Source of the DNA: Devosia sp. Root436
GTDB taxonomy: Bacteria; Pseudomonadota; Alphaproteobacteria; Rhizobiales; Devosiaceae
Assembly: GCF_001426345.1 (NCBI RefSeq)
Contig: NZ_LMEM01000002.1
Location: 62,001 to 126,000 of the forward strand
Direction of reading: 5' to 3'
Length of the DNA: 64,000 nt
Shown here: positions 1 to 64,000 of the stretch, piece after piece
Numbering within the stretch: the stretch's first letter is position 1
Layout of the letters: every line of letters starts with the position of its first letter
Position numbers and translations under genes: made by a program
Notes under the pieces: model-generated
Databases searched by the model: none
What the model was told of the DNA's origin: nothing
Seen by the model: only the letters and a program-made list of their open reading frames with translations

Positions 1-429
1 CATGCCGCGGCTGCCGATGCAGGACACGCCGAAGATCGACACTTCCTCGGCCAGGAAATCCACCACTTCCAGCGTATGCTCCAGTACCACCCCTTGGTCC
101 CGCAAGGCCCGCGCCACTTCCAGCGCCACCACCACCCCGGCGATGCCATCGAACCGCCCGCCATCGGGCACCGTGTCCGAGTGGCTGCCCAGCATGATGG
201 AACCCAGCTCCGGGCGCTTGCCCGGGATGGTGCCGATCAGGTTGCCCGCCGCATCCACCCGCGTCACCGCGCCAGCATCCCGCATGGCCTTTTCCAGCCA
301 TTTGCGGCCCTCGATAAAGAGCGGGGTGAAGGCCCGCCGCGTATAGGGCCGGCCGGGCTCGGTGATGGCGGCCAAAGCGTCGATATCGGCGGCAATGCGG
401 TCGGTGCTTATGGGGGAGTTTGGGATCAT
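1..429 (-). CDS. M20-family N-carbamoyl amino acid amidohydrolase, N-terminal 143 residues
   Basis: Zn-dependent amidohydrolase of the allantoate amidohydrolase / N-carbamoyl-L-amino-acid hydrolase group; such enzymes remove a carbamoyl group as CO2 and ammonia. The reverse strand is open from ATG at 429 to the window edge, so the C-terminal two thirds lies outside. The metal-binding segment GSHSDTVPDGGRFDG gives His83 and Asp94, and the acidic pair Glu128-Glu129 follows, all at the usual spacing. It is the last visible gene of the minus-strand series that includes the hydantoinase-like gene at 734-2089, which fits a ring-opening enzyme followed by a decarbamoylase. From context the substrate may be N-carbamoyl-glutamate; allantoate or another N-carbamoyl amino acid is possible. 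Family sure, substrate inferred. Confidence 0.88.
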   Translation of the reverse strand, partial: MIPNSPISTDRIAADIDALAAITEPGRPYTRRAFTPLFIEGRKWLEKAMRDAGAVTRVDAAGNLIGTIPGKRPELGSIMLGSHSDTVPDGGRFDGIAGVVVALEVARALRDQGVVLEHTLEVVDFLAEEVSIFGVSCIGSRGM

Positions 430-515
430 GACAAGATATCCCCGGACATCGTACCTCCCATACCCCCGACCTTGATCCAGCTATTCGGCCATCGGATAGG
501 GAGTGGAGCAGCAGT

Positions 516-652
516 CACCTCTCCCCTGAGGGGAGAGGTCGGCGCGAAGCGTCGGGTGAGGGGTTCAGCGCCGCGTCGGGCACCGTGCACTTCACCAGCA
601 CTGAACCCCTCACCCCGCCCTCTCCCCTCAGGGGAGAGGGAGCCCACGCTCA
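516..652. repeat. Family A palindromic repeat
   Basis: This fills most of the 304-bp gap 430-733. Two short palindromes (CCTCTCCCCTGAGGGGAGAGG type) sit at the ends and the inner arms (GGTGAGGGGTTCAG / CTGAACCCCTCACC) also pair, so the unit can fold into one long hairpin. Related copies occur throughout the window. No gene is seen in the remainder of the gap. Confidence 0.85.
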
Positions 653-733
653 ATGGGACTGATTGAGCCGGTGCCCCATTCCATAGACGATTGCCCTGCC
701 CTTGTGGGGAGGGAATGAGGGTGGGGGTGCTTC

Positions 734-2089
734 TCAATTCCCCACCTCCGGCCGCACAAACCGCCCCACCCCCGGCTCCGCCACCGCCGTTCCATCAAAC
801 ACCTGCCGCCCGCGCAGATAGGTCAGCCCCACCGTCCACGGCAGTTCGATCCCGTTATAGGGCGACCAACCCACCACATTGTGCCCGCTCGCCGCCGCGT
901 CGTAGCGCATGGGCCGGGGGAACAGCACCGCGATATCGGCATCCTTCCCTGCCGTCAGCGCCCCCTTTCGCGCCAGCCGGAAGTGCCTGGCGGGGTTCTC
1001 CGCCATCAGCCTGGCCGCCCAGGTCAGCGGAATGCCCCGCTTCAGCGCCCCCATGACGAACAGCGGCACCATGACCTCCAGCCCCGGCACGCCCGACGCA
1101 TTGGCCAGCATGTCCGGATTGGTCTTGCGGTTTTCCGACCAGCTCACATGGTCGGTCGAGACCAGCGTGACATTGCCGGCCCGCACATGCTCCCAGAGCT
1201 TTTCCACCTCCACGCGCGGGCGGATCGGCGGATTGATCTTGGCCTTGCCGCCCAGCCGCGCCACGTCGTTTTCTTCATCCAGCGTGAGATAGTGAATGCA
1301 GGCCTCGATCGTCGCGGCATAGCCCTGGTCGCGGTAACTGCGCGCAATTTCATAGCCCCGCCCCAGCGAGCAATGCACCACATGCGCCGGACACCCGGTC
1401 TGCGCCCCCGTCTCGTAGATTTGCAGGCTCGCCAGCAATTCGGTCAGCGGCGGCCGGCTCATGCCATGCGCCCGCCAGTCGGTAATCCCTGCCGCCTTGA
1501 CCTTGGCCATGGCCGCGCGGACCATTTCGTCGTCCTCGTTATGCACGCCCGCCGTCAGCCCGGTTTTCGCCACCGCCGCAAAGCATTCCTCCAGCAAAGC
1601 CGGCGGAATACGCGGAAACCGCACCGGGTCCGTCCCGAAGGTGGAGAATTTGAACGCCGCGACACCCGCTTCGGCCTGCTCCGCAATCCGGCTCGCCCCC
1701 TCTTCCGGGTTGATCGTGCCATAGAGCGCAAAATCCACTCGCGCCTGCTTCTCGGCATGCGCCACCTTGATCCGCACCGCTTCGGCCGAACAGACCAGGT
1801 TCCCCTCGTCATAGGGCATGTCGACAATAGTGGTGACGCCGCCCGCCGCCGCCGAGCGCGTCGACCAGATGAAATCCTCCTGATCCTTCTGGCTCAGCGA
1901 ATGGGTCTGCGCATCGATGGCGCCGGGCAGGATCAGGGCATTGCCCAGCTCGTGCCGCTCATGCGCATGCGGGGCGACGCCCTCCCCCACATGGACGATC
2001 CGGCCATCGCGCACGGCGACGTAGCCATTTTCCACCACCAGATCAGGCAGCACCACCGTACCGGACAGGACTAGATCGAAATCGGACAT
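734..2089 (-). CDS. Hydantoinase/allantoinase-like cyclic amidohydrolase (candidate hydantoin-5-propionate hydrolase)
   Basis: A 451-residue member of the dihydroorotase/allantoinase/hydantoinase family, cytoplasmic metal hydrolases that open five- or six-membered cyclic ureides. Visible are the N-terminal beta-sandwich, the strand ending PGAIDA, a putative carbamylated Lys147 (AAFKFST), His183, His239 (HVVHC) and catalytic Asp313 (STDH). The usual first-shell HxH after strand 1 reads Gln61-Thr62-His63, so one canonical metal ligand is replaced. It lies between the transporter genes and the M20 carbamoylase. In the ergothioneine route an enzyme of this type opens hydantoin-5-propionate to N-carbamoyl-glutamate; that assignment is inferred. 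Allantoin is the alternative, but no other purine-degradation gene is present. Confidence 0.85.
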   Translation of the reverse strand: MSDFDLVLSGTVVLPDLVVENGYVAVRDGRIVHVGEGVAPHAHERHELGNALILPGAIDAQTHSLSQKDQEDFIWSTRSAAAGGVTTIVDMPYDEGNLVCSAEAVRIKVAHAEKQARVDFALYGTINPEEGASRIAEQAEAGVAAFKFSTFGTDPVRFPRIPPALLEECFAAVAKTGLTAGVHNEDDEMVRAAMAKVKAAGITDWRAHGMSRPPLTELLASLQIYETGAQTGCPAHVVHCSLGRGYEIARSYRDQGYAATIEACIHYLTLDEENDVARLGGKAKINPPIRPRVEVEKLWEHVRAGNVTLVSTDHVSWSENRKTNPDMLANASGVPGLEVMVPLFVMGALKRGIPLTWAARLMAENPARHFRLARKGALTAGKDADIAVLFPRPMRYDAAASGHNVVGWSPYNGIELPWTVGLTYLRGRQVFDGTAVAEPGVGRFVRPEVGN

Positions 2090-2120
2090 GTTCTCTTACC
2101 TCTCCAAACCCACCGGATCG

Positions 2121-2270
2121 CCCCTCTCCCCTTGAGGGAGAGGGGGGTTTTCCGCGTCCAGCGGAAAACCGGGTGAGGGGTTCTGCGCGTGCCCATGCTT
2201 CAATGCTTGTAGATAGCGCGGCAACCCCTCATCCGCCCTTCGGGCACCTTCTCCCTCAAGGGGAGAAGGA
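2121..2270. repeat. Family A palindromic repeat
   Basis: A 150-bp unit between the hydantoinase-like gene and the YehW-type permease. The outer arms CTCCCCTTGAGGGAGA and TCTCCCTCAAGGGGAGA flank a GGGTGAGGGGTT / AACCCCTCATCC inner pair and a small hairpin TTTTCCGCGTCCAGCGGAAAA. Confidence 0.85.
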
Positions 2271-2283
2271 AAGAAGAAAGAAT

Positions 2284-3036
2284 TCAAGCCGCCGCCCTCC
2301 CCAATTGTCCGGTCCGCGCCATCAGCCACCGCTCCAGCGCCGAGAGCGCATCATAGATCAGCACCGCAAGCACGCCGACGATCAGCCCCCCCTGCAACAC
2401 AAATGCCGTATTGCTCGATAGCAGCCCGGCAATGATCACCTCGCCCAGCGTCCGCGCCGCCACGGTGGAGCCGATCGTCGCCGTGGCCAGCGAAATCACC
2501 ACCGAGAGCCTTACCCCGGCCAGGATCACCGGCAAAGCCAGCGGCAGTTCGACCTTCACCAGCCTTTGCCAGCCGGTCATGCCGACGCCCTTGGCCGCGT
2601 CGGTCACGGCAGGCGGCAGGTTGGTCAGCCCGGTCAGCGTATTTTCGAAAATCGGTAGCAGCCCATAAAGGAACAGGGCTACCAAAGTCGGCGCCGTGCC
2701 GAAGCCCAGCATGGGCACGGCCAGCGCCAACACCGCCACCGGGGGGAAGGTCTGCCCGATATTGGCCAAGCTCCGCGACAGCGGCAGGAATTCCGCCCCG
2801 AACGGCCGCGTCACGATAATGGCGAGCCCCACCGCGATGATCATGGATGCCACTGTCGCTGCCAGCACGATGGCGAGATGGTTCAGCGTAATGTCGAGCA
2901 GATTGCCTTGGTTGTAGATGGCCGGCTGGTTGTTCTTGGTGAACAGCGTGAAAAAGCCCGAGAACAACTCCGGCCTCACCAGCAGGGCCAGCAGCACGAT
3001 CAAGGCCGCCAGCCTGATGACATTCCCGATGGTCAT
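2284..3036 (-). CDS. ABC permease, YehW/OpuC type
   Basis: A 250-residue inner-membrane permease with about six hydrophobic segments and the binding-protein-dependent transport signature region (DAAKGVGMTGWQRLVKVELP). Its length and sequence match the short permease of YehZYXW/osmoprotectant importers. The start MTIGNV is chosen because its ATG overlaps the stop of the upstream ATPase gene in an ATGA; a longer reading frame upstream is only the out-of-frame image of that gene. It should pair with the long permease at 4198-5388. The substrate is probably a quaternary-ammonium compound; the neighbouring enzymes suggest ergothioneine rather than glycine betaine. Confidence 0.9.
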   Translation of the reverse strand: MTIGNVIRLAALIVLLALLVRPELFSGFFTLFTKNNQPAIYNQGNLLDITLNHLAIVLAATVASMIIAVGLAIIVTRPFGAEFLPLSRSLANIGQTFPPVAVLALAVPMLGFGTAPTLVALFLYGLLPIFENTLTGLTNLPPAVTDAAKGVGMTGWQRLVKVELPLALPVILAGVRLSVVISLATATIGSTVAARTLGEVIIAGLLSSNTAFVLQGGLIVGVLAVLIYDALSALERWLMARTGQLGRAAA

Positions 3037-3968
3037 TGCGGCCTCGCCGCCAGCCGCGACAACGCCTCCAGCGTCACCTGCCCCACCACCTGCCCGTCGC
3101 GCCGCACCGGCAGAGCCGGTCGTCCCGACCACAGCAATTCGGCATAGGCATCGCGCAGCGAAGCGCTGGCCTCGATCGGCTCCCCGGCTCCCTCGCCCGC
3201 CTCGATATGATCGGCCACCCTGGCGAGCGACAGCAGCCGGAACGGCCTTTCGCTGGTGCCGATCAGTTCGGCCACGAAGGGCGTCGCCGGATTGGCGATG
3301 ATCTCGGCGGGCTTGGCGCATTGCAGCAGCTTGCCCTTATCCATGACGGCAATGGTGTCGCCGAGATGGATGGCCTCCTCCATGTCATGGGTCACCAATA
3401 CGACTGTGGTGCCCATCTTGCGCTGGATGGACAGCAAATCCTCCTGCGCCTTGGCGCGGATCACCGGGTCGAGCGCGCCATAGGGCTCGTCCATCAGCAA
3501 TATGTTTGGCGAGGCCGCCAGCGCCCGCGCCACGCCGACGCGCTGCTGCTGGCCGCCGCTCAGCTCATGCGGCAGGCGGTCGCGGAATTCGGCCGGATCG
3601 AGCTGAAACAGGCTCAGCAGCTCATCGACCCGGTCGGCGATCTTCTTCTTGTCCCAGCCGAGCAGCTTGGGCACCGTCGCCACATTCTGCCCCACAGTGC
3701 GGTGCGGAAACAGGCCATGCCCCTGGATGGCATAGCCGATGCGCCGCCGCAGCTCATAGGCCGGAATGCCGGCAATATCCTCGCCATCGATACGGATATG
3801 GCCCGAACTCGGCTCCACCAGCTTGTTGATCATCCGCATCAGCGTGGTCTTGCCCGAGCCCGACGTGCCGACCACCACGCAGATGCTGCGCGGCTCGATG
3901 GTGAGGGTCACATGGTCGACCACGACAGTCCCGTTATAGCTCTTGGTGATGTCGTCGATTTCGATCAT
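3033..3968 (-). CDS. ABC ATP-binding protein with CBS domain, OpuC/YehX type
   Basis: A 311-residue cytoplasmic ATPase of a betaine-type importer. Walker A is VGTSGSGKT, the signature is [15 protein letters not shown], Walker B is ILLMDEPYGALDP and the H-loop is VTHDM. The last 60 residues form a single CBS-like module (PALPVRRDGQVVGQVT), typical of the OpuCA/YehX branch, where CBS domains sense ionic strength. The gene overlaps the downstream permease by 4 bp and is separated from the upstream permease by a Family A repeat, so a single transcript through 4198-2284 is plausible but interrupted by a hairpin. Confidence 0.92.
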   Translation of the reverse strand: MIEIDDITKSYNGTVVVDHVTLTIEPRSICVVVGTSGSGKTTLMRMINKLVEPSSGHIRIDGEDIAGIPAYELRRRIGYAIQGHGLFPHRTVGQNVATVPKLLGWDKKKIADRVDELLSLFQLDPAEFRDRLPHELSGGQQQRVGVARALAASPNILLMDEPYGALDPVIRAKAQEDLLSIQRKMGTTVVLVTHDMEEAIHLGDTIAVMDKGKLLQCAKPAEIIANPATPFVAELIGTSERPFRLLSLARVADHIEAGEGAGEPIEASASLRDAYAELLWSGRPALPVRRDGQVVGQVTLEALSRLAARPQ

Positions 3969-4010
3969 GGCGCACCGAACTCCAGTGGTTGCGGCGAGAA
4001 ATCAGGCCCG

Positions 4011-4150
4011 CTGAGCGTGGGCTCCCTCTCCCCTGAGGGGAGAGGGTGGGGTGAGGGGTTCAGTGCTGATGAAGAGAACAGTGCCGTACGCAGCGCTGAA
4101 CCCCTCACCCGACCCTTCGGGTCGACCTCTCCCCTCAGGGGAGAGGTGAC
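4011..4150. repeat. Family A palindromic repeat
   Basis: It occupies the 229-bp space between the long permease and the ATPase gene. Arms CCCTCTCCCCTGAGGGGAGAGG and CCTCTCCCCTCAGGGGAGAGG flank GGTGAGGGGTTCAG / CTGAACCCCTCACC. It is followed by a GGGAATGAGGGTGGGGGT tail, also seen near 710 and 41110. Confidence 0.85.
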
Positions 4151-4197
4151 GTCTGCTCCACTCCATATGGAGGGAATGAGGGTGGGGGTCACCGCGC

Positions 4198-5388
4198 TCA
4201 TGACCGCCCTCCCCGGCTCGTCATTTCCACCGCAGCGTCCAGCACCACGGCAGCCGCAAAAGCCAAAGCCACGGTCGGCACCGCCCCGAGCAGCACCAGG
4301 TCCATCGCCGTCTGCCCGATGCCCTGGAACACGAAGACGCCGAAGCCGCCGCCACCGATCAGCGCGGCGATGGTGGCCAGCCCGATATTCTGCACCAGCA
4401 CGATGCGGATGCCGGTGAGAATGACCGGAAAGGCCAGCGGCAGCTCCACCTGCATCAGGCGCTGCCACCAGGTCATGCCCATGCCCTTGGCGGCATCGAC
4501 AGCCGCAGGCGAAACGCTCTGCAGTCCGACCACGGTGTTGGAAACGATGGGCAGCAGCGAATAGGCGAAGAGTGCCACCATGGCCGGCGCTACCCCGATG
4601 CCCGAAATGCCGATAGCCGACGCCCCCGGCACGTTGGCCGCTACCCAGGCCAAGGGCGCAATCAACAGCCCGAACAGCGCGATGGACGGAATGGTCTGGA
4701 CGATGTTGAGCACGTTCAGCACCGCCGCCCGCAGCGGCTTCACCTTGTAGCAGAGAATGCCCACCGGCACGCCGACCACGGTGGCAATCGCCACCGAGCC
4801 GAAGGCCAGCGCCAGATGCGTCCGCGCCTCGGCCCAGAAGGCGGCGGCACGATTGGCATATTCCTTGAGAATGGAGAGGTCGTTCCAGCCGCCGCTCCAC
4901 AGCAGGGCAGCCACCGCAAGCGCCACGGCCAGCAAAATGCCGACCCGCACCAGCGGCCTGAGCCGCAGCCTTGTCAGCGCGTCGGTCACCAGCAGCGCAA
5001 AGGCAAAGACCAGCAGCCAGAAGCCGGCCCCGGGCGAAACGCGGGCAAAAGTGTCGCCCTCCGGCGTCAGGTAGCTGGCCGACCAGCCGATGAATACGAA
5101 CAATACCGCCAGCACCAGAAACCCGGCGACCAGCTTGGCGATAACCGGAAAGCGCAGCAGCGCGACGACGAACCCCACCAGCAGCATGCCGATCAGAAAG
5201 CCCGACGGAAGACCCGGCAGCGCATCGAAGAGGCTCCGCGCCTCCCCCACCACGATGCGATTGGCGCGAAACAGCGCAAACGGCAAGGCCGCCCCCACAG
5301 CCGCAATCAGCGCGATCAGCACCCCCAGCTTGTCGAGCGCCAGCCAGGCCGGTCGGGTTGTGATGGCGGTGGTGTCGGCGATGCTCAT
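4198..5388 (-). CDS. ABC permease with long N-terminal membrane region, YehY type
   Basis: A 396-residue inner-membrane permease. The first 180 residues are extra hydrophobic segments; the C-terminal 200 carry the permease core with DAAKGMGMTWWQRLMQVELP and a terminal GGGGFGVFVFQGIG loop. This two-part layout and length are those of YehY, partner of the shorter YehW-type permease at 2284-3036. The MSIADT start at 5388 is preceded by a reasonable ribosome site. A longer frame spanning the region is a shadow. It is the second gene after the binding protein 5581-6492. Confidence 0.9.
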   Translation of the reverse strand: MSIADTTAITTRPAWLALDKLGVLIALIAAVGAALPFALFRANRIVVGEARSLFDALPGLPSGFLIGMLLVGFVVALLRFPVIAKLVAGFLVLAVLFVFIGWSASYLTPEGDTFARVSPGAGFWLLVFAFALLVTDALTRLRLRPLVRVGILLAVALAVAALLWSGGWNDLSILKEYANRAAAFWAEARTHLALAFGSVAIATVVGVPVGILCYKVKPLRAAVLNVLNIVQTIPSIALFGLLIAPLAWVAANVPGASAIGISGIGVAPAMVALFAYSLLPIVSNTVVGLQSVSPAAVDAAKGMGMTWWQRLMQVELPLAFPVILTGIRIVLVQNIGLATIAALIGGGGFGVFVFQGIGQTAMDLVLLGAVPTVALAFAAAVVLDAAVEMTSRGGRS

Positions 5389-5447
5389 GCTGGCTCCGGT
5401 GTCGGTCGCTGGCTTCGCGAGGAACGCGCTTCATACCCCCCCACCGC

Positions 5448-5523
5448 GTCATTCCCGTGAAAGCGGGAATCTCCCTCTTATCGGTGCTCAGGCAAGGGGG
5501 ATTCCCGCTTTCGCGGGAATGAC
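5448..5523. repeat. Family D inverted repeat
   Basis: Two 23-bp arms, GTCATTCCCGTGAAAGCGGG.. at 5448-5470 and its near-complement at 5501-5523, each itself partly palindromic. A second copy lies at 22405-22471. Located between binding protein and permease genes. Confidence 0.85.
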
Positions 5524-5580
5524 GTCGTGGATATGCACGGACAGTTGGGGTGGCGGTACGATGAACGCCACCCCATTCAC

Positions 5581-6492
5581 TCAGTTCAAAAACCCGCCCT
5601 GGGTCAGGTAGTCGGTCGCCACGGCAGCCGCCGCCTCACCGCCCACCTGCACGCGGCCATTAAGTTCCTGCAGCACTTCCAGCGTCAGGCCCTCGAACAC
5701 CGGCTTGAGCAGTTCCTCGATCTGCGGATATTCCGCCAGCACTTCCTCGCGGATGATCGGGGCAGGCTGGTAGACCGGCTGCACGCCCTTGTCGTCCTCG
5801 AGCACCTTGAGGCCCGAGGGGGCGATGCCACCATCGGTGCCATAGACCATGGCGGCATTGACGCCGTTGGTCTGCTGGGCGGCGGCGGCAATGGTGGCCG
5901 CCGTGTCGCCACCCGACAGGGTGATGAGCTGGTCGGGCGAGAGCGTGAAGCCATAGACTTCCTGGAATTTCGGCAGAGCCGCCGGCGAGTTCACGAACTC
6001 CGCCGAGGCCGCGAGCTTGACTTCGCCACCGCCGGCAACCCAGGCGCCGAATTCGCTGAACGTGTTGAGATTGTTGGCCTCGGCCACATCGTTGCGGATG
6101 GCGACGGCCCAGGTATTGTTGGCCGGCGACGGAGTCAGCCAGACGATCTTGTTGGCTTCGAAGTCGAGCTTGGCCGCTTCGGCATAGGCCGAGGCGGCGT
6201 TGTTCCACAGCGGATCATCGGCCTTTTCGAAGAAGAAGGCGGCATTGCCGGTATATTCCGGATAGATGTCGATTTCGCCCGCAGTGATGGCTTCGCGCAC
6301 GATCGGCGTGCCGCCGAGCTGGATGCGGTCGGTGACGGCGATATCGTTGGCTTCGAGCACCTGCTTGATGATGTTGCCCAGAACGCCACCCTCGGTGTCG
6401 ATCTTGGAGGAGACGACCACCTGGGCGTTTGCGGCGGTCATCGAAATGGCGAGCGCGGCCACGGCGGTCAGCAGCGTTGAAGTGAGGCGCAT
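5581..6492 (-). CDS. Periplasmic binding protein, YehZ/OsmF type (candidate ergothioneine/betaine binder)
   Basis: A 303-residue secreted solute-binding protein. A Sec signal peptide ends at ANA-Q (about residue 23). The mature start contains SSKIDTEGGVLGNII, then GGTPIVREAITAGEIDIYPEYTGNA, both hallmarks of the OpuAC/OsmF betaine-binding family. It leads the importer genes 5388-2284 and follows the MIO-less lyase. OpuC-family systems are known to carry ergothioneine in other bacteria, so a trimethylammonium imidazole substrate fits, but the residue-level pocket cannot be judged here. Plain osmoprotectant uptake remains possible. Confidence 0.9.
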   Translation of the reverse strand: MRLTSTLLTAVAALAISMTAANAQVVVSSKIDTEGGVLGNIIKQVLEANDIAVTDRIQLGGTPIVREAITAGEIDIYPEYTGNAAFFFEKADDPLWNNAASAYAEAAKLDFEANKIVWLTPSPANNTWAVAIRNDVAEANNLNTFSEFGAWVAGGGEVKLAASAEFVNSPAALPKFQEVYGFTLSPDQLITLSGGDTAATIAAAAQQTNGVNAAMVYGTDGGIAPSGLKVLEDDKGVQPVYQPAPIIREEVLAEYPQIEELLKPVFEGLTLEVLQELNGRVQVGGEAAAAVATDYLTQGGFLN

Positions 6493-6573
6493 TGGTTTCT
6501 CCGTTTTCTCCGGGCTCCAAGCCCGGCTGTCCCTAGCCTAACCAGTTAGCGGAATTGGGCGAGGCTCCAGATA

Positions 6574-8133
6574 CTAGGCAACCGGGCCCAGCGCGAAAAA
6601 CTCGTCCAACTCCATAATCGTTGAATGGGAAATTAGTTCGTTCATCAGCCCATCGGAGGCCAGGGCCTGTTCGACGGCTTCGACCTCGGCCGATAAAGGC
6701 CGATCCTGCCAGTATGTGTCAGCATGCTGGCGCACCAGCGCGTAAATGATGCCTGGCACATTGCCCGGTGCATCGCCGGATATGTCCATCGCCTGCGCCG
6801 CCAGCATGGCTTCGAGCGCCGCGAGGCGCCGCAAAGCCAGCACCTGGCGCTCCAGCCGCTCCACCACCAGCGGCAGGAACGCTGCTTCGTCCTCTATGCC
6901 CCCGGCCACGACCATGGAATTGGCCGAGATGGCGTTGGTCATGGTGAGGACGCGGGCGAACAGTTCCCCCGCCAGCTTGATGATCGGCCCGAAGCCGGTG
7001 GCGATGGCGCCGGGCGGAACCAGGTTCACCGGCAGGCCGCGCCGCCCGCCATTGCCGAGCAGCACGCAGCGGTTGAACGAATTGCGCGCGATATGGGCCA
7101 GGCCCAGTTGCGCGGTCTGCAGGAACACGGTGACATCGAGCGGCAGCGAGCCCCCCGAGGTCAGCACCTGTCCACCCGCCACCACGGGGTTGTCGTCGGT
7201 CCGCCCGGTCGCGGCCAGCAGGATCTTGCCCGCCGCCACCAGCGTCTCGAAGCCGGTGGCAAAGACCTGGCTCATCATGCGCAGGCTCAGCGGGTCCTGG
7301 ATATGGGTGGCATTGGGCCAGTCCCAGCCCTTGGCGTTGAAATAGAGCCAGGCGCCGATGCCGGCTTCGCGCTCGGTGCCGACATGGGCCACCGCCTTCC
7401 ACGGATCGCGCGAGGCGCCCAGCGCCCCGGCCGTAGTCAGCCCCGTCGCCAGCATGACGCGCACCGCCCCGGCCGCTTCGCGGATAGCGCTGGCGGCGGC
7501 GGCATAGCCCACGGCGTTGGTGGAAATCGAGGCGAGGCTGTCGCGCGGGGCGAGGCGGAACGCCTTGAGCCCGGCCGCGGCCAATGCGTCGCCGGCCGAT
7601 TGGCGGCGGCCGTCAAACATGGCCTCGCCGGCCCCGGTCAGCACGGCGCCGATCTGCCCCATCAATCCGATATCGGCGCAGCCGATCGAGCCGGTGCGCC
7701 GCACCACCGGCACCACATCGGCCGAGAGCAGCGCCAGATAGGCCTCCACCAGGTCGGTGGTGCAGCCCACCCGGCCGGTCAGCGCCATGTTGACGCGAAT
7801 GGCCATGGCGATGCGCACGATCTCGCTCGAAAAGGCATCGCCGGTGCCGAAATGATGCGCCCGCACCAGCCCCATATTGAAGGCATCGAGCTGGTCGGGC
7901 GACCATTCGACATCCTTCATGGCGCCGACCCCGGTGGTGGAGCCATAGACCGGCTGGTCGTTGGCCATGGCCTCTTCGACCACTTCACGCGCCTCGGCCA
8001 CGCGCTTCAGCGCGGCAGGGTCAGCCAGTAGCCGCACCTTGCGAGCGCCGATCCGGGCCATGTCGGAGAAGCTCAGCGGCTGACCGCTAAGGGTGATGGG
8101 CGCGCCTCGCACTGTCATCGCCAGTTCATTCAT
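6574..8133 (-). CDS. Histidine-ammonia-lyase-fold enzyme lacking the MIO triad; candidate ergothionase
   Basis: A 519-residue aromatic amino acid lyase homologue. Conserved are the catalytic tyrosine segment YGSTTGVG (Tyr63), QDPLSLR, DDNPVV and an IED acid. The loop that in histidase reads GSVGASGDLAPL here reads GSIGCADIGLMG: Cys152-Ala153-Asp154 replaces the Ala-Ser-Gly that cyclises to the MIO electrophile. The LNGTQ segment of histidase is also replaced. It therefore should not deaminate histidine. Ergothionase, which eliminates trimethylamine from ergothioneine to thiourocanate, is a HAL-fold enzyme that, as I recall, works without MIO, and the downstream hydantoinase, carbamoylase and betaine-type importer fit that pathway. 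The MNELAM start is preferred; a GTG 24 codons upstream is possible. Confidence 0.75.
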   Translation of the reverse strand: MNELAMTVRGAPITLSGQPLSFSDMARIGARKVRLLADPAALKRVAEAREVVEEAMANDQPVYGSTTGVGAMKDVEWSPDQLDAFNMGLVRAHHFGTGDAFSSEIVRIAMAIRVNMALTGRVGCTTDLVEAYLALLSADVVPVVRRTGSIGCADIGLMGQIGAVLTGAGEAMFDGRRQSAGDALAAAGLKAFRLAPRDSLASISTNAVGYAAAASAIREAAGAVRVMLATGLTTAGALGASRDPWKAVAHVGTEREAGIGAWLYFNAKGWDWPNATHIQDPLSLRMMSQVFATGFETLVAAGKILLAATGRTDDNPVVAGGQVLTSGGSLPLDVTVFLQTAQLGLAHIARNSFNRCVLLGNGGRRGLPVNLVPPGAIATGFGPIIKLAGELFARVLTMTNAISANSMVVAGGIEDEAAFLPLVVERLERQVLALRRLAALEAMLAAQAMDISGDAPGNVPGIIYALVRQHADTYWQDRPLSAEVEAVEQALASDGLMNELISHSTIMELDEFFALGPVA

Positions 8134-8329
8134 GATGGCCACGCTATATCCCAGATAATGAACTGGCCATGCGGTTTTGTTTGCATCGACCCTGGACCAT
8201 CCCACATCATAGCGCTGTTGGAGGCGAAAATCTCGGTTCGCCCGAATACGGCCATGGCCACACAGTAAGGTGATAACTTAAGTATTGAGGTCCCACCGGA
8301 TCGGGATTACTAAAGCAAAAACCTAACTA

Positions 8330-8431
8330 ATGGGACCACCCATGGCCAAGCTGCTCTGGACCATCCTCCAAACCCGCAAACGCCTATGGATCGCGCGGCT
8401 GGACCGATTGGGAAAGATTTTGGCCAGTTGA
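8330..8431 (+). CDS. Possible 33-residue small protein
   Basis: An ATG at 8330 (or in-frame 8342) opens a short frame MGPPMAKLLWTIL... ending at TGA 8429-8431. The product would be basic with a short hydrophobic N-terminus (KLLWTIL) and an RLDRLGKIL end. No convincing ribosome site is seen. It is the only frame in the 366-bp gap 8134-8499 between the lyase and rhaU; the rest holds the lyase leader and a partial repeat. Confidence 0.25.
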   Translation: MGPPMAKLLWTILQTRKRLWIARLDRLGKILAS

Positions 8432-8434
8432 GAG

Positions 8435-8494
8435 TGCCACGCCCTCGTGGTTCGAGGCGCCGAAGAAGCGCAGCGACCCTCGAACCGCGAGGGC
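8435..8494. repeat. Family B repeat, shortened copy
   Basis: Outer arms GCCACGCCCTCGTGGTTCGAGG and CCTCGAACCGCGAGGGC only; the inner arms found in the other copies (9851, 31487, 34556, 39651) are missing. Lies just 3' of rhaU. Confidence 0.8.
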
Positions 8495-8499
8495 ATGCC

Positions 8500-8832
8500 T
8501 CACTTCATCCAGAACATCGGAACGAGATCGGTGGACACCGGCTCGTTCTTCTCATTCGTGGCCATCACATCGGCCATATGCGCCCACCAGCGCTGCATCA
8601 CCCCGGTAGTCGGCAAGTCCGCCATCCCATGGTCAACCCGCCGCCACAGCACCCCGAACAGGATGCCCGTCTCTTCATCGAGATGGATCGAATAATCCTT
8701 CACCCCCGCCGCATGCAACAGGTCCACCAGCTCGGGGAAAATCTCGTCGTGGCGCTTCTTGTATTCCGCTGCCATGCCGGGGTTGAGCTGCATCTTGAAG
8801 GCGTGTTTTTCGTAGCCACCATCCCTGATCAT
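8500..8832 (-). CDS. rhaU: L-rhamnose mutarotase
   Basis: A 110-residue cytoplasmic epimerase that interconverts the alpha and beta anomers of L-rhamnose, supplying the anomer that the isomerase prefers. The ferredoxin-like fold is recognised from [20 protein letters not shown], the central YSIHLDEE strand and the C-terminal [13 protein letters not shown]...LVPMFWM. The start MIRDGG overlaps the rhaQ stop as ATGA and gives the family length (about 105); a start five codons upstream is less likely. It is the last gene of rhaRSTPQU. In Rhizobium a kinase gene, rhaK, follows here; in this window a repeat and an unrelated gene follow. Confidence 0.93.
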
Positions 8833-9824
8833 GCGCGCTGCCTCCACATGCGGAACAGGATGGGCAGCGCGATCACCACGATCAGCAGCGAGCCGGTGAA
8901 AATGGTCATGACGATACCCGGCACGTTGAGCAGCCCCAGCCCGAAGGTCACCAGCCCCACGATGACGGCCGCCAGCACCACGCCGAGGATGGAACCGGCC
9001 CCGCCCAGGATCGACACCCCGCCCAGCACCACCATGGTAATGGCCTCCAGCTCGAACCCCTCGGCAATCGACGGCCGCGTCGACCCTAGCCGCGCCGTCA
9101 ACAGCACGGCGGCGAGGCCGCTCATCAGCCCGGTCAGGCAGAACAGGATGAACTTGATGCGGTCCACCCGCACGCCGGAGAACCGCGCCGCCACGTCATT
9201 ATTGCCGATAGCGAAGATGCGCCGGCCGAAATTGGTGCGGTGCAGCAGCACCCAGTAAATGACGGCGCAGAGCAGGAACAGCACCAGCTCGAACGAGATC
9301 ACCCAATACACGTAGCCCTGCCCGAGCCAGGCAAAACTCTTGGGATAGCCCTTGAAGCTCTGGTCACCCAAAACGATGAAGGCAATGCCGCGAAACAGGC
9401 TCATCGTGCCGATGGTGACGACAATGGACGGCAGCTTGAGCCCCGTCACCAGAAACCCGTTGAACGCCCCGCAGGCAATGCCCACCCCGATCCCGACCAT
9501 GACCAGCACCGGCGTATCGGCGCCATATTGCAGCGCCAGCCCCATCATGGTCGAGGCCAGCGCGATGATCGCCGCCACCGACAGGTCGATCTCCCCCGAA
9601 ATGATCAGCAGCGCCATGGCCAGCGCGATCAGCGCCTTTTCGGTGAAATTGAAGGTGAGGTCGGAAAGGCTCCAGGCATTGAGGAAATAGGGCGAGGCAA
9701 AGGAATTGAGGATGAAAATCCCCAAGGCCACGAGCACCAGCAGGCTCTCCCAGCTCAGCACGGCTGAGCGGAATGGATTGTCGAGGCGGTTGGGAAGAGA
9801 GCGGTGGAGGGATGTATCGGTCAT
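8829..9824 (-). CDS. rhaQ: Rhamnose ABC transporter permease RhaQ
   Basis: A 331-residue RbsC/AraH-type inner-membrane permease, second of the pair that carries L-rhamnose. Hydrophobic segments alternate with the family motifs [16 protein letters not shown] (residues about 80-95) and [18 protein letters not shown] near the C-terminus. The start MTDTSL at 9824 is the last of several in-frame candidates upstream of the homology. A Family B repeat of 134 bp lies between rhaP and this start, so translation is not coupled to rhaP. The product's role rests on position between rhaP and rhaU. Confidence 0.9.
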
Positions 9825-9850
9825 GAGCAGAAGTCCGGAAGACATGCGTC

Positions 9851-9984
9851 GTGCCACGCCCTCGTGGTTCGAGGGTCGCTGCGCTCCCGCCTCACCATGA
9901 GGGCTACTGGGAGCTCGGTTTCAAAGTAGCCCTCATGGTGAGGCGCGAGCTCTTTGCGAGCCTCGAACCACGAGGGCGTGCCAC
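9851..9984. repeat. Family B palindromic repeat
   Basis: Complete copy: outer arms GCCACGCCCTCGTGGTTCGAGG / CCTCGAACCACGAGGGCGTGCC and inner arms CCTCACCATGAGGGCTACT / AGTAGCCCTCATGGTGAGG form one long imperfect hairpin. Sits between rhaP and rhaQ. Confidence 0.88.
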
Positions 9985-9999
9985 CATATCGCCACTCCA

Positions 10000-10977
10000 T
10001 CACACACTCTCCGCCGTCTTCAGGATCACCCGCCCCTTGCGCCGCTCGCCGCGCGCATTGAGCACCACGGCGAGCAGGATCGCCGTGCCCGAAATGGCCA
10101 TTTGCCAGAAGGGCGAAATATTGATCACCGGCAGCGCGTTATTTATCACCCCGAGGAATACCGCCCCCAGCAACACACCCACCACGCTGCCGATGCCCCC
10201 GGCAATCGACACGCCCCCGATGACGCAGGCGGCGATGATGGTCAGCTCATAGCCGCCGGCCACTTCCACCGAGGCGATCACATAGCGCGAAATCCACAAA
10301 TACCCGCACAGCCCCGCTACCGCCCCCGAAATGACGAAGGCATAGAACTTGGTGCGCCCGACATCGATGCCGGTATAGACCGACGCCGTCGGGTTGACGC
10401 CGATGGCATAGAGCGCCCGCCCCAGCGGCGTCCGCGTCATCAGCACCCAGAACAGCGCGGCCACCACGATGGCGAACCAGCTCAGCAGCGGCAGGCCGAG
10501 AAATGCAGCGCGCTGCAGCCCGATGAAATCGGGGCTCATCTGCGCCGCATTGACCCAGGCGCCAGCGGAAATCACGAAAACCAGCCCGCGAAAAATGGTC
10601 AGCGTGCCCAAAGTCACCACGATGGGCGGAATATTGAGCTTCCACACCAGCACGCCGTTGAAGGCGCCCAAAGCCGCGCCCACTCCGACGCATCCCGCCA
10701 TCAGCAGCGGGATCGGCACGCCCGGAAAGGCCGCATTGGTCATGGCCACGACCATCCCGGTCAGCGCCAGGTTGGACGCCATCGACAGGTCGATGGACCG
10801 CGTCAGGATGACCGCCATCTGCCCCAAGGCCAACATCATCAAAATCGACGTGTCATTGAAGATGGTCAGCAGGTTGCCCGGCTGGGCAAAGCGCGGAAAG
10901 CGTGCCGTCACCAGGACAAGCACGAGCAGGATCGCCAGAACCAGGAAGATTTCACGGTGCTTCAACAGCCGGTTCAT
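10000..10977 (-). CDS. rhaP: Rhamnose ABC transporter permease RhaP
   Basis: A 325-residue RbsC/AraH-type permease with about nine hydrophobic segments. The motif TRSIDLSMASNLALTG lies near residue 60 and GGVSIAGGIGSVVGVLLGA near residue 260. Its ATG at 10977 overlaps the rhaT stop by 4 bp, so the two are translationally coupled. It forms the membrane channel with RhaQ, energised by RhaT and fed by RhaS. Confidence 0.92.
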   Translation of the reverse strand: MNRLLKHREIFLVLAILLVLVLVTARFPRFAQPGNLLTIFNDTSILMMLALGQMAVILTRSIDLSMASNLALTGMVVAMTNAAFPGVPIPLLMAGCVGVGAALGAFNGVLVWKLNIPPIVVTLGTLTIFRGLVFVISAGAWVNAAQMSPDFIGLQRAAFLGLPLLSWFAIVVAALFWVLMTRTPLGRALYAIGVNPTASVYTGIDVGRTKFYAFVISGAVAGLCGYLWISRYVIASVEVAGGYELTIIAACVIGGVSIAGGIGSVVGVLLGAVFLGVINNALPVINISPFWQMAISGTAILLAVVLNARGERRKGRVILKTAESV

Positions 10978-12503
10978 GCCGCCTGCTCCTCGGCAATACC
11001 CGCCGCCAGCCGCACCAGCACTTCCGGCTTGAGGTCGGTATTCTCGAGCGTATCGATCACCCGCCCCTCGCGCATCACCACGATCCGGTCGCTCATGCCG
11101 AGCACTTCGGGCAGTTCCGAAGAGACCATGATCACGCTCAGCCCCTGCGCCACCAGTTCCCCCATGAATTCATGCACCGCCGCCTTGGAGCCGATATCGA
11201 TGCCCTTGGTCGGTTCATCCAGAATGATCACTTTCGGCAGGGTCGCCAGCCATTTGGCGATCACCACCTTCTGCTGGTTGCCGCCCGACAGGGTCGAGAC
11301 ATCCTGGCTCAGCGACGACGCCCGCAGGTCCAACCGTTCGGTATAGGTCCGCGCCAACGCAAACTCTTCCGCCAGGCGCAAAAAGCCCGATTTGCTGGTC
11401 TTGCCCAGCGAAGGCAACGAGACATTCTTGAAAATCGGCTCGCCGGTAATCACCCCCTGCTTGCCGCGCTCCTCGGGCACATAGACGATCCCCGCTTCCA
11501 CCGCATCGGCGGGCGATTTCGGCGCAATGGCCCTGCCCTCCAGTGTCAGCGTGCCGCCGGAGGTCTGCGTCAGGCCGAACACTGCCTGCATCACCTCGCT
11601 GCGCCCGGCCCCGACCAGCCCATAAAAGCCCAGTATTTCGCCCTTGCGCACGGCAAAGGACACATCATCGAATTCGGTCGGGTGGCTCAGCCCCTTTGCC
11701 TCCAGCACCACATCGCCGATCGCGGCATTGCGCGCGGGGAAAATGTGATCGACCGAGCGGCCGACCATCATCTGCACCACCTGGCTCTGGCTGGTGTCCC
11801 TGATGAAGCCTTTGCCCACCTGCTCGCCATCGCGGAACACGGTGAAGCGGTCGGCGATGCGATAAATCTCATCGAACTTATGGCTGATGAACAGGATCGC
11901 CTTGCCATCCTGCTTGAGCAGGTCGATGAGCACGTAAAGCTCCTCGATTTCCTTCTGGCTCAGCGCGGCGGTCGGCTCGTCCATGATGACGACCTGCGCG
12001 TCGATACTGAGCGCCCGCGCCACCGCCACCAGGTGTTTCTTGGCAATGCCCAGTTCCTTGAGCTTGATGCCTGCGTCGATATCGGCCGCCATGGAATCGA
12101 GCGTCGCCTGCGCCTCGGTCCGCATCTTGCGCCAGTCGATCAGCCCCAGCCGATTGGTCGGCGCGTGACCCAGATAGATATTCTCGGCCACGGTCAGCTC
12201 GTCGAACAGCACCGTCTCCTGATGGATCGCCGTAATCCCCGCCGCCGAAGCCGAATGGGCCGTCGGCAGGCTCACCACCTGCCCCGCCACGCGGATTTCT
12301 CCCGCATCGGGCTGGTAAATCCCGGTCATCACCTTGACCAAAGTCGATTTGCCCGCCCCGTTCTCCCCGATCAGCGCGGTGACCTCGCCGGCATAAAGCT
12401 CCAACGACACATCATTGAGCGCCCGCACGCCGGGAAAACTCTTGGATATGCCTCTGAGGGTAAGGATGGGGTCGGTCATAGATGTAGGTGTTCCGCTTGT
12501 CAT
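10974..12503 (-). CDS. rhaT: Rhamnose ABC transporter ATPase RhaT (two nucleotide-binding domains)
   Basis: A 509-residue double ATPase of the RbsA/MglA sugar-importer class. Domain 1 has Walker A GENGAGKS and Walker B VVIMDEPTAALS; domain 2 has the signature LSGGNQQK followed by VIILDEPTKGIDIG and a degenerate Walker A (GLVGAGRS), the normal asymmetry of this class. The start at 12503 (MTSGTP) has GGAG 9 bp upstream and is preferred over MTDP at 12479. The frame continues upstream through a Family A repeat, which is not coding. Confidence 0.93.
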   Translation of the reverse strand: MTSGTPTSMTDPILTLRGISKSFPGVRALNDVSLELYAGEVTALIGENGAGKSTLVKVMTGIYQPDAGEIRVAGQVVSLPTAHSASAAGITAIHQETVLFDELTVAENIYLGHAPTNRLGLIDWRKMRTEAQATLDSMAADIDAGIKLKELGIAKKHLVAVARALSIDAQVVIMDEPTAALSQKEIEELYVLIDLLKQDGKAILFISHKFDEIYRIADRFTVFRDGEQVGKGFIRDTSQSQVVQMMVGRSVDHIFPARNAAIGDVVLEAKGLSHPTEFDDVSFAVRKGEILGFYGLVGAGRSEVMQAVFGLTQTSGGTLTLEGRAIAPKSPADAVEAGIVYVPEERGKQGVITGEPIFKNVSLPSLGKTSKSGFLRLAEEFALARTYTERLDLRASSLSQDVSTLSGGNQQKVVIAKWLATLPKVIILDEPTKGIDIGSKAAVHEFMGELVAQGLSVIMVSSELPEVLGMSDRIVVMREGRVIDTLENTDLKPEVLVRLAAGIAEEQAA

Positions 12504-12530
12504 AGGCCGAGCTCCGGAACTCGATCGGTC

Positions 12531-12661
12531 CCCTCTCCCCTGAGGGGAGAGGGTTAGGGTTAGGGTGAGGGGTTCAGAGGTTGTGAGGGCATCGAGTGCC
12601 ACCCACCACCGAACCACTCACCCGACCCTTCGGGTCGATCTCTCCCCTCAGGGGAGAGGTG
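12531..12661. repeat. Family A palindromic repeat
   Basis: Arms CCCTCTCCCCTGAGGGGAGAGG and CTCTCCCCTCAGGGGAGAGG with inner GGTGAGGGGTTCAG / GAACCACTCACC. Lies between rhaS and rhaT. A GGGTTAGGGTTAGGGTGAGG stretch is inside. Confidence 0.85.
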
Positions 12662-12668
12662 AGAAAGA

Positions 12669-13655
12669 TCAGTAGATCTTCGAAAACTCTTCGATGTTGG
12701 ACTTGTCGAAGGTGAACGGAGGCGCCATGGCGCCCGAGTTGGTGTCGTCCAGCGTCAATTCGCCCATGCGGCCCATCGACAGGGTTGCGCCGGGGGCGGC
12801 TTCCCCGCCTTCGACCAGGTCATTGGCCAGCATGACGGCGGCATAGCCCAGGTCGATCGGGTTCCACAGTGCCACGGCCTGGCTCGCGCCATTGTCGATG
12901 AACTGCTTGAACTCGCTCGGCAAAGCCAGGCCGGTCACGTTGATCTTGCCGATCAGGCCCTGGTCGGTCACCACCTGCGCAGCCGCCACGACGCCGACCG
13001 TGGTCGGGGCGATGATGGCCTTGAGATCGGGATAGGACGCGATCAGGCCCTTGGCTTCGTCGGTCGACTTCACCGAGTCATCGTCGCCATAGACCACCGA
13101 GACGAGGTTGATGTTGGGGAACTTCTCGGGGATCACGGCCTTGGCGGCCTCGATCCAGGCATTCTGGTTGGTCGCGGTCGATGCGGCCGACAGGATCGCC
13201 ACGTCGCCGCCTTCGGGCAGGTAGTCGGCGGCCAGCTTGATGATGGTCTCGCCGATCAGGCCGATGTCGGACGGGTTGAGGTGCAGCTGGCGGCCTTCGG
13301 GGGCAACGCCCGAGTCCCAGCTAATCACCTTGATGCCGCGCTCCATGGCCTTCTGCAGGGCCGGAACCAGCGCGTCGGGATCGTTGGCCGAGATGGCGAT
13401 GGCATCGACCTGCTGGGCGATCAGCGAGTTGACGACTTCGATCTGGGCTTCGGCCGTGGCGGCGGTCGGGCCGGTATAGATGACTTCGACGTCACCCAGT
13501 TCAGCGGCCGCTTCCTGGGCGCCCTTGTTGGCGGCGTCGAAGAAGCCGTTGCCGAGCGACTTCACCACCAGTGCGATGCGGGTCTGGGCATAGGCCGGGG
13601 CGGCGAGCAGCACGGCGACGGCCGTGGTGGTAGCCAAAATCTTCAAGAGTTTCAT
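12669..13655 (-). CDS. rhaS: Rhamnose periplasmic binding protein RhaS
   Basis: A 328-residue Sec-exported binding protein of the ribose/rhamnose class (PBP1-like). The signal peptide ends APAYAQ-T near residue 24; the mature start TRIALVVKSLGNGFFDAANKGAQEAA is the family hallmark, followed by DAIAISANDPDAL. A strong GGAGGG ribosome site precedes the ATG. It is the first transporter gene after the regulator, and the hairpin repeat just downstream may help keep its mRNA level above that of rhaTPQ. Confidence 0.94.
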   Translation of the reverse strand: MKLLKILATTTAVAVLLAAPAYAQTRIALVVKSLGNGFFDAANKGAQEAAAELGDVEVIYTGPTAATAEAQIEVVNSLIAQQVDAIAISANDPDALVPALQKAMERGIKVISWDSGVAPEGRQLHLNPSDIGLIGETIIKLAADYLPEGGDVAILSAASTATNQNAWIEAAKAVIPEKFPNINLVSVVYGDDDSVKSTDEAKGLIASYPDLKAIIAPTTVGVVAAAQVVTDQGLIGKINVTGLALPSEFKQFIDNGASQAVALWNPIDLGYAAVMLANDLVEGGEAAPGATLSMGRMGELTLDDTNSGAMAPPFTFDKSNIEEFSKIY

Positions 13656-13700
13656 ACGGAATCCCTCCCTGGGATGTTCTGGTCTTTGGCAGTCTTTGTC

Positions 13701-14537
13701 TCAGGCGACCGTTTTCTGGTCCCCTTGAGCGCTGGTTTCCGCCACGAGGAGCCGCACGCCTGCCGTTTCCAGCATTTGTCGGTCTTCGTCGCGGATGCCG
13801 CTGTCGGTGATGACGGCGGCAATTCGGTCGAGCCCGCACAGGATCAGGCTCGATCTCCCCGAAAACTTCGATGAATCCGCCAGCACGATCAGCTCATCGG
13901 CCTGCCCGATCAGGGCCAGTTCGGACTGCACGACCATCGGGTCGGCCTCCATCAGGCCATGGGCGCCGATGCCCTGGCAGCCGATGAACATGCGCTTGGC
14001 GTAGAAATGCGATGCCACCACGCCGCCAAAGGGCGAGAGGATGACATTCTGCTCGCGATAGATCGTGCCGCCGGGAATGACGACCGAATTGCGCGAATTG
14101 TGGATCAGGAATTCGGCAATGCCGAAGCTGTTGGTGAACACCGAGAGCCGTTTGCCGGTCAGGTGATGCACCATCTGGTAGGTTGTCGTGCCGCCGTTGA
14201 TGATGATGGGCTCGCCGTCATTGCACATCTCGGCGGCCATGCGGGCGATGGCGCGCTTCTGCGCGATATTGAGCGTTTCGTTGACCGAGAAGGGTCGCCC
14301 CATCAGCCCGCCCTGCGCCGGCGGCGTCAATGCCTCGGCCCCGCCACGCACCCGGCGCAACTGCCCCTGCACATGCAAAGCCGCGATGTCCCGGCGGATC
14401 GTCGCTTCCGACGAGCCGGTGACCTCGCACAGGTCCGCCACGGTCGCGACGGGGCGCGACTGCACGGCGGCCAATATGACGCGATGACGTTCGGTTTCGT
14501 GCAAATGACTTCTCCCTGCTCCATTTGCTTCCATCAT
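13701..14537 (-). CDS. rhaR: DeoR-family rhamnose regulator
   Basis: A 278-residue DeoR-type regulator. An N-terminal winged helix (TERHRVILAAVQSR, then SSEATIRRDIAAL, about residues 15-60) is followed by the DeoRC sugar-phosphate sensor with INGGTTTYQMVHHL, NSFGIAEFL and ADSSKFSGRS. Such proteins usually repress and are released by a phosphorylated sugar, here perhaps rhamnulose-1-phosphate. It begins the minus-strand rha operon, 150 bp from the divergent rhaD, and likely acts on the palindromes at 14573-14606. Confidence 0.9.
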   Translation of the reverse strand: MMEANGAGRSHLHETERHRVILAAVQSRPVATVADLCEVTGSSEATIRRDIAALHVQGQLRRVRGGAEALTPPAQGGLMGRPFSVNETLNIAQKRAIARMAAEMCNDGEPIIINGGTTTYQMVHHLTGKRLSVFTNSFGIAEFLIHNSRNSVVIPGGTIYREQNVILSPFGGVVASHFYAKRMFIGCQGIGAHGLMEADPMVVQSELALIGQADELIVLADSSKFSGRSSLILCGLDRIAAVITDSGIRDEDRQMLETAGVRLLVAETSAQGDQKTVA

Positions 14538-14572
14538 TTCCGGTCAGTGTCAATCATCAAAACGCCATGTCC

Positions 14573-14606
14573 GATCATATGCACCGATCCGTGATCATTT
14601 ATGATC
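14573..14606. promoter_or_regulatory. Putative DeoR operator in the rhaR-rhaD divergent region
   Basis: GATCAT at 14573 recurs exactly 20 bp later at 14593, where it starts the inverted repeat GATCAT-TT-ATGATC (14593-14606). The 150-bp space serves two divergent transcripts, so this is the obvious place for RhaR binding. Identification is by symmetry and position only. Confidence 0.5.
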
Positions 14607-14687
14607 GTTTCTGATTGACAGCCTTCCGGATTCTGTGGCCATGTCCGGCCAACACCGTCACTTGCCCAAGCTCTTTGGAGGAGCCTC

Positions 14688-16787
14688 ATGTCCACATCAG
14701 CGCCCAAGCGCCTCGCGAACCTCTGGGACGATGCGAAGGCCGCCGCCATGAGCGAGCCCGAGCGCCTCGTCTATCGCTCCAACCTGCTCGGCTCGGACAA
14801 GCGCGTCACCAATTACGGTGGCGGCAACACCTCCTCCAAGATCATGCAGCAGGACCCGCTGACCGGCGAGCAAGTCGAAGTGCTCTGGGTCAAGGGCTCG
14901 GGCGGCGACAGCGCCTCGATCAAGCTCGACGGCTTTTCAACCCTCTATATGGACAAGCTGCGCGCGCTGAAGGGTCTCTATCGCGGGGTCGAATTCGAGG
15001 ATGAAATGGTGGGCTACCTGCCCCACGCCACCTTCAACCTCAACCCGCGCGCCGCCTCCATCGACACCCCGCTGCATGCTTATGTGAACCGGCCTTTCGT
15101 CGATCACATGCACCCGGATGCGATCATCGCCATCGCGGCCAGCAAGAATTCCAGGGAACTGACACAGCAAATCTTCGGCGATGCCATCGGCTGGCTGCCG
15201 TGGAAGAAGCCGGGCTTCGAGCTGGGCCTGTGGCTGGGCAAGTTCTGCGAGGAAAACCCGGAGGCCAAGGGCGTCGTTCTGGAATCGCACGGCCTCTTCA
15301 CCTGGGGCGACACCCCGAAACAGTGCTACGAAACCACGATTCACATCATCAACCAGGCCATCGCCTGGTTCGAGAAGGAGACCGAGGGCAAGACCATTTT
15401 CGGCGGTGAGGCCGTCAAGTCCCTGCCGTCAGATCAGCGCCGCGCCATCGCCGCGCGCCTGATGCCACGCATCCGCGGCTTCATCTCCGAAGACAGCCAC
15501 AAGCTCGGCCATTTCGACGACTCCGCCGCCGTCCTCGAATTCGTCAATTCCAACAACCTGCGTCCGCTGGCAGCCTTGGGCACCTCCTGCCCCGACCACT
15601 TCCTGCGCACCAAGATCAGGCCGCTGGTGATCGATTTCGATCCCGCCAACCCCGATATCGACGCCGTCATATCCGGTCTCGCCGACCAGATCGCCGCCTA
15701 TCGCGTCGATTACCAGGCCTATTACGACCGCTGCAAACACGATAATTCCCCCGCCGTACGCGACCCCAATGCCGTGGTCTACCTGATGCCCGGCGTCGGC
15801 ATGTTCACCTTCGCCAAGGACAAGGCGACGGCCCGCATTTCCGGCGAGTTCTACGTCAACGCCATCAATGTGATGCGCGGCGCCTCGACCGTTTCCACCT
15901 ATGTCGGCCTGCCCGAGCAGGAAGCCTTCGACATCGAATATTGGCTGCTCGAAGAGGCCAAGCTGGCCCGCATGCCCAAGCCGAAATCGCTAGCCGGCAA
16001 GATCGCGCTGGTCACCGGCGGCGCCGGTGGCATCGGCAAGGCCACCGCCGTCCGCCTGCTCCGCGAAGGCGCCTGCGTCGTCCTCGCCGATATCGACGAG
16101 AATGCGCTGGCGGCCGCCAATGACGAACTTGGCGCCGTGTTCGGCAAGGATTTCGTCCGCCCGGTGAAACTCAACGTCACCCAGGAAGCCGTGGTCATCG
16201 CCGGCTTTGCCGAAGCCGTGGTCGAATTCGGCGGCCTCGATATTCTCGTCTCCAATGCCGGCATCGCCTCCTCCGCCCCGATCGAGGAGACCTCGCTCGA
16301 GCTGTGGAACAAGAACATGGATATCCTCAGCACCGGCTATTTCCTCGTCAGCCGCGAAGCCTTCCGCCTGTTCCGCGCGCAGAAGATCGGCGGCAATGTC
16401 GTCTTCGTTGCCAGTAAGAACGGCCTCGCCGCTTCCCCCAATGCCTCGGCCTATTGCACCGCCAAGGCCGCCGAAATCCACCTTGCCCGGTGCCTTGCCC
16501 TTGAAGGCGCGGGTGAACAAATCCGCGTCAATGTGGTCAATCCCGACGCCGTGTTGCGCGGCTCCAAGATCTGGGCCGGCGAATGGCTCGAGCAGCGCGC
16601 CTCGACCTACAAGACCGACAAGGAGGGTCTCGAGGACATGTATCGCGAGCGCTCCATGCTCAAGCGCTCGGTCTTCCCAGAGGACATTGCCGAAGCCATC
16701 TACTTCTTCGCCTCGGACGCCTCGGCCAAATCCACCGGCAACATCATCAACGTCGACGCGGGCAACGCGCAGAGCTTTACGCGGTAA
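14688..16787 (+). CDS. rhaD: Bifunctional rhamnulose-1-phosphate aldolase / lactaldehyde dehydrogenase
   Basis: A 699-residue fusion. Residues 1 to about 400 form a class II aldolase domain (metal-site HMHPDA around residues 140-145, glycine-rich TNYGGGNTSSK near 41-51) that splits L-rhamnulose-1-phosphate to dihydroxyacetone phosphate and L-lactaldehyde. Residues from about 435 form a short-chain dehydrogenase: LVTGGAGGIGKA nucleotide fold, NAGIAS, catalytic YCTAK. The fusion passes the reactive lactaldehyde on to oxidation. A strong TTGGAGGAG ribosome site sets the start. It is divergent from rhaR and followed by rhaI; this architecture is the rhizobial rhaDI type. Confidence 0.95.
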   Translation: MSTSAPKRLANLWDDAKAAAMSEPERLVYRSNLLGSDKRVTNYGGGNTSSKIMQQDPLTGEQVEVLWVKGSGGDSASIKLDGFSTLYMDKLRALKGLYRGVEFEDEMVGYLPHATFNLNPRAASIDTPLHAYVNRPFVDHMHPDAIIAIAASKNSRELTQQIFGDAIGWLPWKKPGFELGLWLGKFCEENPEAKGVVLESHGLFTWGDTPKQCYETTIHIINQAIAWFEKETEGKTIFGGEAVKSLPSDQRRAIAARLMPRIRGFISEDSHKLGHFDDSAAVLEFVNSNNLRPLAALGTSCPDHFLRTKIRPLVIDFDPANPDIDAVISGLADQIAAYRVDYQAYYDRCKHDNSPAVRDPNAVVYLMPGVGMFTFAKDKATARISGEFYVNAINVMRGASTVSTYVGLPEQEAFDIEYWLLEEAKLARMPKPKSLAGKIALVTGGAGGIGKATAVRLLREGACVVLADIDENALAAANDELGAVFGKDFVRPVKLNVTQEAVVIAGFAEAVVEFGGLDILVSNAGIASSAPIEETSLELWNKNMDILSTGYFLVSREAFRLFRAQKIGGNVVFVASKNGLAASPNASAYCTAKAAEIHLARCLALEGAGEQIRVNVVNPDAVLRGSKIWAGEWLEQRASTYKTDKEGLEDMYRERSMLKRSVFPEDIAEAIYFFASDASAKSTGNIINVDAGNAQSFTR

Positions 16788-16802
16788 GAAAGGGAAGAAG
16801 GA

Positions 16803-16938
16803 ACCCCTCACCCGTCTCGGCCTGCGGCCGATCCACCCTCTCCCTCAAGGGGAGAGGGTTGGCTCAGAGCCCAGCCCGACCACGGAGCCTCCCTTCTCCC
16901 CTTGAGGGAGAAGGTGCCCGAAGGGCGGATGAGGGGTC
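16803..16938. repeat. Family A palindromic repeat
   Basis: Lies between rhaD and rhaI. Arms CCCTCACCCG / CGGATGAGGGG and two CTCTCCCTCAAGGGGAGA-type palindromes. A reading frame continues from it into rhaI but the homology begins at 16959. Confidence 0.85.
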
Positions 16939-16958
16939 TCTTTCTCCGGGAGGAAAGC

Positions 16959-18248
16959 ATGACCGATTCAATCATCGACCAATCCACCATCGAAGCCGAA
17001 AACGCCAGGCGCATGGCCGATCTCCGTGTCGACTATGACACGCTCGGCGAACGTCTCGATCGCCGCGGCGTCGATATCGACGCCATCAAGACCAGGGTCG
17101 CCGCCTTTTCCGTCGCCGTGCCCTCCTGGGGCGTCGGCACCGGCGGCACGCGTTTTGCCCGCTTCCCCGGCAAGGGCGAGCCGCGCGACATCTTCGACAA
17201 GATCGAGGATTGCGCCGTCATCGCCCAGCTGACGCAGGCGACCAACACCGTCTCGCTGCATATCCCGTGGGACAAGGCCGATCCGAACCGGCTGAAGCAG
17301 GCCGCCAGCCGCTTCAATCTCGGCTTCGACGCCATGAATTCCAACACCTTCGCCGACGCCGCCGGCCAGCTCCAGAGCTACAAGTTCGGCTCGCTCTCGG
17401 CCGCCGACGCCGCCACGCGCAGCCAGGCCATCGAGCATAATCTGGAATGTATCGAAATCGGCCAGACCATCGGCTCCAAGGCTCTCACTGTCTGGATCGG
17501 CGACGGCTCCAACTTCCCCGGCCAGGTCAATTTCACCCGGCAGTTCGAGCATTACCTGGATTCGATGAAAGCCATCTACGCCGCCCTGCCCGATGACTGG
17601 CGCATCTATACCGAACACAAGATGTATGAGCCGGCCTTCTATTCGACCGTGGTGCAGGATTGGGGCACCAATTACCTCATCGCGAAAGAACTCGGCGACA
17701 AGGCCTATTGCCTGGTCGATCTCGGACACCACGCGCCCAACGTCAATATCGAGATGATCGTCGCCCGCCTCGCCCAGTTCGGCAAACTCGGCGGCTTCCA
17801 TTTCAACGACAGCAAATACGGCGACGACGATCTCGACGCCGGCTCCATCGATCCGTTCCGCCTGTTCCTGGTCTTCAACGAGCTGGTGGATGCCGAAAGC
17901 CGCGACCCGGCTTTTCGCCCGGCCCACATGCTCGATCAGTCGCACAATGTCACCGACCCCATCGAGTCCTTGATGCTGTCGGCCGCCGATGTGCAGCGCG
18001 CCTATGCCCAGGCCCTCGTGGTCGACCGCGCCACCCTCAAGGCGGCACAGGAAGGCAACGACGCCCTCGCCGCCACTCAAGCCCTGCGCCTGGCCTATCG
18101 CACCGATGTCGAACCGATCCTGGCCATGGCCCGCATGGAACAGGGCGGCGCCATCGATCTGCTGGCCACCTACCGCGCCAGCGGCTATCGCCAGAAGGTC
18201 GCCGAAATCCGCCCCGAAGTCGCGGCTGGCTCCAGCGGTATCGTCTAA
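16959..18248 (+). CDS. rhaI: L-rhamnose isomerase
   Basis: A 429-residue metal-dependent TIM-barrel isomerase converting L-rhamnose to L-rhamnulose, of the rhizobial/Pseudomonas class. Visible are SLHIPWDK, FDAMNSNTFAD, TVWIGDGSNFPGQ, YTEHKMYEPAFYS (metal-site Glu/His), VDLGHHAPNVNIE and FHFNDSKYGDDDLDAGS. The MTDSII start has GGAGG upstream; an in-frame start at 16902 lies in the repeat and is rejected. It is transcribed after rhaD and ends in a clear terminator at 18286. Its product needs a rhamnulokinase before RhaD can act; none is in this window. Confidence 0.95.
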   Translation: MTDSIIDQSTIEAENARRMADLRVDYDTLGERLDRRGVDIDAIKTRVAAFSVAVPSWGVGTGGTRFARFPGKGEPRDIFDKIEDCAVIAQLTQATNTVSLHIPWDKADPNRLKQAASRFNLGFDAMNSNTFADAAGQLQSYKFGSLSAADAATRSQAIEHNLECIEIGQTIGSKALTVWIGDGSNFPGQVNFTRQFEHYLDSMKAIYAALPDDWRIYTEHKMYEPAFYSTVVQDWGTNYLIAKELGDKAYCLVDLGHHAPNVNIEMIVARLAQFGKLGGFHFNDSKYGDDDLDAGSIDPFRLFLVFNELVDAESRDPAFRPAHMLDQSHNVTDPIESLMLSAADVQRAYAQALVVDRATLKAAQEGNDALAATQALRLAYRTDVEPILAMARMEQGGAIDLLATYRASGYRQKVAEIRPEVAAGSSGIV

Positions 18249-18285
18249 GGAATTTCCGACGCACCTCCCCGCGCTGGAAATAAAG

Positions 18286-18311
18286 AGGCCCGGTGAGCAA
18301 TCACCGGGCCT
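18286..18311 (+). terminator. Rho-independent terminator after rhaI
   Basis: Perfect stem AGGCCCGGTGA / TCACCGGGCCT with a GCAA loop, followed by TACGTTTG. It ends 63 bp after the rhaI stop. Confidence 0.85.
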
Positions 18312-18343
18312 TACGTTTGATCACAGCACTTGCAGTCGTCACC

Positions 18344-18481
18344 CTCGCCCCTTGTGGGAGAGGGTGGTTCTTCCGCGTTCAGCGGAAGAACCGGGTGAGG
18401 GGTTCTCTCCGCGAGTTCGATGCTTGTGGAGGCACCCCCCTCATCCGCCCTTCGGGCACCTTCTCCCACGAGGGGAGAAGG
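18344..18481. repeat. Family A palindromic repeat
   Basis: Occupies most of the 303-bp gap 18249-18551 together with the terminator. Contains TTCTTCCGC-GTTCA-GCGGAAGAA as an inner hairpin and GGTGAGGGG / CCCCTCATCC arms. No gene seen in the gap. Confidence 0.85.
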
Positions 18482-18551
18482 AAACCGCTCAATCACGCAT
18501 CCACCCGCTCAATGCCAACAGTCCGCTAACATTAGCGCCCCTTCGCTAACG

Positions 18552-20048
18552 CTACTTCATCGTCGGAAACTGGAACTCCGCCCCATCCTTGATGCCGCTC
18601 GGCCAGCGCGTGGTGACCGTCTTCACCTTGGTCCAGAACTGCATGGAATCCGTGCCATACTGGTTCAAATCCCCGAACGAACTGGCCTTCCAGCCGCCAA
18701 AGCTGTGATAGGCCACCGGCACCGGCACCGGCACGTTCACCCCCACCATGCCGACATTGACCCGCGAAGCGAAATCGCGCGCCGCATCGCCATCGCGGGT
18801 GAAGATGGCCACGCCGTTGCCGTAGGGATTTTTCGATGGCAGCTCAAGGGCTTCCTCATAGTTCTTCGCGCGCACCACCGACAGAACCGGCCCGAAGATT
18901 TCTTCGGTGTAAATGTCCATATCCGTGGTCACATGATCGAACAGGCAGGGCCCGACAAAGAAGCCATCCTCATAGCCCTGCAGCGAGAAATCCCGCCCAT
19001 CGACCACCAGCTTGGCGCCCTGCTCGACGCCCTTGTCCACCAGCCCAAGCACCCGTTCCTTGGCCGCCGCGGTGATCAGCGGCCCCATTTCCGAAGCGCG
19101 GTCCGTCGCCGGTCCCACCTTCAGCGCATCGATGCGCGGACGGAGCGCAGCGATGATCTTGTCGGCCGTGGCATCGCCCACCGGCACCGCCACCGAAACC
19201 GCCATGCAGCGCTCGCCCGCGGCGCCGTAACCTGATCCCATCAGCGCATCGGCGGCCTTTTCCATGTCGGCATCGGGCATGATGATCATGTGGTTCTTGG
19301 CCCCGCCAAAGGCTTGCACGCGCTTACCACTTGCCGCCGCCGTGGCGTAGACATAGCGGGCAATCGGGGTCGAGCCGACAAAGGACACGGCGGCAATCGC
19401 CTCGTGTTCCAGGATGCCGTCGACCACCGCCTTGCCGCCCTGCACCACGTTGAGCACGCCCTTGGGCAGGCCGGCCTCGATGGCCAGCTGTGCCAGCCGT
19501 ACCGGCACGGAGGGGTCGCGCTCGGAGGGCTTGAGGATGAAGGCATTGCCCGAGGCAATGGCAGGCGACAGCATCCAGAGCGGGATCATGGCTGGGAAGT
19601 TGAACGGGGTTATCCCCGCGCCGATGCCCACGGGCTGGCGCATGGAATACATATCTATCCCCGGCCCTGCCCCCTCGGTGTACGCTCCCTTGAGCAGATG
19701 AGGGGCGCCGGCGACAAATTCCGCCACTTCCAGCCCGCGCAGCACGTCACCCTTGGCATCATCGAAGGTCTTGCCATGTTCGGCACTCAGCAATTCGGCC
19801 AGTTCGTCCATATGCTGGTTGAGCAAAGCCACATAGTTGAAGAACACTCTTGCGCGTCTTTGGGGATTGGTCGCGGCCCAGGCCGGCTGCGCCGCGGCGG
19901 CCGAAGCGACGGCCGCATCGAGATCGGCCTCCGTCGCCAGAGCCACGCGCGCCTGCACCTCGCCCGTGGCGGGGTTGAACACATCCTGGAACTGCGTGCT
20001 GGAACCTGTCGTTTCGACGCCGTCGATGAAATGGCCAATGGTGCGCAT
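18552..20048 (-). CDS. mmsA: Methylmalonate-semialdehyde dehydrogenase (CoA-acylating)
   Basis: A 498-residue aldehyde dehydrogenase that oxidises methylmalonate semialdehyde or malonate semialdehyde to propionyl- or acetyl-CoA in valine, thymine, myo-inositol or beta-alanine breakdown. Motifs: ITPFNFPAMIPLWM, SFVGSTPIARYVY, KNHMIIMPDADM and the catalytic cysteine in GERCMAVSVAV. The GAGERCMA context without the usual general-base Glu is the CoA-dependent type. A strong AAGGAGAG ribosome site precedes the ATG. It stands alone, divergent from the LysR gene at 20328, a common arrangement for an adjacent activator. Confidence 0.95.
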   Translation of the reverse strand: MRTIGHFIDGVETTGSSTQFQDVFNPATGEVQARVALATEADLDAAVASAAAAQPAWAATNPQRRARVFFNYVALLNQHMDELAELLSAEHGKTFDDAKGDVLRGLEVAEFVAGAPHLLKGAYTEGAGPGIDMYSMRQPVGIGAGITPFNFPAMIPLWMLSPAIASGNAFILKPSERDPSVPVRLAQLAIEAGLPKGVLNVVQGGKAVVDGILEHEAIAAVSFVGSTPIARYVYATAAASGKRVQAFGGAKNHMIIMPDADMEKAADALMGSGYGAAGERCMAVSVAVPVGDATADKIIAALRPRIDALKVGPATDRASEMGPLITAAAKERVLGLVDKGVEQGAKLVVDGRDFSLQGYEDGFFVGPCLFDHVTTDMDIYTEEIFGPVLSVVRAKNYEEALELPSKNPYGNGVAIFTRDGDAARDFASRVNVGMVGVNVPVPVPVAYHSFGGWKASSFGDLNQYGTDSMQFWTKVKTVTTRWPSGIKDGAEFQFPTMK

Positions 20049-20165
20049 GAGGCTCTCCTTGTTTGGATATCCTCATCGCGCTATAAATTCAGATGTTCAA
20101 CACGATAGATTTCGCATCTGTTGTGCAGAAATTATAGTCTGCTCCTGAACATCGGCTTGCGCGAT

Positions 20166-20262
20166 GTCATCCCGGCGCAGGCCGGGATCCATCCTGAGGT
20201 CTATCCGCGTTCAGAGGGAGCTGTACTTTCTCAAGATGGATTCCGGCCTGCGCCGGAATGAC
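20166..20262. repeat. Family E inverted repeat
   Basis: Left arm GTCATCCCGGCGCAGGCCGG.. and right arm ..CCGGCCTGCGCCGGAATGAC pair over about 30 bp. It lies in the 279-bp region shared by the divergent mmsA and LysR genes, so both promoters must flank it. Confidence 0.85.
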
Positions 20263-20327
20263 ACCGTGGCTGGAAGCCTTGCGTCGGTAACAAGCGCCTT
20301 CCGCAAGGGAAATGTGGAGCAACTTCA

Positions 20328-21203
20328 ATGAACTGGGATGATATCCGCATCTTCCTCGCCGTCGCCCGATCCGGCCAGATTCTCGGCGCCGCCCGCAGTC
20401 TCAATCTCAATCACGCCACCGTCGCCCGCCGCCTCACCGCGCTCGAAACCGCGCTCGGCAGCACGCTCTTTACCCGCCGCACCAATGGTTCCGACCTATC
20501 CCCCAGCGGCGAGCGTTTCCTGGTCCATGCCGAAGCCATGGAAAGCGCCATGCTGGCCGCCAGTGAATCCGCCGGTGCCGATAGTCTGATCGACGGCACC
20601 GTTCGCGTTGGCGCCCCTGATGGCTTCGGCGTCGCCTTCCTCGCCCCGCGCCTGGGCGAACTTACCGAGCGCCATCCCGGCCTGCGCATCGAACTTGTCC
20701 CCGTCCCCCGCGCCTTCTCGCTTTCGCGCCGCGAGGCCGATATCGCCGTGACGCTGGAGCGCCCGCGCGAAGGCCGGCTGGTCGCCCGTAAACTCACCGA
20801 TTATCGCCTCGGCCTCTACGCCGCGCAAAACTATCTCGACCGCAATGGCACCCCCGCCAGCCTTGCCGATCTCGCGACCCACCGCCTCGTCGGCTATGTC
20901 GAAGACCTGCTCTATACGGCCTCGCTCGACTACACGGCCGAATTCCTCAAGGGCTGGCATTCCTCGCTGGCCGTCTCGTCCGCCATGGGCCAGACCGAAG
21001 CTGTCCGTGCCGGCGCCGGCATCGGCATTCTCCACGCCTTCATGGCTGGACGGGATACCGGGCTTGTGCCGGTCCTGCCTGACCATACGCTGATCCGCAG
21101 CTATTGGACCGTTGTTCATGAAGACCTGCGCGCCATAAGCCGGGTGGCGCTGGTGGCCGATTTCCTCGCCGAGATCGTGGCGCGGGATCGGGCGATATTC
21201 TAG
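20328..21203 (+). CDS. LysR-family transcriptional regulator, probable mmsA regulator
   Basis: A 291-residue LysR-type protein. N-terminal helix-turn-helix (DIRIFLAVARSGQILGAARSL, then HATVARRLTALE, residues 3-50) and a substrate-binding domain with GTVRVGAPDGFGVAFLAPRLG. The VARRL variant of the usual VSRQI recognition helix places it with a subgroup often found next to mmsA. It is divergent from mmsA and overlaps the tail of the next, convergent LysR gene by 4 bp. The effector is unknown. Confidence 0.88.
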   Translation: MNWDDIRIFLAVARSGQILGAARSLNLNHATVARRLTALETALGSTLFTRRTNGSDLSPSGERFLVHAEAMESAMLAASESAGADSLIDGTVRVGAPDGFGVAFLAPRLGELTERHPGLRIELVPVPRAFSLSRREADIAVTLERPREGRLVARKLTDYRLGLYAAQNYLDRNGTPASLADLATHRLVGYVEDLLYTASLDYTAEFLKGWHSSLAVSSAMGQTEAVRAGAGIGILHAFMAGRDTGLVPVLPDHTLIRSYWTVVHEDLRAISRVALVADFLAEIVARDRAIF

Positions 21204-22096
21204 CCCTGCCGCGTCCGCAGCCCTGCCGTCGCCGGCACGATCCAGTCGCGAAAGGCCTTGATCTTGGGCGAATTGCGCCGCGCTTCGGGATAGGTCAGGT
21301 AATAGCCATGCCCGTCCCAGCCCAGAATGTCGAAGGGCTGCACCAGCCGGCCGCTGGCGACTTCGTCGCTGTAGAAAGCCGGCGTCACCATGGCCAGGCC
21401 GCGCCCGGCAATGGCCGCGGCGACCTCCAGGGTCTGCGAGCCCAGCCGGCTGAATGGCCGGTTCGCCGCAGCGGGCATGGTCAGGCCAGCCAGTTCGAGC
21501 CAGGTGCACAGCCAGGGATCGTCCGGGGTGATCTGCGGCACCCGCAGCAGGTCGGCCGGCTCGCGCACCTCGTAATCCTCGATCAGCTTCGGGCTCATCA
21601 TCGGGGCAAATTCGGCCTTGAGCAGCAGATGCCAGACCATGCCCTCCTGCGGCTTGCTGGTCGCCCGGATGCCAACGTCGAACTCCTCGGCGCCGAAATC
21701 CACCAGATGCGCCGAACTCTCGACCCGCACCGCTATTTCGGGATTGGCGAGCTGGAACAGCCCGATATTGGCGGCCAGCCAATGGCTGGCGAAGGTGGGC
21801 ACCGAGCTAATGCGCAGCATGCCGTCGATCTGGCCGCGCGAGTCGGCAAAGGCGTCGCGCAGCATGTCGAAGGCGTTGCCCACATCGGGCGCCAGCCGCG
21901 CGCCGGTCTCGCTCAGTGCAATCTGCCGGGGCTTGCGCAGGAACAGCGGCGCGCCGACACGCTCCTCCAGAATCCTGATCTGGTAGCTCACCGCCGCCTG
22001 GGTCATGCCGAGTTCCTCGGCGGCCCTGGTAAAGCTCAGATGCCGCGCCACAGCCTCGAAGGCGCGCACGGCCGTCAATGGCGGCAAGGCGGCCAT
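21200..22096 (-). CDS. LysR-family regulator, GcvA-like
   Basis: A 298-residue LysR protein with N-terminus PPLTAVRAFEAVARHLSFTRAAEELGM, then TQAAVSYQIRILEERVG and LFLRKPRQIALSETG, the pattern of the GcvA/AmpR-like branch. The binding domain includes SSVPTFASHWLA and FDVGIRA. A good AAGGAG site precedes the ATG. It is convergent with the preceding LysR gene (4-bp overlap) and divergent from the DUF1127-like gene. No target can be assigned; it may be autoregulated. Confidence 0.88.
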   Translation of the reverse strand: MAALPPLTAVRAFEAVARHLSFTRAAEELGMTQAAVSYQIRILEERVGAPLFLRKPRQIALSETGARLAPDVGNAFDMLRDAFADSRGQIDGMLRISSVPTFASHWLAANIGLFQLANPEIAVRVESSAHLVDFGAEEFDVGIRATSKPQEGMVWHLLLKAEFAPMMSPKLIEDYEVREPADLLRVPQITPDDPWLCTWLELAGLTMPAAANRPFSRLGSQTLEVAAAIAGRGLAMVTPAFYSDEVASGRLVQPFDILGWDGHGYYLTYPEARRNSPKIKAFRDWIVPATAGLRTRQG

Positions 22097-22214
22097 GGAT
22101 CAAATCTCCTTATGCACCGGTATTGAGCTTTAGTTGGAATTCCGGCCTCCTGCCAGTCATTTTAGGGACATGAGATATGAAGCAGGAGGCAGCCTCATAA
22201 GGCTGCTTGTAGCC

Positions 22215-22394
22215 ATGAATGCCATTGCCAGGCCGTTAATTGCCACCTTTCACCTGCCCCGCTGGAGCAAGCCGCTCCCGTTCGGCGCCGCCCATCGCCG
22301 CCGCCGGACCACGATCGACCTGATCCATTCCTCGCCGCATCTGCTGCGCGATATCGGGGTCAGCGAAGGGCATGATGGCAAGCGCCAGCGGTAG
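22215..22394 (+). CDS. DUF1127-like small basic protein
   Basis: About 59 residues from ATG 22215. The C-terminal half RRTTIDLIHSSPHLLRDIGVS carries the DUF1127 pattern (helix, then LLRDIGV), common in alphaproteobacteria where such proteins are RNA-associated or stress-related. In-frame starts at 22134 and 22170 exist; only the C-terminal part is supported by similarity. It is divergent from the GcvA-like gene. An AGGAGG at about 22183 sits too far from 22215, so the true start is uncertain. Confidence 0.6.
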   Translation: MNAIARPLIATFHLPRWSKPLPFGAAHRRRRTTIDLIHSSPHLLRDIGVSEGHDGKRQR

Positions 22395-22404
22395 TCCTCA
22401 CCAC

Positions 22405-22471
22405 GTCGTTCCCGCGAAAGCGGGAATCTCCCTTGCGATGTGAGGGGGATTCCCGCTTTCGCGGGAATGAC
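22405..22471. repeat. Family D inverted repeat
   Basis: Second copy of the unit at 5448: GTCGTTCCCGCGAAAGCGGG.. (22405-22427) and ATTCCCGCTTTCGCGGGAAT.. (22449-22471). Lies between the DUF1127-like gene and ybaK. Confidence 0.85.
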
Positions 22472-22514
22472 ACAGTGGTAGAGTTCAAGGTGCGCCTCAT
22501 TCTTCAGAAACGTC

Positions 22515-22988
22515 ATGTCCAAGACCACGCCCGCCACGCTGGCCCTCACCAAAGCCGGCATCGCCTTCGCCACCGCGACCTATGACTACGACCCTGATGC
22601 CGACCGGGTCGGGTTGCAGGCCGCCGAGGCCATGGGGGTTCCGCCCTCCATCGTGCTCAAGACGCTGATGGCAGAGGTGGACGGCAAGCCGGTCTGCGTC
22701 GTCGTCCCGTCGGACGAGGAAGTGAACATGAAAAAGCTCGCCGCGGCCTTTGGCGGCAAGTCGGCCCATATGATGAAACCATCGGATGCCGAGCGGCTGA
22801 CCGGCTACAAGGTGGGCGGCATCAGCCCGTTCGGGCAGAAGAAACCGGTGCCGACGGCGGTCGAGGAACTGGCGACGCTGGAAGACGAAGTGTTCCTCAA
22901 TGGCGGCCAGCGCGGACTGCAGATCCGCATGAAACCGGACGATCTGGTCGCGGCTTTGGGCGGCAAGGCGGCCGATCTCATTCGCTGA
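22515..22988 (+). CDS. ybaK: YbaK/EbsC-type aminoacyl-tRNA deacylase
   Basis: A 157-residue protein of the YbaK family, which hydrolyses Cys-tRNA(Pro) formed by misacylation. The family order is seen: LTKAGIAFATATYDYDP, then VGLQAAEAMGVPPSIVLKTLM with the conserved lysine, VCVVVPSDEEVNMKKLA, and YKVGGISPFGQKK with the substrate-loop glycine pair, ending in the DLVAALG helix. The length is standard. It stands alone between a repeat and a lipoprotein gene. Confidence 0.93.
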   Translation: MSKTTPATLALTKAGIAFATATYDYDPDADRVGLQAAEAMGVPPSIVLKTLMAEVDGKPVCVVVPSDEEVNMKKLAAAFGGKSAHMMKPSDAERLTGYKVGGISPFGQKKPVPTAVEELATLEDEVFLNGGQRGLQIRMKPDDLVAALGGKAADLIR

Positions 22989-23060
22989 CCACCCCTGTTC
23001 GGGGATAGCACCGTGCCCCACAGGCCATAAGGTCCGCTCCATCCTTGGAGGGACATTTTC

Positions 23061-23411
23061 ATGAACAAGTTTTTGGCAGCCGGCATCGCGGCAATCGCCG
23101 CCGCCGCACTGGCCGGATGCAGCGTGACCGGTGGCGACCTGATCCGGCCGGGCGAAGCGACGGGCACGTTGATCGTCGCCAACGGCTCCTACGGCTATCT
23201 CGATGCCATCGTGATTTCGGACTGCAACAATTTCACCCACGGCTTCAATCGCCTGTCCGACGGCGACTCGATCGCGCCCGGCGACGCCCGCAGCTTCACC
23301 CTTTCGGCGGGCTGCTGGGATGTCGGCGGCGGCGAATTCGGCGGGGGCGAGGCCTATGAACGCATGACCATCACGCCGGGCAGCGTAACCCGGTTCACGA
23401 TCACGGATTGA
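23061..23411 (+). CDS. Small lipoprotein of unknown function
   Basis: A 116-residue protein with a lipoprotein signal peptide; the lipobox LAGC puts the lipidated cysteine at about residue 20. The mature part is rich in Gly, Ser and Thr with predicted beta strands (GTLIVANGSYGYLDAIVISD, RFTITD), resembling a small beta-sandwich. A clear TTGGAGGGA ribosome site precedes the ATG. No family recognised. A structured repeat (23440) begins 28 bp after the stop. Confidence 0.75.
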   Translation: MNKFLAAGIAAIAAAALAGCSVTGGDLIRPGEATGTLIVANGSYGYLDAIVISDCNNFTHGFNRLSDGDSIAPGDARSFTLSAGCWDVGGGEFGGGEAYERMTITPGSVTRFTITD

Positions 23412-23439
23412 CCCAGCCAGGCCGGACATGAGCACGACG

Positions 23440-23581
23440 GGTGTATTGAGCTTCGGGCGAGGACGAGTCGAAAATGCCGGAGGGCGAGAACCGGAGCGCA
23501 GCGTACGTTCAAGTACGTGAGCACCGGAAGCGCAGACCTCTGGCATTTGCAGGCCGTCATCGCCCAAAGATCGATGCACCC
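23440..23581. repeat. Family C structured repeat, copy 1
   Basis: Ends pair over 22 bp (23440-23461 with 23560-23581; 18 Watson-Crick). Inside, AATGCCGGAGG pairs with CCTCTGGCATT, GAGAACCGG/GAGCACCGG are near-direct repeats, and the tip is CGTAC-GTTCAA-GTACG. Compare 38476-38623: several stem positions differ on both sides so that pairing is kept. Confidence 0.85.
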
Positions 23582-23590
23582 GCAGAAAAG

Positions 23591-23617
23591 ACAAAAGGCG
23601 CCCGGATGGACGCCTTC
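23591..23617 (-). terminator. Rho-independent terminator of the DUF1127 gene
   Basis: On the minus strand the stem AAGGCG-TCCATCCGGG-CGCCTT is followed by TTGTCTTTTC. It begins 33 bp after the stop of the gene at 23650-23796. Confidence 0.7.
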
Positions 23618-23649
23618 ATCTAAGTCTGATTGGTCGGCTTGGACCGGTA

Positions 23650-23796
23650 TTAGCGGGCCAGGGCGCCGCGAGCGATGTTCTTAATATCGCCCTTGGTGAT
23701 GCCGAGGTCGTTCAGCTGACGCTGATCGAGGGCGCTGAGTTCGCGCATGGTGCGCTGATACTGAGCAAACTGTGCAAGGCGCTGACGGATGTTCAT
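23650..23796 (-). CDS. DUF1127 small protein
   Basis: A 48-residue protein, MNIRQRLAQFAQYQRTMREL then SALDQRQLNDLGITKGDIKNIARG, a canonical DUF1127 sequence: amphipathic N-terminal helix, L-x-DLGI turn, basic C-terminus. An AAGGGGA ribosome site lies 7 bp before the ATG and a terminator follows the stop, so it is a monocistronic gene. Members of this family in Agrobacterium and Rhodobacter affect RNA turnover and phosphate or stress responses. The 266 bp upstream (23797-24062) show no other gene and must hold its promoter. Confidence 0.88.
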   Translation of the reverse strand: MNIRQRLAQFAQYQRTMRELSALDQRQLNDLGITKGDIKNIARGALAR

Positions 23797-24062
23797 TTCG
23801 GTTCCCCTTCGTTTTGATGACCAATATCTATAGTCGATCAGTCGTGATTAGAAGATGGACTCTTTGCACATCCGTTATGCACCCAGTGCAAACAAAAGCG
23901 GCAACCCGTTCATATCCGCTTCAGCCGGCACGCGAACAAGCGCTCAATATCTCGCCATAACGCTCTGAAACTGCACCGTAATTTCAGCAAAGCCGGCACA
24001 AGGACAGCTTTTACCAATTTTTGACCATCTGCAAACAGCCATGCGCCAAGCGCCCATCTAGG

Positions 24063-24194
24063 CTAGCGCTGAATCGGTTCCCGGCCCGCCTCGCGTGCAA
24101 TGCGCCGGTCTTCGCGCATTTCAAACCACATGGCGTTGAGAATGGCGAAGGAACAGGCCAGCCCCAGGCCGAGGATCCACGAGAAATACCACAT
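24063..24194 (-). CDS. cydX: Cytochrome bd oxidase small subunit CydX
   Basis: A 43-residue single-span membrane protein: MWYFSWILGLGLACSFAIL..., then NAMWFEMREDRR and a charged tail. The MWYFxWILGxGLA start with N-A-M-W-x-E is the CydX signature. An AGGAGA site lies 7 bp upstream and it starts 10 bp after the cydB stop, as third gene of cydABX. CydX stabilises the haem d/b595 site of the bd oxidase. Confidence 0.9.
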   Translation of the reverse strand: MWYFSWILGLGLACSFAILNAMWFEMREDRRIAREAGREPIQR

Positions 24195-24203
24195 AGATGT
24201 CTC

Positions 24204-25352
24204 CTAGTAGGCGTTGGGGTTCTTTTCGAGTGACTGCGTCGAGACCGTGCCGCGCATCACCCGGAACACGAAGGCGGTGTAGGCCAGGATGATCGGCAGG
24301 AAGAAGCAGGTCACCAGCAGCATGACGAACAGCGTCAGCTGGCTCGATGACGCGTCCCACAGCGTCAGGCTGGCCTCGGGCACGGTCGAGGACGGCAGCA
24401 GAAACGGGAACAGCGACAGGCCCGCCGTCGAGACGATGCCAAAGATGGCAAGGCTCGATGCCAGCAAGGTCGGCAGCCGCAGCCGCGCCTGCAGTCCGAT
24501 CACGGCCCCCGCCAGCCCGGCAAAGCCCAGCACCGGCGCGGCGATCATCCACGGATAGAGCCCGTAATTGGCGAGCCAGCCGCCCCGCACCAGGTCCACG
24601 CTCTTGGCCAGCGGGTTGATCGCGGCGTTGCCGTCGACGGGGCTGGTAATGGCGTAGCCATCGATACCGAAGGCGATCCACAACCCGCCCAGCGCGAAGA
24701 GGACGATCGTCGCCAGCCCGGCAATCGTGCCATAGGTCCGCGCCCGCGCGGCCAGCGGCCCGGTGGTGCGCCCGGCGATCACCGCCGCCCCCTGCGTCAC
24801 CATCATACCCAGGCTCACCAGCCCGCACAGCAGCGCGAAGGGCATCAGCAGCATGAAGAAGTTGCCGGTGTAGAAGGCGCGCATCGAGTCATCGAGATGG
24901 AATGGCGCGCCGAGCAGCACATTGCCCACCGCCACGCCCAGGATCAGCGACGGCACGAAACCGCCGACGAACAAGGCCCAGTCCCAGACGGCGCGCCACC
25001 TGGCATCCTTGACCTTGCCACGGAACTTGAAGCCTACCGGCCGCAGGATCAGCGCCAGCAGGATCACGATCATCGCCAGGTAGAAGCCGGAAAAGCTCAC
25101 CGCATAGAGCGGCGGAAAGGCCGCGAAGATGGCCCCGCCCCCCAGCACCAGCCACACCTGGTTGCCCTCCCAGGTGGGCCCCACCAGGTTCAGCAGTACG
25201 CGGCGCTCGGCGTCGGTGCGGGCGGCAAAGGGCAGCAGCGCACCCACGCCCAGGTCGCGCCCGCCCATGACGGCGAAGCCGATCAGCAGCACGCCCAGCA
25301 GCAGCCACCAGACGAGGCGCAGCGTTTCGTAGTCGAGCGGAATGGTGCTCAT
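24204..25352 (-). CDS. cydB: Cytochrome bd ubiquinol oxidase subunit II
   Basis: A 382-residue polytopic membrane protein, the subunit that partners CydA in the high-affinity quinol oxidase. The N-terminal MSTIPLDYETLRLVWWLLLGVLL region, GGRDLGVGALLPF, and LVGPTWEGNQVWLVLGGGA identify it. Its ATG overlaps the cydA stop as ATGA, so the two are translationally coupled. It ends ten bases before cydX. Confidence 0.96.
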   Translation of the reverse strand: MSTIPLDYETLRLVWWLLLGVLLIGFAVMGGRDLGVGALLPFAARTDAERRVLLNLVGPTWEGNQVWLVLGGGAIFAAFPPLYAVSFSGFYLAMIVILLALILRPVGFKFRGKVKDARWRAVWDWALFVGGFVPSLILGVAVGNVLLGAPFHLDDSMRAFYTGNFFMLLMPFALLCGLVSLGMMVTQGAAVIAGRTTGPLAARARTYGTIAGLATIVLFALGGLWIAFGIDGYAITSPVDGNAAINPLAKSVDLVRGGWLANYGLYPWMIAAPVLGFAGLAGAVIGLQARLRLPTLLASSLAIFGIVSTAGLSLFPFLLPSSTVPEASLTLWDASSSQLTLFVMLLVTCFFLPIILAYTAFVFRVMRGTVSTQSLEKNPNAY

Positions 25353-26950
25353 GATCCGAGTTCCTTGTTGGCTGGCGTGGCTGGCAGCCCGGCAACGACG
25401 AAATCCTCGTCATCGTCGGCTGAGGTGAAGAGCTTGTCCTGCGGCCCCGCCTTGATGATCTTGACCATGAGGAAGATCATGACGACGAAGAGGATCGAGT
25501 AGAGCGTCACGAAGAAGCCCAGCGAGATGACCAGGTCCCAGAAATGGAGGCCCGATGCGGCATAGAAGGTGGGCAGCACGCCTTCCACCACCCAGGGTTG
25601 CCGCCCGAATTCGGCGATGAACCAGCCGCTTTCGATGGCGATCCAGGGCAGCGGCAACAGGAAGAAGCTGAACCACAGCAGCGGCTTGTTGGTCTCGAGC
25701 CAGCCGCGCGAGGCGCGATAGAACCACAGCGCGAAAAAGCCGATGAAGAAGAAACCCAGCCCCATCATGATGCGGAAGGTCCAGAACAGCGGCCACACGC
25801 CGGGCACGGTATCGGCCGCGGCCTGCGCGATTTCCTGGTCCGTCGCATTGCCCACATCCTCGCGATAGCGCTTCAGCAGCAGGCCATAGCCCAGGTCGGC
25901 CCAGTGTTCGTCGAACACGGCGCGCGCCTCGGCATTACTCCCGTCGGCGCGGATGGCTTGCAGCGCATCATAGGCGATCATGCCCGAGCGGATGCGCGTC
26001 TGCGCATGCTCGACCAGTTCGTCGATGCCCGGCAGTTCCTCGTTGAGCGAGCGCGTGGTAATGAGGCCACCCACCCAGGGCACCTGGATGGAAAAGCTCG
26101 GGGCGCCGCCATCGGCGCCGGGAAGCGCGAAGATCGTCCACGGCGCGGGCGCCGGCTCGGTGTGATAGCTGGCCTCCATGGCCGCGATCTTCATCTTCTG
26201 GTGCTCGGTCGCGATATAGCCGCTCTCGTCGCCCAGCACGACGACCGACAGAGCCGAGGCTAGGCCGAAGCTGGCCGCGACCACCATGGAGCGCTTGGCC
26301 AGTTCCACATGCTTGCCACGCACCAGGAAGAAGCAGGAAACGGCGAAGATGAACACCGCGCCGCAGACATAGCCGGCGCTGACCGTATGCACGAACTTGG
26401 CCTGCGCCACCGGATTGAACAGCACGGCCACGAAGTCGGTGACTTCCATGCGCATCGTGTCGGGGTTGAACTTGGCGCCCACCGGATTCTGCATCCAGCC
26501 ATTGGCGATCAGGATCCACAGCGCCGAGAAATTGGCGCCCAGCGCCACCAGCCAGGTCACGGCCAGGTGGCCCACCTTGCTCAAGCGGTCCCAGCCGAAG
26601 AAGAACAGCCCGATAAAGGTGGCTTCGAGGAAAAAGGCCATCAGCCCCTCGATGGCCAGCGGCGCGCCGAACACGTCGCCCACATAGTGGCTGTAATAGC
26701 TCCAGTTCATGCCGAACTGGAATTCCATGACGATGCCGGTGGCCACGCCCATGGCGAAATTGACGCCGAACAAGGTGCCCCAGAACAGGGTCGCCTTGCG
26801 CCACACGTCGCGCCCGGTCATCACATAGACGCTTTCCATGATGGCCATCATCACGGAAAGGCCGATGGTCAGCGGCACGAAGATGAAGTGATACATGGCG
26901 GTGGCGGCGAATTGCCACCGCGAAAGTTCGACAACAGTCATGTCGATCAT
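25349..26950 (-). CDS. cydA: Cytochrome bd ubiquinol oxidase subunit I
   Basis: A 533-residue membrane subunit carrying the three haems and the quinol site. Ligands are visible: His in MYHFIFVPLT (haem b595), His in KFVHTVSAGYV and Met in FRIMMGLGFF (haem b558), and the EFGRQPW motif. The long region between them is the long Q-loop form found in E. coli. The start MIDMTV at 26950 is chosen; upstream in-frame codons have no homology. The promoter region holds an FNR box at 27033-27046, centred 89 bp before the start, predicting induction at low oxygen. Confidence 0.96.
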   Translation of the reverse strand: MIDMTVVELSRWQFAATAMYHFIFVPLTIGLSVMMAIMESVYVMTGRDVWRKATLFWGTLFGVNFAMGVATGIVMEFQFGMNWSYYSHYVGDVFGAPLAIEGLMAFFLEATFIGLFFFGWDRLSKVGHLAVTWLVALGANFSALWILIANGWMQNPVGAKFNPDTMRMEVTDFVAVLFNPVAQAKFVHTVSAGYVCGAVFIFAVSCFFLVRGKHVELAKRSMVVAASFGLASALSVVVLGDESGYIATEHQKMKIAAMEASYHTEPAPAPWTIFALPGADGGAPSFSIQVPWVGGLITTRSLNEELPGIDELVEHAQTRIRSGMIAYDALQAIRADGSNAEARAVFDEHWADLGYGLLLKRYREDVGNATDQEIAQAAADTVPGVWPLFWTFRIMMGLGFFFIGFFALWFYRASRGWLETNKPLLWFSFFLLPLPWIAIESGWFIAEFGRQPWVVEGVLPTFYAASGLHFWDLVISLGFFVTLYSILFVVMIFLMVKIIKAGPQDKLFTSADDDEDFVVAGLPATPANKELGS

Positions 26951-27032
26951 GGCGATACTGCCTCTATGCCCGGCAGCGCCCGAGTCGGCGCCGTCACTGC
27001 GCACTCTATGCCTGCGGAGACTTGCCCATGCC

Positions 27033-27046
27033 TTGATTCAGATCAA
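27033..27046. promoter_or_regulatory. Perfect FNR/Anr-type box between cydABX and cydDC
   Basis: TTGATTCAGATCAA matches the FNR consensus TTGAT-N4-ATCAA at every defined position. On the cydA side a CATAGA at 27010-27005 would be a -10 element if the box is centred at -41.5. It may also act on cydD, whose start is 116 bp away. Confidence 0.85.
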
Positions 27047-27086
27047 GGGTGGGCCGCGATGTTTCGCTATGGTGCAATGTGCCAAC

Positions 27087-27170
27087 AGACCTCACGGTGA
27101 GCCCGTCGAACCACGAGGTCATGCCGCAATCGTCCCGCGTCAGTGGCTCGGCAGGCTCACCATGAGGTCT
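27087..27170. repeat. Inverted repeat overlapping the cydD start
   Basis: AGACCTCACGGTGAGCC (27087-27103) pairs with GGCTCACCATGAGGTCT (27154-27170) with one mismatch. Between them are GTCGAACCACGAGGTC and CAGTGGCTC. The ATG of cydD at 27162 is inside the right arm. Confidence 0.8.
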
Positions 27171-28985
27171 ACTTTGGCCGCTACCGAAACCGACCGCCAC
27201 AACGCTCTCTCCGGCCTCCGCCATCACGGCGGCACATGGTTGTGGCTCGCCATCGGCGCTCCATTGCTCGCCGGGGCCCTCCTCGTCTGGCAGGCATGGA
27301 CTCTCGCAGCCGTGCTCGGTGGCGCCATCGAAACCGGCGCCTCCCTCGATACCCTCACCCCCGCCATTGCCCTCATCCTCGCCCTGCTCCTCGTCCGAGC
27401 CGCCCTTGCCGCTATCGGTGATCGCGCCGGAACCGAGGCCGCCGAGGCCATCAAACGCCACCTCCGCACCGCTTTGTTCTCCCACCTGCTGGCCCGCTCG
27501 CCCCGCGCCGCCGAACAGCCGCAATCGGGCGCCGCCTCGGCCGCCATCGTCGACCAGGTCGAAGCGCTCGATGGGTTCTTTGCCCGCTACCTGCCCGCCA
27601 TGATCGGCGCCACCGTGCTGCCCGTCGCCTTCGGCGCCATCATCCTGCCGCTCGACTGGCTGGCCGGCCTGCTGTTCCTCGTCACCGCGCCGCTGATCCC
27701 CGTCTTCATGGCGCTGGCCGGCTGGGGCGCCCAGATCGCCACCAACCGGCAGGCGCGGGCCCTCAGCCTCCTCACCGGACGCTTTTCCGACCGGCTGCGG
27801 GGTCTCGTCACCCTCAAGCTGTTCGGCCGGGCCGAGGCCGAAACATCGGGCATCATCGCCGCCAGCGACGAGCTGCGCGGCCGCATCATGCTTGTGCTGC
27901 GCATCGCCTTCCTGTCCTCGGCCGTGCTTGAATTCTTCGCCGCCCTCGGCGTCGCGGGCATCGCGCTCTATGTCGGGCTGACCTTCATCGACTACCTCCA
28001 TCTGCGCACCACGCCGCTGACCCTCGAACTCGGCCTCTTCCTCCTGCTGATGGCTCCCGAGGTCTACAATCCCCTGCGCCTGCTCGCCGCGCATTACCAC
28101 GACCGCGCCGCCGCCAAATCCGCCATCGGCGAGATCGAAGCCCAACTCTCTTCACCTCTCCCTTCGGGGGAGAGGTCGACGGCGAAGCCGGCGGGTGAGG
28201 GGGCCTTCCCTTCGCCCAATGCGCCGCAAAGGCCCCCTCACCCGGCCCTGCGGGCCGACCTCTCCCCCAAAGGGCGAGGTGAAGAGCGTGGCCCCCTCGG
28301 CCTTGCTGTCACAGGCCTCACCCTGCGCACCCCCGATGCCGCCCGCATCATCCTCGCCAATGCCGATCTTGCCGTCGCCCCCGGCGAACACATCGCCCTG
28401 CTCGGCCCCAGCGGCATCGGCAAATCCACCTTGCTCGAAGCCATGGCCCGGCTGCGCCTCCATGAGGGCATGATCGCCCTCGATCGCCGCCCCCTCGCCG
28501 ATTGGCCAGAACCCGGGTTGCGCACTCGCGTCACCATGCTGGGCCAGAAGCCGCGTATCTTCGCCGGCTCGATGGCGCACAATATCGCCCTCGCCCGCCC
28601 CGGCGCTACGGCGGCGGAAATCCGCCGCGCGGCCGAGCGCGCCCATGTCGACGCCTTTGCCGATGCCCTGCCCAATGGCCTCGATACGCTGCTCGGCGAA
28701 GGCGGGCTCGGCCTCTCCGGCGGGCAGGTGCAGCGCATCGCCCTGGCCCGCATCTACCTGCGCGACGCCGGGCTGATCCTGCTCGATGAGCCCACTGCCC
28801 ATCTCGACCCCGAACTGGAGCAAGCCGTCCTCGACGACCTGAAGCTCTATGCTCGCGGCCGCACCCTCATCATCGCCACCCATTCGCTTGCCGTCGCCGC
28901 CCGCATGGACAGGGCCTGGCGCATTGCCGGTGAGACATTGCTGCCGACGCCCCTGCCCGCCAGCAAGGGAAAGGGTGTCGCATGA
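27162..28985 (+). CDS. cydD: ABC exporter subunit CydD (cytochrome bd assembly), with in-frame repeat insert
   Basis: A 607-residue half-transporter: six membrane segments (residues about 20-320), then an ATPase with Walker A LLGPSGIGKST, signature LSGGQVQR and Walker B LILLDEPTAHLDP. With CydC it exports cysteine/glutathione to the periplasm for bd oxidase assembly. Residues about 330-374, exactly between membrane and ATPase domains, are encoded by a Family A repeat (28151-28282) read in frame. The frame stays open so the protein may be functional with a low-complexity Pro/Arg-rich linker. The start at 27162 lies in another repeat arm; no better start with homology exists. Divergent from cydABX. 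Confidence 0.93.
   Translation: MRSTLAATETDRHNALSGLRHHGGTWLWLAIGAPLLAGALLVWQAWTLAAVLGGAIETGASLDTLTPAIALILALLLVRAALAAIGDRAGTEAAEAIKRHLRTALFSHLLARSPRAAEQPQSGAASAAIVDQVEALDGFFARYLPAMIGATVLPVAFGAIILPLDWLAGLLFLVTAPLIPVFMALAGWGAQIATNRQARALSLLTGRFSDRLRGLVTLKLFGRAEAETSGIIAASDELRGRIMLVLRIAFLSSAVLEFFAALGVAGIALYVGLTFIDYLHLRTTPLTLELGLFLLLMAPEVYNPLRLLAAHYHDRAAAKSAIGEIEAQLSSPLPSGERSTAKPAGEGAFPSPNAPQRPPHPALRADLSPKGRGEERGPLGLAVTGLTLRTPDAARIILANADLAVAPGEHIALLGPSGIGKSTLLEAMARLRLHEGMIALDRRPLADWPEPGLRTRVTMLGQKPRIFAGSMAHNIALARPGATAAEIRRAAERAHVDAFADALPNGLDTLLGEGGLGLSGGQVQRIALARIYLRDAGLILLDEPTAHLDPELEQAVLDDLKLYARGRTLIIATHSLAVAARMDRAWRIAGETLLPTPLPASKGKGVA
28151..28282. repeat. Family A repeat inside cydD
   Basis: TTCACCTCTCCCTTCGGGGG.. 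pairs with ..CCCCAAAGGGCGAGGTGAA, with inner GGTGAGGGGGCCTT / AAGGCCCCCTCACC. It is 132 bp, a multiple of three, and contains no stop in the cydD frame. Confidence 0.92.
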
Positions 28986-30631
28986 AAGCGCTCCTCGCCT
29001 TCCGCAGCCTGTTCCTGAGCCAGGCCCGAGGCTTTGCCCTGGCGCTGGTCCTGTCGCTGGTTGCTCTCGCCGCCGGCATTGCCCTGCTCGGTACGTCCGG
29101 CTGGTTCATCACCGCGGCCGCGCTCACCACGGCCGGTCTGGCCTTCAACCTGTTTGCCCCCTCGGCGCTGGTGCGCGGCTTTTCCTTCATCCGCATCCTG
29201 GCGCGCTATGGCGAGCGCCTCAGCGGCCACGACGCCACCCTGCGCCTGCTCGCGCAGTTGCGCGGCTGGCTGTTCGCCCGCCTGTTTCCCCGCCTGCCGA
29301 TTGCCGATCGCGGCCTGCGCCATGGCGACCTGGTCAGCCGGCTCACAGCAGATGTCGATGCACTCGATACCGCCTTTCTCGTCGCCATTGGCCCCGTTGC
29401 CGCCGCGCTCGTTATCGGCGCGGTGCTGACCGGCGTGCTCGCCTGGTTCTTGCCCGGCGCCGCGTGGCTCTATGGGTTCTGCTTCGCTTTCGCAGTCCTC
29501 GTGGTCCCCCCGGGCCTCGTTCTCGCCAGCCGCCGCGCCGGTCACGCCGTGGTGAGCCGCGCCGCTGATGCCCGAGCCGCCGTGCTGGACGGCATCGAGG
29601 GCCACGCCGACCTCACCGTCTTTGGCGTGCTCGACACCGCGCAAGCGGGCTTTGCCACCACCGCCCAGCGTCTCGCCGAAGCCAGGGCTCACCTGTCGAC
29701 GCTCACCGCAATTGCCGGTTTCGCCGTACAGGCCCTCGCCGCATTGGCGCTGGTCGGCGCCCTCTGGCTCGGGCTCGATGCCTTGGCCGCCGGCGCCGTC
29801 GATGGCCCTGTCCTGGCTGGCCTGTTGCTGGCCATTGCGGGCAGTTTCGAGGCCACCAGCCTCATCGTGCGCAGCGTCGGCAAGCTCACCACCGCCATGG
29901 CCGCCGCCGAGCGCCTTATCGCTATTGCCGACACCCCGCCCGCAATCATGGACCCGGCGACGCCTGCCGATCTCCCCGCCGATACCACCATCACCCTTGC
30001 CGACATCACCTTCGGCTATGGCGGCCCGCCGGTGCTTGATAATCTCGATCTCGCGGTGGCTCCAGGCGAACACATCGCCATTATCGGCCCCAGCGGCATC
30101 GGCAAGTCGACCCTGCTCACCCTGCTGCTGCGCCTCGCCGATCCCCAGCTCGGCAGCATTACGCTGGGCGGCGTCCCCCTGCCCCTGTTGCGGCAAGCCG
30201 ACCTGCATGCCGCCATGGCCCTGCTCAGCCAGGACAGCCCGCTGTTCAACGACACCATCCGCGCCAACCTGCTGATCGCCCGTCCTGCCGCCGATGACGA
30301 CGCTCTCTGGAGCGCCCTAACCGCTGCCGGCATTGCCGACTTCGTCCGCGCCCTGCCCGCCGGTCTCGATACGATGGTGGGCGAAGGCGGCCGCACGGTT
30401 TCAGTCGGCCAGGCCCGCCGCCTCTGCCTCGCGCGCGTGCTGTTGTCGCCGGCCCGGATCCTGCTGCTGGATGAACCCACCACCGGGCTGGATCGCGCGG
30501 CGGAAGTGGCCTTCTTCGAGACCCTGCATCAGGCCGCGCAGGACTGCACGGTGATCGTCGTCACCCACGCCGCAATCCCCGAAGGAACGATGGACCGCGT
30601 GCTGACGCTGCGGAACGGGGCGTTGGCTTAG
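28982..30631 (+). CDS. cydC: ABC exporter subunit CydC (cytochrome bd assembly)
   Basis: A 549-residue half-transporter with N-terminal membrane domain (GTSGWFITAAALTTAGLAFNLF, FIRILARYGERLSGHDATLR) and C-terminal ATPase (Walker A IIGPSGIGKST, Walker B ILLLDEPTTGLD). The signature reads VSVGQARRL rather than LSGGQ, a variant of CydC-type domains worth noting. Its ATG overlaps the cydD stop by 4 bp. Together with CydD it forms the heterodimer needed for cytochrome bd maturation. Confidence 0.94.
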   Translation: MKALLAFRSLFLSQARGFALALVLSLVALAAGIALLGTSGWFITAAALTTAGLAFNLFAPSALVRGFSFIRILARYGERLSGHDATLRLLAQLRGWLFARLFPRLPIADRGLRHGDLVSRLTADVDALDTAFLVAIGPVAAALVIGAVLTGVLAWFLPGAAWLYGFCFAFAVLVVPPGLVLASRRAGHAVVSRAADARAAVLDGIEGHADLTVFGVLDTAQAGFATTAQRLAEARAHLSTLTAIAGFAVQALAALALVGALWLGLDALAAGAVDGPVLAGLLLAIAGSFEATSLIVRSVGKLTTAMAAAERLIAIADTPPAIMDPATPADLPADTTITLADITFGYGGPPVLDNLDLAVAPGEHIAIIGPSGIGKSTLLTLLLRLADPQLGSITLGGVPLPLLRQADLHAAMALLSQDSPLFNDTIRANLLIARPAADDDALWSALTAAGIADFVRALPAGLDTMVGEGGRTVSVGQARRLCLARVLLSPARILLLDEPTTGLDRAAEVAFFETLHQAAQDCTVIVVTHAAIPEGTMDRVLTLRNGALA

Positions 30632-30679
30632 CTCCTCAGCAGCGCCACCACACCCACAGAACGTCACCCTCGGGCTTGC

Positions 30680-31399
30680 CTACCCGCACCGCACCCGCAG
30701 CCGCGCCACGTCAGGCACCGATACGTGCCGGTAATTCTCGATCTCGATCACCCCGTCGGCCTTGAGCTTGCTCATCTGGCGGCTCACCGTCTCGATGGTC
30801 AGGCCGAGGAAATCCCCGATATCGGCGCGGCCCAGCGGCAGGTCGAAGCTGGTCACCTCTTCCTGCGTCGGGTCGATATGGCTGGCGATGAGATAAAGAA
30901 AACTCGCCACCTTCTCGGCGGCGGTCTTGCGGCCCAGAGTCACCATCCAGTCGCGGGCCTCGTCGAGTTCGCGCAAGGTCTGCAGCATGATGCGATGCTC
31001 CAGCGCCGGGTTCTCCTGCACCAGTCTTTCCATCGCCGCCTTGGGCACCATGCAGAGGTCGACATCCGACGCCGCCTCCGCCGTCACCCGGCTTTCGCTG
31101 GCAAACAGCCGTCCCAACAGGTCGGGCGCGAATTGCAGTCCCACCACTTGCTGGCGGCCATCTTCAAGCACCTTGGAAAGCTTCACCACGCCGCGCAGCA
31201 CATTGCCATAGCTGGTGATCGGCTCGGCATCGGCCAGCAGTTCATCGCCTGCAGCATGATGCACACGCCGCGTGTGCCGCGACAAGGCCAGCAATTGCGC
31301 TTCATTCAGCGCGCCGCAAATCCCCTGGTGACGGGATTCGCAACTCTGGCAGAGCAAGGGGAGTTCGGAATTGTGGATGTCGTTACGGACGGGCTGCAT
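30680..31399 (-). CDS. Fnr-type oxygen-sensing regulator
   Basis: A 239-residue Crp/Fnr protein. N-terminal Cys17, Cys20 and Cys28 plus Cys116 are placed as in FNR/FnrL proteins that hold an oxygen-labile 4Fe-4S cluster. A cyclic-nucleotide-fold middle is followed by the helix-turn-helix DIGDFLGLTIETVSRQMSKL; the E-x2-SR recognition residues predict binding to TTGAT-N4-ATCAA, the exact site at 27033. It is convergent with cydDC. The MQPVRN start is chosen because homology begins there; the frame further upstream enters a Family B repeat. Confidence 0.92.
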   Translation of the reverse strand: MQPVRNDIHNSELPLLCQSCESRHQGICGALNEAQLLALSRHTRRVHHAAGDELLADAEPITSYGNVLRGVVKLSKVLEDGRQQVVGLQFAPDLLGRLFASESRVTAEAASDVDLCMVPKAAMERLVQENPALEHRIMLQTLRELDEARDWMVTLGRKTAAEKVASFLYLIASHIDPTQEEVTSFDLPLGRADIGDFLGLTIETVSRQMSKLKADGVIEIENYRHVSVPDVARLRVRCG

Positions 31400-31486
31400 G
31401 GCATATCGTCTCCTGACAGCCCCGATATAGGCCTGCCCCGCCAAGCCTTTAAGCTGCAGAACTGTCGCAGCGCCATCCTGCCGCAT

Positions 31487-31621
31487 GTGCCACGCCCTCG
31501 TGGTTCGAGGGTCGCTGCGCTCCCGCCTCACCATGAGGGCTACTGGATCACCGGGCTAAAAGTAGCCCTCATGGTGAGGTGCGCGTTCTTCACGAGCCTC
31601 GAACCACGAGGGCGTGGCACC
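31487..31621. repeat. Family B palindromic repeat
   Basis: Outer arms GTGCCACGCCCTCGTGGTTCG.. / ..CGAACCACGAGGGCGTGGCAC and inner CCTCACCATGAGGGCTACT / AGTAGCCCTCATGGTGAGG. Between the divergent fnr-type gene and copA. Confidence 0.88.
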
Positions 31622-31690
31622 ATTTTACAACCGCCCCTTGACCTTCCCATCATTGGAACCTTTATATGGCTGAGGACGAGGTGAAACATC

Positions 31691-33936
<2,246 letters not shown>

Positions 33937-33940
<4 letters not shown>

Positions 33941-34347
33941 ATATCGGCGAGGCCTCCAACGCCACCGGCGTCTCGGCCAAGATGATCCGCTATTACGAAT
34001 CCATCGGCCTGATCCGCGCGCCTTTGCGCACCGGCAGCAATTACCGCGTCTATGGCGAGGACGAGGTGCATGTCCTCCGCTTCGTCAAGCGCGCCCGCAC
34101 GCTGGGCTTTTCGGTCGAGGAAACCGCGACCCTGCTCGGCCTCTGGCAGGACAAGACCCGCGCCAGCGCCGAGGTGAAAGAAGTGGCCACCAGCCATATC
34201 GAAGCGCTGGAGACCAAGATCGCCGAACTCCAGGGGATGGTGAAAACCCTCAAGCACCTGGCCCATTGCTGCGGCGGCGACAACCGCCCCGATTGCCCCA
34301 TACTCGACGACCTGGCCGGCGAGCATCCCACCACCAAAGGACACTGA
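33937..34347 (+). CDS. cueR: MerR-family copper regulator
   Basis: A 136-residue MerR-type activator. N-terminal winged helix [26 protein letters not shown] and [24 protein letters not shown]; a dimerisation helix; and the C-terminal metal loop [14 protein letters not shown] with Cys pairs at CueR-like positions. It overlaps the copA stop by 4 bp and is followed by copZ. Binding Cu(I) should distort the long-spacer promoter of copA. Confidence 0.93.
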
Positions 34348-34349
34348 AC

Positions 34350-34550
34350 ATGAGCGACAAGACCATCCTCACCGTCAACGACATGACTTGCGACCACTGC
34401 GTCGGCACCGTGCGCAAGGCGCTGGAGGAGGCGCTGCCCGGCGCCGATATCTCGGTGAGCCTCGATACGCATCGCGTGGAATTCACCGGGGATCGGGCCA
34501 AGGGTGAAGCGGCGATCCGGGAGGCTGGGTATACGCCGGAAGCGGCGTAG
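34350..34550 (+). CDS. copZ: CopZ-like copper chaperone
   Basis: A 66-residue single heavy-metal-associated domain. The MTCDHC motif (Cys at about residues 14 and 17) binds Cu(I), and the rest is the ferredoxin-like fold ending EAGYTPEAA. It begins two bases after the cueR stop, so copA-cueR-copZ form one unit: pump, sensor, and chaperone that hands copper to the pump. Confidence 0.92.
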   Translation: MSDKTILTVNDMTCDHCVGTVRKALEEALPGADISVSLDTHRVEFTGDRAKGEAAIREAGYTPEAA

Positions 34551-34555
34551 ACACC

Positions 34556-34687
34556 GGCACGCCCTCGTGGTTCGAGGCGCTGAAGAAGCGCACCTCACCA
34601 TGAGGGCTACTGGGATACCTCACTAAGAGTAGCCCTCATGGTGAGGTGCGAGCCCTTCGCGAGCCTCGAACCACGAGGGCGTGGCAC
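34556..34687. repeat. Family B palindromic repeat
   Basis: Complete copy immediately after copZ: CACGCCCTCGTGGTTCGAGG / CCTCGAACCACGAGGGCGTG with inner CCTCACCATGAGGGCTACT / AGTAGCCCTCATGGTGAGG. Confidence 0.88.
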
Positions 34688-34711
34688 CCCGGCTTCCCTC
34701 ACCCCAAAACA

Positions 34712-34734
34712 AAGGGCGCCCAATGGGCGCCCTT
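34712..34734 (-). terminator. Terminator of the sugar transporter operon
   Basis: Perfect 10-bp stem AAGGGCGCCC / GGGCGCCCTT with a 3-nt loop. On the minus strand it is followed by TGTTTTG and lies 26 bp after the stop of the binding-protein gene. It could also stop copper-operon transcripts from the other side. Confidence 0.8.
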
Positions 34735-34759
34735 CGCATTTCCGTCTGTCGTTGGGAGA

Positions 34760-35710
34760 TCAGAACGGGCTGTCGGCGTCGAGGAATTCATCGACATTGT
34801 CCGGCGTGATGACGGTCGAGTCGAGGATGTAGCGGCCGGCAACCTGGATGCCGCCGGTGAAGTGCGACGTGGTCAGCTCGATGGCCGTGGCAATCATGGC
34901 CGGGCTGTAGCTGACGTCGATCGGGGTCAGCGGATCGCCGGCCTTCACGGCCTGCAGGATCTGCTGCATGCCGGCGCCGCCGACGACGAACATGTCGCCC
35001 TCGCGGCCGGCCTGCTTGATGGCCTCGATAGCGCCCAGGGAGATGTCGTCGTCCTGCGTCCACACGCCCTTGATATCGGGGAAGCGGGTCAGGAAGTCCT
35101 GCATCACCTTGAAGCCGTCATCGCGGTTCCAGTTGGCGAATTCGTCATCGAGAACGGTGATGTTGGTGCCTTCGATGCCGCCCATGAAGCCGTCGAAGCG
35201 CTGCTGGTCGATCGGGATCGGCAGGCCGCGCAGGATGACGATGTTGCCGCCTTCGGGCAGCGCTTCCTTGAAATAGGCGGCGGCGTTGGCGCCCAGGCCC
35301 GGATTGTCGCCGGCCACGTAGAGGTTTTCCACGCCATCGATCGACAGCTGGCGGTCAACCACGGTGACGAACTTGCCGGCATCCTTGACCTGCTTGATGG
35401 CCGAGGTCATCGCGTCCGGATCGCCGGGCAGGATGACCAGGGCATCGATGCCGCGCGTTGCGACCATGTCTTCGATATCGCCGATCTGCTTGGGCGCGTC
35501 GGGCGCCGAGGCGAACACGAATTCGACATTCGGATAGGTCGCGCTGAGGCGTTCGATGGCCTGCTGGGCGAAGTAATTCACGCCGCCGGTCCAGCCGTGG
35601 TCGGCCGCCGGCACGGAGACGCCGATGGTCACCTTGTCCTGCGCGATGGTCGCGCCGGTCAGGCTGCCGACGAGAACCGTCGCCGCCAAGAGGGATTTAG
35701 CCAGTTTCAT
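34760..35710 (-). CDS. Sugar-binding protein of a ribose-type ABC importer
   Basis: A 316-residue secreted protein, signal peptide ending TIAQ-D near residue 24. The mature start VTIGVSVPAADHGWTGGVNYFAQQA and DALVILPGDPDAMTSAIKQ place it in the RbsB/PBP1-like class, with Trp/Asp ligand positions (HGWTGG, NWNRDDG) suggesting a pentose, hexose or polyol. It is the last gene of the operon ATPase-permease-binding protein, ended by a terminator. No catabolic gene is in the operon, so the sugar cannot be named. Confidence 0.9.
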   Translation of the reverse strand: MKLAKSLLAATVLVGSLTGATIAQDKVTIGVSVPAADHGWTGGVNYFAQQAIERLSATYPNVEFVFASAPDAPKQIGDIEDMVATRGIDALVILPGDPDAMTSAIKQVKDAGKFVTVVDRQLSIDGVENLYVAGDNPGLGANAAAYFKEALPEGGNIVILRGLPIPIDQQRFDGFMGGIEGTNITVLDDEFANWNRDDGFKVMQDFLTRFPDIKGVWTQDDDISLGAIEAIKQAGREGDMFVVGGAGMQQILQAVKAGDPLTPIDVSYSPAMIATAIELTTSHFTGGIQVAGRYILDSTVITPDNVDEFLDADSPF

Positions 35711-35761
35711 TTGTAGTCCTCCCGTAAGTGCCCGTGTTCGGGCGATGTAAATGCTGGTTCG

Positions 35762-36743
35762 CTATGTGCGGCGGCCACGCTGCAGCAACACGGCGAGAAT
35801 GATGATGACGCCCTGGAACGCCCCGTTGAGATAGGGGCTGATCAGGCTTTGCAGGTTGAGGATGTTGCCGATGAGCCCGAGGATCACCACGCCGACCACG
35901 GTTCCCCAGATGCGGCCATAGCCGCCCTTGAGCGTGGTGCCGCCGATGATCACGCCGGCAATGGCTTCGAGTTCCCACAGCACGCCCGTCGTACTCGAGG
36001 CCGAGCCGAGGCGCGGCACATAGAGCAGCACGGCCACCCCGACCAGCACGCCCTGCAGGATGTAGGTCAGCAGCCGCACGTTATCGACGTTGATCGACGA
36101 ATACCGGGCCACCTGCTCGTTGGAGCCGATAGCGGCGCAATAGCGGCCGAATGCGGTGTAGCGCATGGTGATTTCGCCGCCGATGGCCACCAGCGCGAAG
36201 ACGATGATCGGATAGGGCACGCCCAGCAGCCCATCGTAATAGACCGGCCGGTAGACGTCGGCGACGCTGAAATTGAGCGACAGCGTGCCGCCATTGGCCA
36301 GGAACGTCACCAGCGAACGGAAAATGCCCATCGTGCCCAGCGTCACGATGAACGCCTCGATGCGGCCGCGCGTGATCATCAATCCGTTGAACACGCCCGC
36401 CACCCCGCCGAGCAGGATGCCCGACAGCATGCCGGCGATCACCACGCTCCAGCCGATGCCGAGGCTGGGGATCAGCCAGTTCATCACCATGATCATGACG
36501 CCGGCAATCACCGCGGCCATCGAGCCGACCGACAGGTCGAGCCCGCCGGCCGTGATGACGAAGGTGGCCCCGATGGCGATGATGCCGATGAAGGACGAGC
36601 GTGCCAGCACGTTGGTCAGGTTGTTGTAGCTCAGGAAATTCTCGTTGAGCGAGATGCCGAGCAGCACCAGCAGCGCCAGCGCCAGCAATGGCCCGACCGT
36701 CTTGAGATCGAGGCGAAACGCGCGCTTGGGCTTTACCGAAATG

Positions 36744-36772
<29 letters not shown>
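35762..36772 (-). CDS. Sugar ABC transporter permease (RbsC/AraH family)
   Basis: A 336-residue permease with about ten hydrophobic segments. Motifs: TAGGLDLSVGSMAAVIAG (about residue 75), AFIVTLGTMGIFRSL and GTTLKGGYGRIWGTVVGV. A single permease gene implies a homodimer channel. Its start overlaps the end of the ATPase gene by 29 bp; an in-frame ATG at 36763 would give 20 bp overlap. Confidence 0.92.
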
Positions 36773-38285
<1,513 letters not shown>

Positions 38286-38345
38286 GCTGATACCCCTCCC
38301 GCGGACGCAGCGGATTTCCATCCGTCTCTTCGTCCTGGCCCAGGA

Positions 38346-38380
38346 TGTAAAGGTTTTCATCAATGATGTAAAGGTTTACA
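38346..38380. promoter_or_regulatory. Paired LacI-type operators
   Basis: TGTAAAGGTTTTCA (38346-38359) and TGTAAAGGTTTACA (38367-38380) are 21 bp apart, two helical turns. The second is symmetric (TGTAAA-GG-TTTACA), close to the LacI-family TGTAAACGTTTACA pattern. They lie 61-95 bp before the ATPase start and between it and the divergent LacI gene. Confidence 0.7.
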
Positions 38381-38475
38381 CAAACGGAAAACGGTATAAC
38401 CGTATCAGGAGGGTCTGGTGCGCGTCGCGGCATCTGCTACAGGCAGCAAACGCAGGCGCCAGAAGATGGGTGGGG

Positions 38476-38623
38476 CTTAGGTTGCGCAGACAGTTTGGTC
38501 AGGACGAGCCGAAAATGGCGGTCTTCGAGAACCGGCGCGCAGCGTGCGTTCTGCACGTGAGCACCGGAAGCGCAGAAGACTGTCATTTGCAGGCCGCCAT
38601 GGCCAAAATGGACGCAACCTAAG
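38476..38623. repeat. Family C structured repeat, copy 2
   Basis: Perfect 11-bp ends CTTAGGTTGCG / CGCAACCTAAG; AATGGCGGTCTTC pairs with GAAGACTGTCATT; tip CGTGC-GTTCT-GCACG. Its last base abuts the GTG start of the LacI gene, so the regulator's message begins at or reads through this hairpin. Confidence 0.88.
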
Positions 38624-39649
38624 GTGCAGCACCAGAAACTGGCCACGATCGAGGACGTTGCGGCACTTGCCGGCGTATCCATCGCCACGGTCAGCCGTGC
38701 CATCAATGAACCGACCAAGGTCGCCGACGAGACCCGGCGCCGGGTCAACGAGGCCATCGCCCGCACCGGCTACACCACCAATGCCATGGCGCGCTCGCTG
38801 CGTATGCGGCGCTCCAACATGATCCTGATTCTGGCGCCCGATGTGGGCGACCCGAACTTTTCCAATATCCTGGTCGGTCTCGAGACCGAGGCCAGCAAGC
38901 GCGGCTATGGCGTGCTGATCGGCAATACCCAGAACGACGCCACGCGCGAGACCGACTATCTGCGCTTCATCAGTTCCAACCAGGCCGATGGCTTGATCCT
39001 CTTCACCGGCCACCTGCCCTATGGCTTCGGCAGCGATAGCGGCGAGTCCCGCCTGCCGCCGATGGTGGCGGTCAACGAGCCGGTCAGCAACAGCGACGTG
39101 CCCTATGTCGGCGTCGACAATTTCGAGGGTGCCCGCGTCGCCACCGAACACCTCATCTCCCAAGGGCACAAGCGCATCGCCTTTATCGGCCATTCCACCG
39201 GCAAGGCCGTCAACCAGCTGCGCGAGCAGGGCTACCGCGCCGCGCTCGAAGGCGCCGGCATTGCCATCGAGTCGCGCCTGATCCTGCCCGGCGACGGCAC
39301 CACCGAATCCGGCCGCCAGGCCACCGAGCACATGTTCGTCCGCGATGTGCTGCCCACCGCCTTCTTCTGCGTCAACGACGCCACGGCTTTGGGCGTCATC
39401 ATCTCGCTCAATGCCCGCAAGTATGACCTGCCGCGCCAGTTCTCGGTGATGGGCTTTGACGACATTTCCTTTGCCAGCTTCGTCACCCCGTCGCTGACCA
39501 CCATGAAGCAGCCTCGCCTCAAGATCGGCGAAGAGGCCATGGACCTGCTGCTGGCCTTGCTCGAAGGCAAGCCGCCCCGCCGCAACGAAGTGCTGCTGCG
39601 GGCCGAGTTGATCGTGCGCAATTCGGTGAGCCGGTTCGGGCGGGATTAG
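38624..39649 (+). CDS. LacI-family regulator of the sugar importer
   Basis: A 341-residue LacI protein. N-terminal helix-turn-helix TIEDVAALAGVSIATVSRAINEP (residues 7-29) with hinge TNAMARSLRMRRS, then a ribose-binding-like core (LILAPDVGDPNFSNILVGLE, VMGFDDISFASFVTPSLTT). The only fitting start is GTG at 38624; an upstream in-frame stop lies in the repeat. Divergent from the importer operon, so it likely binds the paired sites at 38346-38380 and may repress both transcripts. Confidence 0.92.
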   Translation: MQHQKLATIEDVAALAGVSIATVSRAINEPTKVADETRRRVNEAIARTGYTTNAMARSLRMRRSNMILILAPDVGDPNFSNILVGLETEASKRGYGVLIGNTQNDATRETDYLRFISSNQADGLILFTGHLPYGFGSDSGESRLPPMVAVNEPVSNSDVPYVGVDNFEGARVATEHLISQGHKRIAFIGHSTGKAVNQLREQGYRAALEGAGIAIESRLILPGDGTTESGRQATEHMFVRDVLPTAFFCVNDATALGVIISLNARKYDLPRQFSVMGFDDISFASFVTPSLTTMKQPRLKIGEEAMDLLLALLEGKPPRRNEVLLRAELIVRNSVSRFGRD

Positions 39650-39650
39650 G

Positions 39651-39768
39651 GGCACGCCCTCGTGGTTCGAGACGCTGAAGAAGCGCATTTCATCATGATA
39701 CAGTGTTCCAGCAGCCCTCATGGTGAGGTGCGAGCTCTTCGCGAGCCTCGAACCACGAGGGCGTGGCA
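39651..39768. repeat. Family B palindromic repeat
   Basis: Slightly shortened copy; the left inner arm is eroded (CATTTCATCATGATACAGTG) while the right inner arm AGCCCTCATGGTGAGG is intact. Between convergent lacI and DUF305 genes. Confidence 0.85.
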
Positions 39769-39773
39769 GAAGC

Positions 39774-40127
39774 TCAATACCCCTTCTTCGCCAACCAGGC
39801 CTTCATCCAGGCAATCTCTTCCTCCTGCGCAGCAATAACCCCCTCGGCCAGCGCCTTCACCTCCGGGTCGGTGCCGTGTTCCAGCACCACGCGCGCCATG
39901 TCCACCGCGCCCTGGTGATGCGGGATCATGCCGCGGATGAAATCAACATCGGCGTCGCCGCTATAGGCAATATCCATGTCGGCATGCATGCGCGTATTGG
40001 CCGCCTTGTAGGCCGTGGTGGCGGCGCTGTCGGCGGCCATGGCGGCGCCGTGGCCCGAATGGTCCTGTGCCCAGGCGGGGAGGCCAAAGGCGATGATCAA
40101 CGCGGATGCGAGCAGCAGCGATTTCAT
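39774..40127 (-). CDS. DUF305 secreted protein
   Basis: A 117-residue exported protein. The signal peptide ends PAWAQ-D; a short His-rich start DHSGHGAAM is followed by the four-helix DUF305 core with [25 protein letters not shown]. The M-x2-M and HHQGA residues of this family bind metals, and some members (CopM) bind copper; the copper locus lies 5 kb away. GGAG 9 bp before the ATG supports the start at 40127 over a longer frame. Confidence 0.88.
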
Positions 40128-40229
40128 GACGGAAAGCTCCTTGGTTTGCTGACCCGAGCCTTGTCCCGGATTCCCCAATGGGAAGGTCAAGCGCATTGAC
40201 AGCCGCAGCCCATATTGTTACTTAACTCT

Positions 40230-40577
40230 ATGCTTAACCAACAACCAACCAATCTCGACCTCATGTTCCAGGCGCTGGCCGATCCGACGCGCCGCGCCAT
40301 GATCGACCGCCTCAGCCGTGGCCCCGCCTCGGTCAGCGAGCTGGCCAAGCCCTTCGACATGTCGCTGCCCGCCGTGGTGCAGCACCTGCAGGCGCTGGAA
40401 CATTCGGGCCTCGTCAGCTCGCAGAAGGTGGGCCGCGTCCGCACCGTGCAGATCCAGCCCGATGCGCTCAGCCTTGCCGAACAATGGATCAATGATCGCC
40501 GCACCATGTGGGTGAAACGGCTGGATCGCCTGGGCGATTTCCTCGCCGAAACCGACGAACCGGAGACCAGGACGTGA
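40230..40577 (+). CDS. ArsR-family regulator (SRPBCC-linked), first pair
   Basis: A 115-residue winged-helix repressor: MFQALADPTRRAMIDRLSRGPASVSEL, then LPAVVQHLQALEHSGLVSSQKVGRVRTVQIQP. The metal-site motif ELCVCDL of classical ArsR is absent; this is the branch that is paired with SRPBCC (AHSA1) genes. The downstream gene starts within its stop codon (GTGA). ATG at 40230 is chosen over a TTG at 40215. Confidence 0.9.
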   Translation: MLNQQPTNLDLMFQALADPTRRAMIDRLSRGPASVSELAKPFDMSLPAVVQHLQALEHSGLVSSQKVGRVRTVQIQPDALSLAEQWINDRRTMWVKRLDRLGDFLAETDEPETRT

Positions 40578-41050
40578 CCGATCGCAGCATCACCCATGGC
40601 AGCTTCACCCTGGAGCGCCGCTGGAAGACCACGCCGGCCCGCATCTACAAGGCGTTGAGCGACGAGACCGCCAAGCAGAAATGGTTCGGCCCGCCCGAAA
40701 CCTGGGGCCGGGACGAGCATCACATGGACTTTCGCGTTGGCGGCATCGAGACCAGCGTCGGCGGTCCCATTGGCGGCGCCGTCCACCGCTTCAGGGCGGT
40801 CTATCAGGACATCGTGCCCAACGAGCGCATCATCTACAGCTACGACATGCACCTGGACGACGTACGCATTTCGGTCTCTCTCACCAGCTTCGAGATCAAG
40901 CCGGATGGCGACCACACCATCCTCGTCATGACCGAACACGGCGCTTTTCTCGATGGCTTTGCCGGCGACGGCAACGAAATCCGCCGCGAAGGCACTGCCA
41001 TACTGCTCGACAATCTGGGCCGTTACCTGGAGCGCACAGGGATGAATTGA
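40574..41050 (+). CDS. SRPBCC/AHSA1-domain protein, first pair
   Basis: A 158-residue START-like domain: FTLERRWKTTPARIYKALSDETAKQKWFGPPETW opens the fold and the C-terminal helix is EIRREGTAILLDNLGRYLE. Such proteins bind small hydrophobic ligands, and when fused in operon with ArsR-like regulators they are thought to act in ligand sensing or detoxification. GTG start overlaps the ArsR stop by 4 bp. Confidence 0.9.
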   Translation: MTDRSITHGSFTLERRWKTTPARIYKALSDETAKQKWFGPPETWGRDEHHMDFRVGGIETSVGGPIGGAVHRFRAVYQDIVPNERIIYSYDMHLDDVRISVSLTSFEIKPDGDHTILVMTEHGAFLDGFAGDGNEIRREGTAILLDNLGRYLERTGMN

Positions 41051-41054
41051 GGGT

Positions 41055-41130
41055 ATTCCCTCATGCCGTCGCTCCCGCTATCCACCCTCGTTCCGTCCCC
41101 ATCAAGGGGAGGGAATGAGGGTGAGGGTCA
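41055..41130. repeat. Family A-related fragment
   Basis: TTCCCTCATGCC ... CCACCCTCGTTCC and AGGGGAGGGAATGAGGGTGAGGGT; matches the tails beside the Family A units at 516 and 4011. Lies in the 101-bp gap between the two convergent SRPBCC genes. Confidence 0.55.
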
Positions 41131-41151
41131 GTCACACAGCGGAACGGGGAG

Positions 41152-41655
41152 CTACTTCCCCGCCTTCAGCCGCTCCAGCAGCTCGTCGAACTTGACCATG
41201 CTCGCATTGGCGCCCCATTCCATGCCGGTCGCCACAATGGCATCGCGGGACTCGATGGAATCGACCCGGCTCACCGAGCGGTACCAGGTCTTGCCGTCGC
41301 GCTCCTCGAAATGGTGTTCCTCGTAGAACCGGGCGTCTTCCTCGAACTGGCCTTCGACGACGAATGTGTTGCGGATCATCGTCTTGGGCTCCACGGCGAG
41401 ATAGGTGCCAAAGAACACGATTTCCGAGCCGTCGCTCATGGTCGAGATCACCCGCCACTTGCCGCCGGTGCGCACGTCATATTCGACGACCTCGTTTTCT
41501 TCGCGCGGGCCGAACCAATAGGCCACATGCTCCTTCCGGGTCCACACCGTCCACACCAGGTCCAGCGGCGCGTCGAAGCTGCGCGACATGATGATGACGG
41601 GTTCGTCGGCGGGCAGTTCGGTCTTGAAGGGATTGGGGAATGTCTGGGCGTTCAT
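41152..41655 (-). CDS. SRPBCC/AHSA1-domain protein, second pair
   Basis: A 167-residue START-like protein: PVIIMSRSFDAPLDLVWTVWTRKEHVAYWFGPREEN at the start and ASMVKFDELLERLKAG at the end. It follows the second ArsR gene by 13 bp and faces the first SRPBCC gene. Sequence similarity between the two SRPBCC proteins is limited, so they are not a recent tandem duplicate. Confidence 0.9.
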   Translation of the reverse strand: MNAQTFPNPFKTELPADEPVIIMSRSFDAPLDLVWTVWTRKEHVAYWFGPREENEVVEYDVRTGGKWRVISTMSDGSEIVFFGTYLAVEPKTMIRNTFVVEGQFEEDARFYEEHHFEERDGKTWYRSVSRVDSIESRDAIVATGMEWGANASMVKFDELLERLKAGK

Positions 41656-41668
41656 CTGTCGGCTCCTG

Positions 41669-42010
41669 TCAGTTCTTCGTCTTGTTTTCGGGGGTCTGCA
41701 GTCTGGTGAGATAGGCGTCGAGCTGATCGAGATTCTGCTCCCAGAACCTGCGATAGAACTCGACCATGGCGGCCACGTCGCGCATCGGCGCGGCCTCCAG
41801 TTTGCAGGGGCGCCACTGCGCCTGCCTGCCGCGGCTGACCAGGCCTGCCCCTTCCAGCACCTTGATGTGCTTGGAAACGGCGGCCAGCGTCATGTCGAAG
41901 GGTTCGGCCAGTTCGTTGACGCTGGCCTCGCCCTGCGCCAGCCGGGCCAGGATGGCGCGGCGGGTCGGGTCGGCAAGGGCAGCGAGCGTGGTGCTCAAGG
42001 TGTCGGCCAT
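41669..42010 (-). CDS. ArsR-family regulator (SRPBCC-linked), second pair
   Basis: A 113-residue winged-helix protein: TLAALADPTRRAILARLAQGEASVNELAEPFDMTLAAVSKHIKVLEGAGL. Same branch as the first pair. It probably represses itself and the following SRPBCC gene via the inverted repeat at 42013-42047, which starts 2 bp before its ATG. Confidence 0.9.
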   Translation of the reverse strand: MADTLSTTLAALADPTRRAILARLAQGEASVNELAEPFDMTLAAVSKHIKVLEGAGLVSRGRQAQWRPCKLEAAPMRDVAAMVEFYRRFWEQNLDQLDAYLTRLQTPENKTKN

Positions 42011-42012
42011 TT

Positions 42013-42047
42013 ATTCAACCATTTTGTATAATACTAATTAGTTGAAT
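42013..42047. promoter_or_regulatory. Putative ArsR operator and promoter
   Basis: ATTCAAC (42013) and GTTGAAT (42041) form an inverted repeat around an AT-rich core containing TATAAT on the plus strand and TATTAT on the minus strand. AT content stands out from the surroundings. It sits between arsR and cobF, so it may drive one or both. Confidence 0.5.
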
Positions 42048-42100
42048 ACTGCCGATTGCGGCGCTTGTCAACACAACCGCATCAGGGCAAGGAAGCGGGC

Positions 42101-42829
42101 ATGAAAACCATCCTCATCGTGGGCATCGGCACCGGCAATCCCGAGCACCTGACGGTGCAGGCCATCAACGCGCTCAATCGCGCCGACCGGCTGTTCATTC
42201 CCGACAAAGGCGCCGGCAAGGCCGACCTAGCCGACCTGCGCCGCGACATCGTCGCCCGCTACGTCACCAATCCGGCCAGCCGCATGGTCACCTACGGCGT
42301 GCCCCGCCGCGATGCCGCCAACCCCGATTACAGCGCCGGTGTCGATGACTGGCATGCGGCACTCGCCGCCATCTTCCGTGGCCTGCTCGACCAGGTGCCC
42401 GACAATGGCGCCGGGGCCTTCCTCGTCTGGGGCGATCCGGGCCTCTACGATTCGACCATCCGCATCGTCGAGCGCCTGAGCGCCGATCACACGATCGAAA
42501 TCATCCCCGGCATATCGGCCATCCAGGCCCTCACCGCCGCCCATGGCATCGCGCTAAACCGCATCGGCCAGCCCGTCCACATCACCACCGGCCGCAAGCT
42601 CGGCCCCGTGACGGACGACACCGTGGTCATGCTCGACGGCCAGGCCGCTTTCCTCCATGCCGATCCCGACCTCGACATCTTCTGGGGCGCCTATCTCGGC
42701 ACGCCGGACCAGATCACCATCGCGGGTAGACTGGGCGATGTGCGCGACGAGATCGTGACGACCCGCAAGGCCGCACGGGAACAGCATGGCTGGATCATGG
42801 ATACATACCTGCTGCGCAAGCGAGGTTAG
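42101..42829 (+). CDS. cobF: Precorrin-6A synthase (deacetylating)
   Basis: A 242-residue SAM-dependent tetrapyrrole methyltransferase of the aerobic cobalamin pathway, methylating C-1 of precorrin-5 with loss of acetate. VGIGTGNPEHLTVQAINALNRAD at the N-terminus and GDPGLYDSTIRIVERL, IIPGISAIQALTAAHGIALN follow. An AAGGAAG site precedes the ATG. It leads the cob genes but is split from cobG by the HEPN-like gene. No cobalamin riboswitch could be recognised in the short upstream space. Confidence 0.95.
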   Translation: MKTILIVGIGTGNPEHLTVQAINALNRADRLFIPDKGAGKADLADLRRDIVARYVTNPASRMVTYGVPRRDAANPDYSAGVDDWHAALAAIFRGLLDQVPDNGAGAFLVWGDPGLYDSTIRIVERLSADHTIEIIPGISAIQALTAAHGIALNRIGQPVHITTGRKLGPVTDDTVVMLDGQAAFLHADPDLDIFWGAYLGTPDQITIAGRLGDVRDEIVTTRKAAREQHGWIMDTYLLRKRG

Positions 42830-42913
42830 GGATGGAGTCGCACGAGAGGTACCCCTCTCTTCTCCGTATCCGGAGGACTTCCAAGAGTTGATATATGGAG
42901 GCGTACGGAGAAG

Positions 42914-43600
42914 ATGGCTGAATTTTCGATTGAGTTGAATGACGACAATACCGTCAAACGTATTATGCGCGATGGTGTGCAACACGATGGCAGTGCAACG
43001 CTGGAGCAGCTTTTCAGCATCGTCACGATCTATTTCCAACTCGCGAACTCGAACCTAAATCAGATGCGCACTGCAGAAACGGCGAAAGACAAGCGCGGGT
43101 TTGGTGTTCAGGCATTTCTAATGAGCCTGACAGGGCTTGAAGCATTCGCCAACACCTATTTCCACCTTCGCGCGCAAGAACGTGAACGACCGGACCTTGA
43201 GCGCCAAGTCGAGCAAAATCGCAGCACCTTGGCACAGAAGTTCCGTGAATTAATCGCGCTCCTAGATGATCCTCAAATGCGGGAACAGGAAGCGCTGCTC
43301 GTCCGCATTTTTTCTTTTTCCAGTCTGAGGAATGAACTGATGCACCCGCGTTGGGCACCCTCCTCAGTTAACTTGGTTACGGGTGGCCCAATCATCATCC
43401 ATGGATTGGTTGAGAATATGCAGGCGCAGTTCGAGGAATATCGCTTTTGTCATGAAGCTCTGTTCTGGTGCTTGCTTGTTGTTGCTAGAATTGCCCAATC
43501 GCGCGGCAATAGCGATGTCAGCGGCTTCATGTTCCACTGGACAGGCAACTACGGCTTGACCCTGCCCGTTATCTTGCGGGAACTGCACCTACAGGATTAG
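42914..43600 (+). CDS. HEPN-like domain protein of unknown role inside the cob operon
   Basis: A 228-residue, mostly helical, soluble protein. Residues 139-144 RNELMH within SLRNELMHPRW give the R-x4-H motif of HEPN ribonuclease/toxin-type domains, placed in a helical bundle after a helix FLMSLTGLEAFANTYF. Codons are visibly richer in A and T (AAT, GAA, TTT) than in the flanking cob genes, and it interrupts the usual cobF-cobG order, both pointing to acquisition. No antitoxin-like partner (MNT, DUF86) adjoins it. A perfect R-x4-H is short and may occur by chance, so HEPN membership is a proposal; the reading frame itself is convincing by length and ribosome site (ATGGAGGCG). Confidence 0.6.
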   Translation: MAEFSIELNDDNTVKRIMRDGVQHDGSATLEQLFSIVTIYFQLANSNLNQMRTAETAKDKRGFGVQAFLMSLTGLEAFANTYFHLRAQERERPDLERQVEQNRSTLAQKFRELIALLDDPQMREQEALLVRIFSFSSLRNELMHPRWAPSSVNLVTGGPIIIHGLVENMQAQFEEYRFCHEALFWCLLVVARIAQSRGNSDVSGFMFHWTGNYGLTLPVILRELHLQD

Positions 43601-43777
43601 TTGCCGCATCATCGCCGCTCCCCTCGCCATTGCAATTGGCTAGGGTCTACTTTGGACACTCGGGTTTGGCGCTTCTCCCGGTGTGAGAGAGGTTTGGCAT
43701 TTTCCAATCAAGGGGCAGGTGTCGATGAGACATCCGGGCCATTTCCCCACTCGCCCCAATCCGCTAAAACCCTCCCC

Positions 43778-44932
43778 ATGGCCCTCGTCCTCCCTATCGC
43801 AGCAAGTCGCCGCGGCGCGTGTCCGACACTCGACGCGCCGATGCAGACCGGCGACGGCCTGCTCGCCCGCCTGCGCATCAAGGGCGGCCGAATCTCGCCC
43901 GCTCAGCTTGCGCGGATCGCCGCCCTTGCGGCCGAACACGGCAATGGCCTGATCGAAATCACCGCCCGCGGCAATCTGCAGGTCCGCGGCCTCACCCCCG
44001 CTTCCGCTGCCCCCTTCGCCCGCGCCACCGATGCCCTCGTCAAGATCGAACGCGGCCTCGTGGTCGAGACCCCGCCACTGGCCGGGGACGATCCGACCGA
44101 GATCGACGACCCGCGCCCCCTCGCCGCCTCCATCCGCGCGGCGGCCACGTTGCTATCCGCCCGGCTCGGCCCCAAGGTCACCGTCATTGTCGATGGCAAT
44201 GGCCGGCTGAACCTGACGGCACTCAAGGCCGATATTCGTCTCACCGCGATCGGTTCCAGCCAGTGGGCCTGCTCGGTCGGCGGACGCAGCGACGTGATCC
44301 TGCGCAATGATGCGCTGATGATCACCCTGCGCCATCTGCGCCAGATTGCCGATCTGGGCCTCGCGGCCCGCGCCACCGACCTCGCCGGCTCAGCCGCGAC
44401 GCCCCATCGCACCAGATCCATTTCGCCCATCGGCATCCTGCCCCTCCGCGACACCACCGCCACCGGCATCGCCCTGCCCTTCGGCAGCAGCGACCATGCC
44501 GCGCTCACCGCGCTGGCCGATGCCGCCACCCATCACGGCATCACCGAGTTCCGCCTCGCCCCGCACCACGGGTTACTCGCCATCGGCGCTCCCCCCGCCT
44601 TCGCCGCCGAAGCCGCCGCCCTCGGCTTCGTCACCGCATCCGACGATCCCCGCATCCGCATCAGCGCCTGCATCGGCAGCGATGGCTGCGCCTCCGGCCA
44701 CATCCCCGCCCGCGTTGTCGCCGCCCGCCTCGCGCCCTACCTCGCGCCCGAAACCAGCCTCCACGTTTCCGGCTGCACCAAGGGCTGCGCCCATCCACGC
44801 CGCGCCGATGTGACGCTGGTGGGCCAGCCGGACGGTTACGGCCTTGTCATCTCCGGCATGGCGGGCGATACGCCTCAGGCGCTGTTGCGCGCGGATCAGC
44901 TTGAGTCCGCCGCCGCGCACCGCCAGGGATGA
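43778..44932 (+). CDS. cobG: Precorrin-3B synthase
   Basis: A 384-residue sulfite/nitrite-reductase-like iron-sulfur enzyme that uses oxygen to make precorrin-3B, marking the aerobic route. The N-terminal GRISPAQLARIAALAAEHGNGLIEITARGN is the ferredoxin-like half-domain; the C-terminal CIGSDGCASG ... VSGCTKGCAHP gives the 4Fe-4S cysteines. The frame is open to 43601 but homology starts at MALVLP (43778). The 177 bp before it hold no other gene. ATGA overlap with cobH. Confidence 0.93.
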   Translation: MALVLPIAASRRGACPTLDAPMQTGDGLLARLRIKGGRISPAQLARIAALAAEHGNGLIEITARGNLQVRGLTPASAAPFARATDALVKIERGLVVETPPLAGDDPTEIDDPRPLAASIRAAATLLSARLGPKVTVIVDGNGRLNLTALKADIRLTAIGSSQWACSVGGRSDVILRNDALMITLRHLRQIADLGLAARATDLAGSAATPHRTRSISPIGILPLRDTTATGIALPFGSSDHAALTALADAATHHGITEFRLAPHHGLLAIGAPPAFAAEAAALGFVTASDDPRIRISACIGSDGCASGHIPARVVAARLAPYLAPETSLHVSGCTKGCAHPRRADVTLVGQPDGYGLVISGMAGDTPQALLRADQLESAAAHRQG

Positions 44933-45567
44933 CGATGCACCACTACGACTACATCAAGGACGGCGACGCGATTTACCGCCAGTCCTTCGCCATCATCCGC
45001 GAAGAGGCCGATCTTTCGGCCTTCTCGCCCGATGAAGCCGAACTCGCCATCCGCATGATCCATGCCGCCGGCTCAGTGGAAGCCGCCCAGCATTTCCAGT
45101 TCGGCCCCAACTTCGTCACCGCCGCCCGCACGGCCCTCGCTTCCGGCGCGCCCATCTTCTGCGATGCCGAAATGGTTGCCCGCGGCGTCACCGCCGCCCG
45201 CCTGCCCGCTCAAAACGAGGTCATCTGCACCCTGCGCGATCCAGCCACCGCGACCATCGCCGCCGAAATCGGCAATACCCGCTCTGCCGCCGCGCTCCGC
45301 CTCTGGCTCCCCCGCCTCGCCGGCTCGGTCGTCGCCATCGGCAATGCGCCCACCGCCTTGTTCTTCCTGCTTGAACTGCTGCGCGACGGCGCGCCCAAGC
45401 CCGCCGCCATCCTCGGCATGCCTGTCGGCTTCGTCGGCGCCGCCGAATCCAAGGCCGCCCTCGCCGAACATTCCTACGGCGTCCCCTACGCCATAGTCCG
45501 CGGCCGTCTCGGCGGCTCGGCCATGACCGCCGCCGCGCTCAATGCCCTGGCGAGGCCGGGCATATGA
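44929..45567 (+). CDS. cobH: Precorrin-8X methylmutase
   Basis: A 212-residue enzyme moving a methyl from C-11 to C-12 to form hydrogenobyrinic acid. YDYIKDGDAIYRQSFAIIREEADL opens it, with the catalytic-His region MIHAAGSVEAAQHFQF and IGNAPTALFFLLELL, GMPVGFVGAAESKAAL. It overlaps cobG and cobI by 4 bp each. Confidence 0.96.
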   Translation: MTMHHYDYIKDGDAIYRQSFAIIREEADLSAFSPDEAELAIRMIHAAGSVEAAQHFQFGPNFVTAARTALASGAPIFCDAEMVARGVTAARLPAQNEVICTLRDPATATIAAEIGNTRSAAALRLWLPRLAGSVVAIGNAPTALFFLLELLRDGAPKPAAILGMPVGFVGAAESKAALAEHSYGVPYAIVRGRLGGSAMTAAALNALARPGI

Positions 45568-46286
45568 GGGGCAAACTGACAGGCGTCGGCACCGGCCCGG
45601 GCGACCCGGACCTGCTCACACTCAAGGCTGTCCGCGCCATCGAAAGCGCCGATGTCGTCGCCTGGTTCGCCAAGCAGGGCAATGTCAGCAATGCCCGCGC
45701 CATCGTGGCCGACCGCATCACCAACCAGATCGAGGAACAGCTCGGCTACCCGGTCACCACCGAGATCGATCGCCGCCACGACGACTACAAGGCGATGACC
45801 GCCGCCTTCTACGAAGAGGCCGCCCAGCGCGTCGCCGCCCATCTCGACGCTGGCCGCAACGTCGCCGTGCTCAGCGAGGGCGACCCGCTGTTCTATGGCA
45901 GCTACATGCATATCCATGTGCGCCTCGCGCCCCGCTACGACACCGCGGTCATCCCCGGCATCACGGCCATGTCCGGCTGCTGGTCCGAAGCCGGACTGCC
46001 CTTGGTGCAGGGCGACGATATCCTGTCGGTCCTGCCCGGCACGCTGGACGAAGTCGATCTCTGCACCCGCCTCAACAATACCGATGGCGCCGTCATCATG
46101 AAGGTGGGCCGCAACCTGCCCAAGATCCGCCGCGCCATCGAGGCCGCCGGCAGGCTCGACAGCGCCGTCTATGTCGAGCGTGGCACCATGGCCAATGGCC
46201 ATTCCATGCGCCTCGCCGACAAGGCCGACGATGTCGCCCCCTATTTCGCCATCGTACTGGTCCCCGGCTGGAGCGGCAGGCCATGA
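45564..46286 (+). CDS. cobI: Precorrin-2 C20-methyltransferase
   Basis: A 240-residue SAM-dependent methyltransferase making precorrin-3A. GVGTGPGDPDLLTLKAVRAIESAD, then NVAVLSEGDPLFYGSYMHIHVRL and VIPGITAMSGCWSEAGLPLVQGDD are diagnostic. It overlaps cobH and cobJ by 4 bp. Confidence 0.95.
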   Translation: MRGKLTGVGTGPGDPDLLTLKAVRAIESADVVAWFAKQGNVSNARAIVADRITNQIEEQLGYPVTTEIDRRHDDYKAMTAAFYEEAAQRVAAHLDAGRNVAVLSEGDPLFYGSYMHIHVRLAPRYDTAVIPGITAMSGCWSEAGLPLVQGDDILSVLPGTLDEVDLCTRLNNTDGAVIMKVGRNLPKIRRAIEAAGRLDSAVYVERGTMANGHSMRLADKADDVAPYFAIVLVPGWSGRP

Positions 46287-47044
46287 CGGGCAAACTGACA
46301 GTGGTCGGCACCGGCCCCGGCAATCCCGACCAGACCACGCCCGAAGCCCTGGCCGCCATCGCCGCTGCCCATGTGTTCTTCGGCTACGGCCCCTATCTCG
46401 ACCGCCTCACCCTGCGAGGCGACCAGCGCCGCGTCGCCTCGGACAATCGCGAGGAACTCGCCCGCGCCAGGGATGCGTTGCACACTGCTGCCTCGGGCGA
46501 ACAGGTCTGCGTCGTCTCGGGTGGCGATCCCGGCGTCTTCGCCATGGCCGCCGCCATTTGCGAAGCCATCGAAGCCGGCCCGCCCGCCTGGCGCGCCGTC
46601 GATCTCGTCATCGTGCCCGGCGTCACTGCCATGCTGGCCGTCGCCGCCCGCGCCGGCGCTCCCCTGGGCCACGATTTCTGCGCCATTTCGCTGTCCGACA
46701 ATCTCAAGCCCTGGACCGTCATCGAGGCCCGGCTGCGCGCCGTCGCCACAGCCGGGCTGGTGATCGCGCTCTACAATCCCATTTCCAGGGCCCGCCCCTG
46801 GCAGCTGGGCACCGCCTTCACCATCCTGCGTGAAGTCCTGCCCTGGACCACGCCGGTCATCTTCGGCCGCGCCGCCGGCCGGCCCGACGAAGCCATCGAT
46901 ATCATGACCCTGGCCGAAGCCGATCCGGCCAGGGCCGACATGGCCACCTGCGTCATCATCGGCTCGCCCGAAACCCGCGTCATCACCCGCGAAGGCCTGC
47001 CGACGCTGGTCTATTCGCCGCGCTCCATCGGAGGTGGACCGTGA
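46283..47044 (+). CDS. cobJ: Precorrin-3B C17-methyltransferase
   Basis: A 253-residue SAM-dependent methyltransferase that contracts the ring to precorrin-4. VVGTGPGNPDQTTPEALAAIAAAH, VVSGGDPGVFAMAAAICEAIE and LVIALYNPISRARPWQL identify it. The ATG overlaps the cobI stop (ATGA), and the cobL GTG overlaps its own stop. A longer reading frame beginning upstream in another frame is spurious. Confidence 0.94.
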   Translation: MTGKLTVVGTGPGNPDQTTPEALAAIAAAHVFFGYGPYLDRLTLRGDQRRVASDNREELARARDALHTAASGEQVCVVSGGDPGVFAMAAAICEAIEAGPPAWRAVDLVIVPGVTAMLAVAARAGAPLGHDFCAISLSDNLKPWTVIEARLRAVATAGLVIALYNPISRARPWQLGTAFTILREVLPWTTPVIFGRAAGRPDEAIDIMTLAEADPARADMATCVIIGSPETRVITREGLPTLVYSPRSIGGGP

Positions 47045-48330
47045 GCACGCCTCTGAGTGGAGCACGAGTCACCTCTCCCCTCAGGGGAGAGGGAGCCAAC
47101 GCTCAGCGCCACGTCCTGCAGGGTTCAACCATGAGCTGGCTCAGCATCGTCGGGATCGGCGAAGATGGTCTCCCCGGTCTGGGCGAAGCGGCCCGCGCTG
47201 CCATCGCGAATGCCGAATTCGTCTTCGGCGGCACCCGCCACCTCGAATTGGCCGCCCCCGCCATAGTGGGCACGGCCCGTCCCTGGCCCACGCCCTTTTC
47301 CATCGAGCCCGTCATCGCCCTGCGCGGAAGCAAGGTCTGCGTCCTCGCCTCAGGCGATCCGTTCCATCATGGCGTGGGCGTCACCCTCGCCCGGCATATC
47401 GACGCCAGTCAGATGCAGGTCCATCCGCATCCCTCGTCCTTCAGCCTCGCGGCCGCCCGCCTCGGCTGGCCGCTGCAGGATGTGCTCACCCTCTCGCTGC
47501 ATGGCCGCCCGCTCGACCTGATCCGCCCCCATCTTCATCCCGGCGCGCGCATCCTCGCCCTGACCTCCGATGAACACGGCCCTTCAGCCCTCGCCCAGCT
47601 GCTCACCGAAGCCGGTTTCGGCATTTCCATCGTCACGGTTCTGGAAGCGCTCGGCGGCCCTGATGAAACCGTGCGCACCAATGTCGCCATGAATTTCGCC
47701 CTCACCGGCGTCAACCCGCTCAATCTCTGCGCCATCAGCGTTGTCGCCCTGCCCACCGCCCGCATCCTGTCGCTCACCCCCGGCCGCGACGACAGCCTGT
47801 TCGAGCATGACGGCCAGATCACTAAGCGCGAAATCCGCGCCCTCACCCTCTCCGCCCTCGCCCCCCGCCGGGGCGAAACGCTGTGGGATATCGGCGCCGG
47901 TTCGGGCTCCATCGCCATCGAATGGATGCTGGCCGATCCGAGCCTGCGCGCCGTCGCCGTGGAAGCCGATCCCCCGCGCGCCGCCCGTATCATCCGCAAT
48001 GCCACCGCCTTCGGGGTGCCTGATCTGACCCTCGCCATCGGCACTGCCCCCGCCGCCCTGGCCGGGCTCGAACCACCTCATGCCATCTTCGTCGGCGGCG
48101 GCGGCTCCGATCCCGGCATGCTCGACGCCGCCATCGCCGCGCTGCGCCCCAACGGACGCCTCGTCGCCAATGCGGTGACACTGGAACTCGAAGCCATCCT
48201 GATCACCAAGCACGCCGAACTGGGCGGCACCCTCACCCGCCTCTCGGTGGACCGCGCCGACGCCATCGGCAGCATGACAGGCTGGAAGCCGGCACGGCCG
48301 ATCATGCAATGGGTCTGGGTGAAGCCATGA
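47041..48330 (+). CDS. cobL: Precorrin-6Y C5,15-methyltransferase (decarboxylating)
   Basis: A fusion of CobE-type (N-terminal SWLSIVGIGEDGL, about residues 31-230) and CbiT-type (LWDIGAGSGSIAIEWML, about 280-429) methyltransferase domains, forming precorrin-8. The GTG at 47041 has a strong GGAGGTG site and overlaps cobJ; homology begins only at ATG 47131. The 30 residues between come from a Family A fragment in frame. TGAGC occurs after both GTG and ATG, as if a 90-bp piece had been inserted into an original GTGAGCTGGCTC. Either start could be used. The precorrin-6A reductase cobK, often next to it, is missing. Confidence 0.9.
   Translation: MSTPLSGARVTSPLRGEGANAQRHVLQGSTMSWLSIVGIGEDGLPGLGEAARAAIANAEFVFGGTRHLELAAPAIVGTARPWPTPFSIEPVIALRGSKVCVLASGDPFHHGVGVTLARHIDASQMQVHPHPSSFSLAAARLGWPLQDVLTLSLHGRPLDLIRPHLHPGARILALTSDEHGPSALAQLLTEAGFGISIVTVLEALGGPDETVRTNVAMNFALTGVNPLNLCAISVVALPTARILSLTPGRDDSLFEHDGQITKREIRALTLSALAPRRGETLWDIGAGSGSIAIEWMLADPSLRAVAVEADPPRAARIIRNATAFGVPDLTLAIGTAPAALAGLEPPHAIFVGGGGSDPGMLDAAIAALRPNGRLVANAVTLELEAILITKHAELGGTLTRLSVDRADAIGSMTGWKPARPIMQWVWVKP
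47069..47105. repeat. Family A fragment at the cobL 5' end
   Basis: CCTCTCCCCTCAGGGGAGAGG (47072-47092) and the following GAGCCAACGCTCAGC match the end of the unit at 4011. Lies inside the 5' part of the cobL frame. Confidence 0.8.
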
Positions 48331-48347
48331 GCGCCGAGCTCTTCTTC

Positions 48348-48370
48348 ACCTCTCCCTTCGGGGGAGAGGT
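48348..48370. repeat. Family A fragment between cobL and cobM
   Basis: ACCTCTCCCTTCGGGGGAGAG.. palindrome in the 54-bp gap; the only cob junction besides cobJ-L carrying such a piece. Confidence 0.75.
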
Positions 48371-48384
48371 AAGAAAGGCCACCA

Positions 48385-49143
48385 ATGACCGTCCATTTCA
48401 TCGGCGCCGGCCCCGGCGCGGCCGATCTCATCACCGTGCGCGGCATGAACCTCCTGCGCGCCTGCCCGGTCTGCCTCTATGCCGGCTCCATCGTGCCGCC
48501 CGACATGCTGGCCTGGTGCGGGCCCGGCACAAGCCTGGTCGATACGGCCCCCCTCTCGCTCGACGAGATCGAAGCCGAATATATCCGCGCCCACGAAGCC
48601 GGGCTGGATGTCGCCCGCCTCCATTCCGGCGATCTGTCCGTCTGGAGTGCCGTGGCCGAGCAGATGCGCCGGCTCGACCGCCTCGGCATAGCCTATACGC
48701 TGACGCCTGGCGTCCCCGCCTTCGCCGCCGCCGCCGCCGCGCTTGGCCGCGAACTCACTATTCCCGCCGCCGCGCAGAGCCTGGTCCTCACCCGCGTCTC
48801 CGGCCGCGCCTCGCCCATGCCCGATGGCGAAACGCTGGCTGCTTTCGGCGCCACCGGCGCCACTTTGGCGATCCATCTCGCCATCCACGCGCTCGACCGC
48901 GTCGTCGCCGAATTGACGCCGCTCTATGGCAAGGATTGCCCGGTCGCCGTGGTCTTCCACGCCTCCTGGCCCGACGAAAAGATCATAAGCGGCACCCTTG
49001 AGGATATCGAGGCGCGGCTCAAAGCCGACCCGGTGGAGCGCACCGCCATCATCTTCGTCGGCCGGGGCCTCGGCAAAGCGGATTTCCGCGAAAGCGCGCT
49101 CTACGACCCGGACTATCAGCGGCGATTCAGGGGCCGGGACTAG
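48385..49143 (+). CDS. cobM: Precorrin-4 C11-methyltransferase
   Basis: A 252-residue SAM-dependent methyltransferase producing precorrin-5. [55 protein letters not shown] and [20 protein letters not shown] are diagnostic. Last cob gene in the window. It is separated from cobL by a repeat fragment and from the convergent lacI gene by a Family A unit. Confidence 0.95.
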
Positions 49144-49151
49144 ACTTCCCT

Positions 49152-49279
49152 TACCTCTCCCTTGGGGGAGAGGTCGACCCGAAGGGTCGGGTGAGGGGGC
49201 CTTTACTGGGTTCGGTGCAAGACGATCGCCCCCTCACCCGGCGCTACGCGCCGACCTCTCCCCCAAAGGGAGAGGTGAA
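49152..49279. repeat. Family A palindromic repeat
   Basis: TACCTCTCCCTTGGGGGAGAGG.. pairs with CGACCTCTCCCCCAAAGGGAGAGGT; inner GGTGAGGGGGCC / CCCCCTCACCCGG. Same subtype as the copy in cydD. Between convergent cobM and lacI. Confidence 0.88.
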
Positions 49280-49281
49280 GG

Positions 49282-50292
49282 CTAACCCTCACTGCTCGCG
49301 CGCAGCACCAGTTCAGGCTCGATCAGCTTCACCTGCGGCTCGGGCAGCGCGTCGGCCCCGATCAGCCCGATCAGCCGCTCCACCGCCAGTTCGGTCACCC
49401 GCGCCACCGCATAATCCACGCTGCTGATCGGCGTCGCCGCATATTCGGCAAATTCGATATTGTCGAAGCCGACAATGGCCATGTCGTCGGGCACGCGCAG
49501 GCCCTTCTCCTGCGTCCAGCGCAACGCCCCTAGAGCCAGCGAGTCCGTGGCAGCCAGCAAAGCCGTCATGCCGGCGCCCCGCGCCATCAGTTCCGCCATC
49601 GCCGCGTGGCCCCCGGCCACCGAATGGGTGCGCGGCGCCACCAGCAGCCCGTCATCGACGCCAATCCCCGCCTCGGCCAGCGCCTGCCGGTAGCCCTCCG
49701 CCTTTTCCAGGTTCCCCCGCTCATGCCCGCCATCGATGAGCCCGATGCGCCTATGGCCAAGCTCCAGCAGATGGCGCACCGCCTTGTAGCCGCCCTGCCG
49801 CGTATCCATGCTGACCACATCGACGCCGGCATCGGGGTCGCCCACCAGCAGCACGACCGGATGGCCCGCCTGCCGCACGCGGCGGATATGGTCGAGATCG
49901 CGGTGGCTGCTCGGATAGATCAGCATGCCGTCCACCTGCCGCGAGCGGAACATCTCGATCACCTTCTTCTGCTCCTCGGGATCGCCGTTGGAGGTGGCGA
50001 ACAGCGTCGAGTAGCCACGTTCGGCCAGCCGCAATTCAATGGCCTGGGCCACCCGCGTCAGCACCGGATTGGTGATCGAGGTCAGCACCAGCCCCACGGT
50101 CTTGGTCTCGCGGCTCACCAGCGATTTGGCGATGTGGTTGGGCAGGTAGTTCAGCGCCTCGGCCGCCTGGCGGATGGTCAACCGGGTGTCCTCGGGGATG
50201 CGCGGGCTGTCGCGCAAGGCCAGCGAGACGGTATTCACCGAAAAGCCGGTCCTGTTGGCGATGTCCTTCAGGCGGGTGATCGGTCTGCCCAT
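49282..50292 (-). CDS. LacI-family transcriptional regulator
   Basis: A 336-residue LacI protein. RLKDIANRTGFSVNTVSLALRDSPRI (residues 7-32) is the DNA-binding helix-turn-helix, LNYLPNHIAKSLVSRETKTVG the hinge, and GLIDGGHERGNLEKAEGYRQAL and VGFDNIEFAEYAATPISSV the ligand core. The MGRPIT start is chosen by homology; the frame runs on for 64 codons as the shadow of the SDR gene. It is divergent from that SDR gene with a TTAGCGCTAA palindrome between, so the SDR gene is the probable target. Confidence 0.92.
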   Translation of the reverse strand: MGRPITRLKDIANRTGFSVNTVSLALRDSPRIPEDTRLTIRQAAEALNYLPNHIAKSLVSRETKTVGLVLTSITNPVLTRVAQAIELRLAERGYSTLFATSNGDPEEQKKVIEMFRSRQVDGMLIYPSSHRDLDHIRRVRQAGHPVVLLVGDPDAGVDVVSMDTRQGGYKAVRHLLELGHRRIGLIDGGHERGNLEKAEGYRQALAEAGIGVDDGLLVAPRTHSVAGGHAAMAELMARGAGMTALLAATDSLALGALRWTQEKGLRVPDDMAIVGFDNIEFAEYAATPISSVDYAVARVTELAVERLIGLIGADALPEPQVKLIEPELVLRASSEG

Positions 50293-50306
50293 GCCGGTCT
50301 CTTGTA

Positions 50307-50316
50307 TTAGCGCTAA
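50307..50316. promoter_or_regulatory. Palindromic operator TTAGCGCTAA
   Basis: Perfect 10-bp palindrome with the central CG of LacI-type operators, 15 bp before the lacI start and 46 bp before the SDR start, within a 69-bp divergent region. Confidence 0.65.
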
Positions 50317-50361
50317 CCGCCTCCTATCACTTCGACTTGGCATTACCAAGTCGAGTCCTCC

Positions 50362-51135
50362 ATGACCCAGCTTTCCATTCCCGACCTGGCCGGCAAGGCC
50401 GTTCTCGTCACCGGCGCCTCCACCGGCATCGGCGCCGCTCTCGCCAGGGCGTTGGGTGCGCAGGGCGCCATGGTGGGCGTCCACTACAATGCAAGCAAGG
50501 ACGCCGCCGAGGCTGTTGCCGGTGCCGTCGAGGATGCCGGCGGCAAGGCGTTCCTGGTCCGCGCCGATGCTTCCAGCTCCAGCGATATCGCCCGCGCGGT
50601 GGACGATACCGCCAACGCCTTCGGCCGCCTCGACGGACTGGTCAATAATGCCGGCGGCATGGTCGGCCGCATGAATTACGCCGATATGGACGACGCCTAT
50701 TACGACAGCGTCATGGATCTCAACGGCCGCTCGGTGATTGCGGCCAGCCGTGCCGCCATCCCCTATCTCAAGCGCGAGGGCGGCTTCATCATCAACACCA
50801 GTTCCATCGCGGCGCGCAACGGGGCCAGCAATGGGGCCGGGCTCTATGGCTCATCCAAGGCCCTGGTCTCCAACATCACCCGCGGCATGGCCAAGGAGCT
50901 GATCGGCTTCGGCATTCGCGTCAACGCGGTGGCCCCCGGCGTCATCGATACGCCTTTCCACGAGCGCTATTCCACCCAAGCCCAGCTCAAGGCCAATGTC
51001 GCCACCATCCCGCAGGGCCGCATGGGCACGGCCGAAGAATGCGTCGGCGCCTACCTGTTCCTCGCCTCGCCGGCCCTGTCGGGCTACATCATCGGCCAGG
51101 TCATCGAGGTCAATGGCGGCCAGTTGATGCCGTAG
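50362..51135 (+). CDS. Short-chain dehydrogenase/reductase
   Basis: A 257-residue classical SDR. Cofactor loop VLVTGASTGIGAALARAL; NNAGGM; catalytic Ser in NTSSIAARNG and YGSSKALVSNITRGMAKEL with the YxxxK motif; C-terminal GYIIGQVIEVNGGQLMP. Probably oxidises a sugar, polyol or sugar acid, since it is paired with a LacI regulator. The precise substrate is unknown and no further catabolic gene adjoins. Confidence 0.9.
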   Translation: MTQLSIPDLAGKAVLVTGASTGIGAALARALGAQGAMVGVHYNASKDAAEAVAGAVEDAGGKAFLVRADASSSSDIARAVDDTANAFGRLDGLVNNAGGMVGRMNYADMDDAYYDSVMDLNGRSVIAASRAAIPYLKREGGFIINTSSIAARNGASNGAGLYGSSKALVSNITRGMAKELIGFGIRVNAVAPGVIDTPFHERYSTQAQLKANVATIPQGRMGTAEECVGAYLFLASPALSGYIIGQVIEVNGGQLMP

Positions 51136-51140
51136 GCTCT

Positions 51141-51287
51141 TCCCCTTCTCCCCTTGAGGGAGAAGGTGCCCGAAGGGCGGATGAGGGGTGGCCTCCACAG
51201 GCATCAAGGCATGGGAGAGCGCAGAACCCCTCACCCGGCTCTTCCGCTGAACGCGGAAGAACCACCCTCTCCCTCAAGGGGAGAAAG
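51141..51287. repeat. Family A palindromic repeat
   Basis: CTTCTCCCCTTGAGGGAGAAGG ... CCCTCTCCCTCAAGGGGAGA, with CGGATGAGGGG / CCCCTCACCCGG and CTTCCGCTGAACGCGGAAG inner hairpins. Between convergent SDR and GGDEF-EAL genes. Same subtype as the copy at 61761. Confidence 0.86.
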
Positions 51288-51327
51288 TGACGACCGAGAG
51301 GTCGGTTGACCCAACCCAACCCTTTGC

Positions 51328-53784
51328 TCAAGCCCCCATGCCCGCTTCCAGCGCATCGTCCCAGTCGATCACTCCCGGCCGGCCGAGCAAAAACCCCTGG
51401 GCCTCGTTGCAGCCTTCCATTCGCAGCACTTCGAGCTGGGCCCGCGTCTCGACGCCTTCGGCCAGCACCGGCACATGCAGGCTCCGTCCCAGCGCCAGGA
51501 TGGCGCGCACGATGGCCTTGGACTGTTCGTTCACCTCGACCTCGTCCATGAAGGAGCGGTCGAGCTTGATCTTGTCGAAGGGGAAGCTGCGCAAAGTATC
51601 GAGCGAGGAATAGCCGGTGCCGAAATCGTCGATGGCGATGGAAACGCCCATGGCCTTGATCTGCCGCAGGATATGCAAGGCCCGCTGCTTGTCGGCGATG
51701 ATGGAGGTTTCCGTCACCTCCAGCTCCAGCCGCTCCGGCGACAGGCCGGAGAGGACGAGCACATTGCGCACGGTCTCGATCAGTTCCACCTGCGCCAGTT
51801 GCAGGCCCGAAATATTGACCGCGATCTTGTAGGGCTCCGGCCATGACGCGGCGTCGAGGCAGGCCATCTTCAGCACCCAGTTGCCGATGGCGCCAATCGC
51901 CCCGCATTCCTCGGCCACCGGGATGAAGTCGGCCGGCGAGACATTGCCATGGCCCGGACGGTCCCAGCGCAGCAGCACCTCGTAGCCGGTGATATCTCCG
52001 GTCGCGACCGATTTCTGCACCTGGTAGGCCAGATAGAAAGCGTTCTCCTCCAGCGCCGCCCAGATATCGCGCGCCATGTCCCGGCGCTGGCGGGCATGTT
52101 CGTCCATCTCGCTTTCGTAATAGGCGACGCGGCGGTCGAATTCGGCCTTGGCGCGATACATGGCCAGGTCGGCATTGTTGAGCAGTTTGGAGCGATCCGC
52201 CCCGTCCTCGGGATAGATCGCCACCCCGATGCTGCCCCCGGTATTGATCGCCGAACCGTCGATCACCAGCCGCGTGAACAAGGCGGTTTCGAGTCGCGCC
52301 AGGAATTCGCGCACCGCATCCATCGAGGTGAAGCTCTTGAGCGCGGCGAATTCGTCGCCGCCCAGCCGCGCGATCAGTTCGCCCTCCTTGAGGCCCTCGT
52401 TCAGCCGTGCGGACAGGGTCTTGAGCACCACGTCGCCGGCGGCGTGGCCATAGCTGTCATTGACCTCCTTGAAGCGGTCGAGGTCGATGGCGATCACCGC
52501 CAGGTTGTTGTCGGTCTCTTCGGCATTGGCCAGGGCCGCCTCGAAGCGTTCGTTGAACATGGCGCGATTGGGCAGGCCGGTAAGGCCGTCATGGCGCGCC
52601 AGGTGGGCAATGGCCGCGGCGCTGCGCTGGCGTTCGGTGATGTCGTCCACCGTCGAAACCCAGGAGCCATCGCCGACCGGGCTGTGATTGATGCGCAGGG
52701 TGCGCTCGTCGGCGAAGGTATGGACGATCTCGCCGCCCTTGCCTGCTATCAGCGGCAGGTGCTGCTCCAGCACCCGTTCGGTGAGTTCGTCGAGATTGTC
52801 CGGCGCTTGGCCGCGCCCGACAATGGTCAATTGGCAGATGTCGCGAAACGACAGCCCCGCCAGATCCCGCTCCGGATCGATGCCCAGCAATTGCGGCAGG
52901 CGCTGGTTATAGAGCCGCAAATGACCCTCGGCATCGTAGAGGCTCAGCCCCTGCGCCATATGCGTCATCGCCAGTTCGAGCCGGCTGGTGGCTTCATTGA
53001 TGCGCTCGGCGTCGCGCAATTGCCGCTCGCGTTCGCGCGCCGTGCGCCGGCGGTCGGCCTCGTCGAGCAGCACGCTGCCCAGCGCCGCCCCCAGTATCAG
53101 CACCGAAATGAAGGCCAGCGCTACGGCCAGCCAGCCGTTGTGGATGCTGCCATTGGCGACGAGCGGGAAGCAGCGGGAGAAATCGGCCGCGCCCATCGCG
53201 GTGAAATGCATGGCGCAGATGGCCAGCGTCAGCAGCCCCGCCCCGCCCAGCAACCGGCGCGTACCGCTGCCCATGGCGCTGACGAAGGCGAGCCCGCCCA
53301 GCACGATGCCGGCAAGGACGGAGGCGGCGATCATCGCCGGGTTCCAGCCGAGGTCGCCGCCCATCACCAGCGCGGCGATGCCGGCATAGTGCATGCTGGA
53401 AATGGCGACACCCACCACGGCGCCGCCAAGGAAATGATCGGCCGTGCCGCTGCCGCGGATGGCCATGGCAATGCCGGCGCCGCAGACCAGAATGGCGACA
53501 AGCAGCGACGTCGTCGTCAGGCCGACATCATAACTCAGCGTGAAGCCGGGCCTGAAGGCCAGCACGGCGACGAAATGAGTGGCCCAGATGCCGAAACCCA
53601 CCGCCAGCGCCGCCACGATGGTCCAGGTCAGCCGCATCCGCCCCTCGGCGCGATGGGCGTGCCGCAACAACCCCACGCAGGCGTAGGAGGATATGAGGCA
53701 CACGACCGCCGCCAGGACGACCAGGCCAGGGTCGTGACCGCGCAGGAAAAAATCTATGATTGACAACAGGGCAGGACCCGCCAC
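51328..53784 (-). CDS. MHYT-PAS-GGDEF-EAL membrane signalling protein
   Basis: An 818-residue inner-membrane protein that likely makes or breaks cyclic di-GMP. Residues 1-245 hold about seven membrane segments with MHYT-type motifs near 69 (THFVAV), 131 (MHYA) and 192 (MHFT), which may bind copper and sense gas. A PAS-like segment spans about 270-390, GGDEF is intact at 475-479, and the EAL motif reads EVL at 602-604 with VNISG, ELEVTE and DDFGTGYSS following. EVL is a known tolerated variant, so activity of both domains is possible. The 73-bp repeat lies 40 bp upstream of its ATG. Confidence 0.93.
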   Translation of the reverse strand: MAGPALLSIIDFFLRGHDPGLVVLAAVVCLISSYACVGLLRHAHRAEGRMRLTWTIVAALAVGFGIWATHFVAVLAFRPGFTLSYDVGLTTTSLLVAILVCGAGIAMAIRGSGTADHFLGGAVVGVAISSMHYAGIAALVMGGDLGWNPAMIAASVLAGIVLGGLAFVSAMGSGTRRLLGGAGLLTLAICAMHFTAMGAADFSRCFPLVANGSIHNGWLAVALAFISVLILGAALGSVLLDEADRRRTARERERQLRDAERINEATSRLELAMTHMAQGLSLYDAEGHLRLYNQRLPQLLGIDPERDLAGLSFRDICQLTIVGRGQAPDNLDELTERVLEQHLPLIAGKGGEIVHTFADERTLRINHSPVGDGSWVSTVDDITERQRSAAAIAHLARHDGLTGLPNRAMFNERFEAALANAEETDNNLAVIAIDLDRFKEVNDSYGHAAGDVVLKTLSARLNEGLKEGELIARLGGDEFAALKSFTSMDAVREFLARLETALFTRLVIDGSAINTGGSIGVAIYPEDGADRSKLLNNADLAMYRAKAEFDRRVAYYESEMDEHARQRRDMARDIWAALEENAFYLAYQVQKSVATGDITGYEVLLRWDRPGHGNVSPADFIPVAEECGAIGAIGNWVLKMACLDAASWPEPYKIAVNISGLQLAQVELIETVRNVLVLSGLSPERLELEVTETSIIADKQRALHILRQIKAMGVSIAIDDFGTGYSSLDTLRSFPFDKIKLDRSFMDEVEVNEQSKAIVRAILALGRSLHVPVLAEGVETRAQLEVLRMEGCNEAQGFLLGRPGVIDWDDALEAGMGA

Positions 53785-53823
53785 GAAACGATGCGGCGAC
53801 GCTACGCAGTTCCACTTAAGCGC

Positions 53824-53896
53824 CGGTTACGTGGCGCCCGCCGGGCGGTCAATTGCTTGAAATGTGATCAATCGCCCGCCGATATGGTTTCCAATT
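53824..53896. repeat. 73-bp direct repeat, left copy
   Basis: CGGTTACGTGGCGCCCGCCG.. to ..ATATGGTTTCCAATT. It matches 56381-56453 at 72 of 73 positions (T for C at the ninth base). The two copies enclose the three genes 54052-56352. The complementary strand reads the last codons (LETISAGD-stop) of the small gene at 56425. Confidence 0.95.
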
Positions 53897-54051
53897 CACC
53901 AACGGATGGCCACCACCGACGGGCTCCCCCGCACTCTCCAAACTATAGCCGGCACGTTCATTGCCGGATGCCCGTATTGTCTGGTTAATGATGAATTGAC
54001 TAAAGACTAAAAACGAGTCCTTCTTACACGAGGAACGCGGGAGGATGGCCT

Positions 54052-54888
54052 ATGGTGGTTTCTATTAAAAATCACAAGGTTTCCGTCGACGGATCCCCGG
54101 TCGAATACGTAAAATCACCCTATACCGGCGGCCCGCTCTCAAAAAAACCGAAGATACTGGTGATGCATTTCACCTATGGGGGAACGGCGGCGTCCAGCGC
54201 CCAGTGGTTCAAGAGCCCGCAAAATCCGGGCTCCTCCGCCCATGTCGTCATCGAGCGCGACGGCACCATCATTCAATGCGTGGACTTCAATACGGTGGCC
54301 TGGCACGCTGGAAAATCGAAATACGGCGACCTGGTCGGTCTCAATCAATATTCGCTTGGCATAGAACTGGCCAATTGGGGCTACCTGCAGCGCGTACCCG
54401 ATGGCTGGCAGAGCTATACCCAGCGCAGGATCGCCGAGCCGGTCCTGGCCGCCCATCGCTTCGGCAATCCGGATGGCAGTTCCCAGCCGATCGGCTGGGA
54501 GCCTTATCCCGAAGTGCAGGTGCAAGTGGCGGCAAACCTGGCACGCAGCTTGGTGGACAGCTATGGCATTGATACGATCGTCGGGCATGAAGATATATCG
54601 CGCGGCCGCAAATGGGATCCGGGTCCGGCTTTCGATCTCGACCGCTTCCGCGCGCTCGTCTTTGGCGGCCGGGGTGTCGATGAGGACAATTTTTTCGAGG
54701 TAACAGCCAGCGAAGGCCTGAACCTGCGCAGCGTGGCGTCCACTGCAGGCGTCGTCCTGCGAGTCCTGCCGATAGGCACGCGCGTCGAGATGCATGAGCG
54801 TTCGATGAACTGGTTCTTCGTTTCGGTTCTCAATATGGCCGGCCGACCTGAAATATCGGGATGGGTCAATTCGGCTTTTCTGAAATGA
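54052..54888 (+). CDS. N-acetylmuramoyl-L-alanine amidase (Amidase_2) with C-terminal SH3 domain
   Basis: A 278-residue peptidoglycan amidase. The Amidase_2/PGRP fold spans about 30-200: Zn ligands His39 (LVMHFT), His179 and Asp189 (GHEDISRGRKWDPGP), with SSAHVVIERDGTIIQ and YSLGIELANWG between. Residues about 212-278 form a bacterial SH3 module (LNLRSVAS, GWVNSAFLK) for wall binding. There is no signal peptide, as in phage endolysins, so it needs another release route or acts on imported muropeptides. GGGAGGA precedes the ATG. First of three genes within the direct repeat. Confidence 0.92.
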   Translation: MVVSIKNHKVSVDGSPVEYVKSPYTGGPLSKKPKILVMHFTYGGTAASSAQWFKSPQNPGSSAHVVIERDGTIIQCVDFNTVAWHAGKSKYGDLVGLNQYSLGIELANWGYLQRVPDGWQSYTQRRIAEPVLAAHRFGNPDGSSQPIGWEPYPEVQVQVAANLARSLVDSYGIDTIVGHEDISRGRKWDPGPAFDLDRFRALVFGGRGVDEDNFFEVTASEGLNLRSVASTAGVVLRVLPIGTRVEMHERSMNWFFVSVLNMAGRPEISGWVNSAFLK

Positions 54889-54906
54889 CGTTCAAGGGGT
54901 GAGGGA

Positions 54907-55494
54907 ATGTCGCAACTGGCGCCAGGGCTGCGTTTTGCCATTTTCTACGGCATATTCGGCCTGCTTTTCGTCCTCTACGGCTTCATAGTTGCGGGTTCGC
55001 TTGCCCCTTCCGCCAGCATGTTCGGATCGGGCCTGGTCGCTTTCGTAAAGATAGCTCCGCTTGCGCTGGAGCGGCTGCCGGGCGAACTGGCGCCCGCGGT
55101 GCTGGGCGGGCTTTTGGCATGGACGGCGCCGCTGCGGAATTCAAGCCTGCGTACGGTATTCCTGATGAGCCTGTCCGCGCTGGTCTGGCTGGCCTATCTG
55201 CATGCACAGGTGATCTTCCAGTCCGAGGAAACCTTACAGGCCATCGGTATTGCCGATTATCCCGGCGATGTCCGCACGGCACAAGGTACGCTCGAAAGCT
55301 TTGCAAGCAGCATCAGGAACTTCGCCGCGGTCGTCTTCGCCGCGACTATCGGCCTCAAGCTTAACGACGCCATGCCGACGCCGGCGCCAGTAGTCGATGA
55401 GCCCGGTGATCCTGCCTCTGTACCATCGCCGGCGCCGGTGCCTCAGGAACCAGAGGACGTTCCCGATCCGGCCCTCGGACAGGCAAAGGGTTAG
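54907..55494 (+). CDS. Small inner-membrane protein, amidase cassette
   Basis: A 195-residue protein with about four hydrophobic segments (FAIFYGIFGLLFVLYGFIVAG near 11-31, ALERLPGELAPAVLGGLLAW, LRTVFLMSLSALVWLAYL, NFAAVVFAATIGL) and a cytoplasmic or periplasmic Pro/Glu-rich tail (residues 155-195). No family recognised. It starts 18 bp after the amidase gene with its own GGGGTGAGGG site and is followed at 3 bp by the secreted-protein gene. By position next to an exported-substrate-type amidase without signal peptide it could be a holin-like pore, but that is inference. Confidence 0.75.
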   Translation: MSQLAPGLRFAIFYGIFGLLFVLYGFIVAGSLAPSASMFGSGLVAFVKIAPLALERLPGELAPAVLGGLLAWTAPLRNSSLRTVFLMSLSALVWLAYLHAQVIFQSEETLQAIGIADYPGDVRTAQGTLESFASSIRNFAAVVFAATIGLKLNDAMPTPAPVVDEPGDPASVPSPAPVPQEPEDVPDPALGQAKG

Positions 55495-55497
55495 GCC

Positions 55498-56352
55498 ATG
55501 CAGCACTGGGCGAGACTGCTTCTTCCCGCGATGGCCCTGCTAGTGTTGCAGGCCGGCCTGGCGCATGCCCAGACCGTGGAGTTCGTATTCGAAGGCGACG
55601 CGCCGCCTGCCTTGAAGATCGTCGCGCTGAGCGACAGCCAGGACACGGTGGGCACTAGACTTGCGCTCGCAGACGGCAAATTCGCCTTCGTAGTACCGCA
55701 AAACCCCGCGCTCTGGAGGCGCGAGCCTGTCTTCGTCATCACCGTGCCACCCAGAACTCTTGCCAATGGCCTGACGACCGTTCCGCTGACGCTCGAACTG
55801 GCCTTCAGCTTTCGACCGATGGATACGGGAACGATCACAGTACCGTTCGGGCTGTTCAACGCCACCGGCATAGACGAGCGGCAGCGGATCGATAGCCTGC
55901 CGCGCCACCAGCGTTATGACAAGATCCTGGCGGCGCAGGCGCTAGTCCAGCATTACCGGTCCAGCCTGGGTGACCGCGCCAAAGCGGAAACCCAGTTCAT
56001 GATGACGACCTGGTTCGACGCGCTCTACGCCGCGATCGTCACGGACGGACGCTCGCTGCGCCTTGGGGGCATTATAGAGGATATGGTGGGGCCGATCCTG
56101 GCGGGCGACAGCCGTCTCGCGCGCATCAACGCATCGATAATCGAACTCAAGGCGCGTCCCTGGCGCGACAAGGACCTGTTGCCGGGCCTGCTTGAAGCTG
56201 GAAACTGCGACGCGGCCAAGGCGCTGGTTGCCTTCCTCGTCAAGCTGCATGACAGCGATCCGGGCCTGGCCAGGACGACCTCGATCAATATTGGGGACCC
56301 CGAGGCGGTTCTCGGTGACATGGACAGGCAGACCGGGGCTGCCTGCCCATAG
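55498..56352 (+). CDS. Secreted protein of unknown function, amidase cassette
   Basis: A 284-residue protein with a Sec signal peptide ending AHAQ-T near residue 25. The mature part starts VEFVFEGDAPPALKIVALSD and is a beta-rich domain to about residue 110, then helical to the end (AQALVQHYRSSLGDRAKAETQF, LLEAGNCDAAKALVAFLVKLHD). No known family. Tight spacing (3 bp) to the membrane-protein gene suggests one transcript of amidase, membrane protein and secreted protein. Confidence 0.7.
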   Translation: MQHWARLLLPAMALLVLQAGLAHAQTVEFVFEGDAPPALKIVALSDSQDTVGTRLALADGKFAFVVPQNPALWRREPVFVITVPPRTLANGLTTVPLTLELAFSFRPMDTGTITVPFGLFNATGIDERQRIDSLPRHQRYDKILAAQALVQHYRSSLGDRAKAETQFMMTTWFDALYAAIVTDGRSLRLGGIIEDMVGPILAGDSRLARINASIIELKARPWRDKDLLPGLLEAGNCDAAKALVAFLVKLHDSDPGLARTTSINIGDPEAVLGDMDRQTGAACP

Positions 56353-56380
56353 CGACCGGGGTACTATGCCCAATGCGGCT

Positions 56381-56453
56381 CGGTTACGCGGCGCCCGCCG
56401 GGCGGTCAATTGCTTGAAATGTGATCAATCGCCCGCCGATATGGTTTCCAATT
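56381..56453. repeat. 73-bp direct repeat, right copy
   Basis: Matches 53824-53896 with one mismatch and same orientation; separation 2557 bp. It overlaps the 3' end of the small minus-strand gene at 56425-56571, which stays intact here. Confidence 0.95.
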
Positions 56454-56571
56454 GGGAAACGCGCCACCCGGCCAGCAGGGCCCATGGCGGTGCCGGGCAC
56501 AGCGAAGCCGCGACGATGGCGGCGCCCAGCAGGAACGTTCCGTCGGTCAGAATCGTCTTGAGAAACTTCAT
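56425..56571 (-). CDS. Putative 48-residue small membrane protein
   Basis: MKFLKTILTDGTFLLGAAIVAASLCP... gives one hydrophobic segment (residues 9-25) and ends RVSQLETISAGD. Its last nine codons, including the stop, fall in the right copy of the direct repeat; the left copy keeps LETISAGD-stop after a different upstream sequence, so the left copy looks like a truncated duplicate. No family recognised. Confidence 0.5.
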   Translation of the reverse strand: MKFLKTILTDGTFLLGAAIVAASLCPAPPWALLAGWRVSQLETISAGD

Positions 56572-56589
56572 TCGGCCCCCCCGATAGCG

Positions 56590-56802
56590 TCAGGCGGCCG
56601 CTCGCGGCGCGGCGCGGCGTTTCCTCTGTCCGATCTTGGCGGCGGAAACCGCCTGCCGGCTGCGGCGGGCATTGCTGCCGCGTGCCTGGAAACCGGGATC
56701 GCTCACCACCATGGCGGCGATGGCGCTGTCGATCTCCGCGAAGATCGCCAGAAGTTCCGGATAGGCCGTTTCATCGAAGTCCATCAATCTGGGCAGTTTC
56801 AT
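56590..56802 (-). CDS. Small protein with basic C-terminus
   Basis: A 70-residue frame MKLPRLMDFDETAYPELLAI... with an acidic helical first half and a very basic end (GQRKRRAAPRAAA). GAGAGGAACC precedes the ATG. A much longer frame upstream is not supported. Unknown function; the acid/base layout hints at a nucleic-acid contact. Confidence 0.55.
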   Translation of the reverse strand: MKLPRLMDFDETAYPELLAIFAEIDSAIAAMVVSDPGFQARGSNARRSRQAVSAAKIGQRKRRAAPRAAA

Positions 56803-56818
56803 CGCTCTGGTTCCTCTC

Positions 56819-56899
56819 TTAGCGAAGCAGGCTGTAGGGCAGCACGAGCATGGCAAGGCTGACGACATAGAAGCTGGAAAGCAGGATGGTGCGCCGCAT
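56819..56899 (-). CDS. 26-residue single-span peptide
   Basis: MRRTILLSSFYVVSLAMLVL... is almost wholly one hydrophobic segment with a positive N-terminus. GAGG lies 6 bp before the ATG. It ends 17 bp before the ATG of the 70-residue protein, suggesting a joint message 56899-56425. Confidence 0.5.
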   Translation of the reverse strand: MRRTILLSSFYVVSLAMLVLPYSLLR

Positions 56900-56981
56900 G
56901 GGGCCCTCGTCTGGTCTGTCGGAATAGGTCGGCGGCTGTCTGCCGCGCGGTGCCGGTCTTTGATCACGCCCGTCGGAACGC

Positions 56982-57101
56982 TCCACCCCCTGTTCAGGTG
57001 TGGCAGCGAGTTATTTTCGTTTGCGACGTTGCAATGGTGAATACGAAGCAAAAACGAAAGTCAGCGAAATAAATACTGCCCCACCCGAAACAGGGGGTGG
57101 A
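56982..57101. promoter_or_regulatory. Inverted 13-bp motif pair in a divergent promoter region
   Basis: TCCACCCCCTGTT (56982-56994) and its exact complement AACAGGGGGTGGA (57089-57101), followed on both by a GGTGG-like extension. They lie 83 bp and 53 bp before the divergent small genes at 56899 and 57154. No known regulator matched. Confidence 0.5.
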
Positions 57102-57153
57102 TTGCTCCGGAGCGCGCCCTAGAGAGACGCCGCCAACCAAGAGGAGCCTTGAA

Positions 57154-57306
57154 ATGCACATCATCGATCAATGGATTGAACGTCGCCGCAACCGTGCCGC
57201 CGGCCGCACGCTCAGCGAACTCAGCCCCCATATTCTCGCCGATATCGGCATCACGCCACACGCCCTCGACAATCTCCGTCGCGGCCGCAGCCACCGTGCC
57301 CGGTGA
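57154..57306 (+). CDS. DUF1127 small protein
   Basis: A 50-residue protein MHIIDQWIERRRNRAAGRTL then SELSPHILADIGITPHALDNLRRG, a clear DUF1127 match (ILADIGI). AGAGGAGC lies 7 bp before the ATG. Five bases after its stop begins a second small gene. It is the third DUF1127-type gene in the window. Confidence 0.88.
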   Translation: MHIIDQWIERRRNRAAGRTLSELSPHILADIGITPHALDNLRRGRSHRAR

Positions 57307-57311
57307 TACCA

Positions 57312-57452
57312 ATGTATCTGCGCACCAATGTCCGCCGGCGGCTGCGGCGATCGGGCGAAGTGCTCGTGGTGTTGATGGCGGGTTTCGTCGTCTTCGCCCC
57401 GCGACTCGACGAGTGGGGACTGGTCCAGCCCCTGCTCGACCGCCTCGCCTGA
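57312..57452 (+). CDS. 46-residue small membrane protein
   Basis: MYLRTNVRRRLRRSGEVLVV... has a basic start and one hydrophobic segment (VLVVLMAGFVVFAP), then ends QPLLDRLA. It begins 5 bp after the DUF1127 stop, so it is likely co-transcribed. No family recognised. Confidence 0.55.
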   Translation: MYLRTNVRRRLRRSGEVLVVLMAGFVVFAPRLDEWGLVQPLLDRLA

Positions 57453-57462
57453 CAAACGAAAA

Positions 57463-57492
57463 CGGGTGGCCGGCCCTTGGCATGGCCACCCG
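57463..57492 (-). terminator. Terminator of the phn operon
   Basis: On the minus strand the stem CGGGTGGCC / GGCCACCCG with a 12-nt loop is followed by TTTTCGTTTG. It starts 7 bp after the phnE2 stop. Confidence 0.85.
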
Positions 57493-57498
57493 AATGGG

Positions 57499-58815
57499 TC
57501 AGTGCGCCGCCGGCCCGATCAACCTTGATCGTATCGCGTTCGAGACATTGTCGAACAGGAAGACCACGCCCAGGATAAGCAGCACCATATAGGCGACCTT
57601 GTCCCAGTCCGAATTGGTGCCCATGGCCTCGAGCAGCTTGAGCCCGATGCCCCCCGCCCCCACAGCGCCGATAATGGTGGCCGAGCGGGTATTGCTCTCC
57701 CAGAAATACAGCGACTGGGAAATAAACACCGGCAACACCTGCGGCACCACGCCGAAGCGGTTGACCGAAGCCGGGCTTGCCCCGACCGATCTCACGCCCT
57801 CGCGCTGCTTGTCGTCCACATTTTCCAGCGCCTCGGCATAGACCTTGCCCAGCGCCCCGGTGTCGGTGAACAGGATCGCGGCGATGCCGGGGATCGGGCC
57901 CGGTCCGAAGCCACGGGTAAAAAACAGCGCCCAGATCAGCATATCGATGGAGCGCAGGAAGTCGAAGCCGCGCTTCATCAGCCAGTTGGCCGCCCGGTTG
58001 GGCGTGATGGTTCGCGCCGCAACAAAGGCCAGCGGAAAGGCGATCAGCGTGGCGAACAGCGTGCCGACAAAGGCCATGACCAAGGTCTGCATCAGCTTGG
58101 CGAGAATATCGGCATGCTGCCAGGCCCGGTTGCCCAGCCATTCCTCCAGCACCTGTTGCCCATGGCCGCTGACCACCAGCCCTATAGTATCGAACAGGTC
58201 ATTGCCCCAGAGCGGCGAGCGCGTGTCGTAGAGGAAATTGGCCCAGCCGAGGAACCGCCGCTGCACCGCCACCTGGTTGCCGCGGATTTCCGCCTGCCCG
58301 GCAAAGCCATAGGAAACCAGCACCTTGCTGCCATCCTGCTCGATGTTTGCCGGTGGATTTCCTGGTGCCAGCGCACCGTCTTCCGTGATCATGACCGGCC
58401 AGGCCACGCCGTCGACATAGACGTCCACCTGGCTGGTGGAAATCTCCAGCCGATCCTCGGCGCCGCCGAAAGTGGCGGTCATGCCGCCATCGGCATGCGG
58501 GGTCAGCCAGTCGATTTCGGCCCCTTCGGCATATTGCCCGCGGCTCGACCATTGCGGCACCACCACGCCATCCTCGAAGCGCAGCCGCGGCTGCGCCCGC
58601 CAGCTATACCAATCCTGGATATAGATGCCCGCCCGGTCCCACTTGCCGTTCTGCAGAGCCGGCCCGACGCTGAAGAAGAACCAGCAGAATACCAGATAGG
58701 CCAGCGCCAGCCCGATGCCGACCAGCAGTCCCCAGCGGCGCATGAAGCCCTGATGGAACACGGCGGGATATTTGGTTTCGAGCCGGTTGCGTTCGGCCAT
58801 GCTGATCGCGGTCAT
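57499..58815 (-). CDS. phnE: Phosphonate ABC transporter permease PhnE2
   Basis: A 438-residue permease. One membrane segment near residue 30, then about 170 mainly polar residues (45-215) likely outside the membrane, then the permease core with EGVRSVGASPASVNRFGVVPQVLP and SATIIGAVGAGGIGLKL. The long insert is the size seen in rhizobial PhnE2-type proteins. AGGGGAG lies 8 bp upstream; the ATG overlaps the phnE1 stop by one base. Last gene of the operon, followed by a terminator. Confidence 0.93.
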   Translation of the reverse strand: MTAISMAERNRLETKYPAVFHQGFMRRWGLLVGIGLALAYLVFCWFFFSVGPALQNGKWDRAGIYIQDWYSWRAQPRLRFEDGVVVPQWSSRGQYAEGAEIDWLTPHADGGMTATFGGAEDRLEISTSQVDVYVDGVAWPVMITEDGALAPGNPPANIEQDGSKVLVSYGFAGQAEIRGNQVAVQRRFLGWANFLYDTRSPLWGNDLFDTIGLVVSGHGQQVLEEWLGNRAWQHADILAKLMQTLVMAFVGTLFATLIAFPLAFVAARTITPNRAANWLMKRGFDFLRSIDMLIWALFFTRGFGPGPIPGIAAILFTDTGALGKVYAEALENVDDKQREGVRSVGASPASVNRFGVVPQVLPVFISQSLYFWESNTRSATIIGAVGAGGIGLKLLEAMGTNSDWDKVAYMVLLILGVVFLFDNVSNAIRSRLIGPAAH

Positions 58816-59774
58816 CACGCGGCTCCCCTTCCCAGTTCGAACGATTGGTTGCCCACCAGCCGGCGCCGCAGCCAGCCGGAAAACTGGTCGATACAGACCA
58901 CGGTCACCAGCAGCAGGATGACGATGGCATAGGTCTTGGCCGCATGGTCCCGGCCGATGGAGAGGCGGAACACCTCGCCGATGCCGCCACCGCCCACCGC
59001 GCCGATTATGGTGGAGGCGCGCACATTGATTTCGGTGCGTAGCAGGGTGTAGCTGACGAAATTGGGCAGCACCTGCGGCAGAATCGCGAAACGCACCCTC
59101 TCCAGCCAGGTCGCCCCCACCGAGCGCAGCCCTTCCTCGGGCTTCATGTCGGCATTCTCGACCACTTCGAAGAACAGCTTGCCCAGCGCACCGATCGTAT
59201 GCAGCGACACCGCCGCGATGGCCGCGATCGGGCCGATGGACAGCACCGCCGTCAGCAGCCCCGCAATGACGATTTCGGGAAAGGCGCGCAGCACTTCCAT
59301 GATGCGCCGCACGATCCAGCGCACCACGCCCGCGCCGACCAGGTTGGCGGACGCGAAAAAGCACAGGCCGAAGGCAATCGATCCACCGATGATGGTCGAG
59401 ACCACCGCGATATTGACCGTGATGATGAGCTGGTAGACGAAATTGGGAATATAGAGGCTCTCGGTCAGGTAGTGCCGGTCCGAGGTGTAGTCGAATTTCA
59501 GCGAGCCATCATAATAGGGCGACTCGATATCGAACATGGCCCGGAAGATTTCCATCGGGTCGTTCGGGGTGAAAGTCTTGAGGAAATCGAAGAGATAGGG
59601 CAGCCGCTCGAAGAACTTTCCCGAATTGGCCGCATTGGCATAATTCATCGCCGCCAGCAGCGCGACCACCACCAGTACCACGCCGATGACGGAGTAAATC
59701 CGCCGCGTGAGAACCTGTCCGCGATAATGCCGCAGCAGGGTCTGGCTGGCGGGGGAGAGCGCGACATCGGTCAT
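58815..59774 (-). CDS. phnE: Phosphonate ABC transporter permease PhnE1
   Basis: A 319-residue inner-membrane permease: PhnE core with EGLRSVGATWLERVRFAILPQVLP and ASTIIGAVGGGGIGEVF. The MTDVAL start is chosen; six codons more are possible. It pairs with PhnE2 and is fed by PhnD. Confidence 0.94.
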   Translation of the reverse strand: MTDVALSPASQTLLRHYRGQVLTRRIYSVIGVVLVVVALLAAMNYANAANSGKFFERLPYLFDFLKTFTPNDPMEIFRAMFDIESPYYDGSLKFDYTSDRHYLTESLYIPNFVYQLIITVNIAVVSTIIGGSIAFGLCFFASANLVGAGVVRWIVRRIMEVLRAFPEIVIAGLLTAVLSIGPIAAIAAVSLHTIGALGKLFFEVVENADMKPEEGLRSVGATWLERVRFAILPQVLPNFVSYTLLRTEINVRASTIIGAVGGGGIGEVFRLSIGRDHAAKTYAIVILLLVTVVCIDQFSGWLRRRLVGNQSFELGRGAA

Positions 59775-59826
59775 GGGGCACCGGACTTTCAAAATGGTGA
59801 CACCGTGCTTGTTGGACGTTCTGGCC

Positions 59827-60735
59827 TCAGCCGCCGATCACCGACTTACGGGCGTCGATGATGGTCTGGTAGAATTCCTGGTTGGCCGGGGCGAAGTCCA
59901 CATAGCCACCGCCGGTGAAGCTGTCGAAGCATTCGAAATCGGCTGCCGGCAGGCCCACGAAATAGGCCGCGATCTTGTCCTTCATCTCGTCGCTGAGCTT
60001 GTTGGACACCATCAGCGGACCGTTGGGGATCAGCGGCGACTGCCAGACTTCCACCAGGTCGTCCATGTCGAGCAGGCCCTTGTCGACCATGATGCGCAGG
60101 TTGCCTGAAGTGTAGCCTTCGGCGAAATCGCCAACGCCCGAACCGAAAGTGGTGCCGACATCCCAGGTGCCATCGAGCACGCCGAGAACCAGGTTTTCGT
60201 GGCCGCCGCCAAAGCCGGTTTCGCTGTAGAATTCAGCGATCGGCGCGCCGATATCGGTAGGCAGCGACACGTTCGGTACCAGGTAACCCGAGGTCGAATC
60301 CGGGTCGGCAAAGCCGAGCTTCTTGCCCTTGGTCGAGGCCAGGTCGGTGATGCCCGAATCCTTGCGGGCGACCATGATCGAGTGATAGCCGGTGGAGCCG
60401 TCTTCCTGCTTGGTGGTCAGGATCGGATCGACCGCTTCGGGGTCGCTCAGGTAGATCGAGGCATAGGACGAGGCGCCCATGATGGCGATGTCGATGGTGC
60501 CGCCGAGCAGGCCCTGGATGACACCGTTATAGTCCGGCGACGGGAAGAACTGCACTTCGGCAACGCCGGTGGCGGCCTTGAGGCTGTCGACGACACATTC
60601 GGAGCGACGGATCTGGTCGCTCTCGTTCTCGCCACCATCGAGGCCGATGCGCAGGACATTGGCGTCCTGGGCGAAAGCAGCGGTGGACAGGGTCAGGGCC
60701 ACGGAGGCCAGCAGGATCGTGCGGATCGCGGTCAT
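59827..60735 (-). CDS. phnD: Phosphonate-binding periplasmic protein
   Basis: A 302-residue secreted binding protein. Signal peptide ends AAFAQ-D. RIGLDGGENESDQIRRSECVVD and FFPSPDYNGVIQGLLGGTIDIAIMG, with SYASIYLS and FADPDSTSGYLVP, are PhnD motifs. It binds alkylphosphonates in E. coli. Second of the transporter genes phnC-D-E1-E2. Confidence 0.95.
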   Translation of the reverse strand: MTAIRTILLASVALTLSTAAFAQDANVLRIGLDGGENESDQIRRSECVVDSLKAATGVAEVQFFPSPDYNGVIQGLLGGTIDIAIMGASSYASIYLSDPEAVDPILTTKQEDGSTGYHSIMVARKDSGITDLASTKGKKLGFADPDSTSGYLVPNVSLPTDIGAPIAEFYSETGFGGGHENLVLGVLDGTWDVGTTFGSGVGDFAEGYTSGNLRIMVDKGLLDMDDLVEVWQSPLIPNGPLMVSNKLSDEMKDKIAAYFVGLPAADFECFDSFTGGGYVDFAPANQEFYQTIIDARKSVIGG

Positions 60736-60802
60736 GGATATCTTCCTTTGGTGACGCGGTTTGTCGGCAGGCCCGGAAAGCGGGCCGCGGAACTTCGGGT
60801 AA

Positions 60803-61639
60803 TCAGGGCGCCTGCTGCGCGTTAGTCGGCGTGCGCGGCAGGCGAAGGGGGGCGACCGGGGCGATGGATGTCGAGGTCATCGCCTCCGAAAAGGCTTCCT
60901 TGAGCCCGTCGGCGCCATAGATGGTGCGGGCGACATCGGTGGTCAGCTCGTCCGGCGTGCCGTCGAACACGATCTTGCCCGCGGCCATGCCGATGATGCG
61001 CTCGCAATAGGCGCGCGCCGTATCGAGCGTATGCAGGTTGGTGATGACGGTGATGCCCTCGGCATTGATGTCGCGCAGGCTGTCCATGACGATCTGCGCA
61101 TTGCGCGGATCGAGGCTGGCGATGGGCTCGTCCGCCAGGATCATTTTCGGCCCCTGCATCAGCGCCCGGGCAATCGCCACGCGCTGCTGCTGGCCACCGG
61201 ACAGCGTCTGGGCCCATTGCAGGGCCGTCGCCGCGATATCGAGCCGTTCCAGAGCCTTAAGCGCTTCGAGTTGCTCGGCCGGCGAGAAGACCTGCAGCAG
61301 GTTCAGCACCGGATTGCGGCCATTGAGCCGTCCCAGCATGACATTGGTGATCACGTCGAGCCGCGGCACCAGGTTGAACTGCTGGAAGATCATGGCGCAG
61401 TCGCGCTGCCAGTTCCGCAGCGCCTGCCCGCGCAACTCCGAGACGCGCAGCCCGCCATAGTCGATAGAACCCGACGACACATCGGCCAGCCGGTTGATCA
61501 TGCGCAGCAGCGTCGATTTGCCGGCGCCCGAGCGGCCGATCACCCCGACCATCTGCCCCTGGGGGATTTCGAGGTTCACGCCGCTGACGGCGACCTTGTC
61601 GCCGAACCGTCGCGATACATTGGAAATCTTCAGCATCAC
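60803..61639 (-). CDS. phnC: Phosphonate ABC transporter ATPase
   Basis: A 278-residue ATPase: Walker [24 protein letters not shown]-loop, [15 protein letters not shown], and Walker [13 protein letters not shown] typical of PhnC. A 30-residue tail ([15 protein letters not shown]..) is extra. Starts after a Family A repeat that separates it from the acetyltransferase gene. Confidence 0.95.
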
Positions 61640-61760
61640 CGCGCCCCGCCATTCGTGTGCGGCAGACCTAGGGCGGGGACGTGAAGCTGGGATAACGATT
61701 GAATGACCGTTCGGTGACTATGCACAAGGCCGGTGCGGTGGGGTGTCGCGGGACGCTGCT

Positions 61761-61910
61761 TCCCTTCTCCCCTTGAGGGAGAAGGTGCCCGAAGGGCGGA
61801 TGAGGGGTCCTGCGCTATCGGCCAACATTGAAGCATGGGATAGCGCAGAACCCCTCACCCTGTTCTTCCGCTGAACGCGGAAGAACGTCCCTCTCCCTCA
61901 AGGGGAGAGG
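61761..61910. repeat. Family A palindromic repeat
   Basis: Fills most of the 288-bp gap between the acetyltransferase gene and phnC. CTTCTCCCCTTGAGGGAGAAGG / CCCTCTCCCTCAAGGGGAGAGG with CGGATGAGGGG / CCCCTCACCC and CTTCCGCTGAACGCGGAAG. Close to the copy at 51141. Confidence 0.86.
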
Positions 61911-61927
61911 GAAGAGGGTGCCGCGTC

Positions 61928-62542
61928 CTACCTCTCATACTTGTCCAGAAACCCCTCCACCCCGAGCCTGCGGAAATCCGGCAGCGCGGCATGCAGCTTG
62001 TCGTGGTCCCAGTCCCACCAGGCCAGCGCATCAAGCCGCCCGGCCACGTCGTCGGAAAACCGCTGCCGGATCACCCGCGCCGGCACCCCCACGGCAATGG
62101 CAAAATCCGCCACATCCCTGGTCACCACAGCGTTCGACCCGATGATCGCCCCATTGCCGATGCGCACCCCCGGCATCACCACCGCGCCATGCCCGATCCA
62201 GGTATCGTGCCCGATAGTGATCCCCTGCCCCGCCCGCCAGTCGAAAAACTCGGCGTCATCCGCCTCGCCTTCGAAATACCAGCTCGAGCGATAGGTAAAA
62301 TGATGCAGCGAGGCCCGCTCCATCGGGTGCATCGACGCATAAATCCGCACATGGCTGGCAATATTGGCGAACTTGCCGATATCGGCATAGGCGATCTGCG
62401 TATTCTCGACGCAGTAGGAATAGTCCCCGATCGTGGAGCGCGACACATGGCTGCCCGCCCCCACCTCGGTATAGCGCCCCAGCGTCGAGCCGCTCACCTG
62501 CGCCGTCGGATGCACATAGGGCTCCTCACCCAACCGGGTCAC
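61928..62542 (-). CDS. Hexapeptide-repeat acetyltransferase of phosphonate clusters
   Basis: A 204-residue left-handed beta-helix transferase. Hexapeptide turns include YTEVGAGSHVSRSTIGDYSY and GVRIGNGAIIGSNAVVTRDV; WFEGEADDAEFFDW and HDTWIGHGAVVMPG match the family repeatedly found in C-P lyase operons (xenobiotic-type acetyltransferases). It may acetylate an aminophosphonate intermediate. ATG overlaps the phnL stop by 4 bp. Confidence 0.92.
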   Translation of the reverse strand: MTRLGEEPYVHPTAQVSGSTLGRYTEVGAGSHVSRSTIGDYSYCVENTQIAYADIGKFANIASHVRIYASMHPMERASLHHFTYRSSWYFEGEADDAEFFDWRAGQGITIGHDTWIGHGAVVMPGVRIGNGAIIGSNAVVTRDVADFAIAVGVPARVIRQRFSDDVAGRLDALAWWDWDHDKLHAALPDFRRLGVEGFLDKYER

Positions 62543-63240
62543 GCCGCCACCTTGGGCGCAAACGCCGTCACATCGACCACGCGGTCGGCCACCTGCACCC
62601 GCACATCCTCGTCATGGAAAATGCCCAGCAAAGCCACGCCGGCAGCTTTCTTCTCCGCGATCATCGCCACCACCACGGCCCGGTTGGTTGCATCGAGCGA
62701 TGCCGTCGGTTCGTCCAGCAGCAGCACCGGGTGATCGGTGATGAAGCCGCGCGCGATATTCACGCGCTGCTGCTCGCCGCCCGAGAATGTCGCCGGCGGC
62801 AGGCTCCACAGCCGCTCCGGCAGGTTGAGCCGCGCCAGCAGTTCTTTCGCACGGGCCTGCGCCTGCTCCCTGTCGACGCCCCTGATCACCAGCGGCTCGG
62901 CCACCACCTCGAGCGCCGATACGCGCGGCACGGTGCGCAGGAACTGGCTGACATAGCCGATAGAGTCGCGCCGCAGTGTCAGCACCGTCCGCGGATCGGC
63001 GGTGGCGAGATCGACCGCCTCGCCGTGATGCCGCATGACAATCGTCCCCGCATCGACGCCGTAATTGCCATAGACCATCTTGAGAATAGAACTCTTGCCC
63101 GCCCCCGACGGCCCGCCCAGCACGACACATTCGCCGGGCTGGACCTCGAAATTCACATTCTCCACCACCGGCAGGATCACCCCATCACGCAGATGCATGG
63201 TGAAGGTCTTGGCGAGGTTGCGGACGGATAGCGCGGTCAT
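62539..63240 (-). CDS. phnL: C-P lyase ATPase-like subunit PhnL
   Basis: A 233-residue ABC-type ATPase: Walker A LGGPSGAGKSS, FSGGEQQRVNIARGF, LLLDEPTASLD, and H-loop FHDEDVR, all PhnL-like. PhnL works with the PhnGHIJ lyase core and PhnK rather than in transport. It overlaps the acetyltransferase gene and is separated from phnK by a repeat. Confidence 0.94.
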   Translation of the reverse strand: MTALSVRNLAKTFTMHLRDGVILPVVENVNFEVQPGECVVLGGPSGAGKSSILKMVYGNYGVDAGTIVMRHHGEAVDLATADPRTVLTLRRDSIGYVSQFLRTVPRVSALEVVAEPLVIRGVDREQAQARAKELLARLNLPERLWSLPPATFSGGEQQRVNIARGFITDHPVLLLDEPTASLDATNRAVVVAMIAEKKAAGVALLGIFHDEDVRVQVADRVVDVTAFAPKVAA

Positions 63241-63266
63241 TGGAAGGCTCCGTATGTGTAAAAGAG

Positions 63267-63402
63267 ACCCCTCATCCGCCCCTTCGGGGCAACTTCTCCC
63301 TCAAGGGGAGAAGGGAGGCTCAGTGCTTGAACCGCCACCGGGTTTCCCCTCTCCCCTTGAGGGAGAGGGTGGATCGGCCGCAGGCCGAGACGGGTGAGGG
63401 GT
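63267..63402. repeat. Family A palindromic repeat
   Basis: ACCCCTCATCCGCC / CGGGTGAGGGGT outer arms and two CTCCCTCAAGGGGAGA / CTCCCCTTGAGGGAGA palindromes, between phnL and phnK. Confidence 0.85.
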
Positions 63403-63421
63403 CGGGATGTTTCAGTCATCG

Positions 63422-64000
63422 CTAAACCTGCAAGATCGAGGACACCAGCAACTGCGTATAGGGCTCCCTCGGATCGTCCAGCACCCGGTCGGTCAGCCCC
63501 GCCTCGATCACGCGCCCGTCCTTCATCACCATCATGCGGTGGCTCAGCAGCCGCGCCACGGCAAGGTCGTGGGTCACCACGACGGCCGCCAGCCCCAGTT
63601 CCCCCACCAGCCCGCGCAAGAGGTCGAGCAGCCGCGCCTGCACCGAAACGTCCAACCCACCCGTCGGCTCGTCCATGAAGACCAGCCGCGGCCCGGTCAC
63701 CAGGTTGCGCGCGATCTGCAGCCGCTGCCGCATGCCGCCCGAGAAACTGCGCGGCTGGTCGTCGATGCGATCGGCGGCGATCTCCACCCGCCCCAGCCAG
63801 TCGAGCGCCGTGTCGCGAATGTGCCCATAATGCCGGTCACCCACCGCCATCAGCCGCTCGCCCACATTGGCGCCGGCCGACACCGTCATGCGCAAGCCAT
63901 CGGCCGGGTTCTGGTGCACGAAGCCCCAATCGGTCCGCACCAGGAACCGCCGCTCGGCCTCGCTCAGCTCATAGATATTGCGCCATTGTTCGTTGCGCAT
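63422..64000 (-). CDS. phnK: C-P lyase ATPase-like subunit PhnK, C-terminal 192 residues
   Basis: The gene runs off the right window edge, so the N-terminal Walker A region is missing. Seen are the Q-loop region GFVHQNPADGLRMTVSAGANVGERLM, the signature FSGGMRQRLQIARNLV, Walker B LVFMDEPTGGLDVSVQARLLDL and VTHDLAVARLLSHRMMVMKDGRV. PhnK binds the C-P lyase core. The phnGHIJ genes are expected just beyond 64000. Confidence 0.93.
   Translation of the reverse strand: MRNEQWRNIYELSEAERRFLVRTDWGFVHQNPADGLRMTVSAGANVGERLMAVGDRHYGHIRDTALDWLGRVEIAADRIDDQPRSFSGGMRQRLQIARNLVTGPRLVFMDEPTGGLDVSVQARLLDLLRGLVGELGLAAVVVTHDLAVARLLSHRMMVMKDGRVIEAGLTDRVLDDPREPYTQLLVSSILQV

Follow-up and report, generated by a model that had tools for sequence, protein, structure and literature searches.

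A nine-gene locus with a divergent candidate ergothionase and a predicted role in ergothioneine catabolism in Devosia sp. Root436

Results

Gene organization of the locus

The window analyzed here is a 64,000-nucleotide stretch of the Devosia sp. Root436 genome (contig NZ_LMEM01000002.1, hereafter C2, positions 62,001 to 126,000). The original prediction had placed seven minus-strand genes at its left end, and all seven were recovered in position and in Pfam family. The last of these, an M20 peptidase-family gene, is cut by the window edge, with its remainder directly left of position 1 on the same strand. The run continues ~3.7 kb beyond the window to C2:58262 (window coordinate about -3738), for a total of nine genes, all on the minus strand: seven in the window (one partial) and two to its left. 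The nine are probably transcribed as one operon. Listed from right to left, with step numbers following the order of ergothioneine catabolism assumed here (lyase, hydratase, desulfurase, ErtD, ErtE), they are:

6574-8133, minus strand: MIO-less lyase, proposed ergothionase, step 1; ATG start; PF00221 (Lyase_aromatic), 273.8 bits
5581-6492, minus strand: substrate-binding protein (SBP), OsmF/YehZ type, of a betaine-family ABC importer; OpuAC, 185.3 bits; NF049931 (OsmF)
4198-5388, minus strand: ABC permease, betaine type; PF00528 (BPD_transp_1), 79.2 bits
3033-3968, minus strand: ABC ATPase, betaine/proline/choline type; PF00005 (ABC_tran), 116.7 bits
2284-3036, minus strand: ABC permease, betaine type; PF00528, 71.1 bits (scanned as 2284-3117)
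734-2089, minus strand: ErtD, hydantoin-5-propionate amidohydrolase, step 4; Pfam Amidohydro_1; NF058538
1-429 in the window, in full C2:61176-62429, minus strand: ErtE, N-carbamyl-L-glutamate amidohydrolase, step 5; Peptidase_M20; NF058540
C2:60082-61176, left of the window, minus strand: thiohydantoin desulfurase, DUF917/S-Me-THD protein, step 3; NF058529
C2:58262-59923, left of the window, minus strand: thiourocanate hydratase, urocanase homologue, step 2; NF058530

An alternative GTG start for the lyase gene lies upstream, at 8205.

Four of the five pathway enzymes score above the cut-offs of NCBIfam models for ergothioneine catabolism

What is observed directly is which families the step 2 to 5 enzymes belong to, along with the gene content, order and conservation of the run. 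The hydratase scores 1045.5 bits on the thiourocanate hydratase model NF058530 (cut-off 930) and the desulfurase 593.2 bits on NF058529 (cut-off 440). A urocanase-like hydratase and a thiohydantoin desulfurase had been expected to the left of the window, and both are there, over thio-specific equivalog cut-offs; the left neighbors are ert enzymes, not genes of purine or pyrimidine degradation. Steps 4 and 5, previously ascribed to a hydantoinase-like enzyme and an M20 carbamoylase, are represented by ErtD (780.3 bits on NF058538, cut-off 600) and ErtE (584 bits on NF058540, cut-off 520). ErtE also passes the broader hydrolase models NF009531 (635.2 against 486) and TIGR01879 (351.7 against 204). 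Allantoin or pyrimidine use was considered and rejected, as ErtD reaches 268.4 bits on the allantoinase model, under that model's cut-off.

The same scores bear on whether the true substrate is instead S-methyl-ergothioneine or ergothioneine sulfonate. NCBIfam does include S-methyl variant models, and catabolism of ergothioneine sulfonate is reportedly documented as a related pathway. However, both the hydratase and the desulfurase exceed the cut-offs of the free-thione models but stay below those of the S-methyl models (740.5 bits on NF058531, cut-off 880, and 287.6 bits on NF058532, cut-off 450, respectively), by which the S-methyl variant was rejected. Pfam and NCBIfam searches of the nine genes gave no sign of an oxidoreductase or of genes for sulfite handling or methyl transfer. 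We consider these alternative substrates improbable.

The step 1 lyase resembles ergothionase and lacks MIO

The lyase had been described from its sequence as a HAL-fold enzyme without the MIO triad, and alignment and fold comparison agree. It reads GSIG-CA-D at the site where Pseudomonas putida HAL has GSVG-ASG-D, and the MIO tripeptide is thus absent. In addition, HAL N195 is replaced by S and Y280 by L, and both replacements are common to the Treponema denticola ergothionase (PDB: 6s7j). That structure is the best match to the lyase in PDB searches by sequence (175.7 bits; next match 136.8) and by fold (TM 0.88/0.92). Sequence identity is low, at 27–31% to the T. denticola/Burkholderia/Paracoccus type of lyase and 27–28% to 6s7j itself. 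In an NCBIfam scan no model names the lyase; the top matches are HAL models far under cut-off, with 201.2 bits on the HutH model TIGR01225 (cut-off 539.15).

Phylogenetic trees place the lyase on the ergothionase side, apart from histidine ammonia-lyases, with support of 100/98 (51 rows) and 96/91 (29 rows), on a very long separate branch that drew long-branch warnings. Window-type lyases form a 100/100 branch of their own in the 29-row tree, which combines 25 of the 51 earlier rows with four new ones (L288, L291, L295 and L296). From the 29 lyase loci L199–L227, four that are fragments or broken (L221, L224, L225 and L227) were excluded from the trees. Loss of MIO alone is no proof of ergothionase activity, because other MIO-less lyases of unknown role occur in the same class. 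Taken with the neighboring genes, the lyase would convert ergothioneine to thiourocanate and trimethylamine.

A lyase of HAL fold followed by a urocanase homologue is also how a hut operon begins, and a hydantoinase with a carbamoylase is the hydantoin route, so the run could be a hut or hydantoin/pyrimidine degradation operon misread as ergothioneine catabolism. The hydratase indeed passes the broader hutU model TIGR01228 (685.9 bits, cut-off 375). On the thio model, however, it scores far above the approximately 660–720 bits (full-length matches) of presumed canonical HutU proteins from other genomes, the DUF917 desulfurase adjoins it, and neither hutI nor hutG is among the nine genes. Genome-wide, the lyase is the sole PF00221 match, with no other aromatic amino acid lyase, and a profile search found no second urocanase-family match. 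As both sole matches lie in the gene run, the reading as a decayed hut operon does not hold. Combined with the absence of MIO, the lack of any other HutH- or HutU-family gene led us to reject the hut assignment; the original view that canonical histidine use is unlikely stands, and we regard a misread operon of this kind as very improbable.

Two further searches concern the wider metabolism of the compound. No EgtD-family match (PF10017) was found in the genome, so ergothioneine would have to come from uptake. For a trimethylamine route via gmaS (TIGR03105), the genome holds two matches, both below cut-off (best 245.1 of 469.6), and no trimethylamine route emerged from this search.

The gene run is conserved in relatives

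The complete set of nine, in unchanged order and on one strand, was found in 34 of the 51 Devosiaceae loci surveyed, nine of the 51 being short contigs, and in a genome from another family of the class (G774, locus L328; 37–75% identity). This recurrence argues that the run is not a chance arrangement. A genome from another family of the class (G567) keeps the nine-gene order as well. Broken frames were seen in L083, one of the 34. Among the 42 Devosiaceae loci longer than 15 kb, eight are incomplete: L043 is without ErtD, L058 and L074 without ErtD and ErtE, neither lyase nor importer was seen in L035 and L060, and the importer was not seen in L038, L042 and L076.

A genome scan covered the best 80 of 258 relatives by motifs of the window lyase type and, given the origin of these motifs, is blind to other lyase types. 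Many of the 80 appear to be the same assemblies as in the Devosiaceae locus survey (e.g., L087 and G046), and the two surveys are therefore not independent. The lyase occurs without an ert gene within 10 kb in eight genomes, six of which have a hydratase over cut-off elsewhere; of the two that have none, one (G588) contains matching pieces with a broken frame. Conversely, Thalassospira and genome G424 have ert clusters with no lyase in the stretch examined. Burkholderia arboris and Paracoccus denitrificans encode hydratases and desulfurases 67–79% identical to those of Devosia near a T. denticola-type lyase. The window-type lyase and the four other enzymes are present in many Rhizobium, and in one annotated Rhizobium record the products are named aromatic amino acid ammonia-lyase, amidohydrolase, Zn-dependent hydrolase, DUF917 and urocanate hydratase.

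An OsmF/YehZ-type importer within the gene run

The SBP scores 494.7 bits on the OsmF model NF049931 (cut-off 400), is the sole OsmF match in the genome by profile search, and together with two permeases and one ATPase constitutes an OsmF/YehZ-type importer. The ATPase scores 280.4 bits on TIGR01186, below the cut-off of 326.6. EgtU membership was rejected, since 8 of the 15 ligand-site positions compared carry a residue in the SBP other than that of EgtUC, with G244, F293 and the carboxylate-binding Arg379 among them. The original prediction is weaker on the importer than stated: as this transporter belongs to the OsmF/YehZ type rather than to EgtU, and often occurs without adjoining ert genes, we infer ergothioneine uptake from gene linkage. 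Lyase genes do not adjoin 35 of 40 OsmF loci away from the hydratase, a set hand-picked for that distance from 92 places over cut-off and not a random sample.

The importer could instead be a general betaine carrier (glycine betaine, proline betaine, choline-like), with ergothioneine being just one of its many ligands or taking a different way into the cell. This alternative is compatible with the enzyme assignments, and we consider it a serious contender at somewhat less than even odds. OsmF is a glycine-betaine model, and close SBPs occur without ert genes nearby: one from Sinorhizobium meliloti (78.5% identical) has no annotated ert gene within 8 kb, and one from Paracoccus ferrooxidans (71.7%) adjoins a proline racemase gene cluster. 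When rows of 48 ert-linked and 35 unlinked SBPs were compared (the L083 SBP, which contains stops, was excluded), the two groups had the same most frequent residue at 14 of 15 ligand-site positions. A separate search for SBP positions that distinguish linked from unlinked proteins yielded none over the overlap threshold of 0.35. On a quick SBP tree the linked label changes 14 times, with seven changes forced by starred branches. Against a general carrier, the equivalent of EgtUC T274 leans, with Gly commonest in linked rows (38/48) and Ala in unlinked rows (25/35), and the 14 changes are far fewer than the shuffled mean of 26.8 (0 of 500 shuffles as low), a clustering that near-copies help. 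Linkage to ert genes also recurs in Devosia, Salinarimonas, Martelella, Ochrobactrum (where it is divergently oriented), G567 and G774, and unlinked copies could import ergothioneine as an antioxidant.

Discussion

We propose, with a probability of about 0.86, that this gene run serves the use of ergothioneine as a nitrogen (perhaps carbon and sulfur) source through import and five steps to glutamate. The OsmF-type ABC importer would take up the betaine ergothioneine, and the MIO-less lyase would eliminate trimethylamine to give 2-thiourocanate. The urocanase-family enzyme is predicted to hydrate this to thiohydantoin propionate, from which the DUF917 enzyme would strip sulfur to yield hydantoin-5-propionate. 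Ring opening by ErtD would then form N-carbamoyl-glutamate, which ErtE would hydrolyze to glutamate.

A broader idea, which we hold to be doubtful, is that the lyase represents a second, separately evolving ergothionase lineage (Hyphomicrobiales and a few other alphaproteobacteria) in a pathway otherwise close to that of Burkholderia/Paracoccus downstream, and that alphaproteobacterial OsmF/YehZ importers, among them the betaine-labelled solved structures 4nd9, 5teu and 5uve, import ergothioneine for catabolism or, elsewhere, antioxidant use.

Ergothioneine is a mushroom antioxidant. If the proposed pathway operates, soil and root bacteria would be likely consumers of fungal ergothioneine, and its transport by OsmF carriers becomes directly testable. 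According to a 2026 paper, definitive identification of ergothionase is limited to a small number of organisms, and the search made in that paper takes no account of divergent homologues (PMC13405746). In the present locus and in those of relatives, candidate divergent homologues of ergothionase sit within full sets of catabolic genes. A literature search of titles and abstract beginnings found no description of a Devosia-type operon and no joint mention of ergothioneine and Devosia; the Devosia lyase type may already have been characterized, for instance from Agrobacterium radiobacter.

The pathway itself is already known, five-step bacterial ergothioneine catabolism having reportedly been described by Beliaeva et al. 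in 2021; the locus adds another carrier, with a very divergent first enzyme and an importer outside the known ergothioneine type. The four downstream enzymes match the known pathway over the NCBIfam Ert cut-offs, whereas here the lyase is far diverged and the gene run includes an OsmF-type importer. Relative to 6s7j, the lyase shares the HAL fold, the MIO-less site with one residue fewer and the replacements of N195 and Y280, but reads GCA-DIG in place of GEG-DIT at the MIO site and has Ser, not Phe, at the equivalent of F329. The SBP belongs to the same substrate-binding-protein superfamily as EgtU and keeps the equivalents of K242, I243, T275, N339, E375, Y419 and Y443, while the substitutions G244D, T274G, F293Y, T296N, Y337A, Y341W, R379S and D381A set it apart from EgtUC. 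EgtU carries its binding domain within a larger polypeptide, of which EgtUC makes up residues 233–506 (PMC9732360), whereas the Devosia importer has a separate SBP and two permeases. The Devosia SBP passes the OsmF cut-off, and with two permeases and a single ATPase the importer has the same subunit set as the OsmF/YehZYXW betaine importer of Escherichia coli. At the positions of EgtUC R379 and D381, E. coli YehZ (4wep) retains Arg and Asp, unlike the Devosia SBP, and the Devosia importer genes sit among ert genes.

Downstream enzymes of the gene run

The original prediction read seven minus-strand genes as a locus for ergothioneine import and breakdown, and anticipated a urocanase-like hydratase and a thiohydantoin-desulfurising enzyme left of position 1. 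The seven genes lie where it placed them and Pfam recovered their families. Left of position 1, three genes follow on the same strand in close order (the remainder of the M20 gene, a gene for a 364-residue protein and a urocanase homologue), and NCBIfam models matched both of the anticipated enzymes. The leftward extension was thus positive and the pathway reading right.

Downstream enzymes of the gene run (C2, contig coordinates; otherwise window coordinates; NCBIfam bits/cut-off)
C2:61176-62429, minus: ErtE, N-carbamyl-L-glutamate amidohydrolase (M20), 584/520
C2:60082-61176, minus: thiohydantoin desulfurase, 364 residues, 593.2/440
C2:58262-59923, minus: thiourocanate hydratase, urocanase homologue, 553 residues, 1045.5/930
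734-2089, minus: ErtD, amidohydrolase inside the window, 780.3/600

The rival S-methyl NCBIfam models failed for both hydratase (740.5/880) and desulfurase (287.6/450). ErtE also exceeded the cut-off of broader hydrolase models, one of which scored higher (635.2/486), and the more general hutU model was likewise passed by the thiourocanate hydratase (685.9/375). Full-length proteins of other family members presumed to be canonical HutU reached ~667-700 bits on the thiourocanate hydratase model. The window covers C2:62001-126000 of the 3.9 Mb source genome, in which PF00221 matches the lyase alone and the urocanase family the thiourocanate hydratase alone; the EgtD family (PF10017) gave no match there, and gmaS none over cut-off. 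ErtD contains DAQTH where the metal motif usual in cyclic amidohydrolases is DxHxH, so a first metal ligand of this enzyme may be Gln.

Conservation of the nine genes

The hydratase is over cut-off in 50 of 136 Devosiaceae genomes, source genome included. Leaving out the source, the other 49 plus two partial loci gave 51 Devosiaceae loci for comparison, 34 of which have the full set of nine with the same order and strand; the remaining 17 comprise nine short contigs and eight longer loci without some of the genes. A survey of named records gave 83 loci (80 genome contigs and three plasmids), many of which look like the same Devosia assemblies, such that the two surveys overlap. Here the nine genes stand in order at 21 loci; another 40 lack the importer but encode the lyase and all four other enzymes, as does one further locus in Shinella with an unrelated ATPase further off. 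One locus, in Ochrobactrum, has all nine genes with the importer in divergent orientation. At eight loci no other ert gene accompanies the lyase within 10 kb, and 12 are incomplete in other ways, several of them truncated by contig ends. Of the eight lyase-alone genomes, six have a hydratase over cut-off elsewhere; of the last two, one contains broken hydratase pieces.

The nine-gene order is kept in two genomes from other families of the class, G774 (lyase 37% identical, partners 49-75%) and G567 (50% and 58-81%). More widely, the hydratase was over cut-off in six of 398 phylum genomes drawn, the source and five of the same order, and the desulfurase in five of 385 class genomes, source included.

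The lyase

The MIO site of the window lyase reads GSIG-CA-D, as compared to GSVG-ASG-D in histidine ammonia-lyase (HAL). In P. putida HAL numbering, Asn195 is replaced by Ser and Tyr280 by Leu, both also seen in T. denticola ergothionase, and Tyr53, His83, Gln277, Arg283 and Glu414 are retained in the window lyase. Aligning 51 lyases showed CA-D at the site in 25 of the 26 ert-type sequences and TA-D in one; the 42 Devosiaceae lyases carry CAD (34) or TAD (seven), with the site not covered in one. No NCBIfam model naming any of the lyases scanned scored above cut-off. The nearest named relative among the best 80 of 258, a set from which records of the source genome may be excluded, is from Devosia sp. 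Root635 and 97% identical.

The closest solved sequence is the T. denticola ergothionase 6s7j (175.7 bits; next, a probable HAL, 136.8), which also ranked first when a profile built from 24 relatives was used (253.5 bits; next 210.4). It is again the best fold match (TM 0.88/0.92, rmsd 2.5) to an AlphaFold2 model with mean pLDDT 87.1 (<50 at residues 1-7, 72-74 and 404-417), with HALs a close second (TM 0.82-0.84/0.85-0.88, rmsd 3.0-3.8).

Variation in the first enzyme

Near their hydratase and desulfurase genes, Burkholderia arboris and Paracoccus denitrificans have a lyase of the T. denticola type (GEA-DIT); their hydratases and desulfurases are 67-79% identical to those of the window, as compared to 29-31% for the lyases. 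Speaking against a clean replacement of the first enzyme, the window's own lyase type likewise diverges much faster than its partner enzymes (37% versus 75% in G774). In a 51-row tree, one side held T. denticola ergothionase with the 26 ert-type lyases and the other the 24 further rows, HALs among them (100/98). A 29-row tree grouped the ert-type lyases with those of T. denticola, Burkholderia and Paracoccus, apart from the 14 others (96/91), and the 12 ert-type rows had their own 100/100 branch. With long branches that drew warnings from the program, the trees make shared ancestry of the two MIO-less groups likely rather than certain.

A third kind of lyase (TSLGES-DLA) occurs in a Deinococcus cluster. 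In genome G615 (L327:8252-12594), a lyase that retains the MIO motif (GSVGASGD) directly adjoins genes for thiohydantoin desulfurase and thiourocanate-type hydratase, and could act as a thiohistidine ammonia-lyase feeding the ert pathway. Thalassospira and genome G424 have ert genes, with no lyase within the stretch examined.

Other variants were seen in passing. In HAL-like proteins at three loci (L217, L219, L223), GSVGY replaces the MIO motif and HAL Tyr280 is Leu; these proteins branch on the HAL side, with a urocanase homologue near two of the three. On Rhizobium ruizarguesonis plasmid pTA1_1 (L288:6318-8825), a gene annotated hutH lacks MIO (GSIGAA-D) and adjoins hutC and a gene for a glycine betaine SBP, and a putative sulfate exporter is encoded close by; ergothionase is its best PDB match (264.2 bits; next 243.2). 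A cluster on Agrobacterium tumefaciens pAt (L294:9881-20948) combines DUF917, urocanase, amidohydrolase, Zn-hydrolase and betaine importer genes with a molybdopterin S/N-oxide reductase and a glutathione transferase homologue, and has no lyase in that stretch.

The importer and its surroundings

The substrate-binding protein (SBP) exceeds the OsmF model cut-off, the only such match in the source genome. Aligned to SpEgtUC, with residue roles following PMC9732360, it is the same at seven and different at eight of 15 positions. OsmF matches over cut-off occur in 89 of the 136 family genomes at 92 places, far exceeding the hydratase (50). Forty of these places were chosen for lying away from the hydratase; five are beside a lyase and 35 are not. 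The commonest residue is the same in ert-linked and unlinked SBPs at 14 of the 15 EgtUC positions; the exception is the T274 equivalent, most often Gly in linked (38/48) and Ala in unlinked proteins (25/35). On the SBP tree the ert-linked label is clustered, yet requires 14 changes. At five Devosia loci (L254-L257, L262) the importer lies beside rhaU with no ert genes within the 13 kb examined; a rhaU neighbour is common to these importers and the window's gene run. Ergothioneine uptake by this importer is plausible from the repeated gene linkage.

Just upstream of the gene run, window 8500-14537 encodes the L-rhamnose mutarotase RhaU (TIGR02625, over cut-off), followed by genes recognised by eye as a sugar ABC importer and a DeoR-like regulator; rhaU is near ert genes in some relatives too. 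A palindromic intergenic element (CCTCTCCCC...GGGGAGAGG) of ~130-170 nt occurs at 496-664, 4000-4168 and about 12530-12662, in gaps within the gene run and close to the following operon. Its first two copies are inverted relative to each other, with 90% complementarity.

The locus adds a new member to the already known ergothioneine pathway; what merits bench work in it is the strongly divergent first enzyme and the OsmF importer.
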